Assembly (NCBI GenBank): GCA_027920525.1 | Contig: CP115858.1 | Location: 2,914,001 to 2,978,000, forward strand | Direction: 5' to 3' | From: Chryseobacterium daecheongense | GTDB lineage: Bacteria > Bacteroidota > Bacteroidia > Flavobacteriales > Weeksellaceae | Length of the DNA: 64,000 nt | Part shown: one piece after another, positions 1 through 64,000 of the stretch | Numbering within the stretch: position 1 is the stretch's first letter | Layout: each line of letters starts with the position of its first letter | Position numbers and translations under genes: made by a program | The notes under the pieces: generated by a model | What the model was told of the DNA's origin: nothing | Databases searched by the model: none | What the model saw: only the letters and a program-made list of their open reading frames with translations

Positions 1-224
1 GCATCTGAGATGGCTGTAGCTCCCGTTTCTGCAACCATAATTTTTGCCCCCTCAACCGGTGATCCTTCCTGATCCAGAACAACTCCGGAAATCGTCTCAT
101 TTACCTGCGAGTAAACAGGGCTAATGGTCGTAAACCCCTCTGCATTGGCCTGATTGGCCACCAGAAAGATTAACGCTATTGGAATTAGCTTTTTAAATTT
201 AAAAAAATTAATTTTGTGGTACAT
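1..224 (-). CDS. N-terminus of a TonB-dependent receptor-like protein (partial)
   Basis: The reading frame starts at the ATG complementary to 222-224 and runs off the left edge, so only about 74 residues are visible. They show a basic N-terminus (MYHKINFFKFKK), a hydrophobic signal core (LIPIALIFLVANQANA) and then the start of a carboxypeptidase-regulatory-like beta-sandwich (ISGVVLDQEGSPVEGAKIMV). That domain is the usual N-terminal extension of SusC/RagA-type outer-membrane receptors in Bacteroidota. The receptor body lies outside the window, so another CarboxypepD_reg-like surface protein is possible. The leader carries a strong hairpin at 266-289. Confidence 0.7.
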   Translation of the reverse strand, partial: MYHKINFFKFKKLIPIALIFLVANQANAEGFTTISPVYSQVNETISGVVLDQEGSPVEGAKIMVAETGATAISD

Positions 225-550
225 ATCATTAAGTAAATTGTAATAAACATTTGCTTAGTAAAAAGCCGCTGTTGTTCCCGCAACAGTGGTTTTTTTCAAC
301 TCTTTTCACAGCTTATTTTCGGCATACAAAGTAAATTCATTTCCCCAAAAACTATTTTAACATAATATTATCTTAAGATCAACAAAATATAAATATCCCA
401 AAATGAGAAAATAATATCGTTTTAACTTTCAGAGTCTTACAAACAGTATCTTTTACCGTATTTACATAATCTTAAAAATTTATTAACATAATATATAAAT
501 TATCTAAGGACAAGAGTCGCTAATTTCGCCATGACAAAATTTGAGTTATT
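225..550. other. Divergent intergenic region
   Basis: This 326-base gap separates the divergent receptor-like gene and the phospholipase gene. It is AT-rich and holds the hairpin at 266-289. A near-consensus -7 box, TAATTTCG at 521-528, is correctly placed for the gene at 551 but I see no matching TTG upstream. I see no small gene here. Confidence 0.5.
266..289 (-). terminator. Hairpin in the leader of the receptor-like gene
   Basis: The arms CCGCTGTTG (266-274) and CAACAGTGG (281-289) pair over nine bases with one wobble and a six-base loop. A-rich and T-rich tracts flank it, so it can act as an intrinsic terminator on either strand. On the minus strand it sits about 40 nt upstream of the start codon at 224, where an attenuator would lie. 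Confidence 0.5.
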
Positions 551-1618
551 ATGAAAAAGGCTGCCGTTTTTCTGTTATCCTTATCACCCTATTTTTTGCT
601 ATGGGCACAGAGACAGAATCTGGATGATGTAAAGATGAATGAAATCCAGGTGATCGGCTCCCATAACAGCTATAAGAAAGCAATCCTTCCTGAGGTGTAT
701 GATTTTCTGGCAAAAAAAGATTCATTACATTCCCTGCCTAAAATTCAATACGAGCATATCGCGATCCCGGAACAGCTGGATTTAGGATTACGGAACCTCG
801 AACTTGATGTGTATGCAGACAGCAAAGGCGGAAAATATGCCCACCCGAAAATTTTAGATCTTGTCAAAACAAAACAACCTTTTGATCCGGAAGGGAAAAT
901 GAAAAAGCCGGGATACAAAATGATCCATATTACGGATATTGATTATCAGACCTGGTATTACACACTTGAAGAGTGTTTAAAGGATCTTAAAAAATGGTCC
1001 GACGCACACCCTGATCACGACCCTATATTCATTACCCTGGAACCTAAAGATGGCGGAGCCAACACATTCGGAACCGAACCGGAGCACTATACAAGCCAAT
1101 TATTCGATGACCTTGATAACGAGCTTAAAAAGTACCTCGGTAAAAACAAGATCATCACCCCGGATGATATTCGCGGATCCTATACCACATTGAACGAAGC
1201 AGTCCTTCACAAGAACTGGCCGACCGTAAAAAATGCCAAAGGAAAGTTTCTTTTTGTGCTGGATAACGACGGAGAAAACAGGGATCTCTATATCAAGGGA
1301 CACGCTTCTTTATCGGGAAGGATGATATTCACTAATTCAGTACCCGGAACCCCGGAAGCTGCAGTATTGTTCAGGAATGATCCCGGTCCTGAAATCCGGG
1401 AACTCGTACTAAAAGGATATATTATCCGCACCAGGGCAGATGCAGATACTATGGAAGCGAGAGCCGGAGATTATTCAAGGTTTGAAAAAGCCAAAGCAAG
1501 CGGGGCACAAATAATTTCAACAGATTATTACTTACCCAGCAGGCTTTTTAAATCAGATTATAAGGTAAGTTTTGAAAATAATACTTATGAAAGAAAAAAT
1601 CCGGTAAACGGACAATAA
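551..1618 (+). CDS. Secreted Ca2+-dependent PI-PLC-like phospholipase
   Basis: A 355-residue protein with an N-terminal signal peptide (MKKAAVFLLSLSPYFLLWAQ). It resembles the bacterial Ca2+-dependent phosphoinositide phospholipase C family (PI-PLC-C1 type). The TIM-barrel signature includes the first catalytic His in IQVIGSHNSYK, the acidic LGLRNLELDVYAD strand, and a later FITLEPKDGG segment. The family cleaves phosphatidylinositol-like or other phosphodiester lipids outside the cytoplasm; the substrate here is unknown. The gene stands alone, between the divergent receptor-like gene and a hairpin terminator. The start at 551 is supported by the signal peptide directly after it. Confidence 0.8.
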   Translation: MKKAAVFLLSLSPYFLLWAQRQNLDDVKMNEIQVIGSHNSYKKAILPEVYDFLAKKDSLHSLPKIQYEHIAIPEQLDLGLRNLELDVYADSKGGKYAHPKILDLVKTKQPFDPEGKMKKPGYKMIHITDIDYQTWYYTLEECLKDLKKWSDAHPDHDPIFITLEPKDGGANTFGTEPEHYTSQLFDDLDNELKKYLGKNKIITPDDIRGSYTTLNEAVLHKNWPTVKNAKGKFLFVLDNDGENRDLYIKGHASLSGRMIFTNSVPGTPEAAVLFRNDPGPEIRELVLKGYIIRTRADADTMEARAGDYSRFEKAKASGAQIISTDYYLPSRLFKSDYKVSFENNTYERKNPVNGQ

Positions 1619-1646
1619 TTACACAAGTTCACATTCATATCAAAGA

Positions 1647-1679
1647 AAAGCAGTCTTAGCATAAGGTTGCTTTCTTTTT
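1647..1679 (+). terminator. Terminator after the phospholipase gene
   Basis: Outer stem AAAGCA (1647-1652) pairs with TGCTTT (1668-1673), and inner stem CTTA pairs with TAAG, with symmetric two-base bulges between them. A T-rich tract follows. Confidence 0.6.
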
Positions 1680-1746
1680 ATTTTAAAAAATCTTTTAATA
1701 ACGAAGGTTTGAGAAGCATGATTCAGCCATTCAACATAAGATTCCT

Positions 1747-3540
1747 CTACAGTTTTTTTACTGATTGCTTTTTCAAATCAATTTCAAAATGATCAGCCGG
1801 ATCTCCGTTTGAAAGCAGGGATAAGATCCTGAAGACAGATTTTAGCTTTAATATAAAAGGATCCTTCGATTGATTTTGCTCAAAAGATTTTACCAGAACC
1901 TGATATTGCATCCACCTTTCCTTCGAAATATCCTTTCGTGCAAGTTCATCAGCAGACTGGAATTTATACAGGTCGAACAACAGATCTTCAAGATTCCATT
2001 TTTTGAACGAATGTATATTGATATTTTTAGGCAATGTATATTTTGAATCCTCAGAAAGCAAAAGCAATTCTTTCCCTGATAAGGATTTCCCTTTTTCAAT
2101 AAAATCCTTTGGCCAATCATCCAGGATCATCCGAAGGCGAACCAATTCCTTAAGATGAAACAACATAAAATCATGGTAGGACTTTGTTTTCAGGATTTCT
2201 TTATTCCACAGGAGCTTCCCCGGGATTTTTTGCAATGCTTTGTATTCCTTTTCGTATAACGGAAACAACTCATCAAAACGAGGGACTTCATGTAAAACTT
2301 CTGTCCTTACTTCCATTACATCCTGTGAATGAATGGTAAGCACTTTATAACCTGGTAAATAGGCTGCAAGAGAAGGAACCTGTATATTCACCAGCATCTT
2401 ATCCCCTATTTTCCGTATCCCCGTATCATTGATATGCATGTGTCCTGCAAAATGAATCTGCAACCCGGCATCTGCAAAGTCTTTGGCTACTTCTTCTTCC
2501 GGAACCCTTTCCAGCTGCCATTTCTTCTCTCCTAAAAGATTTTTGATCTCATCTGTTGCCCCGTCATTAAAATCGATCATCGGGTAATGGGTAAAGGCAA
2601 TCAGAGTTTTACCATTTCTTTCAGCTTCTTCTGCAATCTTCTTTACCCATTGGATCAAATGCTTTTTATGCGTCAGAACATTATTATATCCTATACTCGC
2701 TCCGTTATAATTTCCGGGATCATCCGAGCTTTTATTGAGGTTCTTGGGAATATAAGTGTTGCCATCAATAGCCATCATCCAAACCCCATTTACCGGTTCT
2801 ACCACATAGCTTAAGTCAGGGACTGAAAATCCTTTGGAGACTTCATACATCCTGTTAGGGTAATTGGCACATTTCATTGCATGATCATAGGAGTAGCCGG
2901 AATAAGAATAGTTGGCAAAAGGAGTACTCCAATACAGATTCCCTTTTTGCGGGTAAAAACCGAAATCTTTAAGTTCATTCAAAATCTCGAGATACCCCGA
3001 TTCTGCAATGTCCTTCGTAATAATATTCCTTTTATTTTTTGACAGGATTTTATTACTGTAAATCCCCAATGCATTTCCATCGCTTCCTAAAAAATCATCT
3101 TTCCCTCCATCCTGATAAAATGGGCCGACAGGATCATGATTTCCCGTTGTTATGTAAAAATTAATCCCATACTTTTCATGATACGTCCTCAGAATCCGTT
3201 GCAACCCGCGTATATTGTACGCTTGCCCGTCATCCGAAAAATCACCGGGCATGGCAACAATCTTAATTCCTTTCGCAGCAATATCATCCAGCGCTTTCAG
3301 AAAGGCAAAATAATTTTCATTAAAAACTCGTGTGGAATGCAATTGAGCATCCATTGTCCTCAAAATGGTTGCTTTTCCTGTTTTAGGATTAACAATCCCT
3401 TTAAAATCATGATCCGAAAAACTTCCATATACATCCTGAAAATGCACATCCGAAAGAAAAGCAATCTGCACCGGATTTTGTTGGGCAGATAAATAAGTAA
3501 AAGCAAAAAGTAAAGTGGAGAGAATTCCTTTTTTTAACAT
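1747..3540 (-). CDS. Secreted calcineurin-like metallophosphoesterase
   Basis: A 597-residue protein with a signal peptide (MLKKGILSTLLFAFTYLSAQ), so it acts outside the cytoplasm. It carries the five metallophosphoesterase metal-binding blocks in order: FLSDVHFQD (near residue 30), PGDFSDDG (about 100), TTGNHD (about 135), AFTHYPM (about 320) and FAGHMH (about 365). The family uses a dinuclear metal centre to cleave phosphomonoesters or diesters. The roughly 200-residue C-terminal helical extension is not one I recognise. It is convergent with the phospholipase gene; both are secreted phosphodiester-cleaving enzymes, so a joint role in phosphorus scavenging is plausible but inferred. Confidence 0.85.
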   Translation of the reverse strand: MLKKGILSTLLFAFTYLSAQQNPVQIAFLSDVHFQDVYGSFSDHDFKGIVNPKTGKATILRTMDAQLHSTRVFNENYFAFLKALDDIAAKGIKIVAMPGDFSDDGQAYNIRGLQRILRTYHEKYGINFYITTGNHDPVGPFYQDGGKDDFLGSDGNALGIYSNKILSKNKRNIITKDIAESGYLEILNELKDFGFYPQKGNLYWSTPFANYSYSGYSYDHAMKCANYPNRMYEVSKGFSVPDLSYVVEPVNGVWMMAIDGNTYIPKNLNKSSDDPGNYNGASIGYNNVLTHKKHLIQWVKKIAEEAERNGKTLIAFTHYPMIDFNDGATDEIKNLLGEKKWQLERVPEEEVAKDFADAGLQIHFAGHMHINDTGIRKIGDKMLVNIQVPSLAAYLPGYKVLTIHSQDVMEVRTEVLHEVPRFDELFPLYEKEYKALQKIPGKLLWNKEILKTKSYHDFMLFHLKELVRLRMILDDWPKDFIEKGKSLSGKELLLLSEDSKYTLPKNINIHSFKKWNLEDLLFDLYKFQSADELARKDISKERWMQYQVLVKSFEQNQSKDPFILKLKSVFRILSLLSNGDPADHFEIDLKKQSVKKL

Positions 3541-3616
3541 GGTAAAAATAACCCGAAAATTAGAAGATTATTTTTGGAATTGATTTAAGGGAATTTTAAA
3601 TAATTGTGAAAAAAAT

Positions 3617-4426
3617 TCATTCTTCCAATTTAGCATTTTGACCTGCATAATTCTCTAATATTCCTTCAGAAACATCTTTTAAAGCTTTTTCATTTTTAGG
3701 ATGTTTCCCATAACTTGTAAAAAATTCTACATGATTTTTACTTTTATCATACCATACTTTACCTAAGCTATTATCAACATTAAGTGTATCAGGTCTATTA
3801 ATCCGCTTAAAATATCTAAAATCATGTGGATTCATTGCAACCACTTTCAATTGAGGACCAAGATCACTGCTATCTGTGGCAATATATCTATCTCCATCCC
3901 AATACATATAATTCTTTTCCACATCAAGCTTGCCTCCAGACATAATCCCTAAAGAATGTATCATTCCATCATCGTATTTCTTATTATTTGAAAAAATAAC
4001 CCCTCCTGTAACCAAAAAAATAACAAACGCCATTTCTACAAGCCCAAGCCCATTTTTCTTAATAAAATCTGGCATTGCAAGAATTGGCTTATTAATAATA
4101 TTAATTACGATTCTAGAGACCGTTTGATTAATTGTGTATTCTATTGTTTTCCAGTCTAAACAATAATTTTTGAAATTATCATATCCTAAATAATTGCTTA
4201 AATCATCAAGGATTACAGGCTTAATATTATAATCTTTCTCACTTTCAACAATAGTTTTATAATAAGTCTCAAAGGTTTTATAGCTCAGGTTGACTTTAAA
4301 ATCATCTAACAAACTTCTTTCTAGTGATTTTAGAATCCCACTAGGAGATTTCTCAGTTGTCTCATTTGATGCCTTTTCAAATACATCTTCCAGTAGCTTT
4401 TTTTTCTGGGATAAAAATTTTGACAT
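3617..4426 (-). CDS. Single-pass membrane protein, member of the palindrome regulon
   Basis: I do not recognise a named family. The start is placed at the ATG at 4426 (MSKFLSQKKKLL), not at an upstream ATG at 4567, because the palindrome promoter lies at 4447-4490. The resulting 269-residue protein has a helical N-terminal domain (about 1-100, with SYKTFETYYKTI and LSNYLGYDNFKNYC, a pattern seen in many unnamed Bacteroidota proteins). It then has one membrane helix near 130-150 (GLVEMAFVIFLVTGGVIF) and a polar C-terminal domain. The promoter matches those of the response regulator at 6730 and the operon at 7535, so I infer co-expression with them. Function unknown. Confidence 0.75.
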   Translation of the reverse strand: MSKFLSQKKKLLEDVFEKASNETTEKSPSGILKSLERSLLDDFKVNLSYKTFETYYKTIVESEKDYNIKPVILDDLSNYLGYDNFKNYCLDWKTIEYTINQTVSRIVINIINKPILAMPDFIKKNGLGLVEMAFVIFLVTGGVIFSNNKKYDDGMIHSLGIMSGGKLDVEKNYMYWDGDRYIATDSSDLGPQLKVVAMNPHDFRYFKRINRPDTLNVDNSLGKVWYDKSKNHVEFFTSYGKHPKNEKALKDVSEGILENYAGQNAKLEE

Positions 4427-4446
4427 ATAGCAATAGTTTTTATTCG

Positions 4447-4490
4447 GAAAATTAAAGGGTTTATCAATAAAATCATTACGGTTTCCCGTA
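4447..4490 (-). promoter_or_regulatory. Palindrome promoter P1 (TACGGGAAACCGTA - 22 nt - TAATTTTC)
   Basis: On the minus strand the palindrome TACGGGAAACCGTA (4490 to 4477) is followed by exactly 22 nt and then TAATTTTC (4454 to 4447), one base from the Bacteroidota -7 consensus TAnnTTTG. The start codon at 4426 is 20 nt further on. No TTG lies at the normal -33 position, which suggests activator dependence. The same arrangement recurs at 6621-6664 and 7469-7512. Confidence 0.75.
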
Positions 4491-4795
4491 CAAAAGTTTC
4501 CAAGAACTTTCCAAAAACTTTCTAACACACACTTTCTCCATTGTTGGATATTTGCTCCAGAAATCAATGACAGACAAAACGTTACAATAACAAATTTACA
4601 AAACTGATTTCTAAATCACCAGATAAAACGGAAGAAAACTCCGGGTTGGGAAGCAGATGTTTCTCTTCCGTTTTTGAAGGTTCTACTTCCCAAAAAATTT
4701 AAGAAGCGCTTCAAATTTTTTAACCGTGTAAAACTATCTGCGATCTGTTTCGCAGGGAAGAACACGAATGCTTTAACATTAAATTTTTTGACAAA
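4491..4795 (+). other. Structured leader/intergenic region upstream of the micropeptide gene
   Basis: This gap holds four inverted repeats and no gene I can support. They are: AAAACGGAAGA (4625-4635) with TCTTCCGTTTT (4664-4674), 11 perfect pairs; TTGGGAAG (4646-4653) with CTTCCCAA (4686-4693), interleaved with the first; GAAGCGCTTC (4703-4712); and CTGCGA (4738-4743) with TCGCAG (4750-4755). The first two cannot form as simple nested hairpins, so they are either alternative structures or a pseudoknot. This suggests a structured 5' leader or a small RNA. Confidence 0.5.
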
Positions 4796-4984
4796 ATGAT
4801 CGAGTTTATATTAATGCTATTAGGCTTAGCATTCCCAAATAATAACGCAAATACAGCAACAAGTAATGATAACAATTATCCAATTGTACAACCCGTAACA
4901 CAAGGAGGACCTACAGATCCTATTGGAGGTGTAGGAGGAGATGGTGATACTAGCGGAGGAAGCGGACAAAAACCACCTCTTTAA
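4796..4984 (+). CDS. Gly-rich 62-residue micropeptide
   Basis: A very short gene encoding a hydrophobic N-terminus (MIEFILMLLGLAFPN), an Asn/Thr-rich middle and a Gly/Asp/Pro-rich tail (GGVGGDGDTSGGSGQKPPL). The hydrophobic part could be a short signal or membrane anchor. Reality is supported by the unusual but coherent composition, the perfect terminator 14 nt after the stop (4998-5020) and the structured leader before it. It sits just upstream of a sensor kinase with a periplasmic TPR domain, so a peptide signal or partner of that kinase is an attractive but unproven idea. No family recognised. Confidence 0.6.
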   Translation: MIEFILMLLGLAFPNNNANTATSNDNNYPIVQPVTQGGPTDPIGGVGGDGDTSGGSGQKPPL

Positions 4985-4997
4985 TTAATTTATATCC

Positions 4998-5026
4998 AAG
5001 AGCTGTTTCTTACAGCTCTTTTTTTT
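4998..5026 (+). terminator. Terminator between micropeptide and sensor kinase genes
   Basis: AAGAGCTGT (4998-5006) pairs perfectly with ACAGCTCTT (5012-5020) around a five-base loop, followed by a T-tract. The kinase gene starts only 24 nt after the tract and I see no perfect -7 box in that gap. Kinase expression may therefore depend on readthrough. Confidence 0.8.
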
Positions 5027-5049
5027 ATTTTAGTATCAAATACTAGATT

Positions 5050-6717
5050 TTGAAATATTTATATTTTTTATGTTCCCTTTGCTTGCTTTATTCTTGTAAG
5101 AAAAATTCAGAAGTTAATTTTCCTGAAAAAAATTATAATAGTCATTTTTACAATTTAGCTAAAAGTTCAGACGATGAAAAAACAGCTTTTAAATACTTTA
5201 ACTATGCTAAAGATGACTACTTGAATAAAAAAGATTCGCTAATGGCTGGAAAATCTCTTATTAATATGGCAATCATATTGTCAAATCAAGGAGATAACTA
5301 TGGTAGTTTACAAACTTCAATAGAAGCGAATAAAATATTAAAGAATTCAACAAGTAAAGAAACTTTTGCCTCAAATTACAATTGTATGGCTATTGTTTCT
5401 GAAAATTTAAGACAATATGACAAGTCTATAGAATATTACCAAAAGGCCATAGAATATACATCTGATACAATTATTAGACTAGCATACTTAAATAATATTG
5501 GAAACTCATATTTGTTAAACAAAAATTATCTAAAAGCTTTAGAATACTTTAAACAAGTTCTTAAGAATAAAAAATCAATAATTAATAAAGTTGACTATGC
5601 GAGAGTTATAAATAATTATGCTAAGGCAAGTTATTTAATAAATCCCAATTACAACCCCATCCCAATTTATGAAAAATCACTGCAGATAAGAATAAAAGAA
5701 AAAGACTTGCAGGGGCAAAATTATGTTTTAGCCAGCTTTACAGATTTCTATCAGAATAAAGATAATCAAAAAGCATTATCTTATGCATTACAGAGATATT
5801 CTGTAGCCAAAGCGATGAAAAATCCAGATGATCAATTGGAAACGCTACAAAAACTGATAGTTTTAGATCCTACAAATTATCTAAAGTATTTTAATCAATT
5901 TCAATCCATAAATGACAGTACACAAATTGCGAGAAGCTCTTCTAAATATCAATTTGCACTGATCCGCTATGAAACGGAAGAAAAAAATGCAGAAAACATG
6001 AGATTAAAAGCGGATAAGGCACAAAAGGATAGCTTATTTTTTAAACAATCAATCATTCTTTTAATTGTCATACTAGCTTTAGTCATTACTATTGTCTTAT
6101 ACCGAAAAAGGCAAATAAGGTTAAAACAAGAAAACGAATTAAGAATAAAAGAAAACCAACTCAAGCTCTCCAAAAAAGTACACGATGTAGTAGCAAACGG
6201 TATCTATCAGGTAATGACCAAGATTGAAAACCAGGAAAGCTTTAGCAAAGATGAGGCGCTTGATGAATTGGAATTTGTTTATGAAAAATCAAGGGATATC
6301 TCCTATGAAAAGACCGATCTTACTAATAACGAGAAGAATTTCAATGAAAAAATATCGGAACTTATAGGCTCCTTTAATAATGATACTGTAAAAACCTATC
6401 TTGCCGGAAACGATGCAAGCATATGGAAGGGATTACAAGAATCAACCCTGACAGAAGTATACCAGATTGTACGTGAATTACTCGTAAATATGAAAAAACA
6501 TAGCCGGGCAGACCGGGTGGTTTTCAGATTTGAAAGGGAAAATGAATTTATCAAAATTTACTATACCGATAATGGAATTGGCATTCCCGGAGATATTATA
6601 TATAAAAATGGGCTGTCGTCTACGGTTTCCCGTATAGAAACAATCAAAGGAGAAATTATTTTTGACACCAAAACCGAAAGAGGATTGAAGATCAACATTT
6701 CATTTCCTGTTTCCTAA
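5050..6717 (+). CDS. TPR-containing lipoprotein sensor histidine kinase
   Basis: A 555-residue kinase. It starts at a TTG codon at 5050; the only nearby ATG (5070) is out of frame, and the TTG start gives a lipoprotein signal with lipobox LYSC (Cys16). Residues about 30-310 form TPR-like helical repeats (for example YDKSIEYYQKAIEY and YLKALEYFKQVL) facing the periplasm. One membrane helix follows (about 333-350), then a short coiled coil, the phospho-acceptor region KKVHDVVANG with His378, and an ATPase domain with an N box (ELLVNMKKHS) and G1 box (DNGIGIP). This is the NarX/HisKA_3-like class that pairs with LuxR-type regulators. The partner regulator starts 12 nt downstream. Promoter P2 lies inside the 3' end of this gene. 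Confidence 0.85.
   Translation: MKYLYFLCSLCLLYSCKKNSEVNFPEKNYNSHFYNLAKSSDDEKTAFKYFNYAKDDYLNKKDSLMAGKSLINMAIILSNQGDNYGSLQTSIEANKILKNSTSKETFASNYNCMAIVSENLRQYDKSIEYYQKAIEYTSDTIIRLAYLNNIGNSYLLNKNYLKALEYFKQVLKNKKSIINKVDYARVINNYAKASYLINPNYNPIPIYEKSLQIRIKEKDLQGQNYVLASFTDFYQNKDNQKALSYALQRYSVAKAMKNPDDQLETLQKLIVLDPTNYLKYFNQFQSINDSTQIARSSSKYQFALIRYETEEKNAENMRLKADKAQKDSLFFKQSIILLIVILALVITIVLYRKRQIRLKQENELRIKENQLKLSKKVHDVVANGIYQVMTKIENQESFSKDEALDELEFVYEKSRDISYEKTDLTNNEKNFNEKISELIGSFNNDTVKTYLAGNDASIWKGLQESTLTEVYQIVRELLVNMKKHSRADRVVFRFERENEFIKIYYTDNGIGIPGDIIYKNGLSSTVSRIETIKGEIIFDTKTERGLKINISFPVS
6621..6664 (+). promoter_or_regulatory. Palindrome promoter P2 inside the kinase gene (TACGGTTTCCCGTA - 22 nt - TATTTTTG)
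   Basis: TACGGTTTCCCGTA at 6621-6634 is the same 14-mer as at 4477-4490. It is followed by exactly 22 nt and then TATTTTTG (6657-6664), a perfect TAnnTTTG box. It lies within codons of the kinase ATPase domain, 66 nt upstream of the response regulator start at 6730. No TTG is found at -33. It would let the regulator amplify its own expression independently of the kinase. Confidence 0.75.
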
Positions 6718-6729
6718 AAACTAAAAAGA

Positions 6730-7395
6730 ATGTTCAAAAAAATTTTAATCGCTGAAGACCATGAAAGTATTAATCTTTCGGTACAAAAAACACTGGAAGA
6801 CCTCAACATTCCGAATGTTGATTATGTATATTACTGTGATGATGCATTGGCAAAGGTTCATAAATCCATTCGGGAAAATGAACCTTACGACCTGTTGATC
6901 ACTGATTTGTATTATGAAGAAGATCACCGGCAGCAAAACATTAAAGACGGAAGAGATCTTATCCAACAAATAAAGGCACTTCAGCCTTCCCTTAAAGTCA
7001 TTGTCTTTTCCGCCGAACACAAATCCGGAATCATCGATTCTCTTTTCAAAGACTATCATATCAATGGATATGTTCGTAAAGCAAGAAACGATTCCAAAGA
7101 GCTGAAAAAATCAATTGCATCTGTTTACATTAATGAAAATTATCTGTCTCTTGATTTAAAGCAGGAAATAAAAAAACTAAATAGTTATGAGTTTTCTGCG
7201 TATGAAATTACACTCGTTTCCCTTCTTTCAAAAGGAGTTCTGCAAAAAAACATTCCTGATCTCCTACAGGAAAAAAACATAAAACCTAACAGCTTAAGCA
7301 GTGTTGAAAAAAAATTGAACAGCTTAAAAGAAGATCTTGAGGTAACCAGCAACGAACAACTGGTTGCATTTTGCAAAGACATCGGAATTATTTAA
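6730..7395 (+). CDS. DNA-binding response regulator paired with the TPR kinase
   Basis: A 221-residue response regulator. The receiver domain (about 1-125) has the acidic pocket (ILIAEDHES), the phospho-acceptor Asp59 in LLITDLYY, the conserved Ser (VIVFSAEH) and a Lys in GYVRKARN. The C-terminal region (about 150-221) is predicted helical and plausibly a LuxR/NarL-like helix-turn-helix (ITLVSLLSKGVLQKNIPDLL), though diverged. It follows the kinase by 12 nt, and the internal promoter P2 suggests autoregulation. It is the natural candidate for the protein binding TACGGnnnnCCGTA; this is inferred from position. A terminator follows at 7427-7446. Confidence 0.85.
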   Translation: MFKKILIAEDHESINLSVQKTLEDLNIPNVDYVYYCDDALAKVHKSIRENEPYDLLITDLYYEEDHRQQNIKDGRDLIQQIKALQPSLKVIVFSAEHKSGIIDSLFKDYHINGYVRKARNDSKELKKSIASVYINENYLSLDLKQEIKKLNSYEFSAYEITLVSLLSKGVLQKNIPDLLQEKNIKPNSLSSVEKKLNSLKEDLEVTSNEQLVAFCKDIGII

Positions 7396-7426
7396 AAAAC
7401 AAATTTTCCATCCCGATTTAATATAG

Positions 7427-7453
7427 CCTTTCATTTTTTTGAAAGGTTTTTTT
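7427..7453 (+). terminator. Terminator after the response regulator
   Basis: CCTTTCA (7427-7433) pairs with TGAAAGG (7440-7446), followed by a T-tract. It separates the two-component operon from the nine-gene operon that starts at P3. Confidence 0.8.
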
Positions 7454-7467
7454 GTTTTTTGCCCGTT

Positions 7468-7512
7468 TTACGGATTCCCGTAAGGATTGGTTTTGAAAGG
7501 GTTATACTTTTG
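7468..7512 (+). promoter_or_regulatory. Palindrome promoter P3 of the nine-gene operon (TTACGGATTCCCGTAA - TACTTTTG)
   Basis: The palindrome TTACGG-ATTC-CCGTAA spans 7468-7483. Its 14-base core ends at 7482, and 22 nt later comes TACTTTTG (7505-7512), a perfect TAnnTTTG box. The first start codon is at 7535. As at P1 and P2, there is no TTG at -33 and the palindrome occupies that area, as expected for an activator that contacts polymerase. Confidence 0.8.
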
Positions 7513-7534
7513 GAATGTTAAATAAAAAACAATC

Positions 7535-7873
7535 ATGGGAAAATTTGTAATTACTCAGAGAATAAACAATGAGTATCAATTCAATCTTAAGGCTGGAAAC
7601 GGAGAAATTATCCTGACCAGCGAAGGCTATGTTCAGAAAGCCTCCTGTCATAAAGGAATAGAGTCTGTAAGAATCAATTCAAAGGACGATTCCAGATACG
7701 ACAGAAGAGAGGCTGTAAATGGTAAAGATTATTTCGTCCTGAAAGCCAGAAATGGGGAGATCATAGGAAAAAGCCAGCTCTACAGCTCAAAAACAGCAAT
7801 GGAAAATGGAATTCACTCTGTAAAATCCAACGCTCCAACCGCAGAAATTATTGATGAAACCCTTAAAAACTAA
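7535..7873 (+). CDS. DUF1508 (YegP-like) protein, two repeats
   Basis: A 112-residue protein made of two tandem DUF1508 units. The first has YQFNLKAGNGEIILTSEGY and ends KGIESVRINS; the second has YFVLKARNGEIIGKSQLY and ends NGIHSVKSNA. DUF1508 proteins are small beta-rich cytoplasmic proteins whose biochemical role is not established to my knowledge. It is the first gene of the P3 operon, with only five bases between its stop and the next gene, so co-translation is likely. Confidence 0.85.
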   Translation: MGKFVITQRINNEYQFNLKAGNGEIILTSEGYVQKASCHKGIESVRINSKDDSRYDRREAVNGKDYFVLKARNGEIIGKSQLYSSKTAMENGIHSVKSNAPTAEIIDETLKN

Positions 7874-7878
7874 AAGCA

Positions 7879-8949
7879 ATGGATCTTAAAATAAAACTAG
7901 AGCAGCTGCATCAGAAAGTAGTAGGATTGAAGGACCAGATCAATACGGAAGAAGCGACCAAAAATGCTTTTGTAATGCCATTCATACAGATTTTAGGTTA
8001 TGATATATTTAATCCTACAGAAGTGGTTCCTGAGCATATTTGTGATATCGGAACCAAAAAAGGAGAAAAAGTAGACTATGTGATAAGACACAACGACAAT
8101 CCTATTTTTATCATTGAATGTAAGCATTGGAAAGAAAGTGCAGATGCGCACAATTCACAGCTCCACAGATACTATCATGTTTCAAAGACCCGGTTTGGAG
8201 TGCTAACCAATGGGATTGTATATAATTTTTACACCGATCTGGAGAAGCCTAATATTATGGATGAAAAGCCTTTTTTTACCATCAACATTGAAGATCTCAA
8301 AGACAGTTCGATTAAAATTCTCGAAAGCTTTACCAAAAAAGACTACAATCTGGAAAGCATTTTAGATTCTGCTGAAGCATTAAAGTATATCAAAGCGATC
8401 CGGAGAGAATTTGAGAAAGAAATTGAAAACCCCTCTGATGAGTTGGTTAGGCTGTTAGTCAATCGCTTTTTCGAAAAACCTTTAACCGCGAATAGAATGA
8501 TTTCTTTCAAAGAGTACACAAAGAAAGCTTTGACAACATCAATCAATGAATCCATAAGTTTCAGGCTCAAATCTGCATTGAGCATTAACGAACAGATTGA
8601 AAAAAGGGATGAAGCTGTAAAAACACCACAATCTATTGATGAAAACAATGATTCTAAAATTGTAACAACCGAAGAAGAACTGGAAGGGTTTCAAATTGTA
8701 AAGGCTATCCTGCGAGAAAAAGTCGAATCATCAAGAATTGCTTATCGGGATACTCTATCCTATTTTGGAATTTTATTCGATGACAACAATAGGAAACCTC
8801 TTTGCAGACTACATTTTAATACCTCAAATAAATACCTGGAGCTATTTCATAACGGGAAAGATTCCGGAGAAAAGATTTTATTAGGTACCCTCGATGAAAT
8901 CTACAATTTCAGAAATGAACTTCACAAAACACTTGAAAATTATAACTGA
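7879..8949 (+). CDS. HsdR-N-like PD-(D/E)XK nuclease domain protein
   Basis: A 356-residue protein whose N-terminal half resembles the nuclease domain found at the N-terminus of type I restriction R subunits (HSDR_N_2 type). Visible elements are an early acidic helix (Glu24-Glu25, TEEATKNAFVMPFIQILGYD), then Asp66 in KVDYVIR and Glu80-x-Lys82 in IIECKHWK, which fit the D...ExK catalytic set. The segment RFGVLTNGIVYNFYTDLE is also typical. There is no helicase domain, so it is not a complete restriction subunit. The C-terminal third (about 260-356) resembles a small DNA-cleavage-associated domain but I cannot name it. It shares a TGATG overlap with the next gene. Confidence 0.8.
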   Translation: MDLKIKLEQLHQKVVGLKDQINTEEATKNAFVMPFIQILGYDIFNPTEVVPEHICDIGTKKGEKVDYVIRHNDNPIFIIECKHWKESADAHNSQLHRYYHVSKTRFGVLTNGIVYNFYTDLEKPNIMDEKPFFTINIEDLKDSSIKILESFTKKDYNLESILDSAEALKYIKAIRREFEKEIENPSDELVRLLVNRFFEKPLTANRMISFKEYTKKALTTSINESISFRLKSALSINEQIEKRDEAVKTPQSIDENNDSKIVTTEEELEGFQIVKAILREKVESSRIAYRDTLSYFGILFDDNNRKPLCRLHFNTSNKYLELFHNGKDSGEKILLGTLDEIYNFRNELHKTLENYN

Positions 8950-9458
8950 TGAAAAAGCTGTTTTTACTTATTATAATCCCAATCATCATTTTTCTTTTAC
9001 ATTCTTGTTTTAAGGCAAACGATAATATTGGGCACGATGGAAGATGTACGGGGTCTGCCTATTGTACAGCTTGTTCAAATTGTTCCGGTTGTGGACATTG
9101 TGCAGGAGGTGGTGGAACCTGTGGTGTTTGTAAAGGAGAATCCTCCAGAAAAAAATCTTCTTCAAAGAAAGACAAACATAAAAGACCAGGAGATAATGAT
9201 TCTTATTCTTCAAAAAGAGGTAAATCTACCAAAGCTCCTTCAGTTTTTGTGAATGAAATCAATATCAATTCTGGCAGATACAGAACAGGAACTGCAATTA
9301 CCTACATATATGAAAAACCTTCTATCCAATCCAAAATAATAGAAACTATTCCTAAAAACGAAAAGCTGATTCAGCTTTCAAAACAGGATTCTTGGTATAA
9401 AGTGAAAGTACAGAAATCAGGAAAAATAGGATATGTATATTATAAAAATGTGAAATAA
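8949..9458 (+). CDS. Cys-rich SH3-domain lipoprotein
   Basis: A 169-residue predicted lipoprotein with lipobox LHSC (Cys20). Residues about 33-65 are a striking cluster of eight Cys in CxxC-like spacing mixed with Gly (CTACSNCSGCGHC, then CGVCKG), which could bind metal or form disulfides. A Ser/Lys-rich linker follows. The C-terminal part (about 95-169) looks like a bacterial SH3 domain (ITYIYEKPSIQSKIIETI ... WYKVKV ... GYVYYKNV). Its start overlaps the preceding stop by one base. An envelope-anchored binding role is inferred. Confidence 0.75.
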   Translation: MKKLFLLIIIPIIIFLLHSCFKANDNIGHDGRCTGSAYCTACSNCSGCGHCAGGGGTCGVCKGESSRKKSSSKKDKHKRPGDNDSYSSKRGKSTKAPSVFVNEININSGRYRTGTAITYIYEKPSIQSKIIETIPKNEKLIQLSKQDSWYKVKVQKSGKIGYVYYKNVK

Positions 9459-9474
9459 CTAAAAACAAATATCT

Positions 9475-10119
9475 ATGAATTTAAAACAATTTTTAAACGA
9501 AGAACAGGATCCTAAAGCTGTTGAAAAGCTCCTTGAAAAAATTAACAGCCTTCTTACTTCACAAGAGTTTGTTGAATATATTGCCGTTCAAAAAAAGCCG
9601 GCTTTTAATTTATCTCCGGACTGTATTGCTCTTACCAATAGGAGAGTTATTTTTTGTAGACCCAAAAATTTCGGTTTATCAATGGATTTTCAGGATTACA
9701 GTTGGGTAGATGTTGCAGACTGTCATATTAAAGAAGGTATTCTTGGGGCTACTTTCATTATGAAAACTGTAGGAAACCTAATCAACATGATGGACTATTT
9801 ACCAAAAGCACAAGCAAGAAAACTCTATCAATACGCTCAGGAAATTGAAGAACAAATGAGAGGTGTGAGAAGAGAAAAAGATTTAGAAACAAGAAGAGCT
9901 TCTGCTGGAGGAGGAGTAACTGTAAATAACACGACACCTATTATTGCCCAGCCACATCAATTCCAACAACAACAACAACAACAACAACAACAACCTTTGT
10001 TGATAGAAAATGAAGATCCTTTTGCCATTTTGCAAAAATTAAAAGGCTTAGTACAAACCGGAATTATTTCCCCGGAAGAGTTTGAAGAAAAAAAGAATGA
10101 AATCTTATCAAGAGTTTAG
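9475..10119 (+). CDS. PH-like and SHOCT domain protein with a polyglutamine linker
   Basis: A 214-residue protein. Residues about 30-125 look like a bacterial PH domain of the YokE type (CIALTNRRVIFCRPK, WVDVADCHIKEG). After a Gly/Val-rich stretch and ten consecutive Gln, the C-terminus is a SHOCT helix pair (DPFAILQKLKGLVQTGIISP, EEFEEKKNEIL). SHOCT domains are short oligomerisation or anchoring helices often joined to membrane or stress proteins. The Gln run is encoded by a pure CAA repeat. Six bases separate it from the TM2 gene. Confidence 0.8.
   Translation: MNLKQFLNEEQDPKAVEKLLEKINSLLTSQEFVEYIAVQKKPAFNLSPDCIALTNRRVIFCRPKNFGLSMDFQDYSWVDVADCHIKEGILGATFIMKTVGNLINMMDYLPKAQARKLYQYAQEIEEQMRGVRREKDLETRRASAGGGVTVNNTTPIIAQPHQFQQQQQQQQQQPLLIENEDPFAILQKLKGLVQTGIISPEEFEEKKNEILSRV
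9964..9993 (+). repeat. (CAA)10 trinucleotide repeat
   Basis: Ten perfect in-frame CAA codons encode the Gln run between the PH-like and SHOCT parts of the surrounding gene. Slippage here would change linker length without breaking the frame. Confidence 0.95.
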
Positions 10120-10124
10120 AAATT

Positions 10125-10340
10125 ATGAAATCAAAATTTACCACAGCCATGCTCGCTCTCTTTTTAGGGGGGTTGGGCATTCATAGATTTTACTTAGGCC
10201 AAAATACATTAGGAATATTCTATCTTTTATTCTGCTGGACTTTTATCCCGGCACTCATTGCCTTTATTGACTTCATCGTTTTCATTTTCATGTCTGAAAA
10301 TAGTTTCAATTACAAGTACAACCTTACTACAGGATTCTAA
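10125..10340 (+). CDS. TM2 domain membrane protein
   Basis: A 71-residue protein that is almost entirely a TM2 domain: LALFLGGLGIHRFYLGQ is the classic first helix with its GGxGxHRFYLG motif, and a second helix (TFIPALIAFIDFIVFIFM) follows. TM2 proteins are small inner-membrane proteins of unclear role, often encoded next to SHOCT or PH-like proteins, as here. Confidence 0.9.
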   Translation: MKSKFTTAMLALFLGGLGIHRFYLGQNTLGIFYLLFCWTFIPALIAFIDFIVFIFMSENSFNYKYNLTTGF

Positions 10341-10351
10341 AAACTAAAAAA

Positions 10352-10774
10352 ATGAAACTATTTCTCACCTTCTGTGCAATATGTTGTTTTGTAGGTGTTT
10401 TTAGACTCCCTATTGAATATTACACCTTTCTCCGGGTTTTAGTCTCTGTTGGAGCACTGATTATCATCTATAGTTTTTTGAACAATAAGCAATACAACTG
10501 GGGAGCAATATTCATAGTAATACTGATCATTTTTAATCCGGTTTTTCCCATTTATTTATATAGAAAAAGTATATGGATCCCTATTGATACCATTACAGGA
10601 ATCCTTTTTCTCCTTATAACGTTTGCTGAAAAACTGGATTTTAAAAAGGAAGAAGAAACTACCGAAGAAATTCCAGAACATAATAGACAAGTAAGATCTC
10701 CTTCACGAGATATCATTATTAATCCTAAAAAGACCAAAGAAGAACCAACCAATGGAAAACAATCAAATAACTGA
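10352..10774 (+). CDS. Small multi-pass membrane protein (DUF6804-like)
   Basis: A 140-residue protein with four predicted membrane helices in the first 90 residues (LFLTFCAICCFVGVF; LRVLVSVGALIIIYSFL; WGAIFIVILIIFNPVFPIYL; ITGILFLLITFAE) and a charged cytoplasmic tail. The arrangement with NPVFPIYLYRKSIWIPID resembles DUF6804-type proteins; no function is known. Its last 23 bases overlap the start of the next gene, indicating tight coupling. Confidence 0.7.
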   Translation: MKLFLTFCAICCFVGVFRLPIEYYTFLRVLVSVGALIIIYSFLNNKQYNWGAIFIVILIIFNPVFPIYLYRKSIWIPIDTITGILFLLITFAEKLDFKKEEETTEEIPEHNRQVRSPSRDIIINPKKTKEEPTNGKQSNN

Positions 10775-11159
10775 AAATCTCAAAGCTCACTTCTTAAGGC
10801 TTTATCAAATGGCTATTTGTGATGATGATTTCAGTGCTCTTGAGCTGAAAATGCTTTACAAATGTGCTGAAGAAAGAGGAATATCTTCAAAAAATCTGGA
10901 TGATATTCTGCTGAATCCTATCAATTTTAAATCTCTGGTCCCACAAACCATTGAGGAGAAAGTTGATTACCTATATGATCTCACTGTGATGATATGGGCA
11001 GACGGCGTCGTCTCTCCAAACGAGTATTCCGCTATGGAAAAGTATGTACTTATGTTCGGTTTTCTGGAAGATAATGTAACAGATATTGTTGATTACCTTA
11101 TCGAAGCAGTAAAAATCGGAAAGAATAAAAGTGACATTTTATACGAATTAAAAAACTAA
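10752..11159 (+). CDS. TerB-like protein
   Basis: A 135-residue all-helical protein with the repeated acidic pattern of TerB-like domains: MAICDDDFSALELKMLYKCAEERGI in the first half and MIWADGVVSPNEYSAMEKYVLMFGF in the second. In TerB the acidic loops bind metal, and the family links tellurite/stress (Ter) modules to membranes and vWA proteins. Here a vWA-like lipoprotein ends the same operon. The assignment is by motif pattern, not overall identity. Confidence 0.7.
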   Translation: MENNQITENLKAHFLRLYQMAICDDDFSALELKMLYKCAEERGISSKNLDDILLNPINFKSLVPQTIEEKVDYLYDLTVMIWADGVVSPNEYSAMEKYVLMFGFLEDNVTDIVDYLIEAVKIGKNKSDILYELKN

Positions 11160-11165
11160 AACACT

Positions 11166-12509
11166 ATGGACACCATCAGCATAAAAAATTTATTCAAACT
11201 GAAATCAGTTCCAATTGAAACACCCAAACAGGAAGCTCCCAAAGACACCGACTCTAAAGTAGAAACAGAATCTCCTGAAGAAAGCAGAAAAAGAACTTAT
11301 CACGAAGCCGGTTACAGGGACAGCTCCAGAACAAATGGAAATCATTCCACACTATCAATCTGCCTTGATGCCGTATACTCAAAGTTTCAAAATGAGGAAA
11401 AAGAGATGGTTGAAAAACAGCAAAAGCTTAAGGAGTCTTATATCAATGAGCAAAAAAACAGAGAAACTGAGATCAAAGCTCTGACTGTTTCCCAGGAAAC
11501 TAAAGAAGAACAGCTAAAAAATAAAAACAAGGAGGTCGAAAATCATCAAAACACAATTGAGGCCCTAAAAGCTGAAATACTGGATTTACCTAGAAACCCC
11601 GAAAAACACAATGTAAAAGCAACAAAAGGAGCTTCCACTAAATTCTGGATTGGCGCATTCCTTCTCATTCCTATAAGCCTTTACTTGATCACATTCTATA
11701 TTTCAACTTCTTACTCCGCTTTCTTTAAAAGTTTTGATGCTAAAAGTACGGTGATACAAAGTGTTTTGGACGCACAAGCATTCAGTAAAGCATGGAACGC
11801 AGGAGCTATTGAAGGAGCTTTTGTCACTTTAATTCCATTTGTATTTCTTGGACTAGGCTTTCTCATTCACATGTTCAGCGAGAATAAAACAACAGCGAAT
11901 TATATTAAACTTGGACTATTATTCGTAGTTACATTTGTTTTCGACTCCATTTTAGCATATGAGATTGAATCAAAACTGTATGAATTAAATAAAACATTTA
12001 ATTCCCCTGATTTTAATCTTAAAATCGCTTTTACTAAAATACAGTTTTGGGGAATTATTTTCGCAGGATTCATTGTCTACATTATCTGGGGGTTGGTATT
12101 TGATTTTGTTATGAAGGAGCATAAAGAAAAAGATAAAATCAAAAATGAACAAGAAATCAGACAAAAAAACGTGCTTTTCCTTTTAGAAAAAATCAATGTC
12201 CTGAAAAAAGAAATTGAAGAAATTCTGGGAAATATAGGTACCACAAAAGAATTAATCATTAAAACCCGTGGGAGAATTGAAGAACTTCAGAATATTATTG
12301 ATGGAGTCATCATTCCAACCAAAGATTACAAGTTATACGCCTCAGAGTATGTCCAGGGTTGGATTACTTTTATTGGAGAAAAGATAGCTGTTTCCAAAAC
12401 AGAGAAACAAACGATGATCGAAAGCTGTATTGAGACCTATAATATCAATCTGGAAACCGTAGGAGCTAATTCTGATAATCAAAATTTAGTATACCTGTCT
12501 TCTTTATAA
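11166..12509 (+). CDS. Coiled-coil membrane protein, four predicted helices
   Basis: I do not recognise a family. The 447-residue protein has a charged N-terminal segment, a long coiled coil (about 75-145, rich in Glu/Lys/Gln), and four predicted membrane helices (about 158-178, 217-240, 246-263 and 294-315). A second coiled coil (about 318-370) and a soluble tail follow. This looks like a scaffold spanning the inner membrane with cytoplasmic coiled-coil arms. It sits six bases after the TerB-like gene and ten before the lipoprotein gene. Confidence 0.75.
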   Translation: MDTISIKNLFKLKSVPIETPKQEAPKDTDSKVETESPEESRKRTYHEAGYRDSSRTNGNHSTLSICLDAVYSKFQNEEKEMVEKQQKLKESYINEQKNRETEIKALTVSQETKEEQLKNKNKEVENHQNTIEALKAEILDLPRNPEKHNVKATKGASTKFWIGAFLLIPISLYLITFYISTSYSAFFKSFDAKSTVIQSVLDAQAFSKAWNAGAIEGAFVTLIPFVFLGLGFLIHMFSENKTTANYIKLGLLFVVTFVFDSILAYEIESKLYELNKTFNSPDFNLKIAFTKIQFWGIIFAGFIVYIIWGLVFDFVMKEHKEKDKIKNEQEIRQKNVLFLLEKINVLKKEIEEILGNIGTTKELIIKTRGRIEELQNIIDGVIIPTKDYKLYASEYVQGWITFIGEKIAVSKTEKQTMIESCIETYNINLETVGANSDNQNLVYLSSL

Positions 12510-12519
12510 ATCGAAAGCC

Positions 12520-13401
12520 ATGAAAAAAATAATATACTTATTAATAATCATCTCTTTTGTTTCTTGTTGCAAAACTGAAAGTGGTTCTTCCGATGAAAGA
12601 AAAGATAGTATTCAAACTGATCTGAATAACTTAAATGTTAGCATTTTAATTGATTTATCGGACCGAATCGATCCCAAAACCAACCCAAACCCATCAATGG
12701 AATATGCTCAGAGAGATGTGGAATATATCAAAACCATTGAAAAAGGATTTCTCAACCATATTAAATCCAAAAGAATAATCACTTATGATGATCAGATGCA
12801 GATCTTCTTTAATCCTGAACCTTCCGATCCAAAAATGAACGAACTGACCAAAGAACTAAAGGTATCTTTTGATAAAAATACAAGCAAAGATTATTTTAGT
12901 TCTGTCGAAAAAAAATATTCTGAATTGCCTTCTAATATTTATCAATCAGCCATTAAAGATGATAAATACGTTGGTTCTGACATTTGGGAGTTCTTTAGAA
13001 ATAAAGTAAAGGATTATTGTATCAAAGATGATCGAAGAAATATTCTTTTTATTCTGACTGACGGCTACATGTATCATGAAGATTCCAAGTTTTCACAAGA
13101 AAAGAAGACCTCTTATCTGACATCAAAATTAATAAAATCATTTCATCTTACCACAACAGATTATAAAGCAGAAATTGAGAAAAATCATTTGGGCTTTGTA
13201 AAGGCCAATGATAATCTGAATAATCTGGAAGTAATTGTTTTGGGAATTAACCCTGAAAAAGGCAATCCATTCGAAGAAGCAGTCATCAAAGAATACTGGG
13301 AAAACTGGTTCAAAGAAATGAAAGTCAAAAATTACCAGATTAAATCAGCAGACCTTCCTTCTAATCTGGAACCGATTATTTTAAAAGCTATTAAAGGATA
13401 A
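12520..13401 (+). CDS. vWA-like lipoprotein
   Basis: A 293-residue predicted lipoprotein with lipobox FVSC (about Cys16). The core looks like a von Willebrand A fold: a first strand with a partial metal site (VSILIDLSDRID, DxSxx in place of the full DxSxS), a second strand ending in ILFILTDGYMYHED, and a later strand LEVIVLGINP. Such domains mediate protein-protein contacts, often through a bound metal ion. It is the last gene of the P3 operon and is followed by a strong terminator. Loss of the second Ser suggests altered metal binding. Confidence 0.7.
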   Translation: MKKIIYLLIIISFVSCCKTESGSSDERKDSIQTDLNNLNVSILIDLSDRIDPKTNPNPSMEYAQRDVEYIKTIEKGFLNHIKSKRIITYDDQMQIFFNPEPSDPKMNELTKELKVSFDKNTSKDYFSSVEKKYSELPSNIYQSAIKDDKYVGSDIWEFFRNKVKDYCIKDDRRNILFILTDGYMYHEDSKFSQEKKTSYLTSKLIKSFHLTTTDYKAEIEKNHLGFVKANDNLNNLEVIVLGINPEKGNPFEEAVIKEYWENWFKEMKVKNYQIKSADLPSNLEPIILKAIKG

Positions 13402-13431
13402 AAACTAAAAAACACTCAACATATAACCACA

Positions 13432-13461
13432 AAAAAAGCGAAGATAAGTCTTCGCTTTTTT
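13432..13461. terminator. Bidirectional terminator
   Basis: AAAAAAGCGAAGA (13432-13444) pairs perfectly with TCTTCGCTTTTTT (13449-13461) around TAAG. It ends the nine-gene operon on the plus strand. On the minus strand it overlaps the stop codon of the GNAT gene. Confidence 0.9.
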
Positions 13462-13912
13462 ATTTTCTGATCATTTCCGTATGCGGAATATCATCCTCCA
13501 GGTATTTTTTCCCGGTATCAATAAAACCAAACTCAGAATAGAAACGCAACAGGTAATCCTGTGCAGAGATTTTGATCTCCGAAGTATGAAACCTGTTTTC
13601 AATGGTTTCAACCGCATATCTTATCAATTGTTTTCCTAAGCTTTTTCCTCTTGCTTTCTCAGTAGTCAGTACCCTTCCGAATGAAGTTTCATCATATTTA
13701 ATGCCTTTATCAAAAACCCTGCAATAGGCAAGGATCTCACCGTCTTCCTCCGCCCAGATATGAATACCCTTCTGGTCATAATTATCCAGATCAGGATAAG
13801 GGCAGTTTTGCTCGATCACAAAAACATCAATACGCGCCTTTAAAACTTTATAAAGCTCAGGAACGGTGAACTCATCAAAAGTTTTTATTTTCCAGATTAT
13901 ATTACTCATCAA
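13460..13912 (-). CDS. ElaA-like GNAT N-acetyltransferase
   Basis: A 150-residue single-domain acetyltransferase of the ElaA type. It has the family's opening ([21 protein letters not shown]), the strand [18 protein letters not shown] and the acetyl-CoA loop [15 protein letters not shown]. The C-terminal [20 protein letters not shown] is characteristic. The substrate is unknown. Its first 11 bases overlap the end of engB, so the two are co-transcribed. Confidence 0.85.
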
Positions 13913-14525
13913 AGTTTACGCTATTATTTTTTAAAAATTCGTTGGTGGTCTGGATGAAATCCAGAATTTTGTCGCCTCCTTCCTTCTTTTCTGCTGAAGT
14001 AATGTACAGTTCCGGCAGGTCTTCCCAGGTTTTGTGAAGCTCAGCTTTATAATCCTCCACATTTTTTATAACAACATTAGGCTTCAGTTTATCTGCTTTG
14101 GTAAAAACAATTGAAAAAGGAACTCCGCTCTCTCCACACCATTGGATAAACTCTAAATCGATTTTCTGAGGAGTGTGTCTTGAATCCACCAAAACAAAAA
14201 GGTTAACCAGATTCCTTCTGTTCAGGATATAATTGGTGATCAGTTTTTCAAAATCTTTTCTCTGAACCTTTGAAACTTTAGCATATCCGTATCCCGGCAA
14301 ATCGGTAAGATACCAGCTTTCATTGACTAAAAAATGGTTGATCAGCTGTGTTTTTCCCGGAGTTTGTGAAGTTTTTGCCAGATCTTTATGATTCATCATT
14401 GCATTGATCAATGATGATTTACCCACATTTGATCTTCCTATAAAAGCATATTCGGGAATATTGGGCTCCGGGCATTCCTGCCATTTCCCGCTACTTTTGA
14501 CAAATTCTGCTGTTTTAATTACCAT
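13902..14525 (-). CDS. engB: Ribosome biogenesis GTPase EngB (YihA/YsxC)
   Basis: A 207-residue GTPase of normal length for the family. G1 is [11 protein letters not shown], the switch/G2 Thr lies in [12 protein letters not shown]3 is [11 protein letters not shown]4 is FTKADKLK and G5 is ITSAEKKEG. EngB is required for assembly of the large ribosomal subunit and is usually essential. The gene follows the alpha/beta hydrolase terminator and overlaps the downstream acetyltransferase gene. Confidence 0.96.
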
Positions 14526-14548
14526 TTTTGAATTATTTTAAGAAAAAC

Positions 14549-14576
14549 AAACCATTAAGAGCTATCTTAATGGTTT
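14549..14576 (-). terminator. Terminator after the alpha/beta hydrolase gene
   Basis: AAACCATTAAGA (14549-14560) pairs perfectly with TCTTAATGGTTT (14565-14576) around a four-base loop. On the minus strand a T-rich stretch follows, in the gap before engB. Confidence 0.8.
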
Positions 14577-14583
14577 AAGTTAT

Positions 14584-15345
14584 TTATACTTTATCTTTTA
14601 ACCAGCTGTAAAGAATTTCATTGAATTCATCTGGTTTTTCCATCATTGCTGCGTGGCCGCATTTATCTATCCAGTACAGATCGGAATTAGGAATAAACTT
14701 ATGCATATCTTCTGCCACCTCAGGAGGTGTTACATTATCCTGCTTTCCCCAGATCAGACACGTAGGTGTCAGAATTTTAGGGAGATCATTCAGCATGTTG
14801 TGTTTGATAGCACTTCTGGCAAGCATTACCGTTTTTATTCCTTTCATTCTGTCATTAACAACACCGAAAACCTCGTCCACGAGATCCTCTGTAGCGACTG
14901 CAGGGTCATAGAAAACTTCCTCCGTTTTCTTCCTTATATATTGTCTGTCACTTTTTCTCGGAAAGCTGTCCCCGAATGTTCTTTCGTATAATCCGGAACT
15001 TCCCGTTAAAACAAGATTTTTTACAAGATCAGGCCTTGCCAAAGCTAAGATAAGCCCGACATGACCGCCCATCGAATTCCCGACAATAGTTACCGGTTCC
15101 GAAATATGGCTCTCTATAAACTTGATAATATATTTTGCGATAGTAGTAAGATTGGTATTGAGTACCGGCAAATCATAGATTGGCAATTGAGGCACATATA
15201 CCTTAAATCCTTTCTCCGAAAAAAAATTCACCATCTTATCGAAATTACTCAAACCACCCATTAACCCGTGCAACAGCACCAATGGATGTCCTTCTCCCGC
15301 TTCTACAAAAGTATATTTCTTTTCTTTTTTTGTACTAAATATCAT
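14584..15345 (-). CDS. Alpha/beta hydrolase
   Basis: A 253-residue hydrolase. I place the start at 15345 (MIFSTKKEKKYTF) because the fold begins right after it; an upstream ATG at 15390 adds 15 unrelated residues. The features are an oxyanion loop (LLHGLMGGLSNF), the nucleophile elbow GNSMGGHVG with catalytic Ser, an acidic residue in IWGKQDNVTP and the catalytic His in KCGHAAMMEKP. The family covers esterases, lactonases and C-C hydrolases; the substrate is not predictable. It is transcribed divergently from the dcw cluster. Confidence 0.88.
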   Translation of the reverse strand: MIFSTKKEKKYTFVEAGEGHPLVLLHGLMGGLSNFDKMVNFFSEKGFKVYVPQLPIYDLPVLNTNLTTIAKYIIKFIESHISEPVTIVGNSMGGHVGLILALARPDLVKNLVLTGSSGLYERTFGDSFPRKSDRQYIRKKTEEVFYDPAVATEDLVDEVFGVVNDRMKGIKTVMLARSAIKHNMLNDLPKILTPTCLIWGKQDNVTPPEVAEDMHKFIPNSDLYWIDKCGHAAMMEKPDEFNEILYSWLKDKV

Positions 15346-15569
15346 AAAACGCCTTAATAAAGCCCTGCAAAAATACAAATTAAACCTCAAAAATATTTTG
15401 ATATTCCTAATTTAAGATAAAAATAATATAATAAAGGCTTTTTGCCGATCTTTTTTAACATCCTTTTTGTTATGGGCAAAATAACACCAATTCCAATATC
15501 CAAAATATCAACCACTTACCCCTGCGGTCTTCAATCTTTGATAAAACTTATTAACATTGAGTCAAAAAG

Positions 15570-15611
15570 TGGGAAAAAGTGGGAAGTTTTGGAAATAATT
15601 ATATAAATTTG
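15570..15611 (+). promoter_or_regulatory. MraZ operator and promoter of the dcw cluster
   Basis: Three TGGRA repeats spaced by five bases, TGGGA (15570-15574), TGGGA (15580-15584) and TGGAA (15590-15594), match the known MraZ box (TGGGN repeats with 5-nt spacers). A perfect TAnnTTTG box, TAAATTTG, follows at 15604-15611. The mraZ ATG at 15618 is only six bases later, so the transcript would be leaderless or nearly so. MraZ is expected to bind here and control its own operon. Confidence 0.85.
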
Positions 15612-15617
15612 TCCCAA

Positions 15618-16076
15618 ATGAAGAATTTCATTGGAACATATGAGTGTAAAATAGACGACAAAGGTCGCTTAAAAGTCCCTGCATCGCTGATCAAGCAGAT
15701 GGAGAACTTTGACGATAAAGCCTTTGTAGTCAAACGCTCCGTGTTTCAACCCTGCCTGGAAGTTTATCCTATGAATGCATGGGATCAGCTGATGGGCAAA
15801 ATTAATAAACTAAACAGATTCATTAAAAAGAATGCTGATTTCATAAGAATGTTTACAGCAGGAGTAAAAACTGTAGAGTTGGATAACGCCGGAAGATTAC
15901 AGATTTCCAAAGACCTTACCCACTTCGCAAATCTTCATAAAGATATTGTGATCACAAGTGCCGGGGAATTATTTGAAATCTGGGATAAAGAAGCTTACGA
16001 GAAAGTGATCTCTACCAACGAAACCGATTTTGCAAGCCTTGCTGAAGATGTGATGGGCTCTTTCGATGAAGAATAA
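15618..16076 (+). CDS. mraZ: Transcriptional regulator MraZ
   Basis: A 152-residue protein with two AbrB-like SpoVT halves: IGTYECKIDDKGRLKVPASL with FVVKRSVFQPCLEVYP, and VKTVELDNAGRLQISKDL with IVITSAGELFEIWD. MraZ binds repeats before its own gene and controls division genes. The frame extends upstream to an ATG at 15579, but that codon lies inside the MraZ operator and the family starts at MKNFIGTYE, so 15618 is chosen. First gene of the dcw cluster. Confidence 0.95.
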   Translation: MKNFIGTYECKIDDKGRLKVPASLIKQMENFDDKAFVVKRSVFQPCLEVYPMNAWDQLMGKINKLNRFIKKNADFIRMFTAGVKTVELDNAGRLQISKDLTHFANLHKDIVITSAGELFEIWDKEAYEKVISTNETDFASLAEDVMGSFDEE

Positions 16077-16113
16077 CTACGCTGCTAAAAAGGCGCAAAA
16101 CACAAATTAAAAC

Positions 16114-17007
16114 ATGTATCATAATCCCGTTTTGTTGAAGCAAAGTGTTGATGATTTGGTTACGAATCCAGACGGAACATACGTGGACTGTACTTTTGGT
16201 GGCGGAGGTCATTCAAGAGAAATACTGAGCAGGCTCTCGGAAAAAGGAAGGCTATTCAGTTTTGATCAGGACTTAGACGCTCTTAAAAATAATATTGATG
16301 ATCCGAGGTTTACCTTGATTAATCAGAATTTCAGGTTCCTGGAAAATTCCTTACTGATGTACGGAGTTTCTCAGGTAGATGGAATATTGGCGGATCTGGG
16401 AGTATCATCGCATCAGTTTGATGAAGCGGAAAGAGGATTTTCTACGAGAAGTGATGCCCCGCTGGATATGAGGATGAATGTAATGCAGAGCCTGGATGCC
16501 AAAAGGGTGATCAATGAATATGAAGAAGAGCAGCTGGCAGACATATTTTACTACTACGGTGAATTGAGAGAAGCACGTAAACTGGCGAGGGATATTGTTC
16601 ATCACAGAAAAAGTAAAATCATCAATACAACGGAAGATCTGAAAAAACTATTCAGCTATCTTCCCCCGCATAAGGTTAATAAATTTTATGCACAGCTTTT
16701 CCAGGCAATAAGAATCGAAGTAAACCAGGAGCTTGAGGTTTTAAAAGAAATGCTCGTTCAGGCTTATCAGATCTTAAAAACGGAAGGAAGACTGGTGGTT
16801 ATTTCATACCACTCCCTGGAAGACCGTCTTGTAAAAAGATTCCTTAAAAACGGAATGTTTGAAGGGGAACCGACGAGGGATATTTATGGAAATTATAAAA
16901 AGGCATTCGAACTGCTGAAGAGTAAGGCAATCATTCCTGATGATAAGGAGATTGAGGAAAACTCAAGAGCAAGAAGTGCAAAAATGAGAACAGGAATAAA
17001 AGTATAA
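16114..17007 (+). CDS. rsmH: 16S rRNA (cytosine1402-N4)-methyltransferase RsmH
   Basis: A 297-residue enzyme of normal length (older name MraW). It methylates N4 of C1402 in the decoding centre of 16S rRNA using S-adenosylmethionine. It opens YHNPVLLKQSVDDL, then has the SAM-binding loop DCTFGGGGHSREIL, the ILADLGVSSHQFD block and the RGFSTRSDAPLDMRM motif. VVISYHSLEDRLVKRF near the C-terminus is also diagnostic. Second gene of the dcw cluster, 37 nt after mraZ. Confidence 0.97.
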   Translation: MYHNPVLLKQSVDDLVTNPDGTYVDCTFGGGGHSREILSRLSEKGRLFSFDQDLDALKNNIDDPRFTLINQNFRFLENSLLMYGVSQVDGILADLGVSSHQFDEAERGFSTRSDAPLDMRMNVMQSLDAKRVINEYEEEQLADIFYYYGELREARKLARDIVHHRKSKIINTTEDLKKLFSYLPPHKVNKFYAQLFQAIRIEVNQELEVLKEMLVQAYQILKTEGRLVVISYHSLEDRLVKRFLKNGMFEGEPTRDIYGNYKKAFELLKSKAIIPDDKEIEENSRARSAKMRTGIKV

Positions 17008-17071
17008 ATGGTTAGAAATAAGGAGTAACACCCTTATTATCAATTATTAATCATCATTTATCAATAATAAA

Positions 17072-17437
17072 TTGGCTAAAAGAACGACAAATCGCCCACA
17101 AAAGAGATTAACTTTTATAGACATTATAAAAGGGAATTTTCTCAACCGTGATGAGATAAAAATACATTACAAGTATTTCTTATTGCTTTTTGTACTGATG
17201 ATGGCCATGATCTATACCAATCACCTGGTGAACAAAAAGATCAAAATTGTAAATGCTTTAAAAGAAGAAACAGAAGAATATAAATCCCGAAACGCTTATG
17301 CCCAAAGTAAGCTGATTAAGGTAAAAATGGAATCAGAGCTCGGAAAAGAAGTAGCACGGGATTCTTTAATGACACTGGAAAACCATCCTCATAAACTGCT
17401 AATAAAATTGGATAGTACAGATGCAAAAGCAAAATGA
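17072..17437 (+). CDS. ftsL: FtsL-like cell division protein
   Basis: A 121-residue protein with one membrane helix (about 36-54, FLLLFVLMMAMIYTNHLV) followed by a short periplasmic coiled coil, the FtsL layout. The start is a TTG at 17072 (MAKRTTNRPQKRL); no in-frame ATG gives the N-terminal cytoplasmic tail. Sequence conservation of FtsL is low, so the identification rests on topology and its fixed place between rsmH and ftsI. Its last 17 bases overlap ftsI. Confidence 0.8.
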   Translation: MAKRTTNRPQKRLTFIDIIKGNFLNRDEIKIHYKYFLLLFVLMMAMIYTNHLVNKKIKIVNALKEETEEYKSRNAYAQSKLIKVKMESELGKEVARDSLMTLENHPHKLLIKLDSTDAKAK

Positions 17438-19412
17438 ATACGATAACAAACGTAAAAAAACGTTAAGGTGGGGCTACCTCTTCGCAGTGGTAGCTTTGTG
17501 CGTGTTTGTACTTTTTTTAACAAGAATCGTTATTCTCCAAAACACTAATGTTCAGGAAATTAAAGACGACTACATCAATAAAAACTATCGTGAAGCCACT
17601 TTAAAGGCTGCCAGAGGGAATTTATTTGCATCAGATGGCTCTATTCTCGCAACTACCGTTATGCGTTATGATATCTATCTTGATTTCAAAACAATAAAGG
17701 ATACGGTTTACAGTAACAATATCGGTGCATTAACGGATTCACTAAGCAAGATGTTTGGAAAACCAAGAAGTGAATTCAGACAGAAATTTGACGAACAGAA
17801 AAGAAAGAAAAATCAATACTATACACTTGCCAGAGGCTTGGATTTTGATGAATACGACAGGATCAGAAACTTCCCGATCTTTAAGAAAGGAAAGAATAAA
17901 GGTGGGTTTATCGTAGACAGAAATTATAAAAGAGAACTCGCAACTTCTGAAATTGGTGCAGGTACCATCGGAATGGATAACAGTGAGTACAAATCCGGTC
18001 TGGAAGGAGCTTTTTCAAAATACCTGACAGGCACCGACGGGAAAAGATTGGAACAAAGAATCAATTCTTCGCAGTGGAAGCCTATTGATTTCTGGAAGGT
18101 TCAGGAACCCGTAGATGGAGAAGATGTATATACGACCTTAGACCTTCGAATCCAGGACATTGCACACTCAGCTCTTGAAAAGCAGCTCGTAAATTTTGAA
18201 GCAAAACACGGTACTGTAATTGTCATGGAAGTAGGAACCGGAAAGGTTCGTGCCATGGTAAACCTTCGAAGAACAGATTCAGGAGAGTACGAAGATGCTT
18301 ATAATTATGCTTTAAAAGATAATATCGAACCCGGATCAACTTTCAAAACCATTTCACTTTTGGCAGCAATGGATGACGGATTCATCGATGATAACACAAC
18401 GGTAAATGTAGGAAACGGAGTATGGACCTATGCGAAGCAAAGAATTTCAGATGGCCACGGAGGAGGAACATACGACATCAGTGACGTTCTTGCGAAATCC
18501 AGCAACGTAGGAACTGCCAAACTGATTACGAAATACTATGCCGATAAGCCACAGATATTCCTTGATCACCTTAAGCGCTGGAAATTATTTGATAAAATGG
18601 ATATCGAACTTCCAGGCATTACAAAACCTAAGATCGTAACTCCACAAAATAAAAGATGGAACGCAGCAACACTTGCCTCGATATCTTTTGGATATTCTTC
18701 GAACATTAACTTATTACAATTAGCAACTTTCTACAACGGGGTTGCTAATAATGGTAAAATGCTTAAGCCTTTATTCATCGATAAGATCATGAAGGATGGT
18801 AAAATAATGTATCAGGCCAAGCCGGAGGTAATGGTCAGCAAAATGGCTTCTGAGAAAGCAATTAAAATGATGACCAATGCTTTGACAAAAGCCGTGGAAA
18901 AAGGAACCGGACGAAGTATTTTCACTCCGAATCTGAAAATGGCAGGAAAAACAGGGACCGCCAGATTTGAGTACTGGCTTCCGGGCCCGATGAAATACCG
19001 TGCCTCTTTTGCAGGATTCTATCCAGCTGATAATCCGAAGTATACCTGTTATGTAATGATCAGTGAGCCGAATACGGCAAAAGGATTTTACGGAGCGACT
19101 GTTTCAGCCCCGGTTTTTAAAGAAATTGCAGGAAAAACATTCCTGAAGACGCCTCAGAATATTGAAAAAGAAATGCTTGTTGACAAAAAGGTAAACCTCA
19201 ATAAAATGGTGGAGCCTAATGTGAAAGTAGCAGTAAATGATAAACAAATGCCTAACGTAGTAGGATTAATAGGTAAGAATGTGATTCCACAACTGGAAAA
19301 CCTTGGATACCGTGTAGACTACAAAGGAGTAGGAAGAATAAAAGAACAGTTTCCTTTGGAGGGAACTACGATCAGTAAGAACCAGAGAATTTATTTATCT
19401 CTTCAGAATTAA
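17421..19412 (+). CDS. ftsI: Septal peptidoglycan transpeptidase FtsI (PBP3) with PASTA domain
   Basis: A 663-residue class B penicillin-binding protein. It has a membrane anchor (about 18-38), the dimerisation domain (RGNLFASDGSILA), and a transpeptidase domain with Ser306 in GSTFKT, the KSSNVG (SxN) motif and GKTGTA. The C-terminal 65 residues (MPNVVGLIGKNVIPQLENLG) form a PASTA domain, which binds peptidoglycan stems. It crosslinks septal wall with FtsW. Overlap with ftsL indicates translational coupling. Confidence 0.95.
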   Translation: MQKQNEYDNKRKKTLRWGYLFAVVALCVFVLFLTRIVILQNTNVQEIKDDYINKNYREATLKAARGNLFASDGSILATTVMRYDIYLDFKTIKDTVYSNNIGALTDSLSKMFGKPRSEFRQKFDEQKRKKNQYYTLARGLDFDEYDRIRNFPIFKKGKNKGGFIVDRNYKRELATSEIGAGTIGMDNSEYKSGLEGAFSKYLTGTDGKRLEQRINSSQWKPIDFWKVQEPVDGEDVYTTLDLRIQDIAHSALEKQLVNFEAKHGTVIVMEVGTGKVRAMVNLRRTDSGEYEDAYNYALKDNIEPGSTFKTISLLAAMDDGFIDDNTTVNVGNGVWTYAKQRISDGHGGGTYDISDVLAKSSNVGTAKLITKYYADKPQIFLDHLKRWKLFDKMDIELPGITKPKIVTPQNKRWNAATLASISFGYSSNINLLQLATFYNGVANNGKMLKPLFIDKIMKDGKIMYQAKPEVMVSKMASEKAIKMMTNALTKAVEKGTGRSIFTPNLKMAGKTGTARFEYWLPGPMKYRASFAGFYPADNPKYTCYVMISEPNTAKGFYGATVSAPVFKEIAGKTFLKTPQNIEKEMLVDKKVNLNKMVEPNVKVAVNDKQMPNVVGLIGKNVIPQLENLGYRVDYKGVGRIKEQFPLEGTTISKNQRIYLSLQN

Positions 19413-19429
19413 AAATAAGCATCAGAGAA

Positions 19430-20890
19430 ATGCAATTAATTGAATTATTAAACAGAATCCCAACTTTAGAAATTCACGGCGACAATACCCGTGAAGTTTC
19501 GGAGCTGGTATTCGACAGCAGAAAGGTTACAGAAAATTCTCTTTACATCGCAGTAAAGGGAACGGTTGCAGATGGGCATTCATATATTGCATCTTCTATT
19601 GAAAAAGGAGCAAAAACGATCGTTTGTGAAGTATTGCCCGATCAGCTGAATGAGGATGTTACCTATGTAAAAGTAAAAGATTCTTCGAAAACCCTGGGAC
19701 ATCTGGCCTCAAACTTTTATGGAAATCCTTCTCAAAACCTGAAACTCATCGGCGTTACCGGAACCAACGGAAAAACATCTGTTTCCACATTGCTTTTTGA
19801 TGTTTTCAAAAATCTGGGCTATGAATCTGCATTGCTTTCAACTGTTGAAATCAGAATAGGCAGCGAAATAATTCCGGCCACACATACTACCCCGGATATT
19901 ATTACGATCAATCAGGTTTTAGCTAGGGCCGTAGAAGCAGGTTGCGAATTTGCTTTCATGGAAGTAAGTTCTCATGGAATTTCTCAAAACAGAATTGAAG
20001 GACTCCATTTCAAAGTTGCAGGATTTACAAACCTTACTCATGATCATCTGGATTATCACAAAACATTTGAGGAATATCTGAAAACGAAAAAAAGGTTCTT
20101 TGATGAGCTTCCTGATACCGCAATTGCCATTACCAATATCGATGACAAAAACGGGAATGTAATGCTCCAGAACACCAAAGCTGCCAAAAGATCATATGCA
20201 TTGAAAACAATGGCAGATTACCATGGAAAAGCTTTGGAAATTGATTTTAACGGAATGCTCCTGAACTTCAACGGGAAGGAATTCTGGACCACCTTAACGG
20301 GAAGATTCAATGTCTATAATCTTCTATTGGTATTTGGAATTGCATCCGAACTCGGCTTTGAATCCAATGAAATCCTTCAGGCCATCAGCACCCTGAAAAG
20401 AGTCTCAGGAAGATTTGAAACCTTCAAATCCGATGGTGGCATTTTTTTCATCGTCGATTATGCCCACACTCCGGATGCATTGGAAAATATTCTGGACAGC
20501 ATTAATGATATCAGAACAAAAAATGAAAGACTGATTACCGTCTTCGGTTGCGGGGGAGACAGAGACCACTCCAAAAGACCTGAAATGGGAAACATTGCAA
20601 CGAAAAAATCCACGTTGGCAATTATCACTTCAGATAATCCGAGAACAGAAGATCCGGCAGCAATTATAAAAGAAATTGAAGCAGGTGTTGAACCTCAGAA
20701 CTTCAGCAAATACACTTCAATACCCGATAGAAAAGAAGCCATAAAAATGGCGATTAAATTTGCAGAGCCCAAAGATATTGTTTTAGTAGCCGGAAAAGGT
20801 CACGAAAACTATCAGGAGATTAATGGCGTAAAACACCATTTTGATGACAAAGAAGTAATTACAGAACTGTGGAAGTTAATGAGCAAGTAA
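19430..20890 (+). CDS. murE: UDP-MurNAc-tripeptide ligase MurE
   Basis: A 486-residue Mur ligase. Domain 1 opens with LVFDSRKVTENSLYIAVKG; the ATP loop is GVTGTNGKTSVSTL; the central domain has the HTTPD and EVSSHGI signatures. The third-residue specificity motif reads SDNPRTEDP. DNPR is the form tied to meso-diaminopimelate, so this enzyme should add meso-DAP, in keeping with Gram-negative peptidoglycan. Eighteen bases after ftsI. Confidence 0.96.
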   Translation: MQLIELLNRIPTLEIHGDNTREVSELVFDSRKVTENSLYIAVKGTVADGHSYIASSIEKGAKTIVCEVLPDQLNEDVTYVKVKDSSKTLGHLASNFYGNPSQNLKLIGVTGTNGKTSVSTLLFDVFKNLGYESALLSTVEIRIGSEIIPATHTTPDIITINQVLARAVEAGCEFAFMEVSSHGISQNRIEGLHFKVAGFTNLTHDHLDYHKTFEEYLKTKKRFFDELPDTAIAITNIDDKNGNVMLQNTKAAKRSYALKTMADYHGKALEIDFNGMLLNFNGKEFWTTLTGRFNVYNLLLVFGIASELGFESNEILQAISTLKRVSGRFETFKSDGGIFFIVDYAHTPDALENILDSINDIRTKNERLITVFGCGGDRDHSKRPEMGNIATKKSTLAIITSDNPRTEDPAAIIKEIEAGVEPQNFSKYTSIPDRKEAIKMAIKFAEPKDIVLVAGKGHENYQEINGVKHHFDDKEVITELWKLMSK

Positions 20891-20904
20891 TTTATAATCG
20901 ATAA

Positions 20905-20924
20905 ATGATCAATTATTATTGATC
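20905..20924 (+). repeat. Inverted repeat in the murE-mraY spacer
   Basis: GATCAAT (20907-20913) pairs perfectly with ATTGATC (20918-20924). The wider 81-base spacer contains further ATCATT/AATGAT units that can extend or compete with this stem. One of a series of hairpin-forming spacers in this cluster. Confidence 0.6.
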
Positions 20925-20971
20925 TTATCATTCATCAAACATCACTTATCATTTATTAACAATAGGAAAAC

Positions 20972-22213
20972 ATGTTATACTACTTATACGAATATCTAAC
21001 CCACCATGGAATCCATATCCCCGGACTTGGAATGTTAAAGTACATCTCATTCCGTGCAGGGATGGCGGTCTTATTATCCCTGATTATTGCTCTTGTGTAT
21101 GGTAAAAGAATCATCAATTACCTGAGAGCAAAGCAAATGGGCGAATTGGTCCGCGACCTTGGCCTTGACGGGCAAAAGCAGAAAGAAGGAACTCCGACAA
21201 TGGGAGGGCTCATTATTATCCTTGCCACCATGATTCCGGTTCTTCTCCTGACAAGAATTACCAATGTATACATCGTCCTTCTGATAATATCAGTTTTATG
21301 GATGGGTGCTATCGGATTTGTAGATGACTATTTAAAGAAAGTAAAGAAAAATAAAGACGGGCTTAGCGGTAAATTCAAGATCGTAGGTCAGGTGGGACTG
21401 GGGCTAATTGTCGGAGTAACAATGTATTTCCATCCTGATATTACGGTAAAGAGAAAATATGCAGATGCAAAAGTAGTTAACAGAAATAATGTGGAGCAGA
21501 ATTTTATGCCTACAGAAAAAATTACGGTTTCTACCGTGCCATTTGCGAAAAATAATGAATTTGACTACAGTGGAATATTATTCTGGATGAGTGATAAAGA
21601 TGCTCATGAGTGGGCATGGATTGTTTTCATTCCAATTGTCATCTTTATTGTAACAGCGGTTTCCAACGGAGCCAATATCACAGATGGAATAGACGGTCTG
21701 GCTGCAGGAACGAGTACGGTAATACTCCTTACCCTTGCATTCTTTGCCTACATTTCAGGGAACATCATTTTTGCGGATTACCTTAATATCATGTTCCTGC
21801 CCAATATGGGTGAAACCACCATTTTTGTAGTTGCCATGGTAGGTGCTGTGATCGGATTCTTCTGGTATAATACCTATCCGGCACAGGTTTTTATGGGAGA
21901 TACCGGGAGTTTGATGCTGGGAGGAGTAATTGCTGTATTGGCTATTATTTTAAGAAAGGAATTAATGATTCCTGTTTTATGCGGAATATTCCTGGTAGAA
22001 AACATATCTGTAATGCTGCAGGTGGTTGTTTTTAAATACAGAAAGAAAAAATACGGGCTGGAATACGCCCAGAATAACAGATTATTTAAAATGTCTCCAT
22101 TACACCATCATTATCAGAAAGACGGTTTCCATGAAAGTAAAATCGTTAACAGGATGATTATCATAGGAGTAATGTTGGCTATAGTATGTCTGATTACATT
22201 AAAAATGAGATAA
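20972..22213 (+). CDS. mraY: Phospho-MurNAc-pentapeptide translocase MraY
   Basis: A 413-residue polytopic membrane enzyme that makes lipid I from UDP-MurNAc-pentapeptide and undecaprenyl phosphate. Signatures are [12 protein letters not shown], the Asp pair in [36 protein letters not shown] and the SPLHHHYQK loop. It is longer than the usual 360 residues because of an insert near 155-210 ([15 protein letters not shown] to SDKDAHEW), which I believe is common in Bacteroidota. Confidence 0.97.
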
Positions 22214-22229
22214 AACTCTATAAAAGTAA

Positions 22230-22282
22230 ATGTATTAACGTATTCATGATTTTAAAAACATAAATAAAGTACGCCAATACAT
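22230..22282 (+). repeat. Imperfect inverted repeat in the mraY-murD spacer
   Basis: ATGTATTAACGTATT (22230-22244) is the near complement of AGTACGCCAATACAT (22268-22282), with a few mismatches or wobbles, around a 23-base loop. Confidence 0.55.
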
Positions 22283-22300
22283 AAATACAAAAAAGGTAAT

Positions 22301-23626
22301 ATGAAAATAGTTGTTTTAGGAGGTGGAGAGAGTGGCTGTGGTGCTGCTTATTTAGCTAAAAAGAAGGGTCTGGAGGTATTTCTTTCAGACAAAGGAACTA
22401 TTAAAGATAACTATAAAGCGTTTCTTACTGAAAACAATATTGAGTTTGAAGAAGGAAATCATGACGAGGAAAGGATTTTAAATGCAGACTGGATTGTAAA
22501 AAGCCCAGGAATTCCTAAAAAAGCGGATATTATTTATAAAATCCATCTGAAAGGAATCCGCCTTTCTTCCGAGATAGAATTCGCTTCAGAATTCACCAAT
22601 GCTAAAATCATTGCGATCACAGGAAGCAACGGAAAAACCACCACCACTTCATTGATCTATTATATCCTGAAAAATGACGGACTGAAAGTAGGTCTAGGAG
22701 GAAACATCGGCTACAGTTTTGCAAAGCAGGTAGCAGATGAAAACCATGAATATTATGTACTGGAGGTAAGTTCATTCCAGCTGGATGACATTCAGAACTT
22801 CAGGCCATATATTTCATTATTGCTTAATTTATCACAGGATCATCTGGACCAGTATAATTACAACTATGAAGAATATGCGATGGCAAAATTCAGAATAGCT
22901 GAAAATCAGGAAAACGATAATTTCTTTATCTATAACAAAGATGACGAAATGAGCAAAACGATTCTTGAAAAGCTGGAAATAAAGGCAAAAATGATCCCTT
23001 TTTCAACAAAAGAAAAATTGACTGAGGGAGGTTTTATAGATAACGACAGTATTGTGGTAAAACTAAAAGATACATTTTCAATGAAAATTGATGAGCTTTC
23101 TTTATTGGGAAATCATAATGTAGCGAACAGTCTGGCTGCATCTATCGCAAGTAAAATACTGAATGTCAACAATGAAAGCATCAGAAATTCATTAATGACT
23201 TTTCAGGCAGTGGAACACAGGCTGGAGTTTGTTTCTGAAATTGATGGCGTAAAATACATCAACGACAGTAAAGCAACGAATGTAAATGCGACCTATTATG
23301 CTTTGGAAAGCATGAAAACACCTACGATTTGGATTGTGGGAGGTCAGGATAAAGGAAATGATTACACGGAGATTGAGGACCTTGTCAAAAGAAAAGTAAA
23401 AGCAATTGTCTGCTTGGGAATTGATAATCAGAAAATTATTAATTTTTTTAAAGACAAAAAGGAGTTTATATACGATACTTCAAGCATGGAAGAGGCCGTA
23501 AAAATATCAAAATCAATTGCTAAAAGCGGAGAAACGGTTTTACTTTCTCCTTGCTGTGCAAGTTTTGACCTTTTCAAAAGCTATGAAGACAGAGGAAGAC
23601 AGTTTAAAGAACAAGTATTAAAATAA
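22301..23626 (+). CDS. murD: UDP-MurNAc-L-alanine:D-glutamate ligase MurD
   Basis: A 441-residue Mur ligase. The N-terminal nucleotide-type fold opens VVLGGGESGCGAAYLA, the ATP loop is AITGSNGKTTTTSL, and the central domain has LEVSSFQLD and LSQDHLDQYNY. The third domain carries the KATNVNAT and LSPCCASFDLF motifs typical of MurD. It adds D-glutamate to UDP-MurNAc-L-Ala. Confidence 0.97.
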   Translation: MKIVVLGGGESGCGAAYLAKKKGLEVFLSDKGTIKDNYKAFLTENNIEFEEGNHDEERILNADWIVKSPGIPKKADIIYKIHLKGIRLSSEIEFASEFTNAKIIAITGSNGKTTTTSLIYYILKNDGLKVGLGGNIGYSFAKQVADENHEYYVLEVSSFQLDDIQNFRPYISLLLNLSQDHLDQYNYNYEEYAMAKFRIAENQENDNFFIYNKDDEMSKTILEKLEIKAKMIPFSTKEKLTEGGFIDNDSIVVKLKDTFSMKIDELSLLGNHNVANSLAASIASKILNVNNESIRNSLMTFQAVEHRLEFVSEIDGVKYINDSKATNVNATYYALESMKTPTIWIVGGQDKGNDYTEIEDLVKRKVKAIVCLGIDNQKIINFFKDKKEFIYDTSSMEEAVKISKSIAKSGETVLLSPCCASFDLFKSYEDRGRQFKEQVLK

Positions 23627-23635
23627 ATGTACTGA

Positions 23636-23698
23636 TGTATTGATGTAAAGTATTCATGTATTTGACAACTAAGAATCGTTAATACTTTACATAATACA
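23636..23698 (+). repeat. Long inverted repeat in the murD-ftsW spacer
   Basis: TGTATTGATGTAAAGTATT (23636-23654) pairs with AATACTTTACATAATACA (23681-23698): 12 perfect pairs next to the loop, then a one-base bulge and six more pairs. It is the clearest member of the spacer-hairpin series. Confidence 0.75.
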
Positions 23699-23717
23699 GT
23701 TAAAGATACAATAGAGT

Positions 23718-24956
23718 ATGAACGAACAGGACACAGAAAGCAGATTTGAATTTCTAAAGGGAGATAAAGTACTTTGGATGGTCATTCTCGTGATCTCCAT
23801 TTTCTCTATTTTCCCTGTATATTCTGCAAGTTCGAATCTGGAATATATTGTAAATAACGGGACCACAACAGGCCACGTTATCAAGCATATGTTCTTTGTA
23901 GTCCTTGGTTTGGGAATCATGAGACTGGTAGGAACCGTAAAATATGAATACATTGGAAAACTCAGCAGTATACTTCTGGGGTTAATGATTATATTACTGG
24001 TTGTCACCATGTTTACCGGCCAAACGATCGATGGAGCAAGTGCCTCCAGATGGCTAAAGATTCCGGGAACACCGATTTCTTTTCAGCCTTCATCATTTGC
24101 TTTTCTTATGTTAGTTATTTACTTGTGCAGGTATTTAACCAAGAAGATAACCCGGGAAAGACTTCCGATAGAAAACATTATGTACATCTTCGGTCCTATT
24201 CTCCTTGTTTTTGTTTTAGTAGCAAAAGATAACGGATCTACGGCTCTGATGATCCTGATGGTATCTGTTATTGTATTAGTTATCGGGCAGCTTCACTGGA
24301 AATATATTGCAGGTTTTATTTCGGCTTCATTTATTGCGATCGTATTGTTCTTACTGATTGCTTTAAATACCAATCTGATTGGTGGAAACCGTGTTCATAC
24401 ATGGATGAGCCGTGTAGAAACCTTCACTTCCAGTAAAGCAAAATCAGCCGATGTGGATGATGAAAGCGTAAAAGCCAAGAATTACCAGGTAATGCAGGCT
24501 AAAGCAGCAATAGTACATGGAGGAATTACAGGAATGGGACCTGGAAAAAGTGCATTAAAGCAAATGCTTCCGCAATCTGCTTCCGACTTTATATTTGCAG
24601 TAATTGTAGAGGAATACGGACTGATAGGAGCAGCTTTCCTTATCTGTATGTATCTGATCATGGTGATACGGATCGTAATGATAGCCAGTAAAATGCCTGC
24701 GTTTTTCGGGTCTTTGCTCGTTCTCAGCCTCGGTGTCATGATCTTTATACAGCTATCGGTAAATATAGCCGTAGCCATCAATCTGATTCCGGTGACCGGA
24801 CAACCCCTGCCCTTAATAAGTTATGGGGGAACATCCATGTTGGTGACCTATTTACAGTTGGGAATTATTTTAAATATAAGCTCAAGGATACAGATTTATG
24901 ATGAGGAAGGAATGGGTAAAAAACAGAGTATTGCGGAAATAAATGATATTGCTTAA
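23718..24956 (+). CDS. ftsW: Lipid II polymerase FtsW
   Basis: A 412-residue SEDS-family protein with about ten membrane helices. It shows the conserved DGASASRWLKIPG, the KDNGSTALMI segment with the catalytic Asp region, GITGMGPGKS and the C-terminal LPLISYGGTSML. FtsW polymerises glycan strands at the septum together with FtsI. Its place between murD and murG is the usual dcw position. Confidence 0.96.
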   Translation: MNEQDTESRFEFLKGDKVLWMVILVISIFSIFPVYSASSNLEYIVNNGTTTGHVIKHMFFVVLGLGIMRLVGTVKYEYIGKLSSILLGLMIILLVVTMFTGQTIDGASASRWLKIPGTPISFQPSSFAFLMLVIYLCRYLTKKITRERLPIENIMYIFGPILLVFVLVAKDNGSTALMILMVSVIVLVIGQLHWKYIAGFISASFIAIVLFLLIALNTNLIGGNRVHTWMSRVETFTSSKAKSADVDDESVKAKNYQVMQAKAAIVHGGITGMGPGKSALKQMLPQSASDFIFAVIVEEYGLIGAAFLICMYLIMVIRIVMIASKMPAFFGSLLVLSLGVMIFIQLSVNIAVAINLIPVTGQPLPLISYGGTSMLVTYLQLGIILNISSRIQIYDEEGMGKKQSIAEINDIA

Positions 24957-24994
24957 AATCATATTAATGGTCAGGCTATTTCAAAATTGAAAAA

Positions 24995-26095
24995 ATGAAC
25001 AAGAAACTAAAAGTATTATTATCCGGTGGTGGAACAGGAGGACATATCTTCCCTGCAATCGCTATTGCAGACGAGATCAGGAAAAGATTTCCGGATACAG
25101 AATTCTTGTTTATCGGAGCCAACGGAAAAATGGAAATGGAAAAAGTTCCTCAGGCAGGTTACCCTATTGAAGGAATCGACATTGCCGGAATTGACCGTGG
25201 TAACATGTTATCTAATCTGGGATTACCATTCAAGATCTTGAAAAGCTTATCCAGATCAAAAAAGATCATTAAGCGTTTTGCTCCTGATTTTGCGATCGGT
25301 ACAGGAGGCTTTGCCAGCGGACCGGCTCTGTATGAAGCAAGCAAGCTGGGAATCCCTATTTTTATTCAGGAACAAAATGCACATGCAGGGGTAACCAATA
25401 AAATTTTAAGTAAGAAAGCAAAAGCTGTTTTTACTGCTTACCCCAAAGTAGAAGGGTTTCCGGATGATAAGATCAAATTTTTAGGTAATCCTATTCGCGA
25501 GAATATCATTCTGGGAATGGAAGAATCTTCTCAGGCAAAAGAAAAAATGGGATTAAATAAGGAAAAGCTGACAATCCTTTCTGTTGGTGGATCACTGGGT
25601 TCCAGAACTTTAAATAATTCATGGAGATCACATTTTGATGAACTCATCAACAAAGATTATCAGCTGATCTGGCAGACAGGAAAGCTCGATTATAAAGATA
25701 TTATAGAAGAAACAAAAGATAAGAAAAGCCAGAATATTCAGATTCTTGAGTTTATAAAAGATATGGAGAAAGCATACTCGGCAGCAGATATCATTGTTTC
25801 AAGAGCAGGGGCTATTGCCATTTCAGAACTGGCTGTTGCACAAAAACCGGTTTTACTGATTCCTTTCCCGTTTGCGGCAGAGGATCATCAGACCAAAAAT
25901 GCACTGAATCTGGTTGAAAAGAATGCGGCAAAAATGGTCAAAGATTCCGAAATGGAAGAAAAATTCTGGAGCACGCTTATGGAGGTTTGCGACAGCACAG
26001 CGATGAGAAAAGAGATGTCTGATAACCTGGAATATTTTGCCAAACCCAATGCTGCAAAGGAAATTGTTGATGAAATTTTTATAAAACTACAATAA
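24995..26095 (+). CDS. murG: Lipid II synthase MurG
   Basis: A 366-residue GT28 glycosyltransferase that adds GlcNAc to lipid I on the inner face of the membrane. The N-terminal glycine-rich loop is SGGGTGGHIFPAIAIA. The lipid-side loop GTGGFASGPAL, the GGSLGSRTLNN loop and the UDP-GlcNAc site SRAGAIAISELA are all present. Normal length, 15 bases before the unnamed gene. Confidence 0.97.
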   Translation: MNKKLKVLLSGGGTGGHIFPAIAIADEIRKRFPDTEFLFIGANGKMEMEKVPQAGYPIEGIDIAGIDRGNMLSNLGLPFKILKSLSRSKKIIKRFAPDFAIGTGGFASGPALYEASKLGIPIFIQEQNAHAGVTNKILSKKAKAVFTAYPKVEGFPDDKIKFLGNPIRENIILGMEESSQAKEKMGLNKEKLTILSVGGSLGSRTLNNSWRSHFDELINKDYQLIWQTGKLDYKDIIEETKDKKSQNIQILEFIKDMEKAYSAADIIVSRAGAIAISELAVAQKPVLLIPFPFAAEDHQTKNALNLVEKNAAKMVKDSEMEEKFWSTLMEVCDSTAMRKEMSDNLEYFAKPNAAKEIVDEIFIKLQ

Positions 26096-26110
26096 CCAAC
26101 ACTATAAAGT

Positions 26111-26587
26111 ATGAAAACTAAATTACTAACAGTATTGCTCATTTGCTTCTTTACCCACTGGGTAACGGCACAAACCCTGATAAAACCCGCTGACTTTAAA
26201 ATTGCAGCAGTGGGCAACTATTTGAAAGCTAAAGGATATGATATCCTGGAGCAGGAGGAAACTTTTATTAAAATAGGAAATAAGGATAAAGCCACACTCT
26301 TTATGGATGTGGATGCAGGGAAAAAATACATTAACCTTAATGTAAATATCCTACTGAATAAAGGGGTAAGCAAAGACAAAATTGATACCCTGCTGAACGA
26401 GATCAATAAGCTTGCAATGATAAAAGCAGAATATCTGCCAAGTCAGAATTCAATCGGTTTTAAATATTATTTCTGGATTACCAACGGATTTACATATGAG
26501 ACCCTTGAAGATGCAGTAATGGAATTCTTTTTGTATCAGGGGGATTCGTATGGACTGGATAAAGAAAAGATATTCAATTATCAATAA
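26111..26587 (+). CDS. Secreted YbjN-like protein inserted between murG and murC
   Basis: A 158-residue protein with a signal peptide (MKTKLLTVLLICFFTHWVTAQ). The mature part alternates helices and strands (YLKAKGYDILEQEETFIKIG, KYINLNVNILLNKG, SIGFKYYFWITNGF, LEDAVMEFFLYQG) in a pattern like YbjN or type III chaperone-like folds. I cannot name a family firmly. Gaps of 15 and 12 bases to murG and murC show it belongs to the operon. An envelope role linked to wall synthesis is inferred from position only. Confidence 0.7.
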   Translation: MKTKLLTVLLICFFTHWVTAQTLIKPADFKIAAVGNYLKAKGYDILEQEETFIKIGNKDKATLFMDVDAGKKYINLNVNILLNKGVSKDKIDTLLNEINKLAMIKAEYLPSQNSIGFKYYFWITNGFTYETLEDAVMEFFLYQGDSYGLDKEKIFNYQ

Positions 26588-26599
26588 CTAAAATAGAAG

Positions 26600-27964
26600 A
26601 TGAAATTATTAGAAACATATCATACTTTTTACTTTGTGGGGATCGGCGGGATTGGCATGAGTGCTCTTGCCCGTTATTTTAAAGCTTCAGGTAAAAAAGT
26701 TTCAGGTTATGATAAAACCAACACCAAACTTACTCAACAATTGATGAGTGAAGGAATTGATATTGTTTTTGAAGATCTCATCGATGAACAAATAACCACG
26801 CTTCAAAAGGATAACACCTTAGTAATTTATACTCCGGCTATTAAGAAGCTTGGAATTCTTGATTACTTCAATGAACATGGTTTTGAGATTTTAAAGCGTG
26901 CAAAAGTGTTAGGATTAATTACGGAAAATACAGATTGTATTGCCGTAGCCGGAACACATGGTAAAACAACAACGTCTACCTTGGTTTCCCATTTATGTAA
27001 AGAAGCGGACCTGCCATTTTCATGCTTTTTAGGAGGTATTTCGGAAAATTTCAAATCCAATTTTTTATATAACGGTTCAGAATACTCAGTGGTAGAAGCT
27101 GATGAATACGACAGAAGCTTTCTCAATCTTTCTCCGGACTGGGCAGTGATTACCTCTACCGACGCAGATCACCTGGACATTTACGGAGACAAAAGTCATA
27201 TTGAAGAAGGGTTCCGTCAATTTGCCGCTCTGGTTCCGGAAGATAAAAAACTTTTTGTAAGAAAAGGTATTGAGATAGGAAGAGACCATCAGACTTATGC
27301 TGTAAACGAAAAAGCGGATTATTACTCCGATAATCTGCGTATGGATCACGATAAGATCTATTTTGATTTTCATACTCCCGGTGAGTCTGTAAAAGATTTT
27401 GTCTGGGAAATTCCGGGGATCCATAATGTGGAAAACGCCACCGTTGCATTAGCCATCCTGCATAATTTAGGAGTGGATTTTGACATCCTGAAAAAGGCTA
27501 TTGCAAGCTTTAAAGGAATTAAAAGAAGATATACAAAACATATTTATAAGAACGGTAAAATATACATTGATGATTATGCCCACCACCCGACAGAGATCAA
27601 TGCTGTTGTAGGTTCCATCAAGACCTTTTACCCTGATAAAAAATTACTGGTTGCATTTCAGCCGCATTTATTCAGCAGAACAAGAGATTTCGCTGATGGC
27701 TTTGCAGAAAGTTTAAGCAATGCAGATGAACTCATTTTACTGGATATTTATCCGGCAAGAGAGCTTCAGGAAAACTTTGAGGGGATTACCTCAACATGGT
27801 TACTGGAAAAGGTAACCCTGGATAAAAAAGAAGGGTCCACTTTAACGGAAGCCTTTGAAAAGATAAAAGAAAAAGATTTTGACATTCTGCTCACCGTAGG
27901 TGCAGGAAATATAGACACCCTATATGACCCGATTTGTGAATGGTTAAGTTTAAAAGATAAATAG
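26600..27964 (+). CDS. murC: UDP-MurNAc:L-alanine ligase MurC
   Basis: A 454-residue Mur ligase of normal size. The N-terminal glycine loop is FVGIGGIGMSALARY, the ATP loop AVAGTHGKTTTSTLV, the central domain VVEADEYDRSFL and DADHLDIYG. DDYAHHPTEI and AFQPHLFSRTRDF are typical of the third domain. It adds the first L-Ala to UDP-MurNAc. Confidence 0.97.
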   Translation: MKLLETYHTFYFVGIGGIGMSALARYFKASGKKVSGYDKTNTKLTQQLMSEGIDIVFEDLIDEQITTLQKDNTLVIYTPAIKKLGILDYFNEHGFEILKRAKVLGLITENTDCIAVAGTHGKTTTSTLVSHLCKEADLPFSCFLGGISENFKSNFLYNGSEYSVVEADEYDRSFLNLSPDWAVITSTDADHLDIYGDKSHIEEGFRQFAALVPEDKKLFVRKGIEIGRDHQTYAVNEKADYYSDNLRMDHDKIYFDFHTPGESVKDFVWEIPGIHNVENATVALAILHNLGVDFDILKKAIASFKGIKRRYTKHIYKNGKIYIDDYAHHPTEINAVVGSIKTFYPDKKLLVAFQPHLFSRTRDFADGFAESLSNADELILLDIYPARELQENFEGITSTWLLEKVTLDKKEGSTLTEAFEKIKEKDFDILLTVGAGNIDTLYDPICEWLSLKDK

Positions 27965-27970
27965 TAGTAG

Positions 27971-28023
27971 TGTATGTAAGTAATGTAATCACGATAATCA
28001 TGAATACATTTTACTTTAATACA
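27971..28023 (+). repeat. Imperfect inverted repeat in the murC-ftsQ spacer
   Basis: TGTATGTAAGTAATGTA (27971-27987) is nearly complementary to ATACATTTTACTTTAATACA (28004-28023). Like the other spacers in the cluster, it could form a transcript hairpin without a terminator-type T-tract. Confidence 0.55.
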
Positions 28024-28038
28024 TGAATACAATAGAAT

Positions 28039-28995
28039 ATGAAAAATAAATACAGAATATTAAAAATTGCTATCACAGTAATCCTGCTTGGTTTCCTGCT
28101 GAGTTTCTCTTTGAAGAAATTCAGTGGCCAGAAGATTACCGATAATAAGATTTCTGTAAAATTAAGCGAAAAGACTCCGGTATATTTCGTTGATGAAAAA
28201 GACATCAGGGATATTGTAAAAAAAGAAAACCCTTCAGGAAAAGTAGGTGATCTGAATATTCCATCCCTCGAAAAAAAGATCAATGCCCTTCCGGCTGTGG
28301 ATAGTGCCAACGTTTATTTAAACCTAAACGGAAAGCTCAATCTGGATATTAAACAAAGGGTTCCGGTATTCAGGCTGAATAAAGACGGCAGGGATTTTTA
28401 TGTAGACGAAAAAGGAGTTGAATTTCCCATCTCAAAAACCTATTCGCATCCTTGTATGCTGGTAACAGGAAATGTAAAACCTGACGAATATGAAAAGCTT
28501 GCTGAACTGGTTGAAAAGATTGATAAGGATGACTTCAGCAAAAGATACTTTATAGGAATCTCAAAAGTAAAGGATGATTATAATCTTCTGACAAGTGAAG
28601 GAAACTATAAAGTAGAAATCGGAGACCTGGATAATATTGAATTCAAAGTAAAAGGTTTTAAAGCGTTTGTTGAGAAATATCTTGTGTATCAGGATCCTCA
28701 GAAGTACAATATGATCTCTGTAAAATATCAGAACCAGATTGTAACCACTTTAAATCCTGCTTTTAAAGAAAATGACAGTATTTTAACTGCAGGACGTAAA
28801 GAACTGGCAAAAGCTCCTGTTCCGGCAACGATAAAGAAACCGGAAACTAAAAAACCAGCAGAGATAAAAAAGCAGAATTCTGTATCTCAGCCAAAGGAAA
28901 ACAAAAAGCCAAAAACGACAACCAAACCAAAGGAGACAAAGAAAACAACTGAGAAAAAGGCTACAAAGCCAAAAGCAAAAGTTAAAATAGAATAA
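28039..28995 (+). CDS. ftsQ: FtsQ-like division protein with a Lys-rich tail
   Basis: A 318-residue bitopic membrane protein: short cytoplasmic tail, one helix (about 9-27, ILKIAITVILLGFLLSFSL), a POTRA-like segment (KTPVYFVDEKDIRDIV ... LPAVDSANVYLNLNG) and a beta domain (RVPVFRLNKDGRDFYVDEKG). It fits FtsQ/DivIB, which recruits and regulates FtsL, FtsI and FtsW. The last 60 residues are an unusual Lys/Pro/Thr-rich disordered tail, which would be periplasmic. Identification rests on topology and position. Confidence 0.85.
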   Translation: MKNKYRILKIAITVILLGFLLSFSLKKFSGQKITDNKISVKLSEKTPVYFVDEKDIRDIVKKENPSGKVGDLNIPSLEKKINALPAVDSANVYLNLNGKLNLDIKQRVPVFRLNKDGRDFYVDEKGVEFPISKTYSHPCMLVTGNVKPDEYEKLAELVEKIDKDDFSKRYFIGISKVKDDYNLLTSEGNYKVEIGDLDNIEFKVKGFKAFVEKYLVYQDPQKYNMISVKYQNQIVTTLNPAFKENDSILTAGRKELAKAPVPATIKKPETKKPAEIKKQNSVSQPKENKKPKTTTKPKETKKTTEKKATKPKAKVKIE

Positions 28996-29017
28996 AAAAT
29001 CAAATCGATATAAACAA

Positions 29018-30400
29018 ATGGAAAATCAAGAGTATTCAGTAGGTCTGGACATCGGGACAACAAAGATAGTCGCGATTGTCGGAAGGAGGAATGCACACGG
29101 GAAAATAGAAGTTCTCGGTGTAGGAAAGGCCAAAAGTCTTGGGGTTCATAAAGGTATTGTGAATAACATCTCACAAACCATTAATTCAATCAAGGCGGCT
29201 GTGTCTGAAGCACAATCCAGTGCAGGAGTTCCTATCCGCAAAGTCACGGTTGGTATTGCAGGAAAACATATCCGTTCTCTGCAACATTCCGATTATATTA
29301 TGCGAGAGCATCCAGACAAGTTTATTACAGACGACGACATCGAAGCATTGAAAGATCAGGTAAAAAAACTGGTCATGCTACCCGGTGAAGAAATTATTCA
29401 TGTACTTCCTCAAGAATATAAAGTGGATTCTGAAGGTGAGATACAGGAACCTGTCGGTATGCACGGAAAACGTTTAGAGGCTAATTTCCATGTTGTCGTA
29501 GGACAAATGGGCAGTATCAGAAACATTGCAAGATGTGTAAGAGAAGCCGGACTGGAAATGGAAGCCCTTACTTTAGAACCACTGGCATCTTCTGAAGCTG
29601 TTCTTACAAAAGAAGAAAAAGAAGCAGGAGTTGCAATCGTAGATATAGGTGGTGGTACTACGGATATTGCTATTTTCAAAGACAATATCATTCGCCATAC
29701 CTGTGTAATTCCTTACGGTGGCGGAATCATTACAGAAGATATTAAAGAAGGTTGCTCGATTATAGAAAAACATGCAGAACAACTGAAGGTAAAATTCGGA
29801 TCTGCAGTTCCTGAGCTTGAAAAAGACAGCACTTTTGTAACCATTCCTGGCTTACATGGAAGACCGGACAAAGAAATTTCTCTTAAAACTCTGGCACAGA
29901 TCATCAACGCGAGAGTTGAAGAAATCCTTGAAATGGTGAACACCGAGCTTAAAGCCTATGGAGCATTCGAACAGAAGAAAAAGCTGATTGCGGGAATCGT
30001 TCTTACAGGAGGTGGTTCCAATTTGAAGCACTTACGCCAGCTTGCTAATTATACTACAGGTTTCGACAGCAGAATTGGTTTTGCTAACGAATATATCGCC
30101 AATGACAAAAACCAATACCTGAAAGGTCCTGAATTTGCAACATCTATCGGGTTACTGATGGAAAGTTTGAAAATCCGCGACAAAAAGCAGACGATCGTAG
30201 AAGAAGAAACCGTTCAGGAGAAGCAACAACCGGAAGTAGTATCCAATACAGCTGAAACCCCAACTGCCACACAGCAGGCGACTCCTGTTCAGGAGCAGGA
30301 AGTGGTAAGAGAGCAACAGGAAAATAAAAAAGCGGCAAGGCTCACATTCGGACAGTCGCTAATGGAAAAAGTAAAAAAATTCTTTGAAGAAGTAGAATAA
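29018..30400 (+). CDS. ftsA: Cell division protein FtsA
   Basis: A 460-residue actin-like ATPase that anchors FtsZ to the membrane. It has the phosphate-1 motif VGLDIGTTKIVAIVG, the SHS2 region (VTVGIAGKHIRSL), the phosphate-2 motif VDIGGGTTDIAIF and the adenosine motif GIVLTGGGSNLKHL. A Gln/Glu/Thr-rich linker (about 390-435) leads to the C-terminal amphipathic helix (SLMEKVKKFFEEVE) that binds membrane. Confidence 0.96.
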   Translation: MENQEYSVGLDIGTTKIVAIVGRRNAHGKIEVLGVGKAKSLGVHKGIVNNISQTINSIKAAVSEAQSSAGVPIRKVTVGIAGKHIRSLQHSDYIMREHPDKFITDDDIEALKDQVKKLVMLPGEEIIHVLPQEYKVDSEGEIQEPVGMHGKRLEANFHVVVGQMGSIRNIARCVREAGLEMEALTLEPLASSEAVLTKEEKEAGVAIVDIGGGTTDIAIFKDNIIRHTCVIPYGGGIITEDIKEGCSIIEKHAEQLKVKFGSAVPELEKDSTFVTIPGLHGRPDKEISLKTLAQIINARVEEILEMVNTELKAYGAFEQKKKLIAGIVLTGGGSNLKHLRQLANYTTGFDSRIGFANEYIANDKNQYLKGPEFATSIGLLMESLKIRDKKQTIVEEETVQEKQQPEVVSNTAETPTATQQATPVQEQEVVREQQENKKAARLTFGQSLMEKVKKFFEEVE

Positions 30401-30414
30401 TTATAAAATGATGA

Positions 30415-30453
30415 ATGATAAGCGATACACGGCTATTCCTTATCACTTATCAT
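30415..30453 (+). repeat. Inverted repeat in the ftsA-ftsZ spacer
   Basis: ATGATAAGCGATA (30415-30427) is complementary, with one mismatch, to TATCACTTATCAT (30441-30453). Part of the spacer-hairpin series. Confidence 0.65.
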
Positions 30454-30478
30454 GAGTCAATTTTAAAAAATATAAGTT

Positions 30479-32395
30479 ATGGAAAATATAGGTACACAAG
30501 GGTTTTCATTTGATTTACCAAAAGGAAATTCATCAATCATCAAAGTAATTGGTGTTGGTGGCGGTGGAAACAACGCCCTTAAACACATGTACGAGAAAGG
30601 GATTCACGGTGTTGATTTCGTGATCTGTAATACGGATGCTCAGACTTTAGATAATAACCCCGTCTCCAATAAAGTTCAGTTGGGTACTTCCATCACCGAA
30701 GGACTTGGAGCAGGTGCTGATCCTGAGGTTGGAGAAAAGTCAGCTATTGAAAGTATTGAAGAGATCAAGGCTGCAATGGGACAAAATACCAAGATGGTAT
30801 TCATTACTGCCGGGATGGGAGGTGGAACCGGAACGGGTGCCGCTCCTGTTATTGCCAAAGTAGCTAAAGATATGGGAATTTTAACGGTAGGTATCGTTAC
30901 TGTTCCATTCAGCTTCGAGGGGAAGAGAAGGCTTGAGCAGGCAGAAAACGGACTTGATAAATTGAGAAATAATGTTGACTCACTGATTGTCATCAACAAC
31001 GATAAATTAAGACAGCAATTTGGTAACCTTGGATTCAAGCAAGGATTCTCAAAGGCCGATGAAGTGTTAACCAATGCTGCAAAAGGTATGGCAGAGGTTA
31101 TTACCGGTTACTTTGATGTAAACATTGACTTTAGAGATGCTAAATCTGTGCTTCAGAACTCGGGTACTGCATTGATGTCTACAGGTACTGCTTCCGGAGA
31201 AAATAAAGCAGAAGAGGCCGTAAGAAAGGCTCTGGATTCCCCATTATTGAATGACAATAAGATTACAGGTGCTAAAAATGTATTACTATTGATCAGAAGT
31301 GGTGTAGAAGAAGTTACCATGGATGAAATAGGTATCATCATGGATCACATTCAGAAAGAAGCAGGAAACACCGCGGATATTATTTTCGGGGTTGGAGCGG
31401 ATGAAGAGCTGGGAGATGCAGTAAGCGTTCTTGTAATTGCTACAGGTTTCTCCAATGAGGATAAAAAATTTGCAGGGCCAACTGAAAAAATAAGAATCGG
31501 TTTAAATGACAAACTGGATTCTCACAAAACTTCTCCTTTTAAAACGAGAGAAGAAAGAGAAATGAGCCCTGAAGAAGGCTATACTTTCGGAGGAAAGAAC
31601 CTTTTCAGACTTGATGATGAAGACCAGGATAATCCTCAGTTTAAGACATCTACTGAAAAAAAAATGATTATTGAGGATGAAGAGGTAAAAACAGAAATAA
31701 AGTTCTCTGATAGAGAGCAAGATACGGTAGACAGCCCAATTCAGGACTGGAGAAACGAAGAAGAGGATCAGGATGCTTATAACTTATTTTCTTTCGATGA
31801 AGATAACGACCCGAATGACCTGGAAATACAGTCTTTTTCTTTTGAAACAGAAGACAGGAAAGAAGAACCGACTAAAAACTCTTCTGTTCCTTCTTTTTCC
31901 GAAGAAAAACCGATTGAATTCAGCTTCTTTGTCAATGAGCCTGTTAATGAGCCAAAAACGGATTATGGACAGCCAAAAGCAGAGTTTACCACTTCAGCCA
32001 ATACGGTAAGCCACATTACAGAAGAACCTCTTCAGAAAATGGAAAGTTTCTTCCAGCCGGTGAAAGAAGTTCCGGCCAATGAAAGCAAACCGGTTGTTGA
32101 AAATAAAACGGAAACCGAAGCTCCAAAGGCATCAGACAGTGAGTTCACTTTTGTGAACAAAACTATTGACCAGGAGAGAGTGGTTGAAAGAAGAAATAAA
32201 TTAAAAGAATTCAATTCACGTTATCAGAGTTTTGATAATGTTAATGAGTTCGAATCTGTGCCTGCATTCAAAAGAAAGAATATTTCTATTGACGGGACCA
32301 ACGCATCAGATCAGAATATAAATACATATTTATCTGATAATAATGGTTCTATGCAAATCAGAGAAAACAGATTTTTAAATAAAGACGTAGACTAA
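30479..32395 (+). CDS. ftsZ: Cell division protein FtsZ with a long C-terminal linker
   Basis: A 638-residue tubulin homologue, about 250 residues longer than E. coli FtsZ. The GTPase core (1-330) has IGVGGGGNNALKHM, the tubulin loop GMGGGTGTGAAPVIA and NIDFRDAKSVL with the catalytic T7 Asp. The rest is an acidic, Ser/Pro/Asn-rich disordered linker (about 340-590) ending in a short conserved-looking peptide (MQIRENRFLNKDVD). Long linkers are usual in Flavobacteriia. Confidence 0.97.
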   Translation: MENIGTQGFSFDLPKGNSSIIKVIGVGGGGNNALKHMYEKGIHGVDFVICNTDAQTLDNNPVSNKVQLGTSITEGLGAGADPEVGEKSAIESIEEIKAAMGQNTKMVFITAGMGGGTGTGAAPVIAKVAKDMGILTVGIVTVPFSFEGKRRLEQAENGLDKLRNNVDSLIVINNDKLRQQFGNLGFKQGFSKADEVLTNAAKGMAEVITGYFDVNIDFRDAKSVLQNSGTALMSTGTASGENKAEEAVRKALDSPLLNDNKITGAKNVLLLIRSGVEEVTMDEIGIIMDHIQKEAGNTADIIFGVGADEELGDAVSVLVIATGFSNEDKKFAGPTEKIRIGLNDKLDSHKTSPFKTREEREMSPEEGYTFGGKNLFRLDDEDQDNPQFKTSTEKKMIIEDEEVKTEIKFSDREQDTVDSPIQDWRNEEEDQDAYNLFSFDEDNDPNDLEIQSFSFETEDRKEEPTKNSSVPSFSEEKPIEFSFFVNEPVNEPKTDYGQPKAEFTTSANTVSHITEEPLQKMESFFQPVKEVPANESKPVVENKTETEAPKASDSEFTFVNKTIDQERVVERRNKLKEFNSRYQSFDNVNEFESVPAFKRKNISIDGTNASDQNINTYLSDNNGSMQIRENRFLNKDVD

Positions 32396-32400
32396 ATTTA

Positions 32401-32505
32401 ATTTGAAAATGAAATAATTTGTGAATTTGAAAATTGATCCACTGGAAATTATACATCCATTGCCTTTTACTATTTTCAAATTGTTTCATTCTCAAATTTT
32501 CAAAT
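32401..32505 (+). repeat. Diverged inverted repeat in the ftsZ-yqeY spacer
   Basis: The left half (32401-32436) and right half (32471-32505) are built of the same ATTTGAAAAT and TGAAAYAATTTG units in opposite orientation, with small gaps. This fills most of the 118-base spacer. Confidence 0.55.
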
Positions 32506-32513
32506 CATAATAT

Positions 32514-32960
32514 ATGAGTTTAGAAAATACAATCAGCGAAGCGATAAAAACCGCTATGAGGGAGAAAGACAAAGTGGCTCTGGACTCTCTCCGTGCAGTA
32601 AAGTCCCAGATCCTGCTTTTGAAAACAGAAGCCAGAGGAGCAGAAGTTTCAGCAGAACAGGAGATCGCTATTTTACAAAGAATGATCAAACAACGTAAGG
32701 ATTCTTACGACCAGTTTGCTGCTCAGGGAAGAACGGATCTCGCAGACGTCGAAGAAGCCCAGATGAAGGTCATCGAAAAATTCTTACCTCAACAGCTTAC
32801 TGCTGAGGAGCTGGAAACAGAAATTAAAAATATCATTTCACAGACCGGCGCTGAATCTATAAAGGATTTAGGAAAGGTAATGGGAATGGCATCAAAAGCG
32901 TTAGCCGGTAAATCTGACGGAAAAAGCATTTCCGAGATGGCTAAAAAGCTGCTTTCTTAA
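32514..32960 (+). CDS. yqeY: GatB/YqeY domain protein
   Basis: A 148-residue helical protein of the YqeY family: LENTISEAIKTAMREKDKVA, LDSLRAVKSQILLLKTE, LQRMIKQRKDSYDQF, EKFLPQQLTAEELE and LGKVMGMASKALAGKSDG. The family shares the tail domain of GatB, the tRNA amidotransferase subunit, and probably contacts tRNA; its cellular role is unclear. It is the last gene of the dcw run, and the terminator lies at 33054. Confidence 0.95.
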   Translation: MSLENTISEAIKTAMREKDKVALDSLRAVKSQILLLKTEARGAEVSAEQEIAILQRMIKQRKDSYDQFAAQGRTDLADVEEAQMKVIEKFLPQQLTAEELETEIKNIISQTGAESIKDLGKVMGMASKALAGKSDGKSISEMAKKLLS

Positions 32961-33053
32961 AGGGTATTTGGTCTTCAATCCGGACGCAGGTCCAGGTAAG
33001 ATCATTGAACCCGTTTACTAAGGATATTCAACCTTTGCATATCGATTTGATTA

Positions 33054-33087
33054 ATGAAGCCCGAAATTAATTTCGGGCTTCATTTTA
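33054..33087 (+). terminator. Terminator of the dcw/yqeY transcript
   Basis: A perfect 30-base palindrome (33054-33083) with arms ATGAAGCCCGAAATT and AATTTCGGGCTTCAT, followed by TTTT. Confidence 0.85.
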
Positions 33088-33330
33088 TGCATTAAGATGC
33101 TTGAGGTGTCTGTGAATTACAGACTTAACTAATTGCATCTTTTAAGTCGAGGGAATGACGTAAAAAATGCCTTTTCATGGTTGGTTGTTTTTAGAATCAT
33201 TTCAAATTTAATAATTATTTTTCATTATTCATTGCTTTTATTTACATTTCTTCAAATATTGTTGAAATATTTACATATCACCATGTTACATATCATGCAC
33301 TTTTCCTAATGCGTCAATAGTTTTTATAAG

Positions 33331-33361
33331 TTGATGAAACATAAATAATTTTTTACCTTTG
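33331..33361 (+). promoter_or_regulatory. Promoter of the bacilliredoxin gene
   Basis: TTG (33331-33333), 20 nt, then TACCTTTG (33354-33361): a full match to the Bacteroidota TTG / TAnnTTTG promoter, 22 nt before the ATG at 33384. Confidence 0.8.
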
Positions 33362-33383
33362 TACAGATTTAAAAAAACAAAAA

Positions 33384-33794
33384 ATGTATCCAACAGATTT
33401 AGTAATGCCTATGAAGGCTGAACTTACAGATAAAGGCTTTGAAGACTTGACAACAACTTCTCAGGTACAAGAAGCATTAAAGCAATCAGGAACTACCCTA
33501 TTAGTGATCAATTCAGTATGTGGGTGTGCTGCAGGAGCTGCAAGACCGGGAGTTGTTTACTCTTTGACCGGAGATAAAAAACCCGATCACTTGACAACCG
33601 TATTTGCAGGATATGATACTGAAGCTGTTTCAGAAGCGAGAAAGCATTTAGCTCCGTTTCCTCCAAGCTCACCTTGCGTAGCTCTTTTCAAAGATGGAGA
33701 ATTGGTTCACATGCTGGAAAGACACCACATTGAAGGAAATCCTGCAGGAGCAATTGCTGCAAACCTTCAGGCAGCTTACGACGAATATTGCTAA
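33384..33794 (+). CDS. Bacilliredoxin (BrxA/BrxB, YphP/YqiW family)
   Basis: A 136-residue thioredoxin-like protein. It opens with the family signature MYPTDLVMPMKAELT and carries the active-site CGC (Cys46-Gly-Cys48) in NSVCGCAAGAARPG, then SPPCV-like FPPSSPCVALFKDG. In Firmicutes these proteins remove bacillithiol from oxidised proteins. Some Bacteroidota also have bacillithiol-like thiols, but whether this organism does cannot be told from the window. It has its own promoter and terminator. Confidence 0.93.
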   Translation: MYPTDLVMPMKAELTDKGFEDLTTTSQVQEALKQSGTTLLVINSVCGCAAGAARPGVVYSLTGDKKPDHLTTVFAGYDTEAVSEARKHLAPFPPSSPCVALFKDGELVHMLERHHIEGNPAGAIAANLQAAYDEYC

Positions 33795-33815
33795 AAACAA
33801 TATATCCAGATAATC

Positions 33816-33848
33816 AACCGTTACAATATTTGTAACGGTTTTTTATTT
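33816..33848 (+). terminator. Terminator after the bacilliredoxin gene
   Basis: AACCGTTACA (33816-33825) pairs perfectly with TGTAACGGTT (33831-33840), followed by a T-rich tract. Confidence 0.85.
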
Positions 33849-33885
33849 TAAGCCATAAAAAATTCTCTGAAAAATCAAATATCAT

Positions 33886-33893
33886 TATATTTG
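33886..33893 (+). promoter_or_regulatory. -7 box directly before the GH3-family start codon
   Basis: TATATTTG (33886-33893) is a perfect TAnnTTTG box with only five bases between it and the ATG at 33899. Transcription would begin at or next to the start codon. I see no TTG at the expected -33 distance. Confidence 0.55.
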
Positions 33894-33898
33894 TTGAA

Positions 33899-35416
33899 AT
33901 GGCAACGAAAGCACTTTTCAATACTGTGGTGAATTGGTTTATCCGTCAAAGGATAGACCAGATCCAGAATTTCATGAATCATCCGATTGAAACACAGAAA
34001 GGGATACTATTTTCCCAGTTGTTTCATGCCGAGGATACAGAATATGGGAAGAAGTATGGTTTTAATTCTATTTCGAGTTATCAGGATTTTAAAAATAAAG
34101 TTCCCATTGTTACCTATGAAGATTTCGAACCTTATATCGAGAGAGCACGACAAGGTTATAAAGATGTAAGCTGGCCTGGCTATATCAAACATTTTGCAAA
34201 GTCTTCAGGAACCACGAACGCTAAAAGCAAATTCATTCCCATCTCTGCCGAGAGCCTGGAATATTGCCATATGAAAGCCGGAAAAGACATGGTATCTATT
34301 TATGCCAATAACCATCCGGAAAATCAGCTTTTTACGAATAAAAATTTACGTCTCGGAGGCAGCTCCGAACTCTATGCCGATTTTAACACAAAATTCGGGG
34401 ACCTTTCTGCTATCCTTATTGATAATCTTCCTTTTTGGGTGGAGATTACAACAACACCGAGTAAAAAGGTATCACTCATGTCCGAATGGGAGAGTAAACT
34501 GAGAGCCATTATATCTGAGGTTAAAAATGAAGATGTCGGAAGTTTACTGGGGGTTCCAAGCTGGATGCTTGTTTTACTCCAGAGGGTTCTGAAAGAAACG
34601 GATGTTCAGAATATCTCTGAGCTCTGGCCTAATCTGGAAGTCTTTTTTCACGGCGGAATAAGTTTTAAGCCCTACAGGGAGCAATACAGCCAGATCATCG
34701 GAAAAAACATCAATTACTACGAAATTTACAATGCCTCAGAAGGCTTCTTTGGTATTCAGGACAGATCAAATAGTGACGAAATGCTTTTGATGCTGGATTA
34801 TGGTATTTTCTACGAATTCATTCCTATGGATAAATTCCATTTCTCGAATCCACCGGTTGTAAGTCTTGAAGATGTTGAAGTCGGAAAAAATTACGCCATG
34901 GTCATTACCACCAATGGAGGATTATGGAGGTATCTCATCGGTGATACGGTTGTCTTTACATCCGTTAATCCGTTCAGGGTAAAAATTTCAGGAAGAACCA
35001 AACATTATATTAATGCTTTTGGAGAAGAATTAATGATCACCAATGTGGAGCTTGCACTTACAAAAGCCTGTGAACAGACAAATGCAGCCATTACAGATTT
35101 TACAGGAGCTCCTGTTTTCATGAAAGAAAATGAAAGCGGTGCTCATGAATGGATTTTTGAATTCAGTAAAAAGCCGGACGATCTCGACTGTTTTATCAAT
35201 GCCTTCGATGAATGCCTGAAGGCAATTAATTCGGATTATGAAGCGAAGAGGTATAATAATATTACATTAAAAAAACCCATTGTTCATATAGCCAAACCCA
35301 ATTTGTTCTATTCGTGGCTGGAGTCCAAAGGAAAGCTCGGGGGACAAAACAAGGTACCAAGACTCAGCAATGACCGGGAATATATAGACCCTTTATTAGA
35401 ACTCAATAAGAATTAA
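33899..35416 (+). CDS. GH3-family acyl-adenylating protein
   Basis: A 505-residue member of the GH3 auxin-responsive-promoter family. The adenylation signature is FAKSSGTTNAKSKFIPIS, followed by IYNASEGFFGIQD, GGLWRYLIGDTVVFT and KISGRTKHYINAFGEEL. Plant members conjugate amino acids to plant hormones through acyl-adenylates. The bacterial members are uncharacterised as far as I know, but ATP-dependent acyl activation is a fair expectation. Single-gene unit. Confidence 0.9.
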   Translation: MATKALFNTVVNWFIRQRIDQIQNFMNHPIETQKGILFSQLFHAEDTEYGKKYGFNSISSYQDFKNKVPIVTYEDFEPYIERARQGYKDVSWPGYIKHFAKSSGTTNAKSKFIPISAESLEYCHMKAGKDMVSIYANNHPENQLFTNKNLRLGGSSELYADFNTKFGDLSAILIDNLPFWVEITTTPSKKVSLMSEWESKLRAIISEVKNEDVGSLLGVPSWMLVLLQRVLKETDVQNISELWPNLEVFFHGGISFKPYREQYSQIIGKNINYYEIYNASEGFFGIQDRSNSDEMLLMLDYGIFYEFIPMDKFHFSNPPVVSLEDVEVGKNYAMVITTNGGLWRYLIGDTVVFTSVNPFRVKISGRTKHYINAFGEELMITNVELALTKACEQTNAAITDFTGAPVFMKENESGAHEWIFEFSKKPDDLDCFINAFDECLKAINSDYEAKRYNNITLKKPIVHIAKPNLFYSWLESKGKLGGQNKVPRLSNDREYIDPLLELNKN

Positions 35417-35422
35417 TAAAAA

Positions 35423-35451
35423 AACCGCAGTTTTTACTGCGGTTCTTTTTT
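35423..35451. terminator. Bidirectional terminator between convergent genes
   Basis: AACCGCAGT (35423-35431) pairs perfectly with ACTGCGGTT (35436-35444), with A-rich and T-rich flanks. It serves the GH3 gene (plus) and the small lipoprotein gene (minus). Confidence 0.85.
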
Positions 35452-35833
35452 ATTTGCTTTTCAGATCTTCTTTTAATTTTTTAGCTCCCTCTTCTACTTT
35501 TCCGGCGCCTTTAGCTGCAGCATCCTTTACATCCTGTCCAAGCTCCTTCGCCCCTGCCTTAATATCTTTTCCAGCTTCATTAAGGTCTGCTTTTGCCTTA
35601 TGCGCTGCATTATCTATTTTATCTCCGGTAGCATCCACTTTAGCTTTAACGTCTTCTTTTGCCTTGTTAATTTTAGTAGTATCTACAATATCTGCCGGGC
35701 TTTGCGTCACTGTAGTGCTGGTTGTTGTAATAGATCCGTCCGGATTTTCAACCTGCTCAGTTTTTGTTGTCGATTTGGTGCAGGACACGACCAATCCGGC
35801 TACCATAAGTGCTGTTACAATTTGTTTTTTCAT
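35450..35833 (-). CDS. Small lipoprotein with LEA/apolipoprotein-like repeats
   Basis: A 127-residue predicted lipoprotein; the start at 35833 (MKKQIVTALMVAGLVVSC) gives lipobox VVSC with Cys18. An upstream ATG at 35860 would misplace the signal. The mature protein has a Thr-rich linker and then about 75 residues of amphipathic Ala/Lys/Asp/Glu helix in 11-residue-like repeats (KAKADLNEAGKDIKAGAKEL). This resembles LEA-type or YtxH-like stress proteins; function unknown. Confidence 0.8.
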   Translation of the reverse strand: MKKQIVTALMVAGLVVSCTKSTTKTEQVENPDGSITTTSTTVTQSPADIVDTTKINKAKEDVKAKVDATGDKIDNAAHKAKADLNEAGKDIKAGAKELGQDVKDAAAKGAGKVEEGAKKLKEDLKSK

Positions 35834-35857
35834 ATTGATATTTTTTAAGAATGTATT

Positions 35858-35865
35858 CAAATTTA
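35858..35865 (-). promoter_or_regulatory. -7 box for the small lipoprotein gene
   Basis: On the minus strand TAAATTTG (35865 to 35858) matches TAnnTTTG, 24 nt before the ATG at 35833. It abuts a hairpin at 35865-35889. Confidence 0.55.
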
Positions 35866-35889
35866 TGAAAACTTCCGTATAGTTTTCAT
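35865..35889 (-). terminator. Hairpin after the 35893 gene
   Basis: ATGAAAACT (35865-35873) pairs perfectly with AGTTTTCAT (35881-35889) three bases after the stop codon at 35893. It has no clear T-tract, so termination is uncertain. Confidence 0.4.
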
Positions 35890-35892
35890 TGT

Positions 35893-36240
35893 TCAGGGAG
35901 AAGTTTTTCCTGCTTCCTCTTTCGCCTTTCCTTCTTTTTCCTTACTCTTTTTCTCCTCTTCCTGTTTCTTTTTATTTTCTTTTTCCAGCTCCTGTTTAAT
36001 ACGTTCCTCTTCCTTTTGGATTCTCAGAGCCTCTTTTAAAGAATCCTGATATTTCTGGGAAGACATTCTGATCTTTCTTGCAATATCTACGGATATGGCA
36101 CCATTAGAAAAGGAATCAATGGCAGTTGTATCATAATCCACTTTCGTCACCTGATCCGCCTCAACACGAACAGGTTCTCTTTTAGAACAGGAAGTAATCA
36201 GAATAGAAAAAACCGCTGCTAAAAAAAATACATTTTTCAT
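35893..36240 (-). CDS. Small lipoprotein with a charged Lys/Glu tail
   Basis: A 115-residue predicted lipoprotein (lipobox ITSC, about Cys18). A short conserved-looking segment (VDYDTTAIDSFSNGAISVDIARKIRMSS) is followed by 50 residues almost entirely of Lys, Glu and Gln, likely a single charged helix. No family recognised. Its start is four bases after the phosphohydrolase stop, so it belongs to the mutL-rhomboid-EEP operon. Confidence 0.75.
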   Translation of the reverse strand: MKNVFFLAAVFSILITSCSKREPVRVEADQVTKVDYDTTAIDSFSNGAISVDIARKIRMSSQKYQDSLKEALRIQKEEERIKQELEKENKKKQEEEKKSKEKEGKAKEEAGKTSP

Positions 36241-36244
36241 GGAA

Positions 36245-37219
36245 CTAATTTAACAGAAATTCCGCAATTACAGGATAGTGATCTGATAATTTTACGGACT
36301 GATCTATTTTATAGCTTATGGGTCTTATGTCTTTAGAGGTGAAAATATAATCGATTCTCAAAGGAACTTTATAATCATGAAAACTGGTAGAAATACCATT
36401 CCCGACTGTTAAAAAAGCATCATCCAGATTTTTCCCAAGATTATAATATTCATAAGAATTAGGCACAGAATTAAAGTCGCCCGCCAGTATAACCGGATAA
36501 GGAGAAAAGTCGATTGCTTTTCTGATCTTTTTTATCTGATCTTCATGAGCCCTGAATGTGGGTGTCATGTGAGAAAGAAGAAGATGGAGTTTATTAGATC
36601 CTTTTCCAAGACTATTAAAATCAAACATCGATTTGTTCAGACGGAATGGTTCAAGATATACATTTACTATTCGTATGATTTTTCCATTAATATCAATATC
36701 CGCATAAAAAGAATTTCCTCTTGATTTATCTTCAATTAACTCTTCCTGTCTTACAATTTTATGTTTTGTCTTCAGGCTCACTACCGGATACTTAATCATA
36801 TCTTTTCGTATTGCCCGGTTTGTATCTTTTTCCTGAACAAGAATAATATCAGCATTCTGATCCTTGATATATTTTGATACTTTATCCCAGCCAAACTCAC
36901 CATATTTCACATTGAATGTCAATATTTTAACATCCCGTATTGATTTATAGTTTTCAGTTTTAGGAGAAAAGTTCACCCATCGTCTTATGGGATTATAAAA
37001 AACAAGAGTGCTTAACAGAAAAACAATGGCGATTTTATTTCTTTTAACGATCCAGACCAGCGTTAATAAAATATGTAATAAAATTAAATAGGGAAACCCT
37101 AATGAAAGAAGATTCAAGCCCCCAATAATGTTGGGCGGTATCCATGCATTCCCTAAGGTGCACAGTAATAATACGATAATTGCAATATGCAAAAACAACA
37201 ATATCTGGTTCGGCTTCAT
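36245..37219 (-). CDS. Membrane-anchored EEP-family phosphohydrolase (copy 1)
   Basis: A 324-residue protein with three N-terminal membrane helices (about 7-25, 33-55, 64-80) and a C-terminal endonuclease/exonuclease/phosphatase domain. Catalytic blocks: ILTFNVKYGEFGW, IILVQEKDTN (metal-binding Glu), VILAGDFNSVPNSYEYY and SDHYPVIAEF. The domain faces the periplasm by prediction. It is a tandem paralogue of the next gene. Nuclease, sphingomyelinase-like or phosphatase activity are all possible. Confidence 0.85.
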   Translation of the reverse strand: MKPNQILLFLHIAIIVLLLCTLGNAWIPPNIIGGLNLLSLGFPYLILLHILLTLVWIVKRNKIAIVFLLSTLVFYNPIRRWVNFSPKTENYKSIRDVKILTFNVKYGEFGWDKVSKYIKDQNADIILVQEKDTNRAIRKDMIKYPVVSLKTKHKIVRQEELIEDKSRGNSFYADIDINGKIIRIVNVYLEPFRLNKSMFDFNSLGKGSNKLHLLLSHMTPTFRAHEDQIKKIRKAIDFSPYPVILAGDFNSVPNSYEYYNLGKNLDDAFLTVGNGISTSFHDYKVPLRIDYIFTSKDIRPISYKIDQSVKLSDHYPVIAEFLLN

Positions 37220-37292
37220 GAAAAAAACGGTCTAGTCTTTTTTTAATCAAAAATCCTACCAATATGAAAAGCTTTAACGTATTTTATGAATA

Positions 37293-38282
37293 TTATTTTT
37301 TTAATTTGAAAGTTGCAACCACCGGATAATGATCTGAAATTCTGACAGAACGGTCAACTTTATAACTTAGAGGTTGTATGGATTCCGATGTAAAAACGTA
37401 GTCGATTCGTATCGGGAATTTGTAGTCATGAAAGCTGGTAGCACTTCCTCTACCTGCTTCTACAAAGGCATCTTTTAACCCTTTTCCAAGATGGTAATAC
37501 TCGTAAGAGTTAGGCACAGAATTGAAGTCACCTACTAATATTACCGGATAAGGAGACTCGTCAATCCCTTTTCTTACCGCAGCAACCTGATCCTGGTGCA
37601 TTTTGAAAGTCGGGATCAGCCTTTTAACGATATCTTTCAGCTTTTGTTCATCTTCATCACTATTTCCCTTAAGCTTTACCATGCTTTTTTCAAATTTAAA
37701 AGGCTGAAGGTAGACATTGATAAAACGATACGTATTTCCTTTGATTTCAATATCCGTCTGATTGGCGTAGGCATTATTGGTTTCTGAATTACTCTCAATA
37801 AGTTCTTTCTGATCAATGATCTTATATTTTGAAGAGATTGAGACAATAACATCTCCTCTTCCTTTTCCCATTCCTTTAAAATTGTAATCCCGAACATGTT
37901 CTTGTAACAGAACCACATCCGCATTTTGAGAATCTACATAATCTTCAATATTTTTAATCCCCATCGTTCCTCCTTTTGCATTTAATGAGATGATTTTCAG
38001 ATCAGATGTCTCCTTTTTTTCAGCAGAATAGTTGACCCATCTCTTAACAGGGTTCAAAAAAAGCAGTCCGAATGCAGTAAATACTATAGCCCTTTTTTTC
38101 CAGGTGAAAACCCAGAAAACAGTTAGCAATACATAAGCAATGATTAAAACAGGAAAACCTAATGATAAAAGATTAAACCATGGATATATTCTAGGAGGTA
38201 CATAAGCATTCATTAATGTTCCCAACAAAAGAAACAAGATTCCCAGATGTACAATTAAAAATATTAGGCGAACAACTTTCAC
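37293..38282 (-). CDS. Membrane-anchored EEP-family phosphohydrolase (copy 2)
   Basis: A 329-residue paralogue of the adjacent downstream gene, with the same three N-terminal helices and the same catalytic blocks (IISLNAKGGTMG, VVLLQEHVRD, VILVGDFNSVPNSYEYY, SDHYPVVATF). The near-identical motif strings show an old tandem duplication. Nine bases separate it from the rhomboid gene upstream. Confidence 0.85.
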   Translation of the reverse strand: MKVVRLIFLIVHLGILFLLLGTLMNAYVPPRIYPWFNLLSLGFPVLIIAYVLLTVFWVFTWKKRAIVFTAFGLLFLNPVKRWVNYSAEKKETSDLKIISLNAKGGTMGIKNIEDYVDSQNADVVLLQEHVRDYNFKGMGKGRGDVIVSISSKYKIIDQKELIESNSETNNAYANQTDIEIKGNTYRFINVYLQPFKFEKSMVKLKGNSDEDEQKLKDIVKRLIPTFKMHQDQVAAVRKGIDESPYPVILVGDFNSVPNSYEYYHLGKGLKDAFVEAGRGSATSFHDYKFPIRIDYVFTSESIQPLSYKVDRSVRISDHYPVVATFKLKK

Positions 38283-38291
38283 AGGATAGTA

Positions 38292-39026
38292 TTAACGGAA
38301 TCTATACAAATGCTTTTTCCATAGTAAAGCCAGGAGAAAGCCTACAATAGCCCCTCCCACGTGCGCAAAATGGGCAATACCTCCTACATTTCCTGAAACC
38401 CCTAAGTAAATTGAAATAACAAGTAGTATGGGTAAAAGGTATTTAACTTTAACAGGAACCGGAATAAACATAATCCCGATCTTTGAATCCGGATAAAGGG
38501 TAGCAAAAGCAGCAATAACTCCAAATATGGCTCCCGAAGCACCGACCATAGGAGTCCTTAGTGCATTATAAAGACTTTGGGAAAGCTCCTTTCCTTCTTC
38601 TGTCGTAGCACTTATATTCATGTCTCCTGTATATCCTATTGCCGCTTTCTTATAAATTTCAGCCGCATTTAATCCTAAGCTTTCCAGGCTGGAGGTAATC
38701 TGCTGAATTTCTATAAAATTCCAAAGATTGAATAAGAAAAATGCACCCAAACCACTTACAAAATAGAGGATCAGATACTTTCTTTCACCTAAAGACTGTT
38801 CCAATATAGGCCCAAAACTCCACAAAGTCAGCATATTAAATAAAATATGCATCAATCCTCCGTGCATAAACATATGGGTGATGATCTGCCAGGACCTAAA
38901 GTTGGGAGAAAAAGGATAATACGCAGAAAGTGTATTATACAGTTGTGGAAAAATATAGGATATAATAAATACAACAATATTTATTATAATTATATTTCTT
39001 GTAATCGGTGGTATATTGTTAAACAT
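38292..39026 (-). CDS. Rhomboid-family intramembrane serine protease
   Basis: A 244-residue membrane protease with six or more helices. The signature loop HMFMHGGLMHILFNMLTLW, the catalytic Ser in GASGAIFGVIAAF and the catalytic His in HFAHVGGAIVGF are intact. An insert of about 40 residues between helices (IQQITSSLESLGLNAAEIYK) is present. Rhomboids cleave membrane proteins near or within the bilayer. The start lies two bases after the mutL stop codon. Confidence 0.93.
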   Translation of the reverse strand: MFNNIPPITRNIIIINIVVFIISYIFPQLYNTLSAYYPFSPNFRSWQIITHMFMHGGLMHILFNMLTLWSFGPILEQSLGERKYLILYFVSGLGAFFLFNLWNFIEIQQITSSLESLGLNAAEIYKKAAIGYTGDMNISATTEEGKELSQSLYNALRTPMVGASGAIFGVIAAFATLYPDSKIGIMFIPVPVKVKYLLPILLVISIYLGVSGNVGGIAHFAHVGGAIVGFLLALLWKKHLYRFR

Positions 39027-39028
39027 TT

Positions 39029-40810
39029 TTAAAATTTGTTTTTAAAATCATTGAAAGGAACTTCATAAAAACATCGTTTCCCGTTAGGTAAAAACTCAGG
39101 AAAACCTAATGCCGTAAAGTTCTTGATCAATTGTTCAGCATCCTTTTTATAAATAAAGTCAAATCTGGATTTAGACTGCATCTTCGTCCATTGATTCTGA
39201 TAATACTGGTTGAATTCCTCATCTGTTTTATAATCCAGGATCTCAAACAGGTCTTCAAGGAACTTCATAACCTGAGTCTCTTTTAACCCCTCAGGCACCG
39301 CATCTATCCTCAATACACTTTCGTGGGCCACTTTCATGTCGAATCCCAGCTCAGGAAGATATTTTTTGATTGATTTATATTTTGTTTTCTCAATCTCGTT
39401 CATATGATACTCTAAAGAGAAAAGAAGCGCGTGACTGTTTATGGTTCCTTTTTTTGTCGGCTTATTATTTTCTGAAACAAAAAGCCTGTGCATTCTTCCC
39501 AGATCAAGCATCAGGGTTCTGTCCCCTTTATTGAACAGCCAATACCCGTTGGGAAGCCTCATCAGATCTTCATCAAAATCTTCATCCTCAAAAAGGTTTA
39601 TTTTGGAAGGTTCCGCAGATATATTCTGATGGTACATTTCTGCAAGATTCTGAATTTCAGCCTGTCTTACACCTCTTTCTTCCAAAAACGGATTATAATC
39701 CTTATCGACTACAATTTCCGGCATCTTTATAACCCCTCCGCTATTTGTCTTTCCAGGAAAAGTTTTTTGCATCAGCTCATCCAGCTGTGGGTCTTTCTCA
39801 AAATCAAGACTTGGAGCCACATTGTAAATTCCGAGAGATCTTTTTATTGTAGAACGGATAAGTGCAAAAATAAGATGCTCATCCTCAAATTTCACTTCTG
39901 TCTTTTGCGGATGAATATTAACGTCTATTTTTTCGGGATCCAACTCTAAAAAGAGAAAGAAGGTAGGAATATAGCCAGGCAAAAGCAGTCCTTCGAATGC
40001 TTCCTGAACCGCTTTATTAAAATAAGGACTCTTAAAGAATCTTCCGTTGACAAAAATAAATTGTTCCCCTCTTGTCTTTTTTGCCCCTTCAGGCTTGGCA
40101 ACAAAACCGTGCAGTTTACACCATATAATATCTTCCTTGATCGGAATAAGCTGTGGTTGCAACTTTCGTCCGAAGATATCTACGATCCTCTGCATCTGGC
40201 TTCCTTTTCTTAAGCGGAAAACCGGTTCATCATCATGGAATAATGAAAATTCCAAATTTTCATGGGCCAAAGCAACTCTTTGGAATTCATCAATAACATG
40301 CCTGAATTCAATATTATTATTTTTAAGAAATTTTCTTCTTGCAGGAACATTAAAGAAAAGATTTTTCACCAAAAAATTAGAGCCTTCTGAAGTTTGCACA
40401 GGATCCTGAAACTGGAAAACTCCACCTTCAATGTAAATATTGGTTCCTATTTTGGCATCTTTTTGTTTGGTTCTGAGTTCTACCTGAGATACAGCTGCAA
40501 TAGAAGCTAATGCTTCTCCACGAAATCCCTTTGTCGCAATTCTGAAAATATCTTCCGTCCCTCTGATTTTTGAAGTAGCATGTCTTTCAAACGCCATTCT
40601 GGCATCCGTTTCGGACATTCCTTTTCCATCATCAACAACTTGTATCAGATTTTTTCCGGCGTCCCTTACGATCAGTTCAATTTTAGAAGCCTCTGCATCG
40701 ATAGCATTCTCCAATAATTCTTTCACAATGGACGCAGGTCTCTGCACCACTTCTCCCGCCGCAATTTGGTTGGCTACATGATCCGGTAAAAGCTGAATAA
40801 TATCTGACAT
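39029..40810 (-). CDS. mutL: DNA mismatch repair protein MutL lacking the endonuclease motif
   Basis: A 593-residue MutL. The GHKL ATPase half is complete: ELLENAIDAEASKIEL, VVDDGKGMSETDA, FERHATSKI, TKGFRGEALASIAAVSQ. The C-terminal dimer domain is present (from about 410), but where endonuclease-type MutL has DQHA(X)2E(X)4E this one reads LDLGRMHRLFVSEN. The late CPHGRP-type metal motif is replaced by LPNGKRCFYEV. It should act without intrinsic nicking, like E. coli MutL, or nicking is supplied otherwise. First gene of an operon with the rhomboid gene. Confidence 0.95.
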   Translation of the reverse strand: MSDIIQLLPDHVANQIAAGEVVQRPASIVKELLENAIDAEASKIELIVRDAGKNLIQVVDDGKGMSETDARMAFERHATSKIRGTEDIFRIATKGFRGEALASIAAVSQVELRTKQKDAKIGTNIYIEGGVFQFQDPVQTSEGSNFLVKNLFFNVPARRKFLKNNNIEFRHVIDEFQRVALAHENLEFSLFHDDEPVFRLRKGSQMQRIVDIFGRKLQPQLIPIKEDIIWCKLHGFVAKPEGAKKTRGEQFIFVNGRFFKSPYFNKAVQEAFEGLLLPGYIPTFFLFLELDPEKIDVNIHPQKTEVKFEDEHLIFALIRSTIKRSLGIYNVAPSLDFEKDPQLDELMQKTFPGKTNSGGVIKMPEIVVDKDYNPFLEERGVRQAEIQNLAEMYHQNISAEPSKINLFEDEDFDEDLMRLPNGYWLFNKGDRTLMLDLGRMHRLFVSENNKPTKKGTINSHALLFSLEYHMNEIEKTKYKSIKKYLPELGFDMKVAHESVLRIDAVPEGLKETQVMKFLEDLFEILDYKTDEEFNQYYQNQWTKMQSKSRFDFIYKKDAEQLIKNFTALGFPEFLPNGKRCFYEVPFNDFKNKF

Positions 40811-41055
40811 AAAAAACGTTAAATCAACTTACAAAAATAGTCAATGAAAATGGGAATAAAAACAATAAAAACGCGAATTAAAATTTTATTATCAATATGC
40901 AAAAATTCTGCCTTTTATGATTTATATAATAATCCCTTTATTTTTCATCCTTCTAAAAAATACAATCCCCTAAATGTACGACACAAATAGAGGATTGATT
41001 CACAGCTTGTTTACACAAAATTAATACTGATAGTTTCTTTATTTATTCTTGTATT

Positions 41056-41883
41056 TTAATCATCAAATACAAGTCTTCTTTTTTCTTTGGTTTTAGATTT
41101 TCCATGGATCTTATCATACAGGTTGGCCAGAAGGCTGGGCTTTTTATAGATCTTACTGTATCTGTACCGCGTGTTAAAGTGGCGGACATGGATCGTATAG
41201 AAATCATACCCAATAACTACTAATAAACATATACTGATTACATAAAACACTCTGAATTCCAGATAATAATAGGTTAATCCTGAGAACACAGCTCCTAAGA
41301 CATAAGCCAGCATGATACTCGAAAGCAGTTTTGCCCTTGCAATCAGTTCCGGATTTCTCCTGTACTTTTTTTGGGTAAACATAGACGCCAGGATTCCAAG
41401 GTCGGTAGTGGTACCGGTAAGGTGTGTTGTCTTTACCGAGAAATTGGAAATACTTGCCGTTAACCCATTCTGTAAACCGGTTGCAAAAAGCATAAGGGCA
41501 ACCAGATACTCTGTTTCTTCTACTGTTTTCCTGTAGAAAACCTGTCCGTAGATCCCTACAAAAAGCAAACACATAATTTCCAGCACAATAGGCATCGCAT
41601 GGGCAAAGTATTTACTTTTTTTATTAAAATTAATAACGAAGAAGTTCGCTACAAAACTTCCGAAAAAGAAAAGGAATATCCATGCACCAACCACTGCCAC
41701 CTGCGTCCAGTTTCCTTTACTGATCTCTGCAGCAAAAATGGCATAGTGTCCTGTTACGTTTGAGGTAAAAGAGAGAAAAATTAAGAGAGATGCTATATTT
41801 ATAGTTCCCGCCGTAAAGGCCGTCAGCGTCCCCAACCTGATGTTGTCTCCCAATGTCCTGCTGTTACTATAATTTCTTAACAT
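41056..41883 (-). CDS. YoaK-family (DUF1275) membrane protein
   Basis: A 275-residue protein with about six membrane helices. Family features are LGTLTAFTAGTINIASLLIF near the start, FTSNVTGHYAIFA, GLQNGLTASISNFSVKTTHL and TGTTTDLGILAS. The YoaK/DUF1275 family is widespread and poorly characterised, with a suggested transport role. It lies 36 bases after the UspA-like gene on the same strand. Confidence 0.88.
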   Translation of the reverse strand: MLRNYSNSRTLGDNIRLGTLTAFTAGTINIASLLIFLSFTSNVTGHYAIFAAEISKGNWTQVAVVGAWIFLFFFGSFVANFFVINFNKKSKYFAHAMPIVLEIMCLLFVGIYGQVFYRKTVEETEYLVALMLFATGLQNGLTASISNFSVKTTHLTGTTTDLGILASMFTQKKYRRNPELIARAKLLSSIMLAYVLGAVFSGLTYYYLEFRVFYVISICLLVVIGYDFYTIHVRHFNTRYRYSKIYKKPSLLANLYDKIHGKSKTKEKRRLVFDD

Positions 41884-41919
41884 TTTTATTAATTTAAATA
41901 ATTGAATTGTGTGTTTTTT

Positions 41920-42414
41920 TTAGACCTCGACAAAAATCTCAGCAAGTCTTCCTCTTTCCGGAAGGCTCTCAGAAATCTCAAGAGTAATCTCATGTGATTC
42001 AAGATCTTTGCATTTTTTGATGTACGGAATGATGTCGAACTTCCCCTTCCCTCTACTTTTAATCGATGGCGAATAATAAGCCTCGTCAATTTTTTCTGTT
42101 ATTATATAATTATTAAATGTTCTTTGAAAACTTCCTGTGAAAATATCGCAGGTCATTTTATTAATCAGGTGAGGATATTTGTTTTTTATGATGCTGAATG
42201 CGTCACAAAATTCATGGGATCTTATTTTACCGAATATGGTACTCTTCGTCGTGAATAAAAGATCTCTGATAGAATCTCCCATGTCATATCCTGATACGAA
42301 TATGATGTTATATTTTGTTTCGTCATGTTTCCCGTCTTTTTCCTTCAGTACTTTTTTTAATATATTTAATGACTCAAGGGAGTAATCGGTGGCAATTAAA
42401 ATTGTTTTGGTCAT
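41920..42414 (-). CDS. UspA-like protein
   Basis: A 164-residue protein whose first strand and helix (MTKTILIATDYSLESLNILK) look like a universal stress protein fold, which binds nucleotides in many members. The rest is diverged: FVSGYDMGDSIRDLLF and a basic segment KSRGKGKFDIIPYIKKC. The typical GxxGxxxxxxxxGS nucleotide loop is not visible, so it may not bind ATP. Same strand as and upstream of the YoaK gene. Confidence 0.6.
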   Translation of the reverse strand: MTKTILIATDYSLESLNILKKVLKEKDGKHDETKYNIIFVSGYDMGDSIRDLLFTTKSTIFGKIRSHEFCDAFSIIKNKYPHLINKMTCDIFTGSFQRTFNNYIITEKIDEAYYSPSIKSRGKGKFDIIPYIKKCKDLESHEITLEISESLPERGRLAEIFVEV

Positions 42415-42664
42415 ATCTTCGATTTTAGTGTTATCTGATTTTGATAATACAAAACTATAGTGACCAAATTAGAGGATCTTTGGAATGGAATTAAAATGTC
42501 ATTAAAGAGATTAAAATGAGATTAGAAAATTGTTAAGAGAATTTAATATAGAGAAATGAATGGGTAAAAAAGAGTGAATAGTAGAATTTCAATCTATTCA
42601 TTTACAGAACAAAATACATTAAGCCATCCCCTCAACTCCAAAAGAATCTTGCGATCTTTCAAGT

Positions 42665-44086
42665 TTAAGATTTCGCCCCCAATCCCTGGTTTTCTGCCTG
42701 CATCACATAGAAATTAGGAAAACGAAGCTGGACGGTAGTCCCCTGATTTTCATGAGAGCTTACAATCAGTTCTCCGTGATGCATTCTTACAATATTTCTT
42801 GCCAGTGGTAAGCCGATTCCATAGCCCTCATAGTTTTTCGTGTTAGAGGCTCTGAAGAACGGGTCGTAGATTTTATTCATTTCTTCCTGAGGAATTCCGA
42901 TACCATTATCCTTTATAATAATATAAACATCGGTATCCGTGGCGCCTAAAGAAACCTTTACCTGCTGGAAATTGGAATATTTACACCCGTTATTGATGAT
43001 ATTGGCTACAGCAAGATGCAACAATTGCTCATTACCCTGAACTTTCAGCTTCTTTGGATTTTCCGGCAACATACTGATATCCAAATAAATATTATTCCTC
43101 GTATCAATCCTTCTAAGGGTTTCAATAACATCCCAAAGGAGCTGATCGATCCTTACTTTATCTATCTTTTGGATCTTACCATCAAATCCGGTTTGAGCAA
43201 TCATAAGCAAGGCTTTGATTTTCTTATCCAGTTTTTCGGCTTCATCGAGAATGATCTCCAGTGTTTCTTTATATTCTTCGGCGGTTCTGTTGATTGAGAG
43301 AGCAACATCTGCTTCTCCCATAATAGAAGTAAGCGGAGTTCTCAATTCATGTGAAACATTTCCGATCAGATGATTCTGGGTTTCAAATGAAGTTTCAATC
43401 CTGTTGAGCATATCATTGAAAGTATCTGCCAGTTCATTCAATTCTTTATTATCGGGATGGGACTCCAATCTTAAGTGAAGATTCTCCGAACTGATCTCTT
43501 TTACTTTCCCTGTAATTTTTAAAATAGGTTTGAATAAATTTTTAGATAAATAAAAAGAAAAGATCATGCTGAAGAACAAAGAAAGGATAATACAGGTAAC
43601 CAATGTCCTCTTAAGGAATCCCAGATAATAAATCAGGTAATGGTTTTTCGCAGAAGCTATTGCTATATAATCTTTATCATGAAATCTGAATGACTGTCCT
43701 ATATAATAAAACTCTTTATCATTATAATTATCCTCCCCTTTTTTCATGATGTTCTTGAAAAAGGTATCCGGAATATGAACTTCCTGGGATATCTTCCTGA
43801 AATTGGAATCTGCAGGAACCATAAATACATAGTCCTTTTCCATGGGAAGCTCTTCGTCATTCAGGCTGTTCAGGATGTAGTTTTCCGGAAGGTCCAGATG
43901 TTCTTTTCCTTTTTCGATTTGTACTATCGTTGTTGTCCGGATTTTAAGCAATTCATAAAACCTCTGATGTGAAAAATTGACAATAGAGAAGTACACCAGC
44001 CCTCCAAACAGTAATATAATGGTAGTAAAAACCACCATTAAAAGTATCATTGTTTTGGTTTGGGTAGTAACAACTTTATTAAACAT
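42665..44086 (-). CDS. HAMP-type sensor histidine kinase
   Basis: A 473-residue kinase with two membrane helices (about 13-35 and 158-182) around a periplasmic domain, a HAMP domain (about 183-235), the phospho-acceptor motif GNVSHELRTPLTSIMGE and an ATPase domain (NIINNGCKYSNF; DNGIGIPQEEM; YGIGLPLARNI). It follows its response regulator with one base between them. The signal is unknown; the class includes copper- and stress-sensing kinases such as CusS. Confidence 0.93.
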   Translation of the reverse strand: MFNKVVTTQTKTMILLMVVFTTIILLFGGLVYFSIVNFSHQRFYELLKIRTTTIVQIEKGKEHLDLPENYILNSLNDEELPMEKDYVFMVPADSNFRKISQEVHIPDTFFKNIMKKGEDNYNDKEFYYIGQSFRFHDKDYIAIASAKNHYLIYYLGFLKRTLVTCIILSLFFSMIFSFYLSKNLFKPILKITGKVKEISSENLHLRLESHPDNKELNELADTFNDMLNRIETSFETQNHLIGNVSHELRTPLTSIMGEADVALSINRTAEEYKETLEIILDEAEKLDKKIKALLMIAQTGFDGKIQKIDKVRIDQLLWDVIETLRRIDTRNNIYLDISMLPENPKKLKVQGNEQLLHLAVANIINNGCKYSNFQQVKVSLGATDTDVYIIIKDNGIGIPQEEMNKIYDPFFRASNTKNYEGYGIGLPLARNIVRMHHGELIVSSHENQGTTVQLRFPNFYVMQAENQGLGAKS

Positions 44087-44087
44087 C

Positions 44088-44798
44088 CTAAGGTTTTTTT
44101 AAAACATATCCCATCCCGATTACCGTGTGAATCAGCTTTTGATCATCCTGGTTGTCGAGCTTTTTCCTAAGATAATTAACGTATACATCTACCACATTGG
44201 TCCCCAGCTCATAGTTCACGCCCCACACGGCGTCCAGAATTTCTGCCCGGGAAATTACTTTTTCCGTATTATTCAGAAAATACATCAACAACTTATATTC
44301 TGTGGAAGTAAGGGAAACTTCTTCTCCTGCACGGGTTACCTTTTTAGTATAATCATTCACGATCAGATCGGAAACCTGATAAATATATTCACTATCCGCA
44401 TCCGGTTCTACCGCTTCTTGGGTCGCGGTATTATTAACGCTTCTTCTCAGCAGGGATTTTACCCGGGCAACCAGTTCTATAAATTTAAAAGGTTTTACCA
44501 GATAATCATCTCCGCCACTCTCCAGGCCAAGGACAATATTCTCGGAGGTTCCCAATGCAGTCAGAAAAAGAATAGGAACATGCTGATTGGTCTTTCTTAT
44601 TTCCTTACAGACATCAAGCCCATTCATTTCGGGCAGCATAATATCCAAAATTACCAGATCAAAATCATTGGCTTCTACCAGCTGTACTCCTGTACGTCCG
44701 TCAAAAGCTACAGAAATCTCATAGCCTTTTTCCTGAAGTCCCTTTTTTATAAAAGATACTACACTGGTTTCGTCTTCGATCAGAATAATTTTTTTCAT
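44088..44798 (-). CDS. OmpR-family response regulator
   Basis: A 236-residue regulator. The receiver has IILIEDETSVVSFI, the phospho-acceptor Asp in LVILDIMLPEMNG, LFLTALG and the Lys in DDYLVKPF. The C-terminal winged helix ends VGTNVVDVYVNYLRKKLD and IHTVIGMGYVL, the OmpR/PhoB pattern. It is the first gene of a two-gene operon with the HAMP kinase. Confidence 0.95.
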   Translation of the reverse strand: MKKIILIEDETSVVSFIKKGLQEKGYEISVAFDGRTGVQLVEANDFDLVILDIMLPEMNGLDVCKEIRKTNQHVPILFLTALGTSENIVLGLESGGDDYLVKPFKFIELVARVKSLLRRSVNNTATQEAVEPDADSEYIYQVSDLIVNDYTKKVTRAGEEVSLTSTEYKLLMYFLNNTEKVISRAEILDAVWGVNYELGTNVVDVYVNYLRKKLDNQDDQKLIHTVIGMGYVLKKP

Positions 44799-44885
44799 AA
44801 GTAACGAATTTCACAAAAATAGCAAAAAGATAGGAAACGGAAGGAATGCATGAATCATGAGTTTTTCAATGAAATGATGGTAAAG

Positions 44886-44919
44886 TTGGTGAAAACTATA
44901 GAGAATAATATTACATTTG
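44886..44919 (+). promoter_or_regulatory. Promoter of the XRE-cupin regulator gene
   Basis: TTG (44886-44888), 23 nt, then TACATTTG (44912-44919), a perfect TAnnTTTG box, 47 nt before the ATG at 44967. Confidence 0.6.
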
Positions 44920-44966
44920 CTGTGATAAGCAACTAATGAAAAAAGTTTAGGTTAAATTTTTAAAGT

Positions 44967-45539
44967 ATGAATGATTTTTTAATAGGAATAGGCAAAAGAT
45001 TAAAAGATATTAGAAAGAAAAATAATTTAACCATCAACGAGCTGGCCTTTAAAGCCAATGTAAGCAATGGACTTGTGTCCAGGATTGAAAATGGGAGAAC
45101 AATTCCTTCTCTTCCGGTTTTGTTGGACCTCATCCAGTCTTTGGAAATCGATGCCAGTTTTTTCTTCGAAGGCGTTGAAAAAAAATCAAATGCCAAATTC
45201 ATCTATCTTCCTAAAGACAGTCAGCAACTTATAGAAAAGGAAGTAGAAGCGGAAGGCTTTAAATATGTTCATATTTTCAGTAAAAGTCTTCATTCTCTGG
45301 GCTTTGAAGCGGTTTTATTAACCCTTGAACCTAATTCCAAAAGAGAAAAAGTAATTACGGATGCCTGGGAATTCAAGTATATCCTGAAAGGAGAAGTAAA
45401 ATACCTCATAGATAATGAAGAAGTCATTCTACATGAAGGCGATTCTCTATATTTTAACGGGAAGTTACCTCACGTTCCTGTAAGTATCAGCAATGAAAGC
45501 TGTATTATGCTGGTCCTTTATTTTTACTCAGATAAGTAA
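44967..45539 (+). CDS. XRE-family regulator with cupin sensor domain
   Basis: A 190-residue regulator: an N-terminal helix-turn-helix (IGKRLKDIRKKNNLTINELA, SNGLVSRIENGRTIPSL) and a C-terminal cupin (AWEFKYILKGEVKYLI, LHEGDSLYFNGKLPHVP). Such HTH-cupin regulators usually sense a small metabolite and control a neighbouring catabolic locus. It precedes a TonB receptor and phosphonate-type catabolic genes on the same strand, which it probably controls. Confidence 0.88.
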   Translation: MNDFLIGIGKRLKDIRKKNNLTINELAFKANVSNGLVSRIENGRTIPSLPVLLDLIQSLEIDASFFFEGVEKKSNAKFIYLPKDSQQLIEKEVEAEGFKYVHIFSKSLHSLGFEAVLLTLEPNSKREKVITDAWEFKYILKGEVKYLIDNEEVILHEGDSLYFNGKLPHVPVSISNESCIMLVLYFYSDK

Positions 45540-45886
45540 ACCACTTATTTTTCCTGCCCATATCCGGAGTTAATTATAATCTGTTTTTTTATTAAAAAGT
45601 TTACAAATATTCAACTTTTACTTTTTACGGCTCTAATAAAATGAATGCAAAATGAACTTATCTTCCTTTCATGTGTATTCACATTTTGAGATACTCTCTT
45701 TAAAAAAAACAACCAAACCCTCTGTTTTACAGCACTAATTATCAATTAATCTTATTTTTTAACGACAATTTTACGTAATACACCCTTAACAATATGGTGT
45801 TATTTGTTAATCATTACTTAATACCGAATATTTACATATATTAAAATTATTGGCTTGTTTTGCATAAAAATTTAATATTTGTAAAA
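45540..45886 (+). other. Regulatory gap before the TonB receptor
   Basis: This 347-base AT-rich gap has no gene. GTTTACAAATA at 45599-45609 is also present in both arms of the palindrome at 51944-52005, a possible shared operator. I see no clear terminator for the regulator gene. Confidence 0.4.
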
Positions 45887-48712
45887 ATGAAAACAAGATT
45901 GAAGAAATTACTCCCCCTTATGTTTCTTTGTTTCATTGGATGGGCATCCGCCCAAAAACAAACGATTACGGGAGTTGTATCTGACGAGAATCAACCTCTT
46001 CCCGGAGCCACGATCAAAATAAAAGGATTATCTAAAAATATGGTTACCGATATTGATGGTAAATTCACCATTAATGATCTTAAGGCAGGTGAATATAATT
46101 TGCAGATAAGCTATATAGGATATGAAAGCACTACTCTTCCTGTAAGCATTCAATCCGAAGAAAATACTGATCTGGGCATAATCCGATTACAACAAAAACA
46201 TAAAAATATTGACGAAGTAATTGTTACCGCCACATTAAAAAACAGCGAAGCAAGAGCTTTAAATCTTCAAAAGAATGCAATCAACATGACCAATGTAATT
46301 GCTTCGGATGGTATCGGAAAACTTCCGGACAGAAATGCCGCAGAAACCGTTCAACGGGTCCAAGGTGTTTCTATTGAAAGAGACCAGGGAGAAGGACGAT
46401 TTGTGTCTATACGGGGACTTCCTCCGTTCTGGGCTTCAACAACGATTAATGGAAACAGGCTTCCAACGGCAGAGGAAGAAACCACTTCAAGAGCAACTGC
46501 TTTTGATTTCTTCCCAACAGAACTCATTTCTTACGTGCATGTCAATAAATCTTTTACTCCGGATATGGAAGCTGATGGAATAGGAGGCGGTGTGAATTTT
46601 ATTACCAAAACCCCTCCTATGAAACAAGAGCTAAAGATCACGGTTGGAAGCGGTTACAATGCAAAATCGGACAAGGGAGTTTATAATCTGGGCTTATTGT
46701 ACGGAGGAAGAACAAAGGATAAAAAGCTGGGATACCTTTTCAATATTGCCCACTTTACGAGAAACTGGTCTACAGATAATTTTGAGGCGAGAAGAAGTGG
46801 TGACCAGGGAGTCTTCAGATTGGAGTTGCGGGATTACAATGGGGTAAGAAAGACCACGGGGATCAATACAGCTTTCGAATACGTGTTGTCTCCAAAGAGC
46901 ACTCTTTATTTAAAAGGAATGTACGGAACGTTAGCAGATGATGAAACCCACTACAAGCACAGAATAAGATTCGATAAATTCAGTTCTGCCAACAATACGG
47001 CAAGAGTGGAATTACAGAATATCCATAATCTTCTGATTACGCAGCTAACCTCTGTGTCTCTGGGAGGGATCCATCAATTGAATAAAGGAAAAATAGATTG
47101 GGACTTGTCCTACTATGATAACCGGTTCAAATATGGAAACATTCCGGACAAACAAAACAATTCTTATTATGTGATCAAATACACTCAGTCCGGAGTTGGC
47201 ATTGATCCTAATTATATTGCAGATCGCGGAAATGGGCCTAGAGCGTATTGGAAAGCCGATGGCGGAAAATTGGATTATAAAGATCCTGATGCATTATTTG
47301 GGTTCTACAGTGACCCTAATTTCAAAATGGATGCTTCTCAAATGAGATTCACAGATCTTGAATTCTACAAAGTTTTTGTTGAAGAAAAAGACAAAATTGT
47401 AGCGGCCTTCAACCATGAGATTTACGCCTCGGATAAACTGACCTTCAAGTATGGTTTTAAATACAGGGATAAAGAGCGTAATGCAAAATTTTCAGATATT
47501 TTCTATAGCTGGAACAACGGAACAGCTCCCCTCCTTTCTGACTACGGGCAATACATTACTACGCAGCCTAACGGTCCAAAATATTTAAGTGAAATGAATG
47601 CCCATATTGGCAACAGTCTCGGTCCCGTTTTATCGACTACCGGAATGGACCAGTTCTGGTTCCAGAATCAGGGAAATTTAAAAATAAATCCCGCAGATTC
47701 CGAATCTTTGGAATACAATAAAGCATTGGGTAGAAACTTCGATGTATTTGAAAAACATGCCGACGCATATGGAATGGGAACATATAAACTGAATGATAAA
47801 ATTACAATATTGGGAGGAATCAGGTTGTCTAATACCAATACGAAGGTAAAAGGTTATAACGTAATTGATGATAAACTGGTTCCGGTAGAAGATACTAAAA
47901 AATACCTGGCCGTTTTACCCATGCTACACATCAAGTATGCATTAAACGACAAAACAAATTTTCGTTTTGCAGCAACAAGAACTTTTTCAAGACCCAATTT
48001 CGGGGACCTGACACCTGGAGGAACTTATATTGAGGCCGACAACGAGTTTAAAGGAGGAAATCCTAATCTTAATCCGACGTATTCGTTAAACATTGATCTG
48101 ATGGGAGAATACTATTTCTCCAATGTAGGTATTTTAAGCGGAGGGATCTTTTACAAATCCATCACAGACCCCATTTTCCAGGATTCTTTTGTAGGTTCAT
48201 ATAATGGAAATCCGGGAGTTCAGTTTACAGCACCCAATAATGGAAAAACAGCGTCATTGGGAGGTCTTGAGCTTGGCCTGAACAGAAGATTCGACTTCCT
48301 TCCGGGATTCCTGCAATATTTCGGAACACAGCTAAACGCTACTTTCATGACTTCAAAAATGGAGAAACCCAGTGGTAGAAAGGTTGCCCTTCCTTATCAG
48401 GCAAAAGAACTATACAACATACAGTTATTCTTCGAAAAAAAGGGATTCAATGCAAGACTGGCGTATAACTATAAAGGAAAATACGCCGTGGAATACGCTG
48501 AAGATGATATCAATGACACGTACTATGGAAAGTACAGCAGCTTAGATTTTGGAGGATCTTATCAGTTTACAAAATTTCTGACGCTGTATGCAGATGTAAA
48601 TAACATCCTGAATAAGCCTTTGATCTATCATTTCGGAAAGAATGAAAATCGCCCTGAACAGGTGGAATATTATGGTGTAAGGTTCAATATGGGAATTAAA
48701 CTTAACTTCTAG
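45887..48712 (+). CDS. TonB-dependent outer-membrane receptor
   Basis: A 941-residue receptor from the ATG at 45887 (MKTRLKKLLPLMFLCFIGWASAQ); a TTG nine codons upstream would break the signal peptide. A carboxypeptidase-regulatory-like domain comes first (ITGVVSDENQPLPGATIKI), then the plug (IASDGIGKLPDRNAAETVQR, RFVSIRGLPPFW), similar to the TonB-Xanth-Caul type. The barrel ends in an aromatic residue (MGIKLNF). It should import a substrate over the outer membrane. The 10-base gap to the DUF5690 transporter gene ties the two. Confidence 0.92.
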   Translation: MKTRLKKLLPLMFLCFIGWASAQKQTITGVVSDENQPLPGATIKIKGLSKNMVTDIDGKFTINDLKAGEYNLQISYIGYESTTLPVSIQSEENTDLGIIRLQQKHKNIDEVIVTATLKNSEARALNLQKNAINMTNVIASDGIGKLPDRNAAETVQRVQGVSIERDQGEGRFVSIRGLPPFWASTTINGNRLPTAEEETTSRATAFDFFPTELISYVHVNKSFTPDMEADGIGGGVNFITKTPPMKQELKITVGSGYNAKSDKGVYNLGLLYGGRTKDKKLGYLFNIAHFTRNWSTDNFEARRSGDQGVFRLELRDYNGVRKTTGINTAFEYVLSPKSTLYLKGMYGTLADDETHYKHRIRFDKFSSANNTARVELQNIHNLLITQLTSVSLGGIHQLNKGKIDWDLSYYDNRFKYGNIPDKQNNSYYVIKYTQSGVGIDPNYIADRGNGPRAYWKADGGKLDYKDPDALFGFYSDPNFKMDASQMRFTDLEFYKVFVEEKDKIVAAFNHEIYASDKLTFKYGFKYRDKERNAKFSDIFYSWNNGTAPLLSDYGQYITTQPNGPKYLSEMNAHIGNSLGPVLSTTGMDQFWFQNQGNLKINPADSESLEYNKALGRNFDVFEKHADAYGMGTYKLNDKITILGGIRLSNTNTKVKGYNVIDDKLVPVEDTKKYLAVLPMLHIKYALNDKTNFRFAATRTFSRPNFGDLTPGGTYIEADNEFKGGNPNLNPTYSLNIDLMGEYYFSNVGILSGGIFYKSITDPIFQDSFVGSYNGNPGVQFTAPNNGKTASLGGLELGLNRRFDFLPGFLQYFGTQLNATFMTSKMEKPSGRKVALPYQAKELYNIQLFFEKKGFNARLAYNYKGKYAVEYAEDDINDTYYGKYSSLDFGGSYQFTKFLTLYADVNNILNKPLIYHFGKNENRPEQVEYYGVRFNMGIKLNF

Positions 48713-48722
48713 CAGGGTCAAA

Positions 48723-50021
48723 ATGGAAGGCAACACCAATAAAAATAGAATGGTAACACTGAAGGCAGCATTTTCTGCTTTCGGTGTTTACTTCTGCATG
48801 TACGGATTCCGAAAGCCTTTTACGGTAGCTTCATTCGAAGGCCTTGCATACTTCGGAGTGGATTATAAGGTCCTGATAATCATTGCCCAGGTTATGGGAT
48901 ATTTTATTTCAAAATTTGTTGGAATCCGATTTATTTCTGAACTAAAACCCGCGAAAAGAACCTTCTATCTGTTGAGCTTTATTGCTATTGCAGAGCTTGC
49001 ATTACTGGGTTTTGCAATCTGCCCGGCACCTTACAACATTATTTTTATGTTCATTAACGGTTTTCCGTTAGGATTGATCTGGGGAATTGTTTTTTCCTAT
49101 ATTGAAGGAAGAAAAACGACGGAGATCATAGGCTTGTTTTTATGCTCAAGCTTTGTCGTTTCGTCCGGGTTTACCAAATCTGTCGGAAAATTTATAATGG
49201 ATACGTTTGGTGTTTCAGAATTCTGGATGCCTTTTACAGCGGGATTGGTTTTTATTATTCCTTTGGTCATTTTCGGCATCATGCTAAATAAAATTCCCAA
49301 GCCATCAGCAGAGGACATTTTATTAAAGAATAAAAGACAACCATTAGACAAGCCTGCAAGAAGGGCATTAATCCGCCGTTTCTTCATTCCTATGATGTGC
49401 ATTACTATTGTGTATATCAGTTTAACCATTCTCCGGGATTTCAGAGACAATTTCAACCGTGAGATATGGGATGCCCTTAGCTTTACAACAGACAGCTCTG
49501 TTTTTACTCTGACGGAAATTCCGATCGCCATTGTAGTGCTTTTAATTTTAAGTCTTATGGTAAGGGTAAAAAACAATAAAAAAGCTTTTGCCTATTATCA
49601 TTACATTCTTTTTGCGGGAATACTAACGGTAGGATTTTCAACGTATTTCTTTCAGCATCATATGATGTCTCCGTTTCTATGGATGATGGTCTCCGGAATG
49701 GGAATGTATCTTTGCTATATTCCATTCAACGGAATTTATTTTGACAGGATGATTGCGGCCTTTGAAATCAAAGGAAATGTAGGGTTTCTGATTTATTTTG
49801 TAGATTCATTTGGTTATCTGGGCAGCGTTCTGATCTTACTTTATAAGAATTTCGGATCTTCCAAAACAACATGGCTGAATTTTTATATTCACCTCAACTA
49901 TTTCATCGTAATTACGGTTTTGATTTCTTCAGTGATTGCTTTCCTAGCTTTCAAAAAAAAATCCAAACCTAAACTAAATAAAAATCAATACATCCATTTC
50001 GATGCTTCGAAAATGGTTTAA
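48723..50021 (+). CDS. DUF5690-family MFS-like transporter
   Basis: A 432-residue protein with about twelve membrane helices. It shows the DUF5690 pattern: FGVYFCMYGFRKPFTVASF, VMGYFISKFVGIRF, NGFPLGLIWGIVFSYIEGR, ILRDFRDNFNREIW and YIPFNGIYFDRMIA. The RKPF region recalls organophosphate antiporters such as GlpT, but this is a loose similarity. It sits between the TonB receptor and two phosphonate-type enzymes, so it is a candidate inner-membrane importer of the same compound. Confidence 0.8.
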   Translation: MEGNTNKNRMVTLKAAFSAFGVYFCMYGFRKPFTVASFEGLAYFGVDYKVLIIIAQVMGYFISKFVGIRFISELKPAKRTFYLLSFIAIAELALLGFAICPAPYNIIFMFINGFPLGLIWGIVFSYIEGRKTTEIIGLFLCSSFVVSSGFTKSVGKFIMDTFGVSEFWMPFTAGLVFIIPLVIFGIMLNKIPKPSAEDILLKNKRQPLDKPARRALIRRFFIPMMCITIVYISLTILRDFRDNFNREIWDALSFTTDSSVFTLTEIPIAIVVLLILSLMVRVKNNKKAFAYYHYILFAGILTVGFSTYFFQHHMMSPFLWMMVSGMGMYLCYIPFNGIYFDRMIAAFEIKGNVGFLIYFVDSFGYLGSVLILLYKNFGSSKTTWLNFYIHLNYFIVITVLISSVIAFLAFKKKSKPKLNKNQYIHFDASKMV

Positions 50022-50033
50022 AACAAAAGTAAA

Positions 50034-51188
50034 ATGACAACAAAATTTGATCTTATTGTTGTGGGTAGCGGAATTCTGGGAACATTCCACGCTTATCATG
50101 CACTAAAAAGAAACCTTAAAGTAGCTTTGGTAGAGAAAAATACACAGCCTCAGGGAGCTACGGTAAGAAATTTTGGGCAGGTGGTTCCATCGGGAATGGA
50201 TCTTAAATGGCAAAATTTCGGAAGAGAGAGTCTGGCCATATATAATGAGCTGCAATCCCAAACAGATCTAACAATACGAAAAAACGGTTCTGTTTACCTT
50301 GCTTCCAATGAAGAAGAACTTAAGCTTATCAATGAACTTTATGACATCAACCGGAAAAATGGTTACGAGTCTGTTCTTCTCTCAAAAAACGATTGTATGA
50401 AGAAATTTGATGGACTTCGTTCAGATTATTGTAAAGGCGGATTATTCTTTCCGGAGGAACTTTCTATAGATTCGGGGGAAATGATCGTCAAACTTCATAA
50501 ACTTTTACAGGAAAAACTGGATTTAAAGATCTATAATAATACGACCGTAATTGAAACGTATGAAGATAATAATCAATGTGTTGCCCAGACATCAGACGGA
50601 CAGCAGTTACAGGCTGCAAAAATAATCATTTGCGGAGGTCATGAGTTTAAAACCTTATACCCTAATGTATTCAATGAAAGCGATTTAGTGGTCACGAAAC
50701 TGCAGATGCTACAAACCAAAGCTCAGGGTATTTATTCCTTACAGGGAAATATCCTTACCGGGTTATCCATCAGAAGATACGAGTCCTTTCAGGAATGTCC
50801 TTCCTTTCAGGAAATCAAGGCGTTAGAAACCCCTGATTCTTTCGAAAAGAGATATGGGGTCCATATTCTATTTAAGCAGGCTCTTGATGGATCTATCATT
50901 TTAGGCGATTCTCATGAATATGCAAGTGCAAAGGATTCGGATGCCCTGGGATATGACCTGAATATGGAAATCGATGAGTTTATGATCAGCGAGGCCAAAA
51001 AGATCATTGATCTTCCAACCTATGAAATTCAGAGAAGATGGTTTGGGATCTATTCTCAATGTAAAACAAAAGATATTTTCGAACATAATGCTTCTCCCAA
51101 TATTCATATCATCACAGGTATCGGCGGCAAGGGTATGACCGCAAGCGGTGGATTCTCAAAATTTAATATAGATAAAATATACGCATAA
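50034..51188 (+). CDS. FAD-dependent oxidoreductase of the phosphonate type (TIGR03364-like)
   Basis: A 384-residue DAO-type flavoprotein. It opens with the dinucleotide loop LIVVGSGILGTFHAYHAL and GATVRNFGQVVPSG, and ends GIGGKGMTASGGFSKFN. Members that sit next to phosphonatase-like HAD genes, as here, oxidise amines of aminophosphonates or related compounds. Five bases separate it from the hydrolase gene. Oxidative deamination of an aminoethylphosphonate-like substrate to an aldehyde is the inferred reaction. Confidence 0.8.
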   Translation: MTTKFDLIVVGSGILGTFHAYHALKRNLKVALVEKNTQPQGATVRNFGQVVPSGMDLKWQNFGRESLAIYNELQSQTDLTIRKNGSVYLASNEEELKLINELYDINRKNGYESVLLSKNDCMKKFDGLRSDYCKGGLFFPEELSIDSGEMIVKLHKLLQEKLDLKIYNNTTVIETYEDNNQCVAQTSDGQQLQAAKIIICGGHEFKTLYPNVFNESDLVVTKLQMLQTKAQGIYSLQGNILTGLSIRRYESFQECPSFQEIKALETPDSFEKRYGVHILFKQALDGSIILGDSHEYASAKDSDALGYDLNMEIDEFMISEAKKIIDLPTYEIQRRWFGIYSQCKTKDIFEHNASPNIHIITGIGGKGMTASGGFSKFNIDKIYA

Positions 51189-51192
51189 AATA

Positions 51193-51861
51193 ATGAAGAA
51201 CATAGAATTATTGGTTCTGGATATGGCCGGAACAACAATTAATGAAGACAATGTAGTTTATAAAACTTTAATGCACGCAGTAAATGATTACGGTTATAAT
51301 GTTACTCTGGAAAAGGTATTATCGAGCTGTGCAGGAAAGGAAAAATTAGAAGCCATCAGTGGTTTACTTATTGAAATAGGTGGCGACGCAAATGATTCCC
51401 TTCCCATTTTTGAAAATTTCTCTGATCAGCTAAAAGTAGCGTATCAGAACCTTGATGTAAAGCCGATCGAGGGTATTGAAAATTTTCTGCTAAAAATGAG
51501 GTCCAAGGACAAAAAAATTATTCTTAATACGGGATATACCTATGATATTGCGCAGCAGCTTCTGGATAAGCTGGGATGGAAAGAGAATGTATATTATGAT
51601 GCCCTTATTACGGCTAATGATGTATCCGAAAGTCGCCCAAGTCCTGAAATGATTCATCTGGCCATGCAAAAATTCAACATCCTTGATCCTCAAAAAGTGC
51701 TGAAAGCAGGAGATTCGGTGGTTGATATTGAAGAAGGAAAAAATGCAGGGTGTGGATTAACGATTGCCGTTCTTTCTGGGGCTCAAAAAAGATCCGAACT
51801 TGAAAAATCCAATCCTGATTATATATTCAATACCCTATCTGAGGCTGAAGAAGTTATCTAG
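51193..51861 (+). CDS. Phosphonatase-like HAD hydrolase (TIGR03351-like)
   Basis: A 222-residue HAD-family enzyme. Motif I is VLDMAGTTINED with Asp10; motif II is ILNTGYTYD; the C-terminal acidic site is KAGDSVVDIEEGKNAGC. Lys51 in GKEKLEAI falls 41 residues after Asp10, the same spacing as the catalytic Asp12 and Schiff-base Lys53 of B. cereus phosphonatase. However, the partner His after that Lys is not conserved. It probably cleaves a C-P or C-O-P bond of the aldehyde made by the preceding oxidoreductase. Confidence 0.82.
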   Translation: MKNIELLVLDMAGTTINEDNVVYKTLMHAVNDYGYNVTLEKVLSSCAGKEKLEAISGLLIEIGGDANDSLPIFENFSDQLKVAYQNLDVKPIEGIENFLLKMRSKDKKIILNTGYTYDIAQQLLDKLGWKENVYYDALITANDVSESRPSPEMIHLAMQKFNILDPQKVLKAGDSVVDIEEGKNAGCGLTIAVLSGAQKRSELEKSNPDYIFNTLSEAEEVI

Positions 51862-51943
51862 CATATTCTTTCATCTTACTACTGATCATTCAGCCTCAGT
51901 TTCTTATCGTTTTTTTATCCTTTAATTAACTTTAAGTTCACAC

Positions 51944-52005
51944 ATGTTTACAAATAGTAAATTAATTTTACAAATAATAAAGTATTAATTACTATTTGTA
52001 AACAT
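51944..52005 (+). promoter_or_regulatory. 17-bp inverted repeat before the secreted phosphodiesterase gene
   Basis: ATGTTTACAAATAGTAA (51944-51960) and TTACTATTTGTAAACAT (51989-52005) are perfect inverted copies separated by 28 nt. A third direct partial copy, TTTTACAAATAATAA, lies in the spacer (51967-51981). It ends 26 nt before the ATG at 52032, where an operator would sit. There is no T-tract, so a terminator is unlikely. Confidence 0.7.
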
Positions 52006-52031
52006 CTTCATTTCAAAAAACAAAAATTTCT

Positions 52032-53885
52032 ATGAAAACAAAACTATTTTCAATGGCAGTTATGGTGAGCTGCTTTTTAAGTGCTCAGACAAAAAAGGTT
52101 CTTTTTATCGGAATCGATGGTTGCCGGGCAGATGTTATGATGTCTTCCGATACACCTAATATTAAGTCGTTAATTACAAAATCGGTGTATTCCCTTGACG
52201 GCCTTTGTGCTGCGACCACCTGGAGTGGAAATGGATGGAGCACCATGCTAACTGGGGTATGGCAAACAAAACACAATGTTCAGGATAATAATTTCACAAA
52301 CCCGAATTATGTAAATTATCGCGATTTCCTTACCCGTGCAGAGGCCTATAATTCAAATTTAAGAACAATCTCCCTCGTACATTGGTCGTCTATTAACGAT
52401 ATTATTATTAAAAATGCAGATGTAAAGACCAATTTCAGCACAGATCTGGCGGTAAAAAATGCTGCCGTAGATGCATTGCAGAATGATAACCCAGATATTC
52501 TGTTTGTGGATTTTGATGACGTGGATCACGCAGGCCACTCTTATGGTTTTTCTTCGACCGTACCACAATATGTTTCCTCAATGCAAACAACAGACACTTA
52601 TATCGGAGAAATTGTAAATGCGATGAAAAACAGGTCGACTTACAACAATGAAGATTGGCTGGTAGTCCTGACAACAGACCACGGGGCAGTAAATAATGGC
52701 CATGGAGGAGGAAATCTCTCTGAAAGGAATATCTTTACGATCTACTCTAATCCAAACCTTACTCCCCAACAGATCAGTAAAATGGACATCGATTCGAATA
52801 TCACTTTCAACCAACTTAACTTCCCTGCCGGTACTTATGCCAAGCCTGCCAACCAGGTTCCTTTTAACTTTGGGGCTAATCAGGACTTTACGATTGAATT
52901 TTGGGTAAAGCCTAATGCCAGCTTCTCGAGTGATCCTGTAATGATCAGTAATAAAAACTGGAACAGCGGAAAAAACAAAGGATTTGTTATCTCAGGATAT
53001 TCGGGACAAACCTATAAAGTAAATATTGGTGATGGTACGAACAGAATTGACCTGGTAGGAGGAAAAATGGAAACCAATAAGTGGAAACATATTGCGGTAA
53101 GTTTTGATAGGGATGGCCTTGTAACTCTCTATGAGGACGGTGTGCCTGTTACTTTTGCCAAAATGAATACAATCGGAAATATTGATTCAGGGCTTCCGTT
53201 AACGATCAATCAGGACGGAACCAATACTTATGGACAGAACCTGGCCGCTTCGTACAAAGACATCAGGATCTGGAAATCAGCCCTTCCTAATGATGTTTTA
53301 GTTAATTGGGCTACCCAAAATATCACTTCTGCCCATCCTTATTATGCTAAATTACTGGCTAATTGGAAATGCAATGAAACTTCCGGCAATACACTAACAG
53401 ATTCAAGTTCAAACAGTAATAACAGTACGATTACAGGAAGTCTTACCCGTAGCCTCAATACAACAACTAACTTTAAAATCTATAATTATTTATCTACCAC
53501 AAGAGAAACAGATCATCTTCCAACTGTACTGAACTGGCTATGTGTTCCTGTAGAAAGCTCCTGGGGAATTGATGGTACCAACAGATTATCCAGCTGCCAG
53601 AGCAATACTTTATCTGCAAAAAACACGGAAAGATCAGCAGAAGATTTTAAGATATATCCCAACCCGGCAAATCAGAATATCAATATAAAATTCAAATCTG
53701 ATGAGAAAGAAATGACATTTACAATCATCGATACCCGAGGGTCCGTGGTTTTGTCCAAAACATCGAAATCATCGGATGGACAATATGACGAGACATTTGA
53801 TATTCATAAGGCCCCAACAGGTGTTTATTTTATAAAAGTTACAGGAGTCCAGAAGTCCCTGACGAAAAGCTTTATTAAGAAATAA
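52032..53885 (+). CDS. Secreted alkaline-phosphatase-superfamily phosphodiesterase with LamG and T9SS domains
   Basis: A 617-residue exported protein (signal MKTKLFSMAVMVSCFLSAQ). Residues 20-240 are an alkaline phosphatase superfamily domain of the nucleotide pyrophosphatase type: LFIGIDGCRADVM, the nucleophile Thr in AATTWSGNGWSTMLTG, DFDDVDHAGHSYG and LTTDHGAVNNGHGG. A LamG-like domain follows (about 265-430, FTIEFWVKPNASFSS). The last 75 residues (FKIYPNPANQNINIKF ... APTGVYFIKVT) are a T9SS sorting domain. It should release phosphate compounds outside the cell. The superfamily also contains phosphonoacetate hydrolase. Confidence 0.88.
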   Translation: MKTKLFSMAVMVSCFLSAQTKKVLFIGIDGCRADVMMSSDTPNIKSLITKSVYSLDGLCAATTWSGNGWSTMLTGVWQTKHNVQDNNFTNPNYVNYRDFLTRAEAYNSNLRTISLVHWSSINDIIIKNADVKTNFSTDLAVKNAAVDALQNDNPDILFVDFDDVDHAGHSYGFSSTVPQYVSSMQTTDTYIGEIVNAMKNRSTYNNEDWLVVLTTDHGAVNNGHGGGNLSERNIFTIYSNPNLTPQQISKMDIDSNITFNQLNFPAGTYAKPANQVPFNFGANQDFTIEFWVKPNASFSSDPVMISNKNWNSGKNKGFVISGYSGQTYKVNIGDGTNRIDLVGGKMETNKWKHIAVSFDRDGLVTLYEDGVPVTFAKMNTIGNIDSGLPLTINQDGTNTYGQNLAASYKDIRIWKSALPNDVLVNWATQNITSAHPYYAKLLANWKCNETSGNTLTDSSSNSNNSTITGSLTRSLNTTTNFKIYNYLSTTRETDHLPTVLNWLCVPVESSWGIDGTNRLSSCQSNTLSAKNTERSAEDFKIYPNPANQNINIKFKSDEKEMTFTIIDTRGSVVLSKTSKSSDGQYDETFDIHKAPTGVYFIKVTGVQKSLTKSFIKK

Positions 53886-53920
53886 GAAAGAATTTCAATA
53901 TCATTAGTAGATTTAAATTG

Positions 53921-53968
53921 GATATTAGAACGAGGATTACTCCAGGTTCTAATATCTTTTTTTTATTT
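53921..53968 (+). terminator. Terminator after the secreted phosphodiesterase gene
   Basis: GATATTAGAAC (53921-53931) pairs perfectly with GTTCTAATATC (53946-53956), followed by eight T. The convergent GNAT gene ends just beyond it. Confidence 0.9.
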
Positions 53969-54446
53969 AATCCCTAAGCTTTAGCTCCATCTGTGTATCG
54001 CAACGGTTATACGCCGAATGAGTAACCGGAATATGCTCAAATCCAAGCTTTTCATATAATTTAATCGCTGGCACCAAAATAGAATTGGTCTCCAGAAATA
54101 TTTTCTCCGCGTGTAATGATTTTGCTTTCTCCACCAAAGCCTTTCCTAAAAGATATCCTATCTTTTTACCCTGGGCCTTGGGGCTTACTGCCATTTTCGA
54201 AAGTTCATAGGTTTCAGGTCCTGCCTTCACTAAAGCACAGGTTCCTACCACTTCATTATCCAATAGGGCAAATACAATGTGACCTCCTTTACTGATAATA
54301 TATTCCTCAGGATTATCAAGCAATTTGTAATCCCCGCTTTCCATCACGAAGAATGTTTTGATCCACTCTTCATTCAATGCTTTAAAAGCTTCTTTGTATT
54401 GAGGGTGATACGCCTCAATCTTTACTTCATTATTCTGGTCATTCAT
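53967..54446 (-). CDS. GNAT N-acetyltransferase
   Basis: A 159-residue GNAT protein: FVMESGDYKLLDNPEEYII, VFALLDNEVVGTCALVK, the acetyl-CoA loop VSPKAQGKKIGYLLGKAL and the C-terminal LYEKLGFEHIPV. The substrate is unknown. It lies 13 bases after the MocR-type regulator gene on the same strand and is probably co-transcribed with it. Confidence 0.88.
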   Translation of the reverse strand: MNDQNNEVKIEAYHPQYKEAFKALNEEWIKTFFVMESGDYKLLDNPEEYIISKGGHIVFALLDNEVVGTCALVKAGPETYELSKMAVSPKAQGKKIGYLLGKALVEKAKSLHAEKIFLETNSILVPAIKLYEKLGFEHIPVTHSAYNRCDTQMELKLRD

Positions 54447-54459
54447 ATTCTTTATAGTA

Positions 54460-55875
54460 TTAAATATTATTCTTTATCATATTTCCGAGTTTTTCAATAT
54501 CACTTTCCACCCTATCGGTCCATTCCAGGGCATAATTCAGTCGCATACAGTTCCGGTACTGATCATATTGTGAAAACATCCTTCCCGGAGCAAAATTGAT
54601 TTTATGACTAAAAGCTTCGTCAAAAAGATCCTCGGTACATATCCTTTTATCGAGCTCCAGCCAAAGCATAAACCCGCCTTTAGGTTCCGAGATTTTGGTA
54701 TTATCCGGAAAATAGGAGGTAACCGCTCTCTGAATCTGCAAATAATTGGAATAGACTTTATTTCTGAACATTCTTAAATGATGATCATATCTTCCATATT
54801 CAAGAAAATCAGCAATCACATCGGAGTATAATGACGGACTGCATACCGTCTGAACCAGCTTCTGGCGGATGATCCTGTCTTTAAACTGTCCCGGGGCGAC
54901 CCAACCTACCCGGTATCCGGGAGCCATAGTCTTGGATACAGAGCCTACCCACATCACCAGCCCTGCTTCATCATAAAATTTACAGGGCTTGGGGCGTTCT
55001 GCTCCAAAGTATAAATTCCCATAAATGTCATCTTCAATCAGCGGGACATTGTAATGAGTAATTAATCTTACCAATTCCTTTTTATGCTCATCGGGCATCT
55101 GAAAGCCCATCGGATTATTAAAATTAGTCACAAAACAACATGCCGATAATTTCGGCAATACCTTTTTCAGGGCATCAAGATCTACTCCATATACCGGATG
55201 GGTAGGAATTTCTACGGCTTTCAACCCTAATAGCTGAATAGCCTGTAAGATCCCAAAATAGGCCGGACTTTCAATCGCGACAGAATCACCGGGCCGCGTC
55301 ACTGCCATCAAACTGTTATAGATGGCATTCATTGCTCCGGACGTAATGACCAGGTCGTCTTCTGTAATTTTCCCTTCCATCACTAAAGACCATTTGGCAA
55401 TCTCCCGGCGAAGATTATGATTCCCTTGTACCGGCTCATAATTCGTTCCAAAATCATTTTTACTTTTGATTACATTAATGATGGATTTCTTCATCTTAGC
55501 CAAAGGCAGAAAATTCTTGCCGGGTATAGCTAAAGCAAATTGGGTGATTCCTGAATCTGAAATCGTTCCGAATACTTTATCTATAAGATCTTCTTTGGTT
55601 CCCTCTATTTTGGAATCCTTCATTTTGGTTACAGATGGAAGATCCAGTTTCCGCTGGGAAGTGTGGCTTACATAATATCCAAACTTGGGTCGGGACTCAA
55701 TCAAAGACCGGCTTTCCAATTCCATATAAGCCAGTTTGATCGTATTCAGGCTTACATTGTATAACTTCTGGGCACTTCTTAGGGAAGGCAGTTTATCTCC
55801 AAACTGTAAGGTTTCAGTCTGGATCTGCTCCATCATTATTTTTGCTATTTTGAGATATAAGACTTCTTTGCCCAT
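54460..55875 (-). CDS. MocR-type PLP-dependent transcriptional regulator
   Basis: A 471-residue protein with an N-terminal GntR winged helix (KIAKIMMEQIQTETLQFGDK, LPSLRSAQKLYNVSLNTIK) and a C-terminal class I aminotransferase-like domain. That domain has the PLP Lys in VGSVSKTMAPGYRVGWV and the Asp/Tyr region PLIEDDIYGNLYFG. MocR proteins use PLP as a sensor and often control the genes beside them, here two acetyltransferase-like genes. The target pathway is not clear. Confidence 0.92.
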   Translation of the reverse strand: MGKEVLYLKIAKIMMEQIQTETLQFGDKLPSLRSAQKLYNVSLNTIKLAYMELESRSLIESRPKFGYYVSHTSQRKLDLPSVTKMKDSKIEGTKEDLIDKVFGTISDSGITQFALAIPGKNFLPLAKMKKSIINVIKSKNDFGTNYEPVQGNHNLRREIAKWSLVMEGKITEDDLVITSGAMNAIYNSLMAVTRPGDSVAIESPAYFGILQAIQLLGLKAVEIPTHPVYGVDLDALKKVLPKLSACCFVTNFNNPMGFQMPDEHKKELVRLITHYNVPLIEDDIYGNLYFGAERPKPCKFYDEAGLVMWVGSVSKTMAPGYRVGWVAPGQFKDRIIRQKLVQTVCSPSLYSDVIADFLEYGRYDHHLRMFRNKVYSNYLQIQRAVTSYFPDNTKISEPKGGFMLWLELDKRICTEDLFDEAFSHKINFAPGRMFSQYDQYRNCMRLNYALEWTDRVESDIEKLGNMIKNNI

Positions 55876-55918
55876 AATATCATTGTTTTACATAAAGCAA
55901 GCAAAAAGCTATTCATCC

Positions 55919-56284
55919 TTAAATATTGATCCAGTTTATGATCCTGCTGATGGTACTTTTCAATTGCCCGGGGTCATTATAATTTTCTGAAGGAGCTTTT
56001 TTAAAACAATCTTCAGCATACTTTTTGAAAGCCTCTTTTTCTTTTGCATCCATATTCCCGGCTTCAAAAATCACAAAATCTATTGTATCCTGATCATTGA
56101 TGATAAGACTTGCAAAAGCTATAATTTCATCTGTTTTTTTGGCCATTACAAAAGGAAGTCCAAAGTCTTCATTCACTTGCTTCAGATTTCTCTCTTTTAC
56201 AAAAATCTGTTTCAGGTGCACCAGATCAGAAATATAAACCTCATCAAACTGAAGTTTGCCTGTAGGCAGAAAGCATGTTTCCAT
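55919..56284 (-). CDS. Unnamed 121-residue cytoplasmic protein
   Basis: I do not recognise a family. The protein alternates strands and helices (FDEVYISDLVHLKQIFV, GLPFVMAKKTDEIIAFASLI, DTIDFVIFEAGNMD) in a way loosely like an acetyltransferase half-domain, without a clear acetyl-CoA loop. It lies 43 bases upstream of the MocR gene on the same strand, so the three genes to 53967 may form one operon. A small inverted repeat, TTTACAT (56289-56295) and ATGTAAA (56301-56307), precedes the start. Confidence 0.6.
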   Translation of the reverse strand: METCFLPTGKLQFDEVYISDLVHLKQIFVKERNLKQVNEDFGLPFVMAKKTDEIIAFASLIINDQDTIDFVIFEAGNMDAKEKEAFKKYAEDCFKKAPSENYNDPGQLKSTISRIINWINI

Positions 56285-56781
56285 AGTGTTTACATTAGAT
56301 ATGTAAAGTTAAAACACAATGCTAAAAGGACACAGATACAGAACTTACTATTATTGTGGGTACAGCAAATTTATTAAAAAGAATTGGTTTGTATTATCGG
56401 AGCGTTATTCTACCGGTATGGTATCGAAAACCCTTCAGCTAAAATCCGGAAAATAGTTTTGCAGAGATTTGAAAGGTTCAAATAAATTTTCAAATCGAAC
56501 AGGTTGATTCTATGCTTTCTTTATTTTAAAGACTTTTTATCCTTTTATTAATTTTTTATCTAAAAAAACATCAATTGTCCATAACCTGAAATCCTTATGA
56601 ATAAAGGACTTTACAAACATTACAAAGAAATTTTCAATTGTATACATATTAAATTTTATAAACACAATTAACTTTTCAGCAAATAATCAATCAAATGATT
56701 GTTTTGTGCTAATTTTATACATACGTTTTTTTTAAGGAATGTTTAATACGAAATCGGGATTATCATGATCCCAGCTGAGCT
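56285..56781. other. Divergent intergenic region
   Basis: This 497-base AT-rich gap between divergent genes shows no coding potential I can support. It holds the TTTACAT/ATGTAAA repeat near 56289 and a short hairpin GGGAT (56756-56760) with ATCCC (56768-56772) just before the ATG at 56782. I see no tRNA or known riboswitch. Confidence 0.5.
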
Positions 56782-57822
56782 ATGAAAATACCCAAACAAC
56801 TCAATGTGATCAGGAGGAAGGTAATGCGTGGTCTTACCAAAAATATGGGCCAGTCGAATTCTACCGTTAAACCCGGCAAAGAAGTCATCATAAAAAAAAT
56901 ATTGATTTCACGCCCCAACCATAGATTAGGGAATTTATTATTGCTGTCCCCTATCGTTCAGGAGGTTAACGATACTTTTCCGGATGCCAGGATTGATTTA
57001 TTTGTAAAGGGAAGCATATCACCTATTATTTTTAAAAATTATAAAAATATTGACCAGATCATTCAGCTTCCGAAGAAACCTTTCAGCAATCTTCTGAAAT
57101 ACATCCGGAGCTGGAGTTTGCTTCGCTGGAAAAAGTATGATTTAGTGATCAATACCAGCCATAGCTCGTCATCGGGAAAAATATCCACACAACTGGCCAA
57201 TGGCGATTATAAGTTCTTTAATGAATGGAGTGATGAACTTCATTCAGAATATCCGGATTATCCGCATGCGGCAAAAAATCCTATTTATAATTTGCGAAAA
57301 TTTCTTACCCACCTGGGATTTGAAAGAAATACAGGAAAGGTCCCTTTTTTAAATATAAAGCTGAGCCCGGAAGAAATAGAAACGGGTAAAAGGAAATTAG
57401 AAGGAATTACTAAAAACGATAAAAAAACCATTTGTCTTTTTACCAATGCCACAGGCGATAAATGCTATTCCAATACCTGGTGGGCATCATTCTATGAAAG
57501 CCTGAAAATGACATTTCCAGATTATAATATTGTTGAACTTCTACCGGTAGAAAATATTTCCAGATTAGATTTCAAAATTCCCAGTTTTTACAGTACCGAC
57601 ATCCGGGAAATGGGTGCCTTTATAGCCAATACCAGTGTTTTTATTGCCGCAGATAACGGTGTAATGCACTTAGCCAGTGCCGTAGGAACACCCACAATAG
57701 GATTGTTTATGGTAACGGATGAAAATGCATATAAACCCTATAACGATAAGAGCTTCTCCATTAATACAAATAATGTTAAGGAATCCGAAATACCGGATTT
57801 AATAAAAACGGTCCTTCAATAA
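56782..57822 (+). CDS. Family 9 glycosyltransferase (heptosyltransferase-like)
   Basis: A 346-residue GT-B enzyme of family 9. The N-terminal domain starts ILISRPNHRLGNLLLLSPIVQEV with DARIDLFVKGS. The donor-binding half has ICLFTNATGDKCYSNTWW and the typical FIAADNGVMHLASAVGTPTIGLF. The family adds heptose or related sugars to lipopolysaccharide core. With the kinase gene 53 bases downstream, it fits a core-oligosaccharide pair. Confidence 0.88.
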   Translation: MKIPKQLNVIRRKVMRGLTKNMGQSNSTVKPGKEVIIKKILISRPNHRLGNLLLLSPIVQEVNDTFPDARIDLFVKGSISPIIFKNYKNIDQIIQLPKKPFSNLLKYIRSWSLLRWKKYDLVINTSHSSSSGKISTQLANGDYKFFNEWSDELHSEYPDYPHAAKNPIYNLRKFLTHLGFERNTGKVPFLNIKLSPEEIETGKRKLEGITKNDKKTICLFTNATGDKCYSNTWWASFYESLKMTFPDYNIVELLPVENISRLDFKIPSFYSTDIREMGAFIANTSVFIAADNGVMHLASAVGTPTIGLFMVTDENAYKPYNDKSFSINTNNVKESEIPDLIKTVLQ

Positions 57823-57875
57823 CCGTTGACTAATATTGAAAACACACAAACACACACCACAATTATACCACTCAT

Positions 57876-58718
57876 ATGAATCTTGTTCTTGCACCAGATT
57901 ATGCTCATTACCAAGATGAAATAATCCGTATTATCAAAAATTTCCATAGTGAGGGGACTTTAATCGGTCCCGGAAGCAGAAATATTGTAAAGTCATTTTC
58001 CATCAATGGAAAAAAAATCAATTTTAAATCATTTAAGCAGCATAATTTTATCAACCGGCATGTCTACAAATACTACCGGAAATCCAAGGCACGGCGGTCT
58101 TTCGAATATGCCCATATGCTGATCGATAAAAACCTTCACACCCCACAGCCGATTGCTTATGTAGAGTTTCACGACTGGCTGGGTCTTACCAACAGTTATT
58201 ATATCAGTGAACAACTGGAAAACATATATACTCTGGAAGATGTGATGTACGCACGAAGCCCCTTTGAAAACCTGAAAGAAGTCATTAAAGAGTACACTCA
58301 GCTCATCTATTATTTACACGAACAGGGAATTGAGTTTATCGATAATTCTCCGGGGAATTTTCTTATAAAAAAAATCAACGGCGCTTATCGTTTTTTTATG
58401 GTGGACCTTAACAGAATGAATTTCCACACTGAATTTGAAATGCCCAAAAGGATCAAAAACTTCTCACGGATAACCAATGATCCGAAGATTCTTAAACTGA
58501 TCAGTTCAGAATATTCTAGGCTGGCAGGAATTTCTTCGGAATACTTCCTTACACAGATTGTTAAAGCCGCCAATACTTTACAAACCAAGCGAAGAATAAA
58601 AAAGGTTCTGAAGTTTTATAAATATTTCCTTAAAGTACTTCCCGTTCCTAAAAACTTAATTCTTATCTCATTAATCAGTTTTTTAGAATCTGATTTACCT
58701 TTTCTTGTTTTTGCCTGA
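57876..58718 (+). CDS. Lipopolysaccharide kinase-like protein (Kdo/InaA family)
   Basis: A 280-residue protein kinase-like protein similar to Kdo kinase/InaA. It has an invariant-Lys candidate region (INFKSFKQHNFINRHV), HMLIDKNLHTPQPIAY, and the catalytic loop YYLHEQGIEFIDNSPGNFLI (Asp...Asn). The metal Asp lies in FFMVDLNRMNFH. Such enzymes phosphorylate sugars of the LPS core. Downstream of the glycosyltransferase in a two-gene unit ending at the hairpin 58812-58835. Confidence 0.8.
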   Translation: MNLVLAPDYAHYQDEIIRIIKNFHSEGTLIGPGSRNIVKSFSINGKKINFKSFKQHNFINRHVYKYYRKSKARRSFEYAHMLIDKNLHTPQPIAYVEFHDWLGLTNSYYISEQLENIYTLEDVMYARSPFENLKEVIKEYTQLIYYLHEQGIEFIDNSPGNFLIKKINGAYRFFMVDLNRMNFHTEFEMPKRIKNFSRITNDPKILKLISSEYSRLAGISSEYFLTQIVKAANTLQTKRRIKKVLKFYKYFLKVLPVPKNLILISLISFLESDLPFLVFA

Positions 58719-58811
58719 AGGTCAAAAATTACAGTAGAAGGAAGGTGTTGATTTATAGTCGGAAGAAATTATCAGCCCCCGAGTAATTATCTAAGAATAA
58801 TTGAAATATAA

Positions 58812-58839
58812 AGTCCTGCTTCTTTAAGTGGGATTTTTT
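58812..58839 (+). terminator. Terminator after the LPS kinase-like gene
   Basis: AGTCCTGCTT (58812-58821) pairs with AAGTGGGATT (58826-58835) using several G-T wobbles, followed by a T-tract. The same stem sequence recurs at 62558-62578. Confidence 0.7.
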
Positions 58840-58898
58840 GTGGGCACATGCATTAATACTGGTTTTAATCTTTGAGCTCTGTTATTATTGATCCTTTT

Positions 58899-59894
58899 TT
58901 AATTATTAATATCAATTTTTTGATAAGCGATCCATCGTTTTAAATTCCCAACCATCCTTTTTAAATGATCTTCATTCAAGAAAATATTTGTCCAATATTC
59001 AAATCTATCGCACTGAACACTTATGTAGTAGGTCATAATTGCTAAACATGCGTAGGGCAAAAACTTTTTTTCTTCGTTACTAATTTTAGTTACAGTTTCA
59101 TACCCTTTAATGAAACTATCGGCTTTTACCTGATATTCTTCTTCGTTCAAATGAGTTGTAAACAACTGAAATAGAAAATAGGAAATATCAAAGCATAAAT
59201 AACCGTTGCCACAAAAATCAAAGTCAAAAAATGTTATTTCTTTTTCATTATCAATATGTAAATTATCAAACCAAACGTCGAGATGAACAGCTCCATATCT
59301 CATTTTACGTTTGTCCGTACTATTCATTTTTTGCGTTAAAAAAGCAGAAAGTGTTTCTAAAAATTCATTTTCGTTAACATTTTTACTATAAAATTCTTTA
59401 GTTCTTATAATAGGATTCTTAAGCAAATTTTGAGCATTGTAGGTTATTCGCTTCAGTTCAATATTTTCTGTGGATTGGTGAACTTTTGCTAATGCCTGTC
59501 CAATCAGAAAACTTGTTTGGTGGGAGAATTTTGCTGTTTTTATGCCTTTAGCATATGAAAATAAAACACCAAATCGTGTTCCTTCTGATGCTTCAATTTC
59601 CTGAATGAAATTGTTCGATTGATCAGCTATGGGAAAAGCAACTTGTCGGCCTGCTTCTTTTAGATGAATTAAAAGTTTTAGCTCTTCTTCAATTTCTAAT
59701 TGAGATCGCCAGTTATGTGTATAAACTCTAAAAACATATTTATTTTCGTCATCATGAACAATGTATAAATGATTCATGGCAAGCCGAAATACTTTGCATT
59801 CAGTTTTCTCGGTTAATTTATAATTTCTTTGAATAAACTTACCAAGTTCATTTGGTGAAAGCGTGCTATTTATGGTAGGAAATTTCTCTGTCAT
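58899..59894 (-). CDS. APH-like phosphotransferase/kinase
   Basis: A 331-residue protein of the aminoglycoside phosphotransferase-like kinase fold. It has a nucleotide-side strand pair (HLYIVHDDENKYVFRVYTH), the catalytic loop YGAVHLDVWFDNLHI with Asp and Asn, and the metal motif ITFFDFDFCGNG. The family includes choline, homoserine and stress-response (SrkA) kinases as well as drug kinases. Nothing nearby points to antibiotic resistance. Single-gene unit on the minus strand. Confidence 0.85.
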   Translation of the reverse strand: MTEKFPTINSTLSPNELGKFIQRNYKLTEKTECKVFRLAMNHLYIVHDDENKYVFRVYTHNWRSQLEIEEELKLLIHLKEAGRQVAFPIADQSNNFIQEIEASEGTRFGVLFSYAKGIKTAKFSHQTSFLIGQALAKVHQSTENIELKRITYNAQNLLKNPIIRTKEFYSKNVNENEFLETLSAFLTQKMNSTDKRKMRYGAVHLDVWFDNLHIDNEKEITFFDFDFCGNGYLCFDISYFLFQLFTTHLNEEEYQVKADSFIKGYETVTKISNEEKKFLPYACLAIMTYYISVQCDRFEYWTNIFLNEDHLKRMVGNLKRWIAYQKIDINN

Positions 59895-59995
59895 TAGTTT
59901 TTCGTTCGTAGTTGAGTTATAATGTGTATGCAGTTTTGCTCGTAATTTTCAGCCTTATATTTACTAAATTATTTTTACTAAAATTGGGGAATATC

Positions 59996-61120
59996 TTACA
60001 TCTTTTGTAAAATATATCCTAAAAAAGCTCCCAGCATAACAATCCATGCACTGTTTATTTTTTTGAAAGTAAACATCAAAATAATGCATAATACAGCAAT
60101 AATTATTGTTTTCCAATCTGCAATACTATCTTTTGCCATTTCATAACATATATTTATAATAATAGCTATTGACGCAATATTGACTGCATCTAAGAAAGAT
60201 GAGAATATTTTTGATCCCCTCATCATCCTTACGATTGGATTAAGTAATGCTACAAAAATAAATGAAGGAAAAAAGATACCCAACGTAGCAACCAAAGCTC
60301 CTGACCAGTTATTTATTTGATAACCAATAAAAGTAACCGATGAAAAGACGGGTCCTGGTGTAAATTGTCCAACAGCTATAGCATCTAATAGTTCTTGTCT
60401 TGTTAATAAACCTCTTCCCACCAATTCTGTATCAAGAAAAGCAAACAGGACATATCCGCTTCCGTAAAGAATAGCTCCTACTTTAAGGAAAATTAGAAAT
60501 AATTTAATATTACTTTGTGACAGAGAGCTAAAATCTGGAATCTGCAGTAAAGTTATTGGAATAAGTGAGTTGGCCGTATTTTTCTGTCTTATGATTGCAA
60601 ATAGCATTGCGATTATACCTGCTCCGAATAATAGAAAGAGTTCATTGATTCCTAAGAAAGAAAGCATCAGCACGCTAATACCAATAATCCATAGTGGGAT
60701 GGTTTTTAAAGATTTTTTTGCGAGGGGAAAAACAGCCGATAATATTACAGATATGATAGCAGGTTTTATTCCATATATAAAGGGCTGAACTTGTGGAAGC
60801 TGCCCATATTCTTTATATAACCATGCAAAACATAAAGTAATGATAACAGCAGGACATATAAAACATAATCCAGCTACAATCAGTCCTTTCCAACCGGCCC
60901 TTTCCTGCCCGATATGAATTGCCATTTCTGTACTATTGGGACCTGGGATAAGGTTAGTTGCTCCGATCAGATCAAGAAAATGCTCCTCAGACATCCATTT
61001 CCGTTTTGTTACTACTTCCTGCTGCATCATGGCAATATGAGCGGCAGGACCTCCAAATGCTGTAACTCCCAGTTTCAGGAAAACACCGGCAACTTCTTTC
61101 AGATTATTGTCTTTCCCCAC
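59996..61120 (-). CDS. chrA: Chromate transporter family protein (ChrA)
   Basis: A 374-residue membrane protein with the two repeated CHR domains. The first has FLKLGVTAFGGPAAHIAMM, DLIGATNLIPGPNSTEMA and GWKGLIVAGLCFICPAVI; the second has FLKVGAILYGSGYVLFAFL and DAIAVGQFTPGPVFSSVTFI. Characterised members export chromate, although many chromosomal copies have unknown substrates. It stands alone, about 200 bases from the tRNA cluster. Confidence 0.92.
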   Translation of the reverse strand: MGKDNNLKEVAGVFLKLGVTAFGGPAAHIAMMQQEVVTKRKWMSEEHFLDLIGATNLIPGPNSTEMAIHIGQERAGWKGLIVAGLCFICPAVIITLCFAWLYKEYGQLPQVQPFIYGIKPAIISVILSAVFPLAKKSLKTIPLWIIGISVLMLSFLGINELFLLFGAGIIAMLFAIIRQKNTANSLIPITLLQIPDFSSLSQSNIKLFLIFLKVGAILYGSGYVLFAFLDTELVGRGLLTRQELLDAIAVGQFTPGPVFSSVTFIGYQINNWSGALVATLGIFFPSFIFVALLNPIVRMMRGSKIFSSFLDAVNIASIAIIINICYEMAKDSIADWKTIIIAVLCIILMFTFKKINSAWIVMLGAFLGYILQKM

Positions 61121-61317
61121 AATTTTTTATGTATTTGTCTATCAAAAAAACTATACTCCCATAATAGATTCACTCTTGTTTGGAGTGATCCAATTTAAGC
61201 TTCACACTGAGATATGAAATTACTTATTTCTTTTCTCTTTCTAAATTTTAATTATAAAATATGTATAACCTCAGGTATAATAAATAAGAAGTAGCAATGA
61301 GGTATGTTCTAAAAATA

Positions 61318-61350
61318 AAAACCCCTCCGCAACAAAGTTACGGAGGGTTG
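61318..61350 (-). terminator. Terminator of the downstream tRNA unit
   Basis: On the minus strand ACCCTCCGTAAC pairs with GTTGCGGAGGGGT around TTT and is followed by a T-rich tract. It starts directly after the 3' end of the tRNA-Leu gene. Confidence 0.8.
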
Positions 61351-61434
61351 TACCCCAGACGGGACTTGAACCCGTACGTCCTTGCGGACACAGGATTTTA
61401 AGTCCTGCGTGTCTACCAGTTCCACCACCAGGGC
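61351..61434 (-). tRNA. tRNA-Leu (anticodon TAA), copy 1
   Basis: The minus strand folds as an 84-nt class II tRNA. The acceptor is GCCCTGG with its partner CTGGGGT, and the anticodon stem CAGGA/TCCTG encloses CTTAAAA, so the anticodon is TAA. The long variable arm reads GTGTCCGCAAGGACGT, and the T arm has GGGTTCAAGTCCC. The discriminator is A and CCA is not encoded. Last tRNA of its unit. Confidence 0.95.
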
Positions 61435-61440
61435 GTGGAA

Positions 61441-61516
61441 TGGAGCGAAAAACGGGATTCGAACCCGCGACCCCAACCTTGGCAAGGTTGTGCTCTACCA
61501 GCTGAGCTATTTTCGC
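61441..61516 (-). tRNA. tRNA-Gly (anticodon GCC), copy 1
   Basis: A 76-nt tRNA including an encoded CCA. The acceptor GCGAAAA pairs with TTTTCGC, the D arm is AGCTCAGCTGGTAGAGC, and the anticodon stem CAACC/GGTTG encloses TTGCCAA. The T arm is GGGTTCGAATCCC. Middle tRNA of the unit. Confidence 0.96.
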
Positions 61517-61524
61517 AAACGTTG

Positions 61525-61606
61525 TGCGGATGAAGGGACTCGAACCCCCACGCCTCACGGCACCAGATCCTAAGTCTGGCGTGGCTACCAATTACACCAC
61601 ATCCGC
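61525..61606 (-). tRNA. tRNA-Leu (anticodon TAG), copy 1
   Basis: An 82-nt class II tRNA. The acceptor GCGGATG pairs with CATCCGC, and the anticodon stem CCAGA/TCTGG encloses CTTAGGA, giving TAG. The variable arm is GTGCCGTGAGGCGT. CCA is not encoded. First tRNA of the downstream unit. Confidence 0.95.
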
Positions 61607-61687
61607 TGGTTCTGCTGATCTGTAACTACAGATATCCTCAGCATTATTCTTACAAATATAATAAATACAACTTAAAAAAAACAAAAA

Positions 61688-61715
61688 AAATCCTCCGCAA
61701 CAAAGTTACAGAGGA
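61688..61715 (-). terminator. Terminator-like hairpin of the upstream tRNA unit
   Basis: On the minus strand AATCCTCTGTAAC pairs with GTTGCGGAGGATT and is followed by a T-rich tract. It is the counterpart of 61318-61350 in the duplicated unit, with compensating changes in the stem. If efficient, it would separate the two units. Confidence 0.75.
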
Positions 61716-61719
61716 TTAG

Positions 61720-61803
61720 TACCCCAGGCGGGACTTGAACCCGCACGCCAAAAGAGGCACAGGATTTTAAGTCCTGCGTGTCTACCAGTTCCACCACCAG
61801 GGC
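61720..61803 (-). tRNA. tRNA-Leu (anticodon TAA), copy 2
   Basis: An 84-nt class II tRNA like the gene at 61351-61434 with the same anticodon. It differs in the variable arm (GTGCCTCTTTTGGCGT) and in one T-stem pair (GCGGG/CCCGC in place of ACGGG/CCCGT). Confidence 0.95.
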
Positions 61804-61809
61804 ATGGAG

Positions 61810-61885
61810 TGGAGCGAAAAACGGGATTCGAACCCGCGACCCCAACCTTGGCAAGGTTGTGCTCTACCAGCTGAGCTATTTTCGC
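61810..61885 (-). tRNA. tRNA-Gly (anticodon GCC), copy 2
   Basis: Identical in sequence to the tRNA-Gly gene at 61441-61516 as read here, including the encoded CCA. Confidence 0.96.
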
Positions 61886-61893
61886 AAACGTTG

Positions 61894-61975
61894 TGCGGAT
61901 GAAGGGACTCGAACCCCCACGCCTCACGGCACCAGATCCTAAGTCTGGCGTGGCTACCAATTACACCACATCCGC
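61894..61975 (-). tRNA. tRNA-Leu (anticodon TAG), copy 2
   Basis: Identical in sequence to the tRNA-Leu gene at 61525-61606 as read here. It is the first tRNA after the promoter at 62027-62056. Confidence 0.95.
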
Positions 61976-62026
61976 ATTGTTTGGTTAAGTTGTATTTTAA
62001 AAGAACTTCTTTCGTTTTTGTGAGTG

Positions 62027-62056
62027 CAAATATAGGGCAATTTTCTACAATCACAA
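62027..62056 (-). promoter_or_regulatory. Promoter of the tRNA operon
   Basis: On the minus strand TTG (62056 to 62054), 19 nt, then TATATTTG (62034 to 62027): a full Bacteroidota consensus promoter, about 50 nt upstream of the first tRNA. Confidence 0.85.
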
Positions 62057-62154
62057 GGCTTTTTTCAAAAAAAATTAAAATTTCTGCATTTTTTTTTCCT
62101 GACCCCTTTTATTACATTTCATTTTCTTACTTTTACATCGTTAATATATACGAT

Positions 62155-62532
62155 ATGGAATTACAAGGAACGGTAAAGAAACTTTTTGATGCTCAGACAT
62201 TTGCAAGCGGATTTCAAAAGAGAGAAATGGTTATTTTAACTCAGGAGCAGTATCCACAGCCGATAAACATAGAATTTTTGTCTGACAAGATCAGTTTATT
62301 AGACAACCTTAAAGAAGGAGAAAATGTAAAGGTAGGAATCAACATCAGAGGAAGAGAATGGACATCTCCTCAGGGTGAAACCAAATACTTCAACTCTATC
62401 ACAGGATGGAGAGTAGAAAAAGTTTTTGATAACGGATCAGAACCTACTCAGGCAGCTCCTTCACAATCCGGATCTCCGGTTTCAAATGAAAATCCATTTG
62501 CGGGAGACGAAGATGATGATTTACCTTTTTAA
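62155..62532 (+). CDS. DUF3127 protein with an SSB-like C-terminal tip
   Basis: A 125-residue protein starting at 62155 (MELQGTVKKLFDAQTF); the frame is open further upstream but that part overlaps the tRNA promoter region and is not protein-like. The first 95 residues are an OB-like beta domain of the DUF3127 family (FQKREMVILTQEQYPQPI, GENVKVGINIRGREW, YFNSITGWRVEKV). A Ser/Pro/Gln linker leads to the acidic tail GDEDDDLPF. This ending closely resembles the DDDIPF tip of single-stranded DNA-binding protein, which docks repair and replication enzymes. DNA binding is therefore inferred. Confidence 0.88.
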   Translation: MELQGTVKKLFDAQTFASGFQKREMVILTQEQYPQPINIEFLSDKISLLDNLKEGENVKVGINIRGREWTSPQGETKYFNSITGWRVEKVFDNGSEPTQAAPSQSGSPVSNENPFAGDEDDDLPF

Positions 62533-62557
62533 TTAGATACAACGATTAAAAATATAG

Positions 62558-62585
62558 ATCCTGCTTTTTAAGTGGGATTTTTTTT
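62558..62585 (+). terminator. Terminator between the DUF3127 gene and aat
   Basis: ATCCTGCTT (62558-62566) pairs with AAGTGGGAT (62570-62578), followed by eight T. The stem nearly copies that at 58812-58835. The aat start codon is only eight bases past the T-tract. Confidence 0.75.
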
Positions 62586-62592
62586 CCTCAAC

Positions 62593-63249
62593 ATGGTTCG
62601 ATTAGACGAAAACGAGATTTCATTTCCTGATCCGGAACTTTATGACGGGCACGAAGGGGTTATAGCTTTCGGAGGGGATTTATCGGTAGAAAGAATTTGG
62701 TTTGCCTATCAGCTGGGCATTTTTCCCTGGTTCAATCCGGGGGAGGAAATTCTTTGGTGGAGTCCTGATCCCCGTTTTGTTTTGTTCCCTGATGAACTAA
62801 AGGTTTCGAAATCGATGCGTAAGATACTCAATCGCGAAGTTTTCACCTTTACTGAGAATAAAGACTTCCGGGGAGTCATCAGAAACTGCCAGCAGATAAA
62901 CCGAGTCGACCAGGCCGGAACCTGGCTTTCCGATGAACTTATGGAATCATTTATCACACTTCATGACTATGGGTTGGCAAGAAGCATAGAAGTTTGGAAA
63001 GATGGTGAACTGGTAGGTGGCTTTTACGGCCTCCAGATCGGTAACGTCTTTTGTGGTGAAAGTATGTTTGCCAAAGTAAGCAATGCTTCCAAAGCAGGTT
63101 TTATCCATTTTGTGGAAACTTATAAAGACCAGCTTGATCTTATTGACTGTCAGTCCCATACAGAACATCTGGAAAGCCTCGGCGCAAGGATGATCCCCAA
63201 AAAACAATTCTTACACTACTTACACAAAAATAATGAAAGCACACAATGA
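62593..63249 (+). CDS. aat: Leucyl/phenylalanyl-tRNA-protein transferase Aat
   Basis: A 218-residue enzyme that adds Leu or Phe to proteins with N-terminal Arg or Lys, marking them for ClpAP degradation. Signatures are FPDPELYDGHEGVIAFGGDL, IFPWFNPGEEILWWSPDPR, the GTWLSDELMESFITLHDYGLA block and CGESMFAKVSNASK. The start is the ATG at 62593 (MVRLDENEISFP). A GTG at 62572 lies inside the terminator stem and is rejected. Its last 17 bases overlap the EamA gene. Confidence 0.95.
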   Translation: MVRLDENEISFPDPELYDGHEGVIAFGGDLSVERIWFAYQLGIFPWFNPGEEILWWSPDPRFVLFPDELKVSKSMRKILNREVFTFTENKDFRGVIRNCQQINRVDQAGTWLSDELMESFITLHDYGLARSIEVWKDGELVGGFYGLQIGNVFCGESMFAKVSNASKAGFIHFVETYKDQLDLIDCQSHTEHLESLGARMIPKKQFLHYLHKNNESTQ

Positions 63250-64000
63250 AAAATGGATTCTCTTACTGCTGCTCAGTCTCATTTGGGGATCTTCTTTTAT
63301 CTTAATTAAAAAATCTTTAGAACATTTTAATCCTTTTCAGGTAGGTGCATTAAGGGTCCTTATAGCAGGGATCATATTATTACCTATCGCAATTTCGAAG
63401 TATAAACTATTTCCTAAAAAACACATCAAGTGGCTTATTTTGGCAGCGATCACGGGGAATTTTATCCCGATGTTCCTCTTTCCTATTGCAGAAACAGAAG
63501 TAAGCAGCAGTATTGCAGGGATTATCAATTCTATGATGCCCATTTGCGTGATTATCGTAGGCGCACTGGTATGGAAATTTGAAACCACAAAACATCAGAT
63601 TATAGGAGTTTGTATTAGTTTTGCGGGAGTATGCATCCTCGCTTTCGGAGGAGGAGACGGAGCGAAATTTAAAATGATTCCGATTGCTTTGTTATTGCTG
63701 GCTACATTATGCTATGCGATAAGTACGACCACTGTAAAATCGAAGCTTATGGAATTGTCTTCTGTTATTTTATCCTCATTTATATTCTCTTTTATACTCT
63801 TTTTTCCTTCGATCATTGCTTTAGCATTAACAGGATTTTTCTCGGAGTTTAGTTTTTCAAAAGACAATATGACGGGATTGCTTTTTGTAAGCTTATTGTC
63901 GATTTTTGGAACAGGACTGGCCATGACCATGAATTACAGGCTCCTGAAAGTATCGTCTCCGCTCTTTGCATCAACCGTTACTTTACTGATGCCTATTGTT
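63233..64000 (+). CDS. EamA-family (DMT) transporter, partial
   Basis: The frame opens at an ATG at 63233 and is still open at the right edge; 256 residues are visible. It shows the EamA pattern: LSLIWGSSFILIKKSLEHF, ALRVLIAGIILLPIA, AEVSS-like ETEVSSSIAGIINSMMPI and GVCISFAGVCILAF. At least eight membrane helices are visible. Members export metabolites such as amino acids. It overlaps aat by 17 bases, which indicates one transcript. Confidence 0.9.
   Translation, partial: MKAHNEKWILLLLLSLIWGSSFILIKKSLEHFNPFQVGALRVLIAGIILLPIAISKYKLFPKKHIKWLILAAITGNFIPMFLFPIAETEVSSSIAGIINSMMPICVIIVGALVWKFETTKHQIIGVCISFAGVCILAFGGGDGAKFKMIPIALLLLATLCYAISTTTVKSKLMELSSVILSSFIFSFILFFPSIIALALTGFFSEFSFSKDNMTGLLFVSLLSIFGTGLAMTMNYRLLKVSSPLFASTVTLLMPIV

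Follow-up and report, generated by a model that had tools for sequence, protein, structure and literature searches.

A palindromic operator at a fixed distance from the -7 box in Chryseobacterium daecheongense: a predicted two-component regulon with dispersed, largely defence-like targets

The window, by which we mean the whole 64,000-nt stretch of Chryseobacterium daecheongense DNA that was analysed, contains a histidine kinase gene followed by a response regulator gene, with a divergent membrane-protein gene on one side and an operon on the other. Each of the last three is preceded by a palindrome and a -7 box. The features are as follows.

3617..4426, minus strand: 269-aa protein with a hydrophobic stretch, predicted target; 74 of 78 loci have a homologue (median identity 40%).
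4447..4454, minus strand: -7 box TAATTTTC, 22 nt from operator TACGGGAAACCGTA.
4477..4490, minus strand: predicted operator TACGGGAAACCGTA, a 14-nt palindrome ahead of the divergent membrane-protein gene; 10 of 79 regulator loci have it exactly and 2 more with one mismatch.
5050..6717, plus strand: histidine kinase, predicted sensor; TPR and HATPase_c by Pfam; lipobox, one transmembrane (TM) segment and H-box KKVHD by eye.
6621..6634, plus strand: predicted operator TACGGTTTCCCGTA, within the kinase coding sequence, ahead of the regulator gene.
6657..6664, plus strand: -7 box TATTTTTG, within the kinase coding sequence, 22 nt from operator TACGGTTTCCCGTA.
6730..7395, plus strand: response regulator, predicted binder of the palindrome; receiver domain and divergent LuxR-type helix-turn-helix (HTH).
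7469..7482, plus strand: predicted operator TACGGATTCCCGTA of the operon 3' of the regulator; present unchanged in 71 of 79 loci and with a single mismatch in another.
7505..7512, plus strand: -7 box TACTTTTG, 22 nt from operator TACGGATTCCCGTA.
7535..13401, plus strand: predicted target operon, 8 ORFs of at least 80 aa; DUF1508, HSDR_N-like, SH3 lipoprotein, bPH/SHOCT, and as remaining genes TM, TerB-like, coiled-coil TM and vWA-like lipoprotein (vWA, lipoprotein and TM labels assigned by eye).

A preliminary description of this DNA had reported three sites of the form TACGG-N4-CCGTA-22-TANNTTT, and these were found where it had placed them, at 4490-4447 (minus), 6621-6664 (plus) and 7469-7512 (plus). 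It had seen no further copy, and the window indeed holds only three exact TACGGNNNNCCGTA, with one-mismatch copies at 17702 and 59306. Two details needed correction: the site at 6621 sits inside the histidine kinase coding sequence (5050-6717) rather than in an intergenic gap, and the minus-strand -7 box ends in C, not G. Under a first-order Markov model of the window, 0.0067 palindromes and 0.00004 palindrome-22-TANNTTT sites are expected per window, compared with three of each seen. Across the whole genome there are seven exact palindromes, three in the window and four elsewhere, compared with two matches to the reversed control pattern. One of the seven palindromes precedes an ABC-3C gene, where by eye a clear box at 21-24 nt is missing.

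A homologue of the kinase is present in all 78 of 78 loci. Its HATPase_c match (5.9e-6) and TPR repeats come from Pfam, which gave no match to a HisKA model, the KKVHD box being read by eye. In the regulator, Pfam found Response_reg (2.6e-10) and, below cut-off, DUF5482; the receiver domain has its phospho-acceptor Asp, and D10, D59 and K117 are invariant across 20 homologues. The AlphaFold model of the regulator (pLDDT 88.5) has a C-terminal four-helix LuxR/GerE HTH, and its closest full-length folds include RcsB, VraR, spr1814 and EvgA. We call this HTH divergent because the Pfam LuxR-type HTH model was not among the matches; a WYL domain was likewise absent from them. From the RcsB/NarL-like fold of the modelled regulator, the genes at 5050 and 6730 probably encode a NarL/RcsB-type two-component system. 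It resembles NarL/FixJ (RcsB-like) systems in combining a receiver with an HTH that is LuxR-type by structure, a partner kinase with H-box and HATPase, and an inverted-repeat operator, and differs from them in the divergence of the HTH and in having one operator within the kinase gene. Each of the eight operon genes has homologues in between 23 and 48 of the 78 loci. A PADLOC scan of 10 window proteins, among them those of the operon, gave no match at <1e-5, and the 269-aa protein (3617..4426) had no Pfam, NCBIfam or PADLOC match.

The distance between palindrome and box is nearly invariant. In the 79 regulator loci, 148 of 150 strict pairs are 22 nt apart and 2 are 10 nt apart, and the remaining gaps between 8 and 37 nt have no strict pair. 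When gaps of 19-25 nt were allowed for dispersed sites, the 80 among the matches listed (non-regulator site G056:C79 left out) had gaps of 22 nt in 61, 21 in 9, 23 in 9 and 24 in 1. Many random copies lacking a box at 22 nt, set beforehand as grounds for refutation, were looked for and not found. Conservation is confined to palindrome and box, the spacer sequences being unrelated, and the fuller form of the palindrome is TTACGG-DWWN-CCGTAA.

The start-site map of F. psychrophilum, in the available part of that report, places the -7 box TANNTTTG at -12 to -5 (PMC9723704). By this mapping from another species, a 22-nt gap would have the palindrome span -48 to -35, with its centre at -41.5. Class II activators such as CRP are centred at -41.5, and a palindrome at that position with fixed spacing is consistent with this mode of action. 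The preliminary description had noted no TTG at -33, which is true of the three sites at 17-19 nt from the box; in the third a TTG lies 15 nt from it. The sequence logo of the promoters likewise has no conserved -33 TTG, and 3 of 78 additional sites have a TTG at 17-19 nt, where shuffled spacers would give 5.5. The lack of a conserved upstream promoter element is thus a further likeness to CRP-type activation, the differences being the flavobacterial TANNTTTG promoter and a polymerase contact that is putative here.

The site ahead of the regulator is under selection, as for an autoregulated two-component system. In 73 of 79 loci it is retained with at most one mismatch (56 exact, 17 with one mismatch) at 22 nt from a TANNTTTG box, and by the rule used it is missing in 3 of 79. 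Among 212 codons in the C-terminal part of the kinase, compared with kinship ignored, those of the operator (6619, 6622, 6625, 6628, 6631) rank 9, 2, 5, 1 and 7 for excess codon identity and those of the -7 box (6655, 6658, 6661) rank 6, 4 and 14, so that site codons fill eight of the top 14 ranks for synonymous conservation. Near-palindromes persist ahead of regulators as distant as 40% in protein identity, as in Salegentibacter (40%), which retains TGTGGAAAACCGTA-22-TACTTTTG.

Genome-wide work, by pattern search and on selected sequence stretches, showed that motif and regulator occur together. In Chryseobacterium the motif is found in 141 of 148 genomes and the reversed control pattern in 0 of 148; when the box and an exact match were demanded, this control gave zero in both genus and family. 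With kinship ignored throughout, the motif is present outside the genus in 66 of 77 regulator-positive vs 4 of 70 regulator-negative genomes (p = 9e-25), within the single genus g26 in 13 of 14 vs 3 of 22, and in other families in 25 of 28 vs 0 of 179. The system spans two families. Of 20 chosen loci, from other genera and, in one case, from a motif-negative Chryseobacterium (G060), 13 carry a copy with at most two mismatches on the upstream side of the regulator, at exactly 22 nt; when downstream copies are counted as well, the number of loci with a copy rises to 19, one of them at 21 nt. In the other family a site lies within 1 kb of the regulator in 19 of 25 motif-bearing genomes (hand-read). 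The regulator is present and the exact motif absent in 11 genomes of the family and 3 of the order. A different operator in such genomes was considered and rejected for the seven examined (6 of the 11 family genomes and G060), a near copy being present in each. Five genomes (G031, G162, G207, G291, G302) have the exact motif and no regulator match. The incomplete genome G039 has four sites and a weak regulator match.

Dispersed sites precede diverse genes, the 74 target proteins obtained (6 of the 80 sites gave no ORF by the rule used) falling into 58 clusters, and these targets are enriched in known or candidate defence families. Of 30 cluster representatives drawn at random from the 58, 16 match PADLOC at 1e-5, against at most 22 of 104 control genes from stretches at chosen round coordinates (p = 0.0009); the control count is an upper bound summed from a tally on alignments, because that tally gives families (278 for the 74 targets, 21 for the 104 controls) and not per-protein counts. 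At <1e-20 the figures are 13 of 30 against at most 6 of 104 (p = 3e-6), and 14 of the 30 have no PADLOC match. Defence-type targets include ThsB, QatA, GajA-like, SngA and methyltransferases, and DNA-maintenance targets Tex and RmuC. Further targets are TerB-C and, by eye, a TerD-like protein, SH3-like lipoproteins and a bestrophin-like gene. In Flavobacteriaceae, 4 of 10 targets hand-picked from 17 match PADLOC, and several targets in the other family appear by eye to be small exported proteins.

The core of the earlier reading, that the regulator at 6730 acts on the palindrome and controls its own gene, is well supported by sequence comparison, namely the site in 73 of 79 loci, the codon constraint and the co-occurrence; the activation that it proposed is suggested by the promoter geometry. 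Its description of the regulon as local was wrong, because seven palindromes are spread over the genome, with dispersed sites ahead of diverse, often defence-like genes, and because the system occurs in two families. In the mechanism that we favour, the phosphorylated regulator would bind TTACGG-DWWN-CCGTAA as a dimer and, placed at -48 to -35, would touch the polymerase and replace the missing -33 element. It would activate its own gene from a promoter within the kinase gene, and also the operon 3' of itself, the divergent membrane gene and dispersed genes across the genome. In Chryseobacterium the latter would be largely acquired anti-phage or conflict genes with the same operator-plus-promoter cassette, together with some DNA-maintenance genes (Tex, RmuC). 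We put the probability of this whole explanation, a two-component class II activator of its own locus and of dispersed, largely defence genes, at about 0.7.

The same regulator might instead repress, blocking the polymerase at -35 until a signal frees the promoter. A palindrome over -48 to -35 could suit a repressor too, and autoregulation is common among repressors. However, the promoters lack a conserved -33 TTG and so look too weak for repression to be needed, a gap fixed within one or two bases fits polymerase contact better than a steric block, and RcsB and EvgA, both activators, are among the closest folds; repression is thus unlikely. A little less likely still is that an unlinked DNA-binding protein reads the palindrome and the two-component genes are merely its targets. 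Six genomes with no or a weak regulator match retain motif copies, and co-occurrence would be compatible with another co-inherited binder, but the site flanks the regulator in nearly all loci of the genus, in 19 of the 20 loci from other genera and G060, and within 1 kb in most motif-bearing genomes of the other family. As the motif follows the regulator even within one genus, a third protein would need to be gained and lost alongside it. That the palindromes arose by chance, or are copies of a mobile repeat, is to us a negligible prospect, already refuted by the spacing and codon tests. The reversed control does occur at two genome places when the box is not required, and at a gap of 22 nt with two mismatches allowed it gives 5 matches to the motif's 12; against this stand the unrelated spacers, the tiny number of sites expected per window and the empty exact, box-requiring controls.

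A competitor of a different kind, which overlaps with our preferred explanation, is a general envelope or DNA-damage stress response of which defence genes form only a part. We regard this as possible, though on balance doubtful. Tex, RmuC, TerB-C, the TerD-like protein, the SH3-like lipoproteins and the bestrophin-like gene would fit it, as would a TPR kinase with a lipobox as sensor and the small exported proteins of the other family. However, strong PADLOC matches are several-fold commoner among targets than among control genes, and the targets are mostly unrelated, as accessory defence genes would be. Extending the class II activator explanation, the system may be a chromosomal alarm of Flavobacteriales, in which one two-component system and a plug-in cassette, TTACGG-N4-CCGTAA and a TANNTTTG box at 22 nt, have been adopted by mutually unrelated immune systems of horizontal origin (Thoeris, Qat, Gabija, Shango, CBASS-like, R-M, Lamassu), the arsenal being switched on jointly by an envelope attack signal. 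This proposal is tentative, and we give it slightly less than an even chance.

CapW is a WYL-domain regulator of defence islands. BrxR, in the available part of its report, is a repressor of the WYL type: this transcription factor recognises inverted repeats and governs phage-defence genes, its WYL domain probably contains a ligand site, and 48% of its homologues adjoin defence systems (PMC9122601). The regulator described here would share with BrxR and CapW the recognition of an inverted repeat and the control of phage-defence genes, but as a chromosomal two-component regulator it would control, in trans, defence genes at dispersed places in the genome. The same source, as far as available, describes the coordination of many costly bacterial defence systems as poorly known (PMC9122601). 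If our explanation is true, one two-component system acting in trans through a readable operator, in contrast to BrxR, which often adjoins the systems under its own control, would allow new defence genes to be predicted downstream of the cassette. It would also offer a route to the signal that announces attack and to whether defence systems run as one programme, as well as a precise operator rule for Bacteroidota promoters.

In the open-licence literature we found neither a TTACGG-N4-CCGTAA operator separated by 22 nt from a -7 box of Bacteroidota nor an earlier report of a two-component system over defence genes with this motif or its variants. In the related bacterium Riemerella, RAYM_RS09735/09740 is a two-component system named PhoP/PhoR by its authors, set beside our regulator by description only, from the available part of that paper (PMC5399024). 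One literature match to a 14-mer, in the accessible part of a poultry gut study, was taken as an unrelated oligonucleotide.

The preliminary description placed in the window three copies of the palindrome TACGG-N4-CCGTA, each separated by 22 nt from a TANNTTT box (the -7 box), and all three are real, exact and correctly located, with the 22-nt gaps readable by eye. A Markov model of the window predicts 0.0067 palindromes and 0.00004 palindrome-22-box sites, against three found of each. The locus comprises:

4490-4447, minus strand: site before the divergent membrane-protein gene
4798-4983, plus strand: small ORF of 61 aa, glycine-rich at its end, lying between the divergent and kinase genes
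5050-6717, plus strand: histidine kinase gene
6621-6664, plus strand: site inside the kinase gene, before the regulator gene
6730-7395, plus strand: response regulator gene
7469-7512, plus strand: site before the operon that follows the regulator
7535-13401, plus strand: operon with DUF1508, HSDR_N-like, bPH/SHOCT, TerB-like and vWA-like genes

The whole genome holds seven exact palindromes, and the reversed pattern, searched as a chance baseline, occurs twice. A TANNTTT box lies 21-24 nt away in six of the seven (by eye): besides the window sites, these precede a metallo-beta-lactamase-fold gene (22 nt), a NACHT gene (21 nt) and a bestrophin-like gene (locus L007, 3089109; 24 nt, this label also assigned by eye). 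The seventh precedes an ABC-3C gene (CTD1, with a Cap4 nuclease match below the cut-off), and no box could be read by eye 21-24 nt from it. When two mismatches were tolerated at a fixed 22-nt gap, 12 matches were found in this genome versus five for the reversed control.

Comparison across genomes strongly supports the proposal that the palindrome is read by the regulator, which would thereby control its own gene. The strict motif is present in 141 of 148 Chryseobacterium genomes (reversed control, 0/148). In the same family, 147 genomes of other genera were compared: the motif accompanies a regulator homologue (E < 1e-30) in 66 of 77 and is present in four of the 70 that lack one (counts compiled by hand); within one genus, g26, the figures are 13/14 and 3/22. 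In 207 genomes from other families of the order, the 28 with a homologue all belong to one family, f3, which we take to be the Flavobacteriaceae; 25 of these carry the motif compared with 0 of the remaining 179, and the reversed control occurs twice in the sample. In 19 of the 25 a site lies within 1 kb of a listed regulator gene, mostly after it (by hand). The regulon had been described as local, which is wrong: it is dispersed and present in two families.

Exceptions occur in both directions. Five genomes have the motif with no regulator match (G031, G162, G207, G291, G302), and in the incomplete genome G039 that match is weak. The regulator occurs with no exact motif in eleven genomes of the family and three of the order; near copies are kept in all six that were fetched of the eleven. 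Twenty loci were chosen from other genera and one motif-negative Chryseobacterium: a copy with at most two mismatches lies upstream of the regulator at exactly 22 nt in 13, and either upstream or downstream of it in 19, one of them at 21 nt.

Spacing is nearly invariant beside the regulator. Across 79 regulator loci, all in named genomes, 148 strict pairs have a 22-nt gap and two a 10-nt gap, with none at any other gap from 8 to 37 nt. Eighty dispersed sites taken from among the matches listed for other genomes of the genus (gaps of 19 to 25 nt accepted) have gaps of 21 (9 sites), 22 (61), 23 (9) and 24 nt (1). The bestrophin-like gene has its 24-nt variant in a second species, G109 (L178), as well. 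Two RmuC genes (L175 in G087, L179 in G109) have a 23-nt gap, and similar sites, read on their own, are among the matches listed for G014, G051 and G103. One palindrome may also serve two divergent promoters (L200/L201, G100:C11:1341594-1341667; G077:C120:1885-1957; G137:C1:754861-754933), with a -7 box at 22 nt on one side and at 22 (G100) or 21 nt (G077, G137) on the other.

Retention was followed across the 79 loci. Before the regulator, a site matches exactly in 56 loci, with one mismatch in 17, two mismatches in two and three in one, and no box is found in three; after it, the match is exact in 71 and has one mismatch in one. The divergent site matches exactly in 10 and with one mismatch in two. 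For the kinase-internal site, codon identity among sequences encoding the same amino acid was compared with codon-usage prediction over 212 C-terminal kinase codons in 78 loci, kinship being ignored. Codons of the palindrome and -7 box rank 1, 2, 4, 5, 6, 7, 9 and 14, and those of the spacer 15 to 158. The two central palindrome codons vary in the residues they encode (V-S, G-T, E-N, D-S) between half-sites that are kept. Together, this points to selection on DNA rather than protein.

In Flavobacterium psychrophilum, the TAnnTTTG box occupies positions -12 to -5 (PMC9723704). With that placement, a 22-nt gap would put the palindrome at -48 to -35, centred on -41.5. The logo of 78 distinct 22-nt sites reads TTACGG-DWWN-CCGTAA-N21-TANNTTTG and has no conserved TTG near -33 (3/78 sites versus 5.5 expected). 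A centre at -41.5 is the classical class II activator position, and this geometry, with no conserved -33 TTG, argues for activation as the predicted mode of action.

By their database matches, the dispersed targets within the genus are rich in predicted defence genes. Taking the longest ORF of at least 60 aa whose ATG lies no more than 350 nt from the box, 74 of the 80 sites have a downstream ORF, forming 58 clusters. PADLOC matched 16 of 30 random cluster representatives at 1e-5 and 13 below 1e-20, compared with at most 22 and 6 of the 104 genes in a control set drawn from 20 stretches of this genus, these being upper bounds from a family tally (p = 0.0009 and 3e-6). Matches include ThsB, QatA, GajA (truncated at a contig edge), SngA, a PbeA/type IV-like helicase, type II methyltransferases, a Fic-like family and several candidate systems. 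Further families identified with Pfam are type III methyltransferases, PLD-like proteins and an SMODS nucleotidyltransferase, together with Tex (three members), RmuC and TerB-C (two each). Ten hand-picked, non-random targets from f3 include LmuA, a PtuA/AriA-like ATPase, a weak SbcD-like match and a type I restriction subunit. Names among these families correspond to the systems Thoeris, Qat, Gabija, Shango, Lamassu and CBASS. The window operon has no PADLOC match below 1e-5 and may be a new, candidate defence or stress locus. The small ORF has no tblastn match in 78 loci.

The regulator has exactly the same sequence as its counterpart in Chryseobacterium sp. LAM-KRS1. Its receiver domain has D10, D59 and K117 invariant in 20 homologues, and its structure model (pLDDT 88.5) is closest to NarL/RcsB regulators, DNA-bound RcsB among them. 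The predicted DNA-binding domain is called divergent because the LuxR-type HTH model is absent from its Pfam matches. Domain search places TPR repeats and HATPase_c in the kinase, where a lipobox, one membrane segment and an H-box were identified by eye. In six genomes (G087, G103, G109, G035, G026, G014) the regulator has a tandem neighbour, a second regulator with 42-50% identity to it. At several regulator loci an extra exact site lies some 890 nt before the regulator and may reflect the same tandem arrangement.
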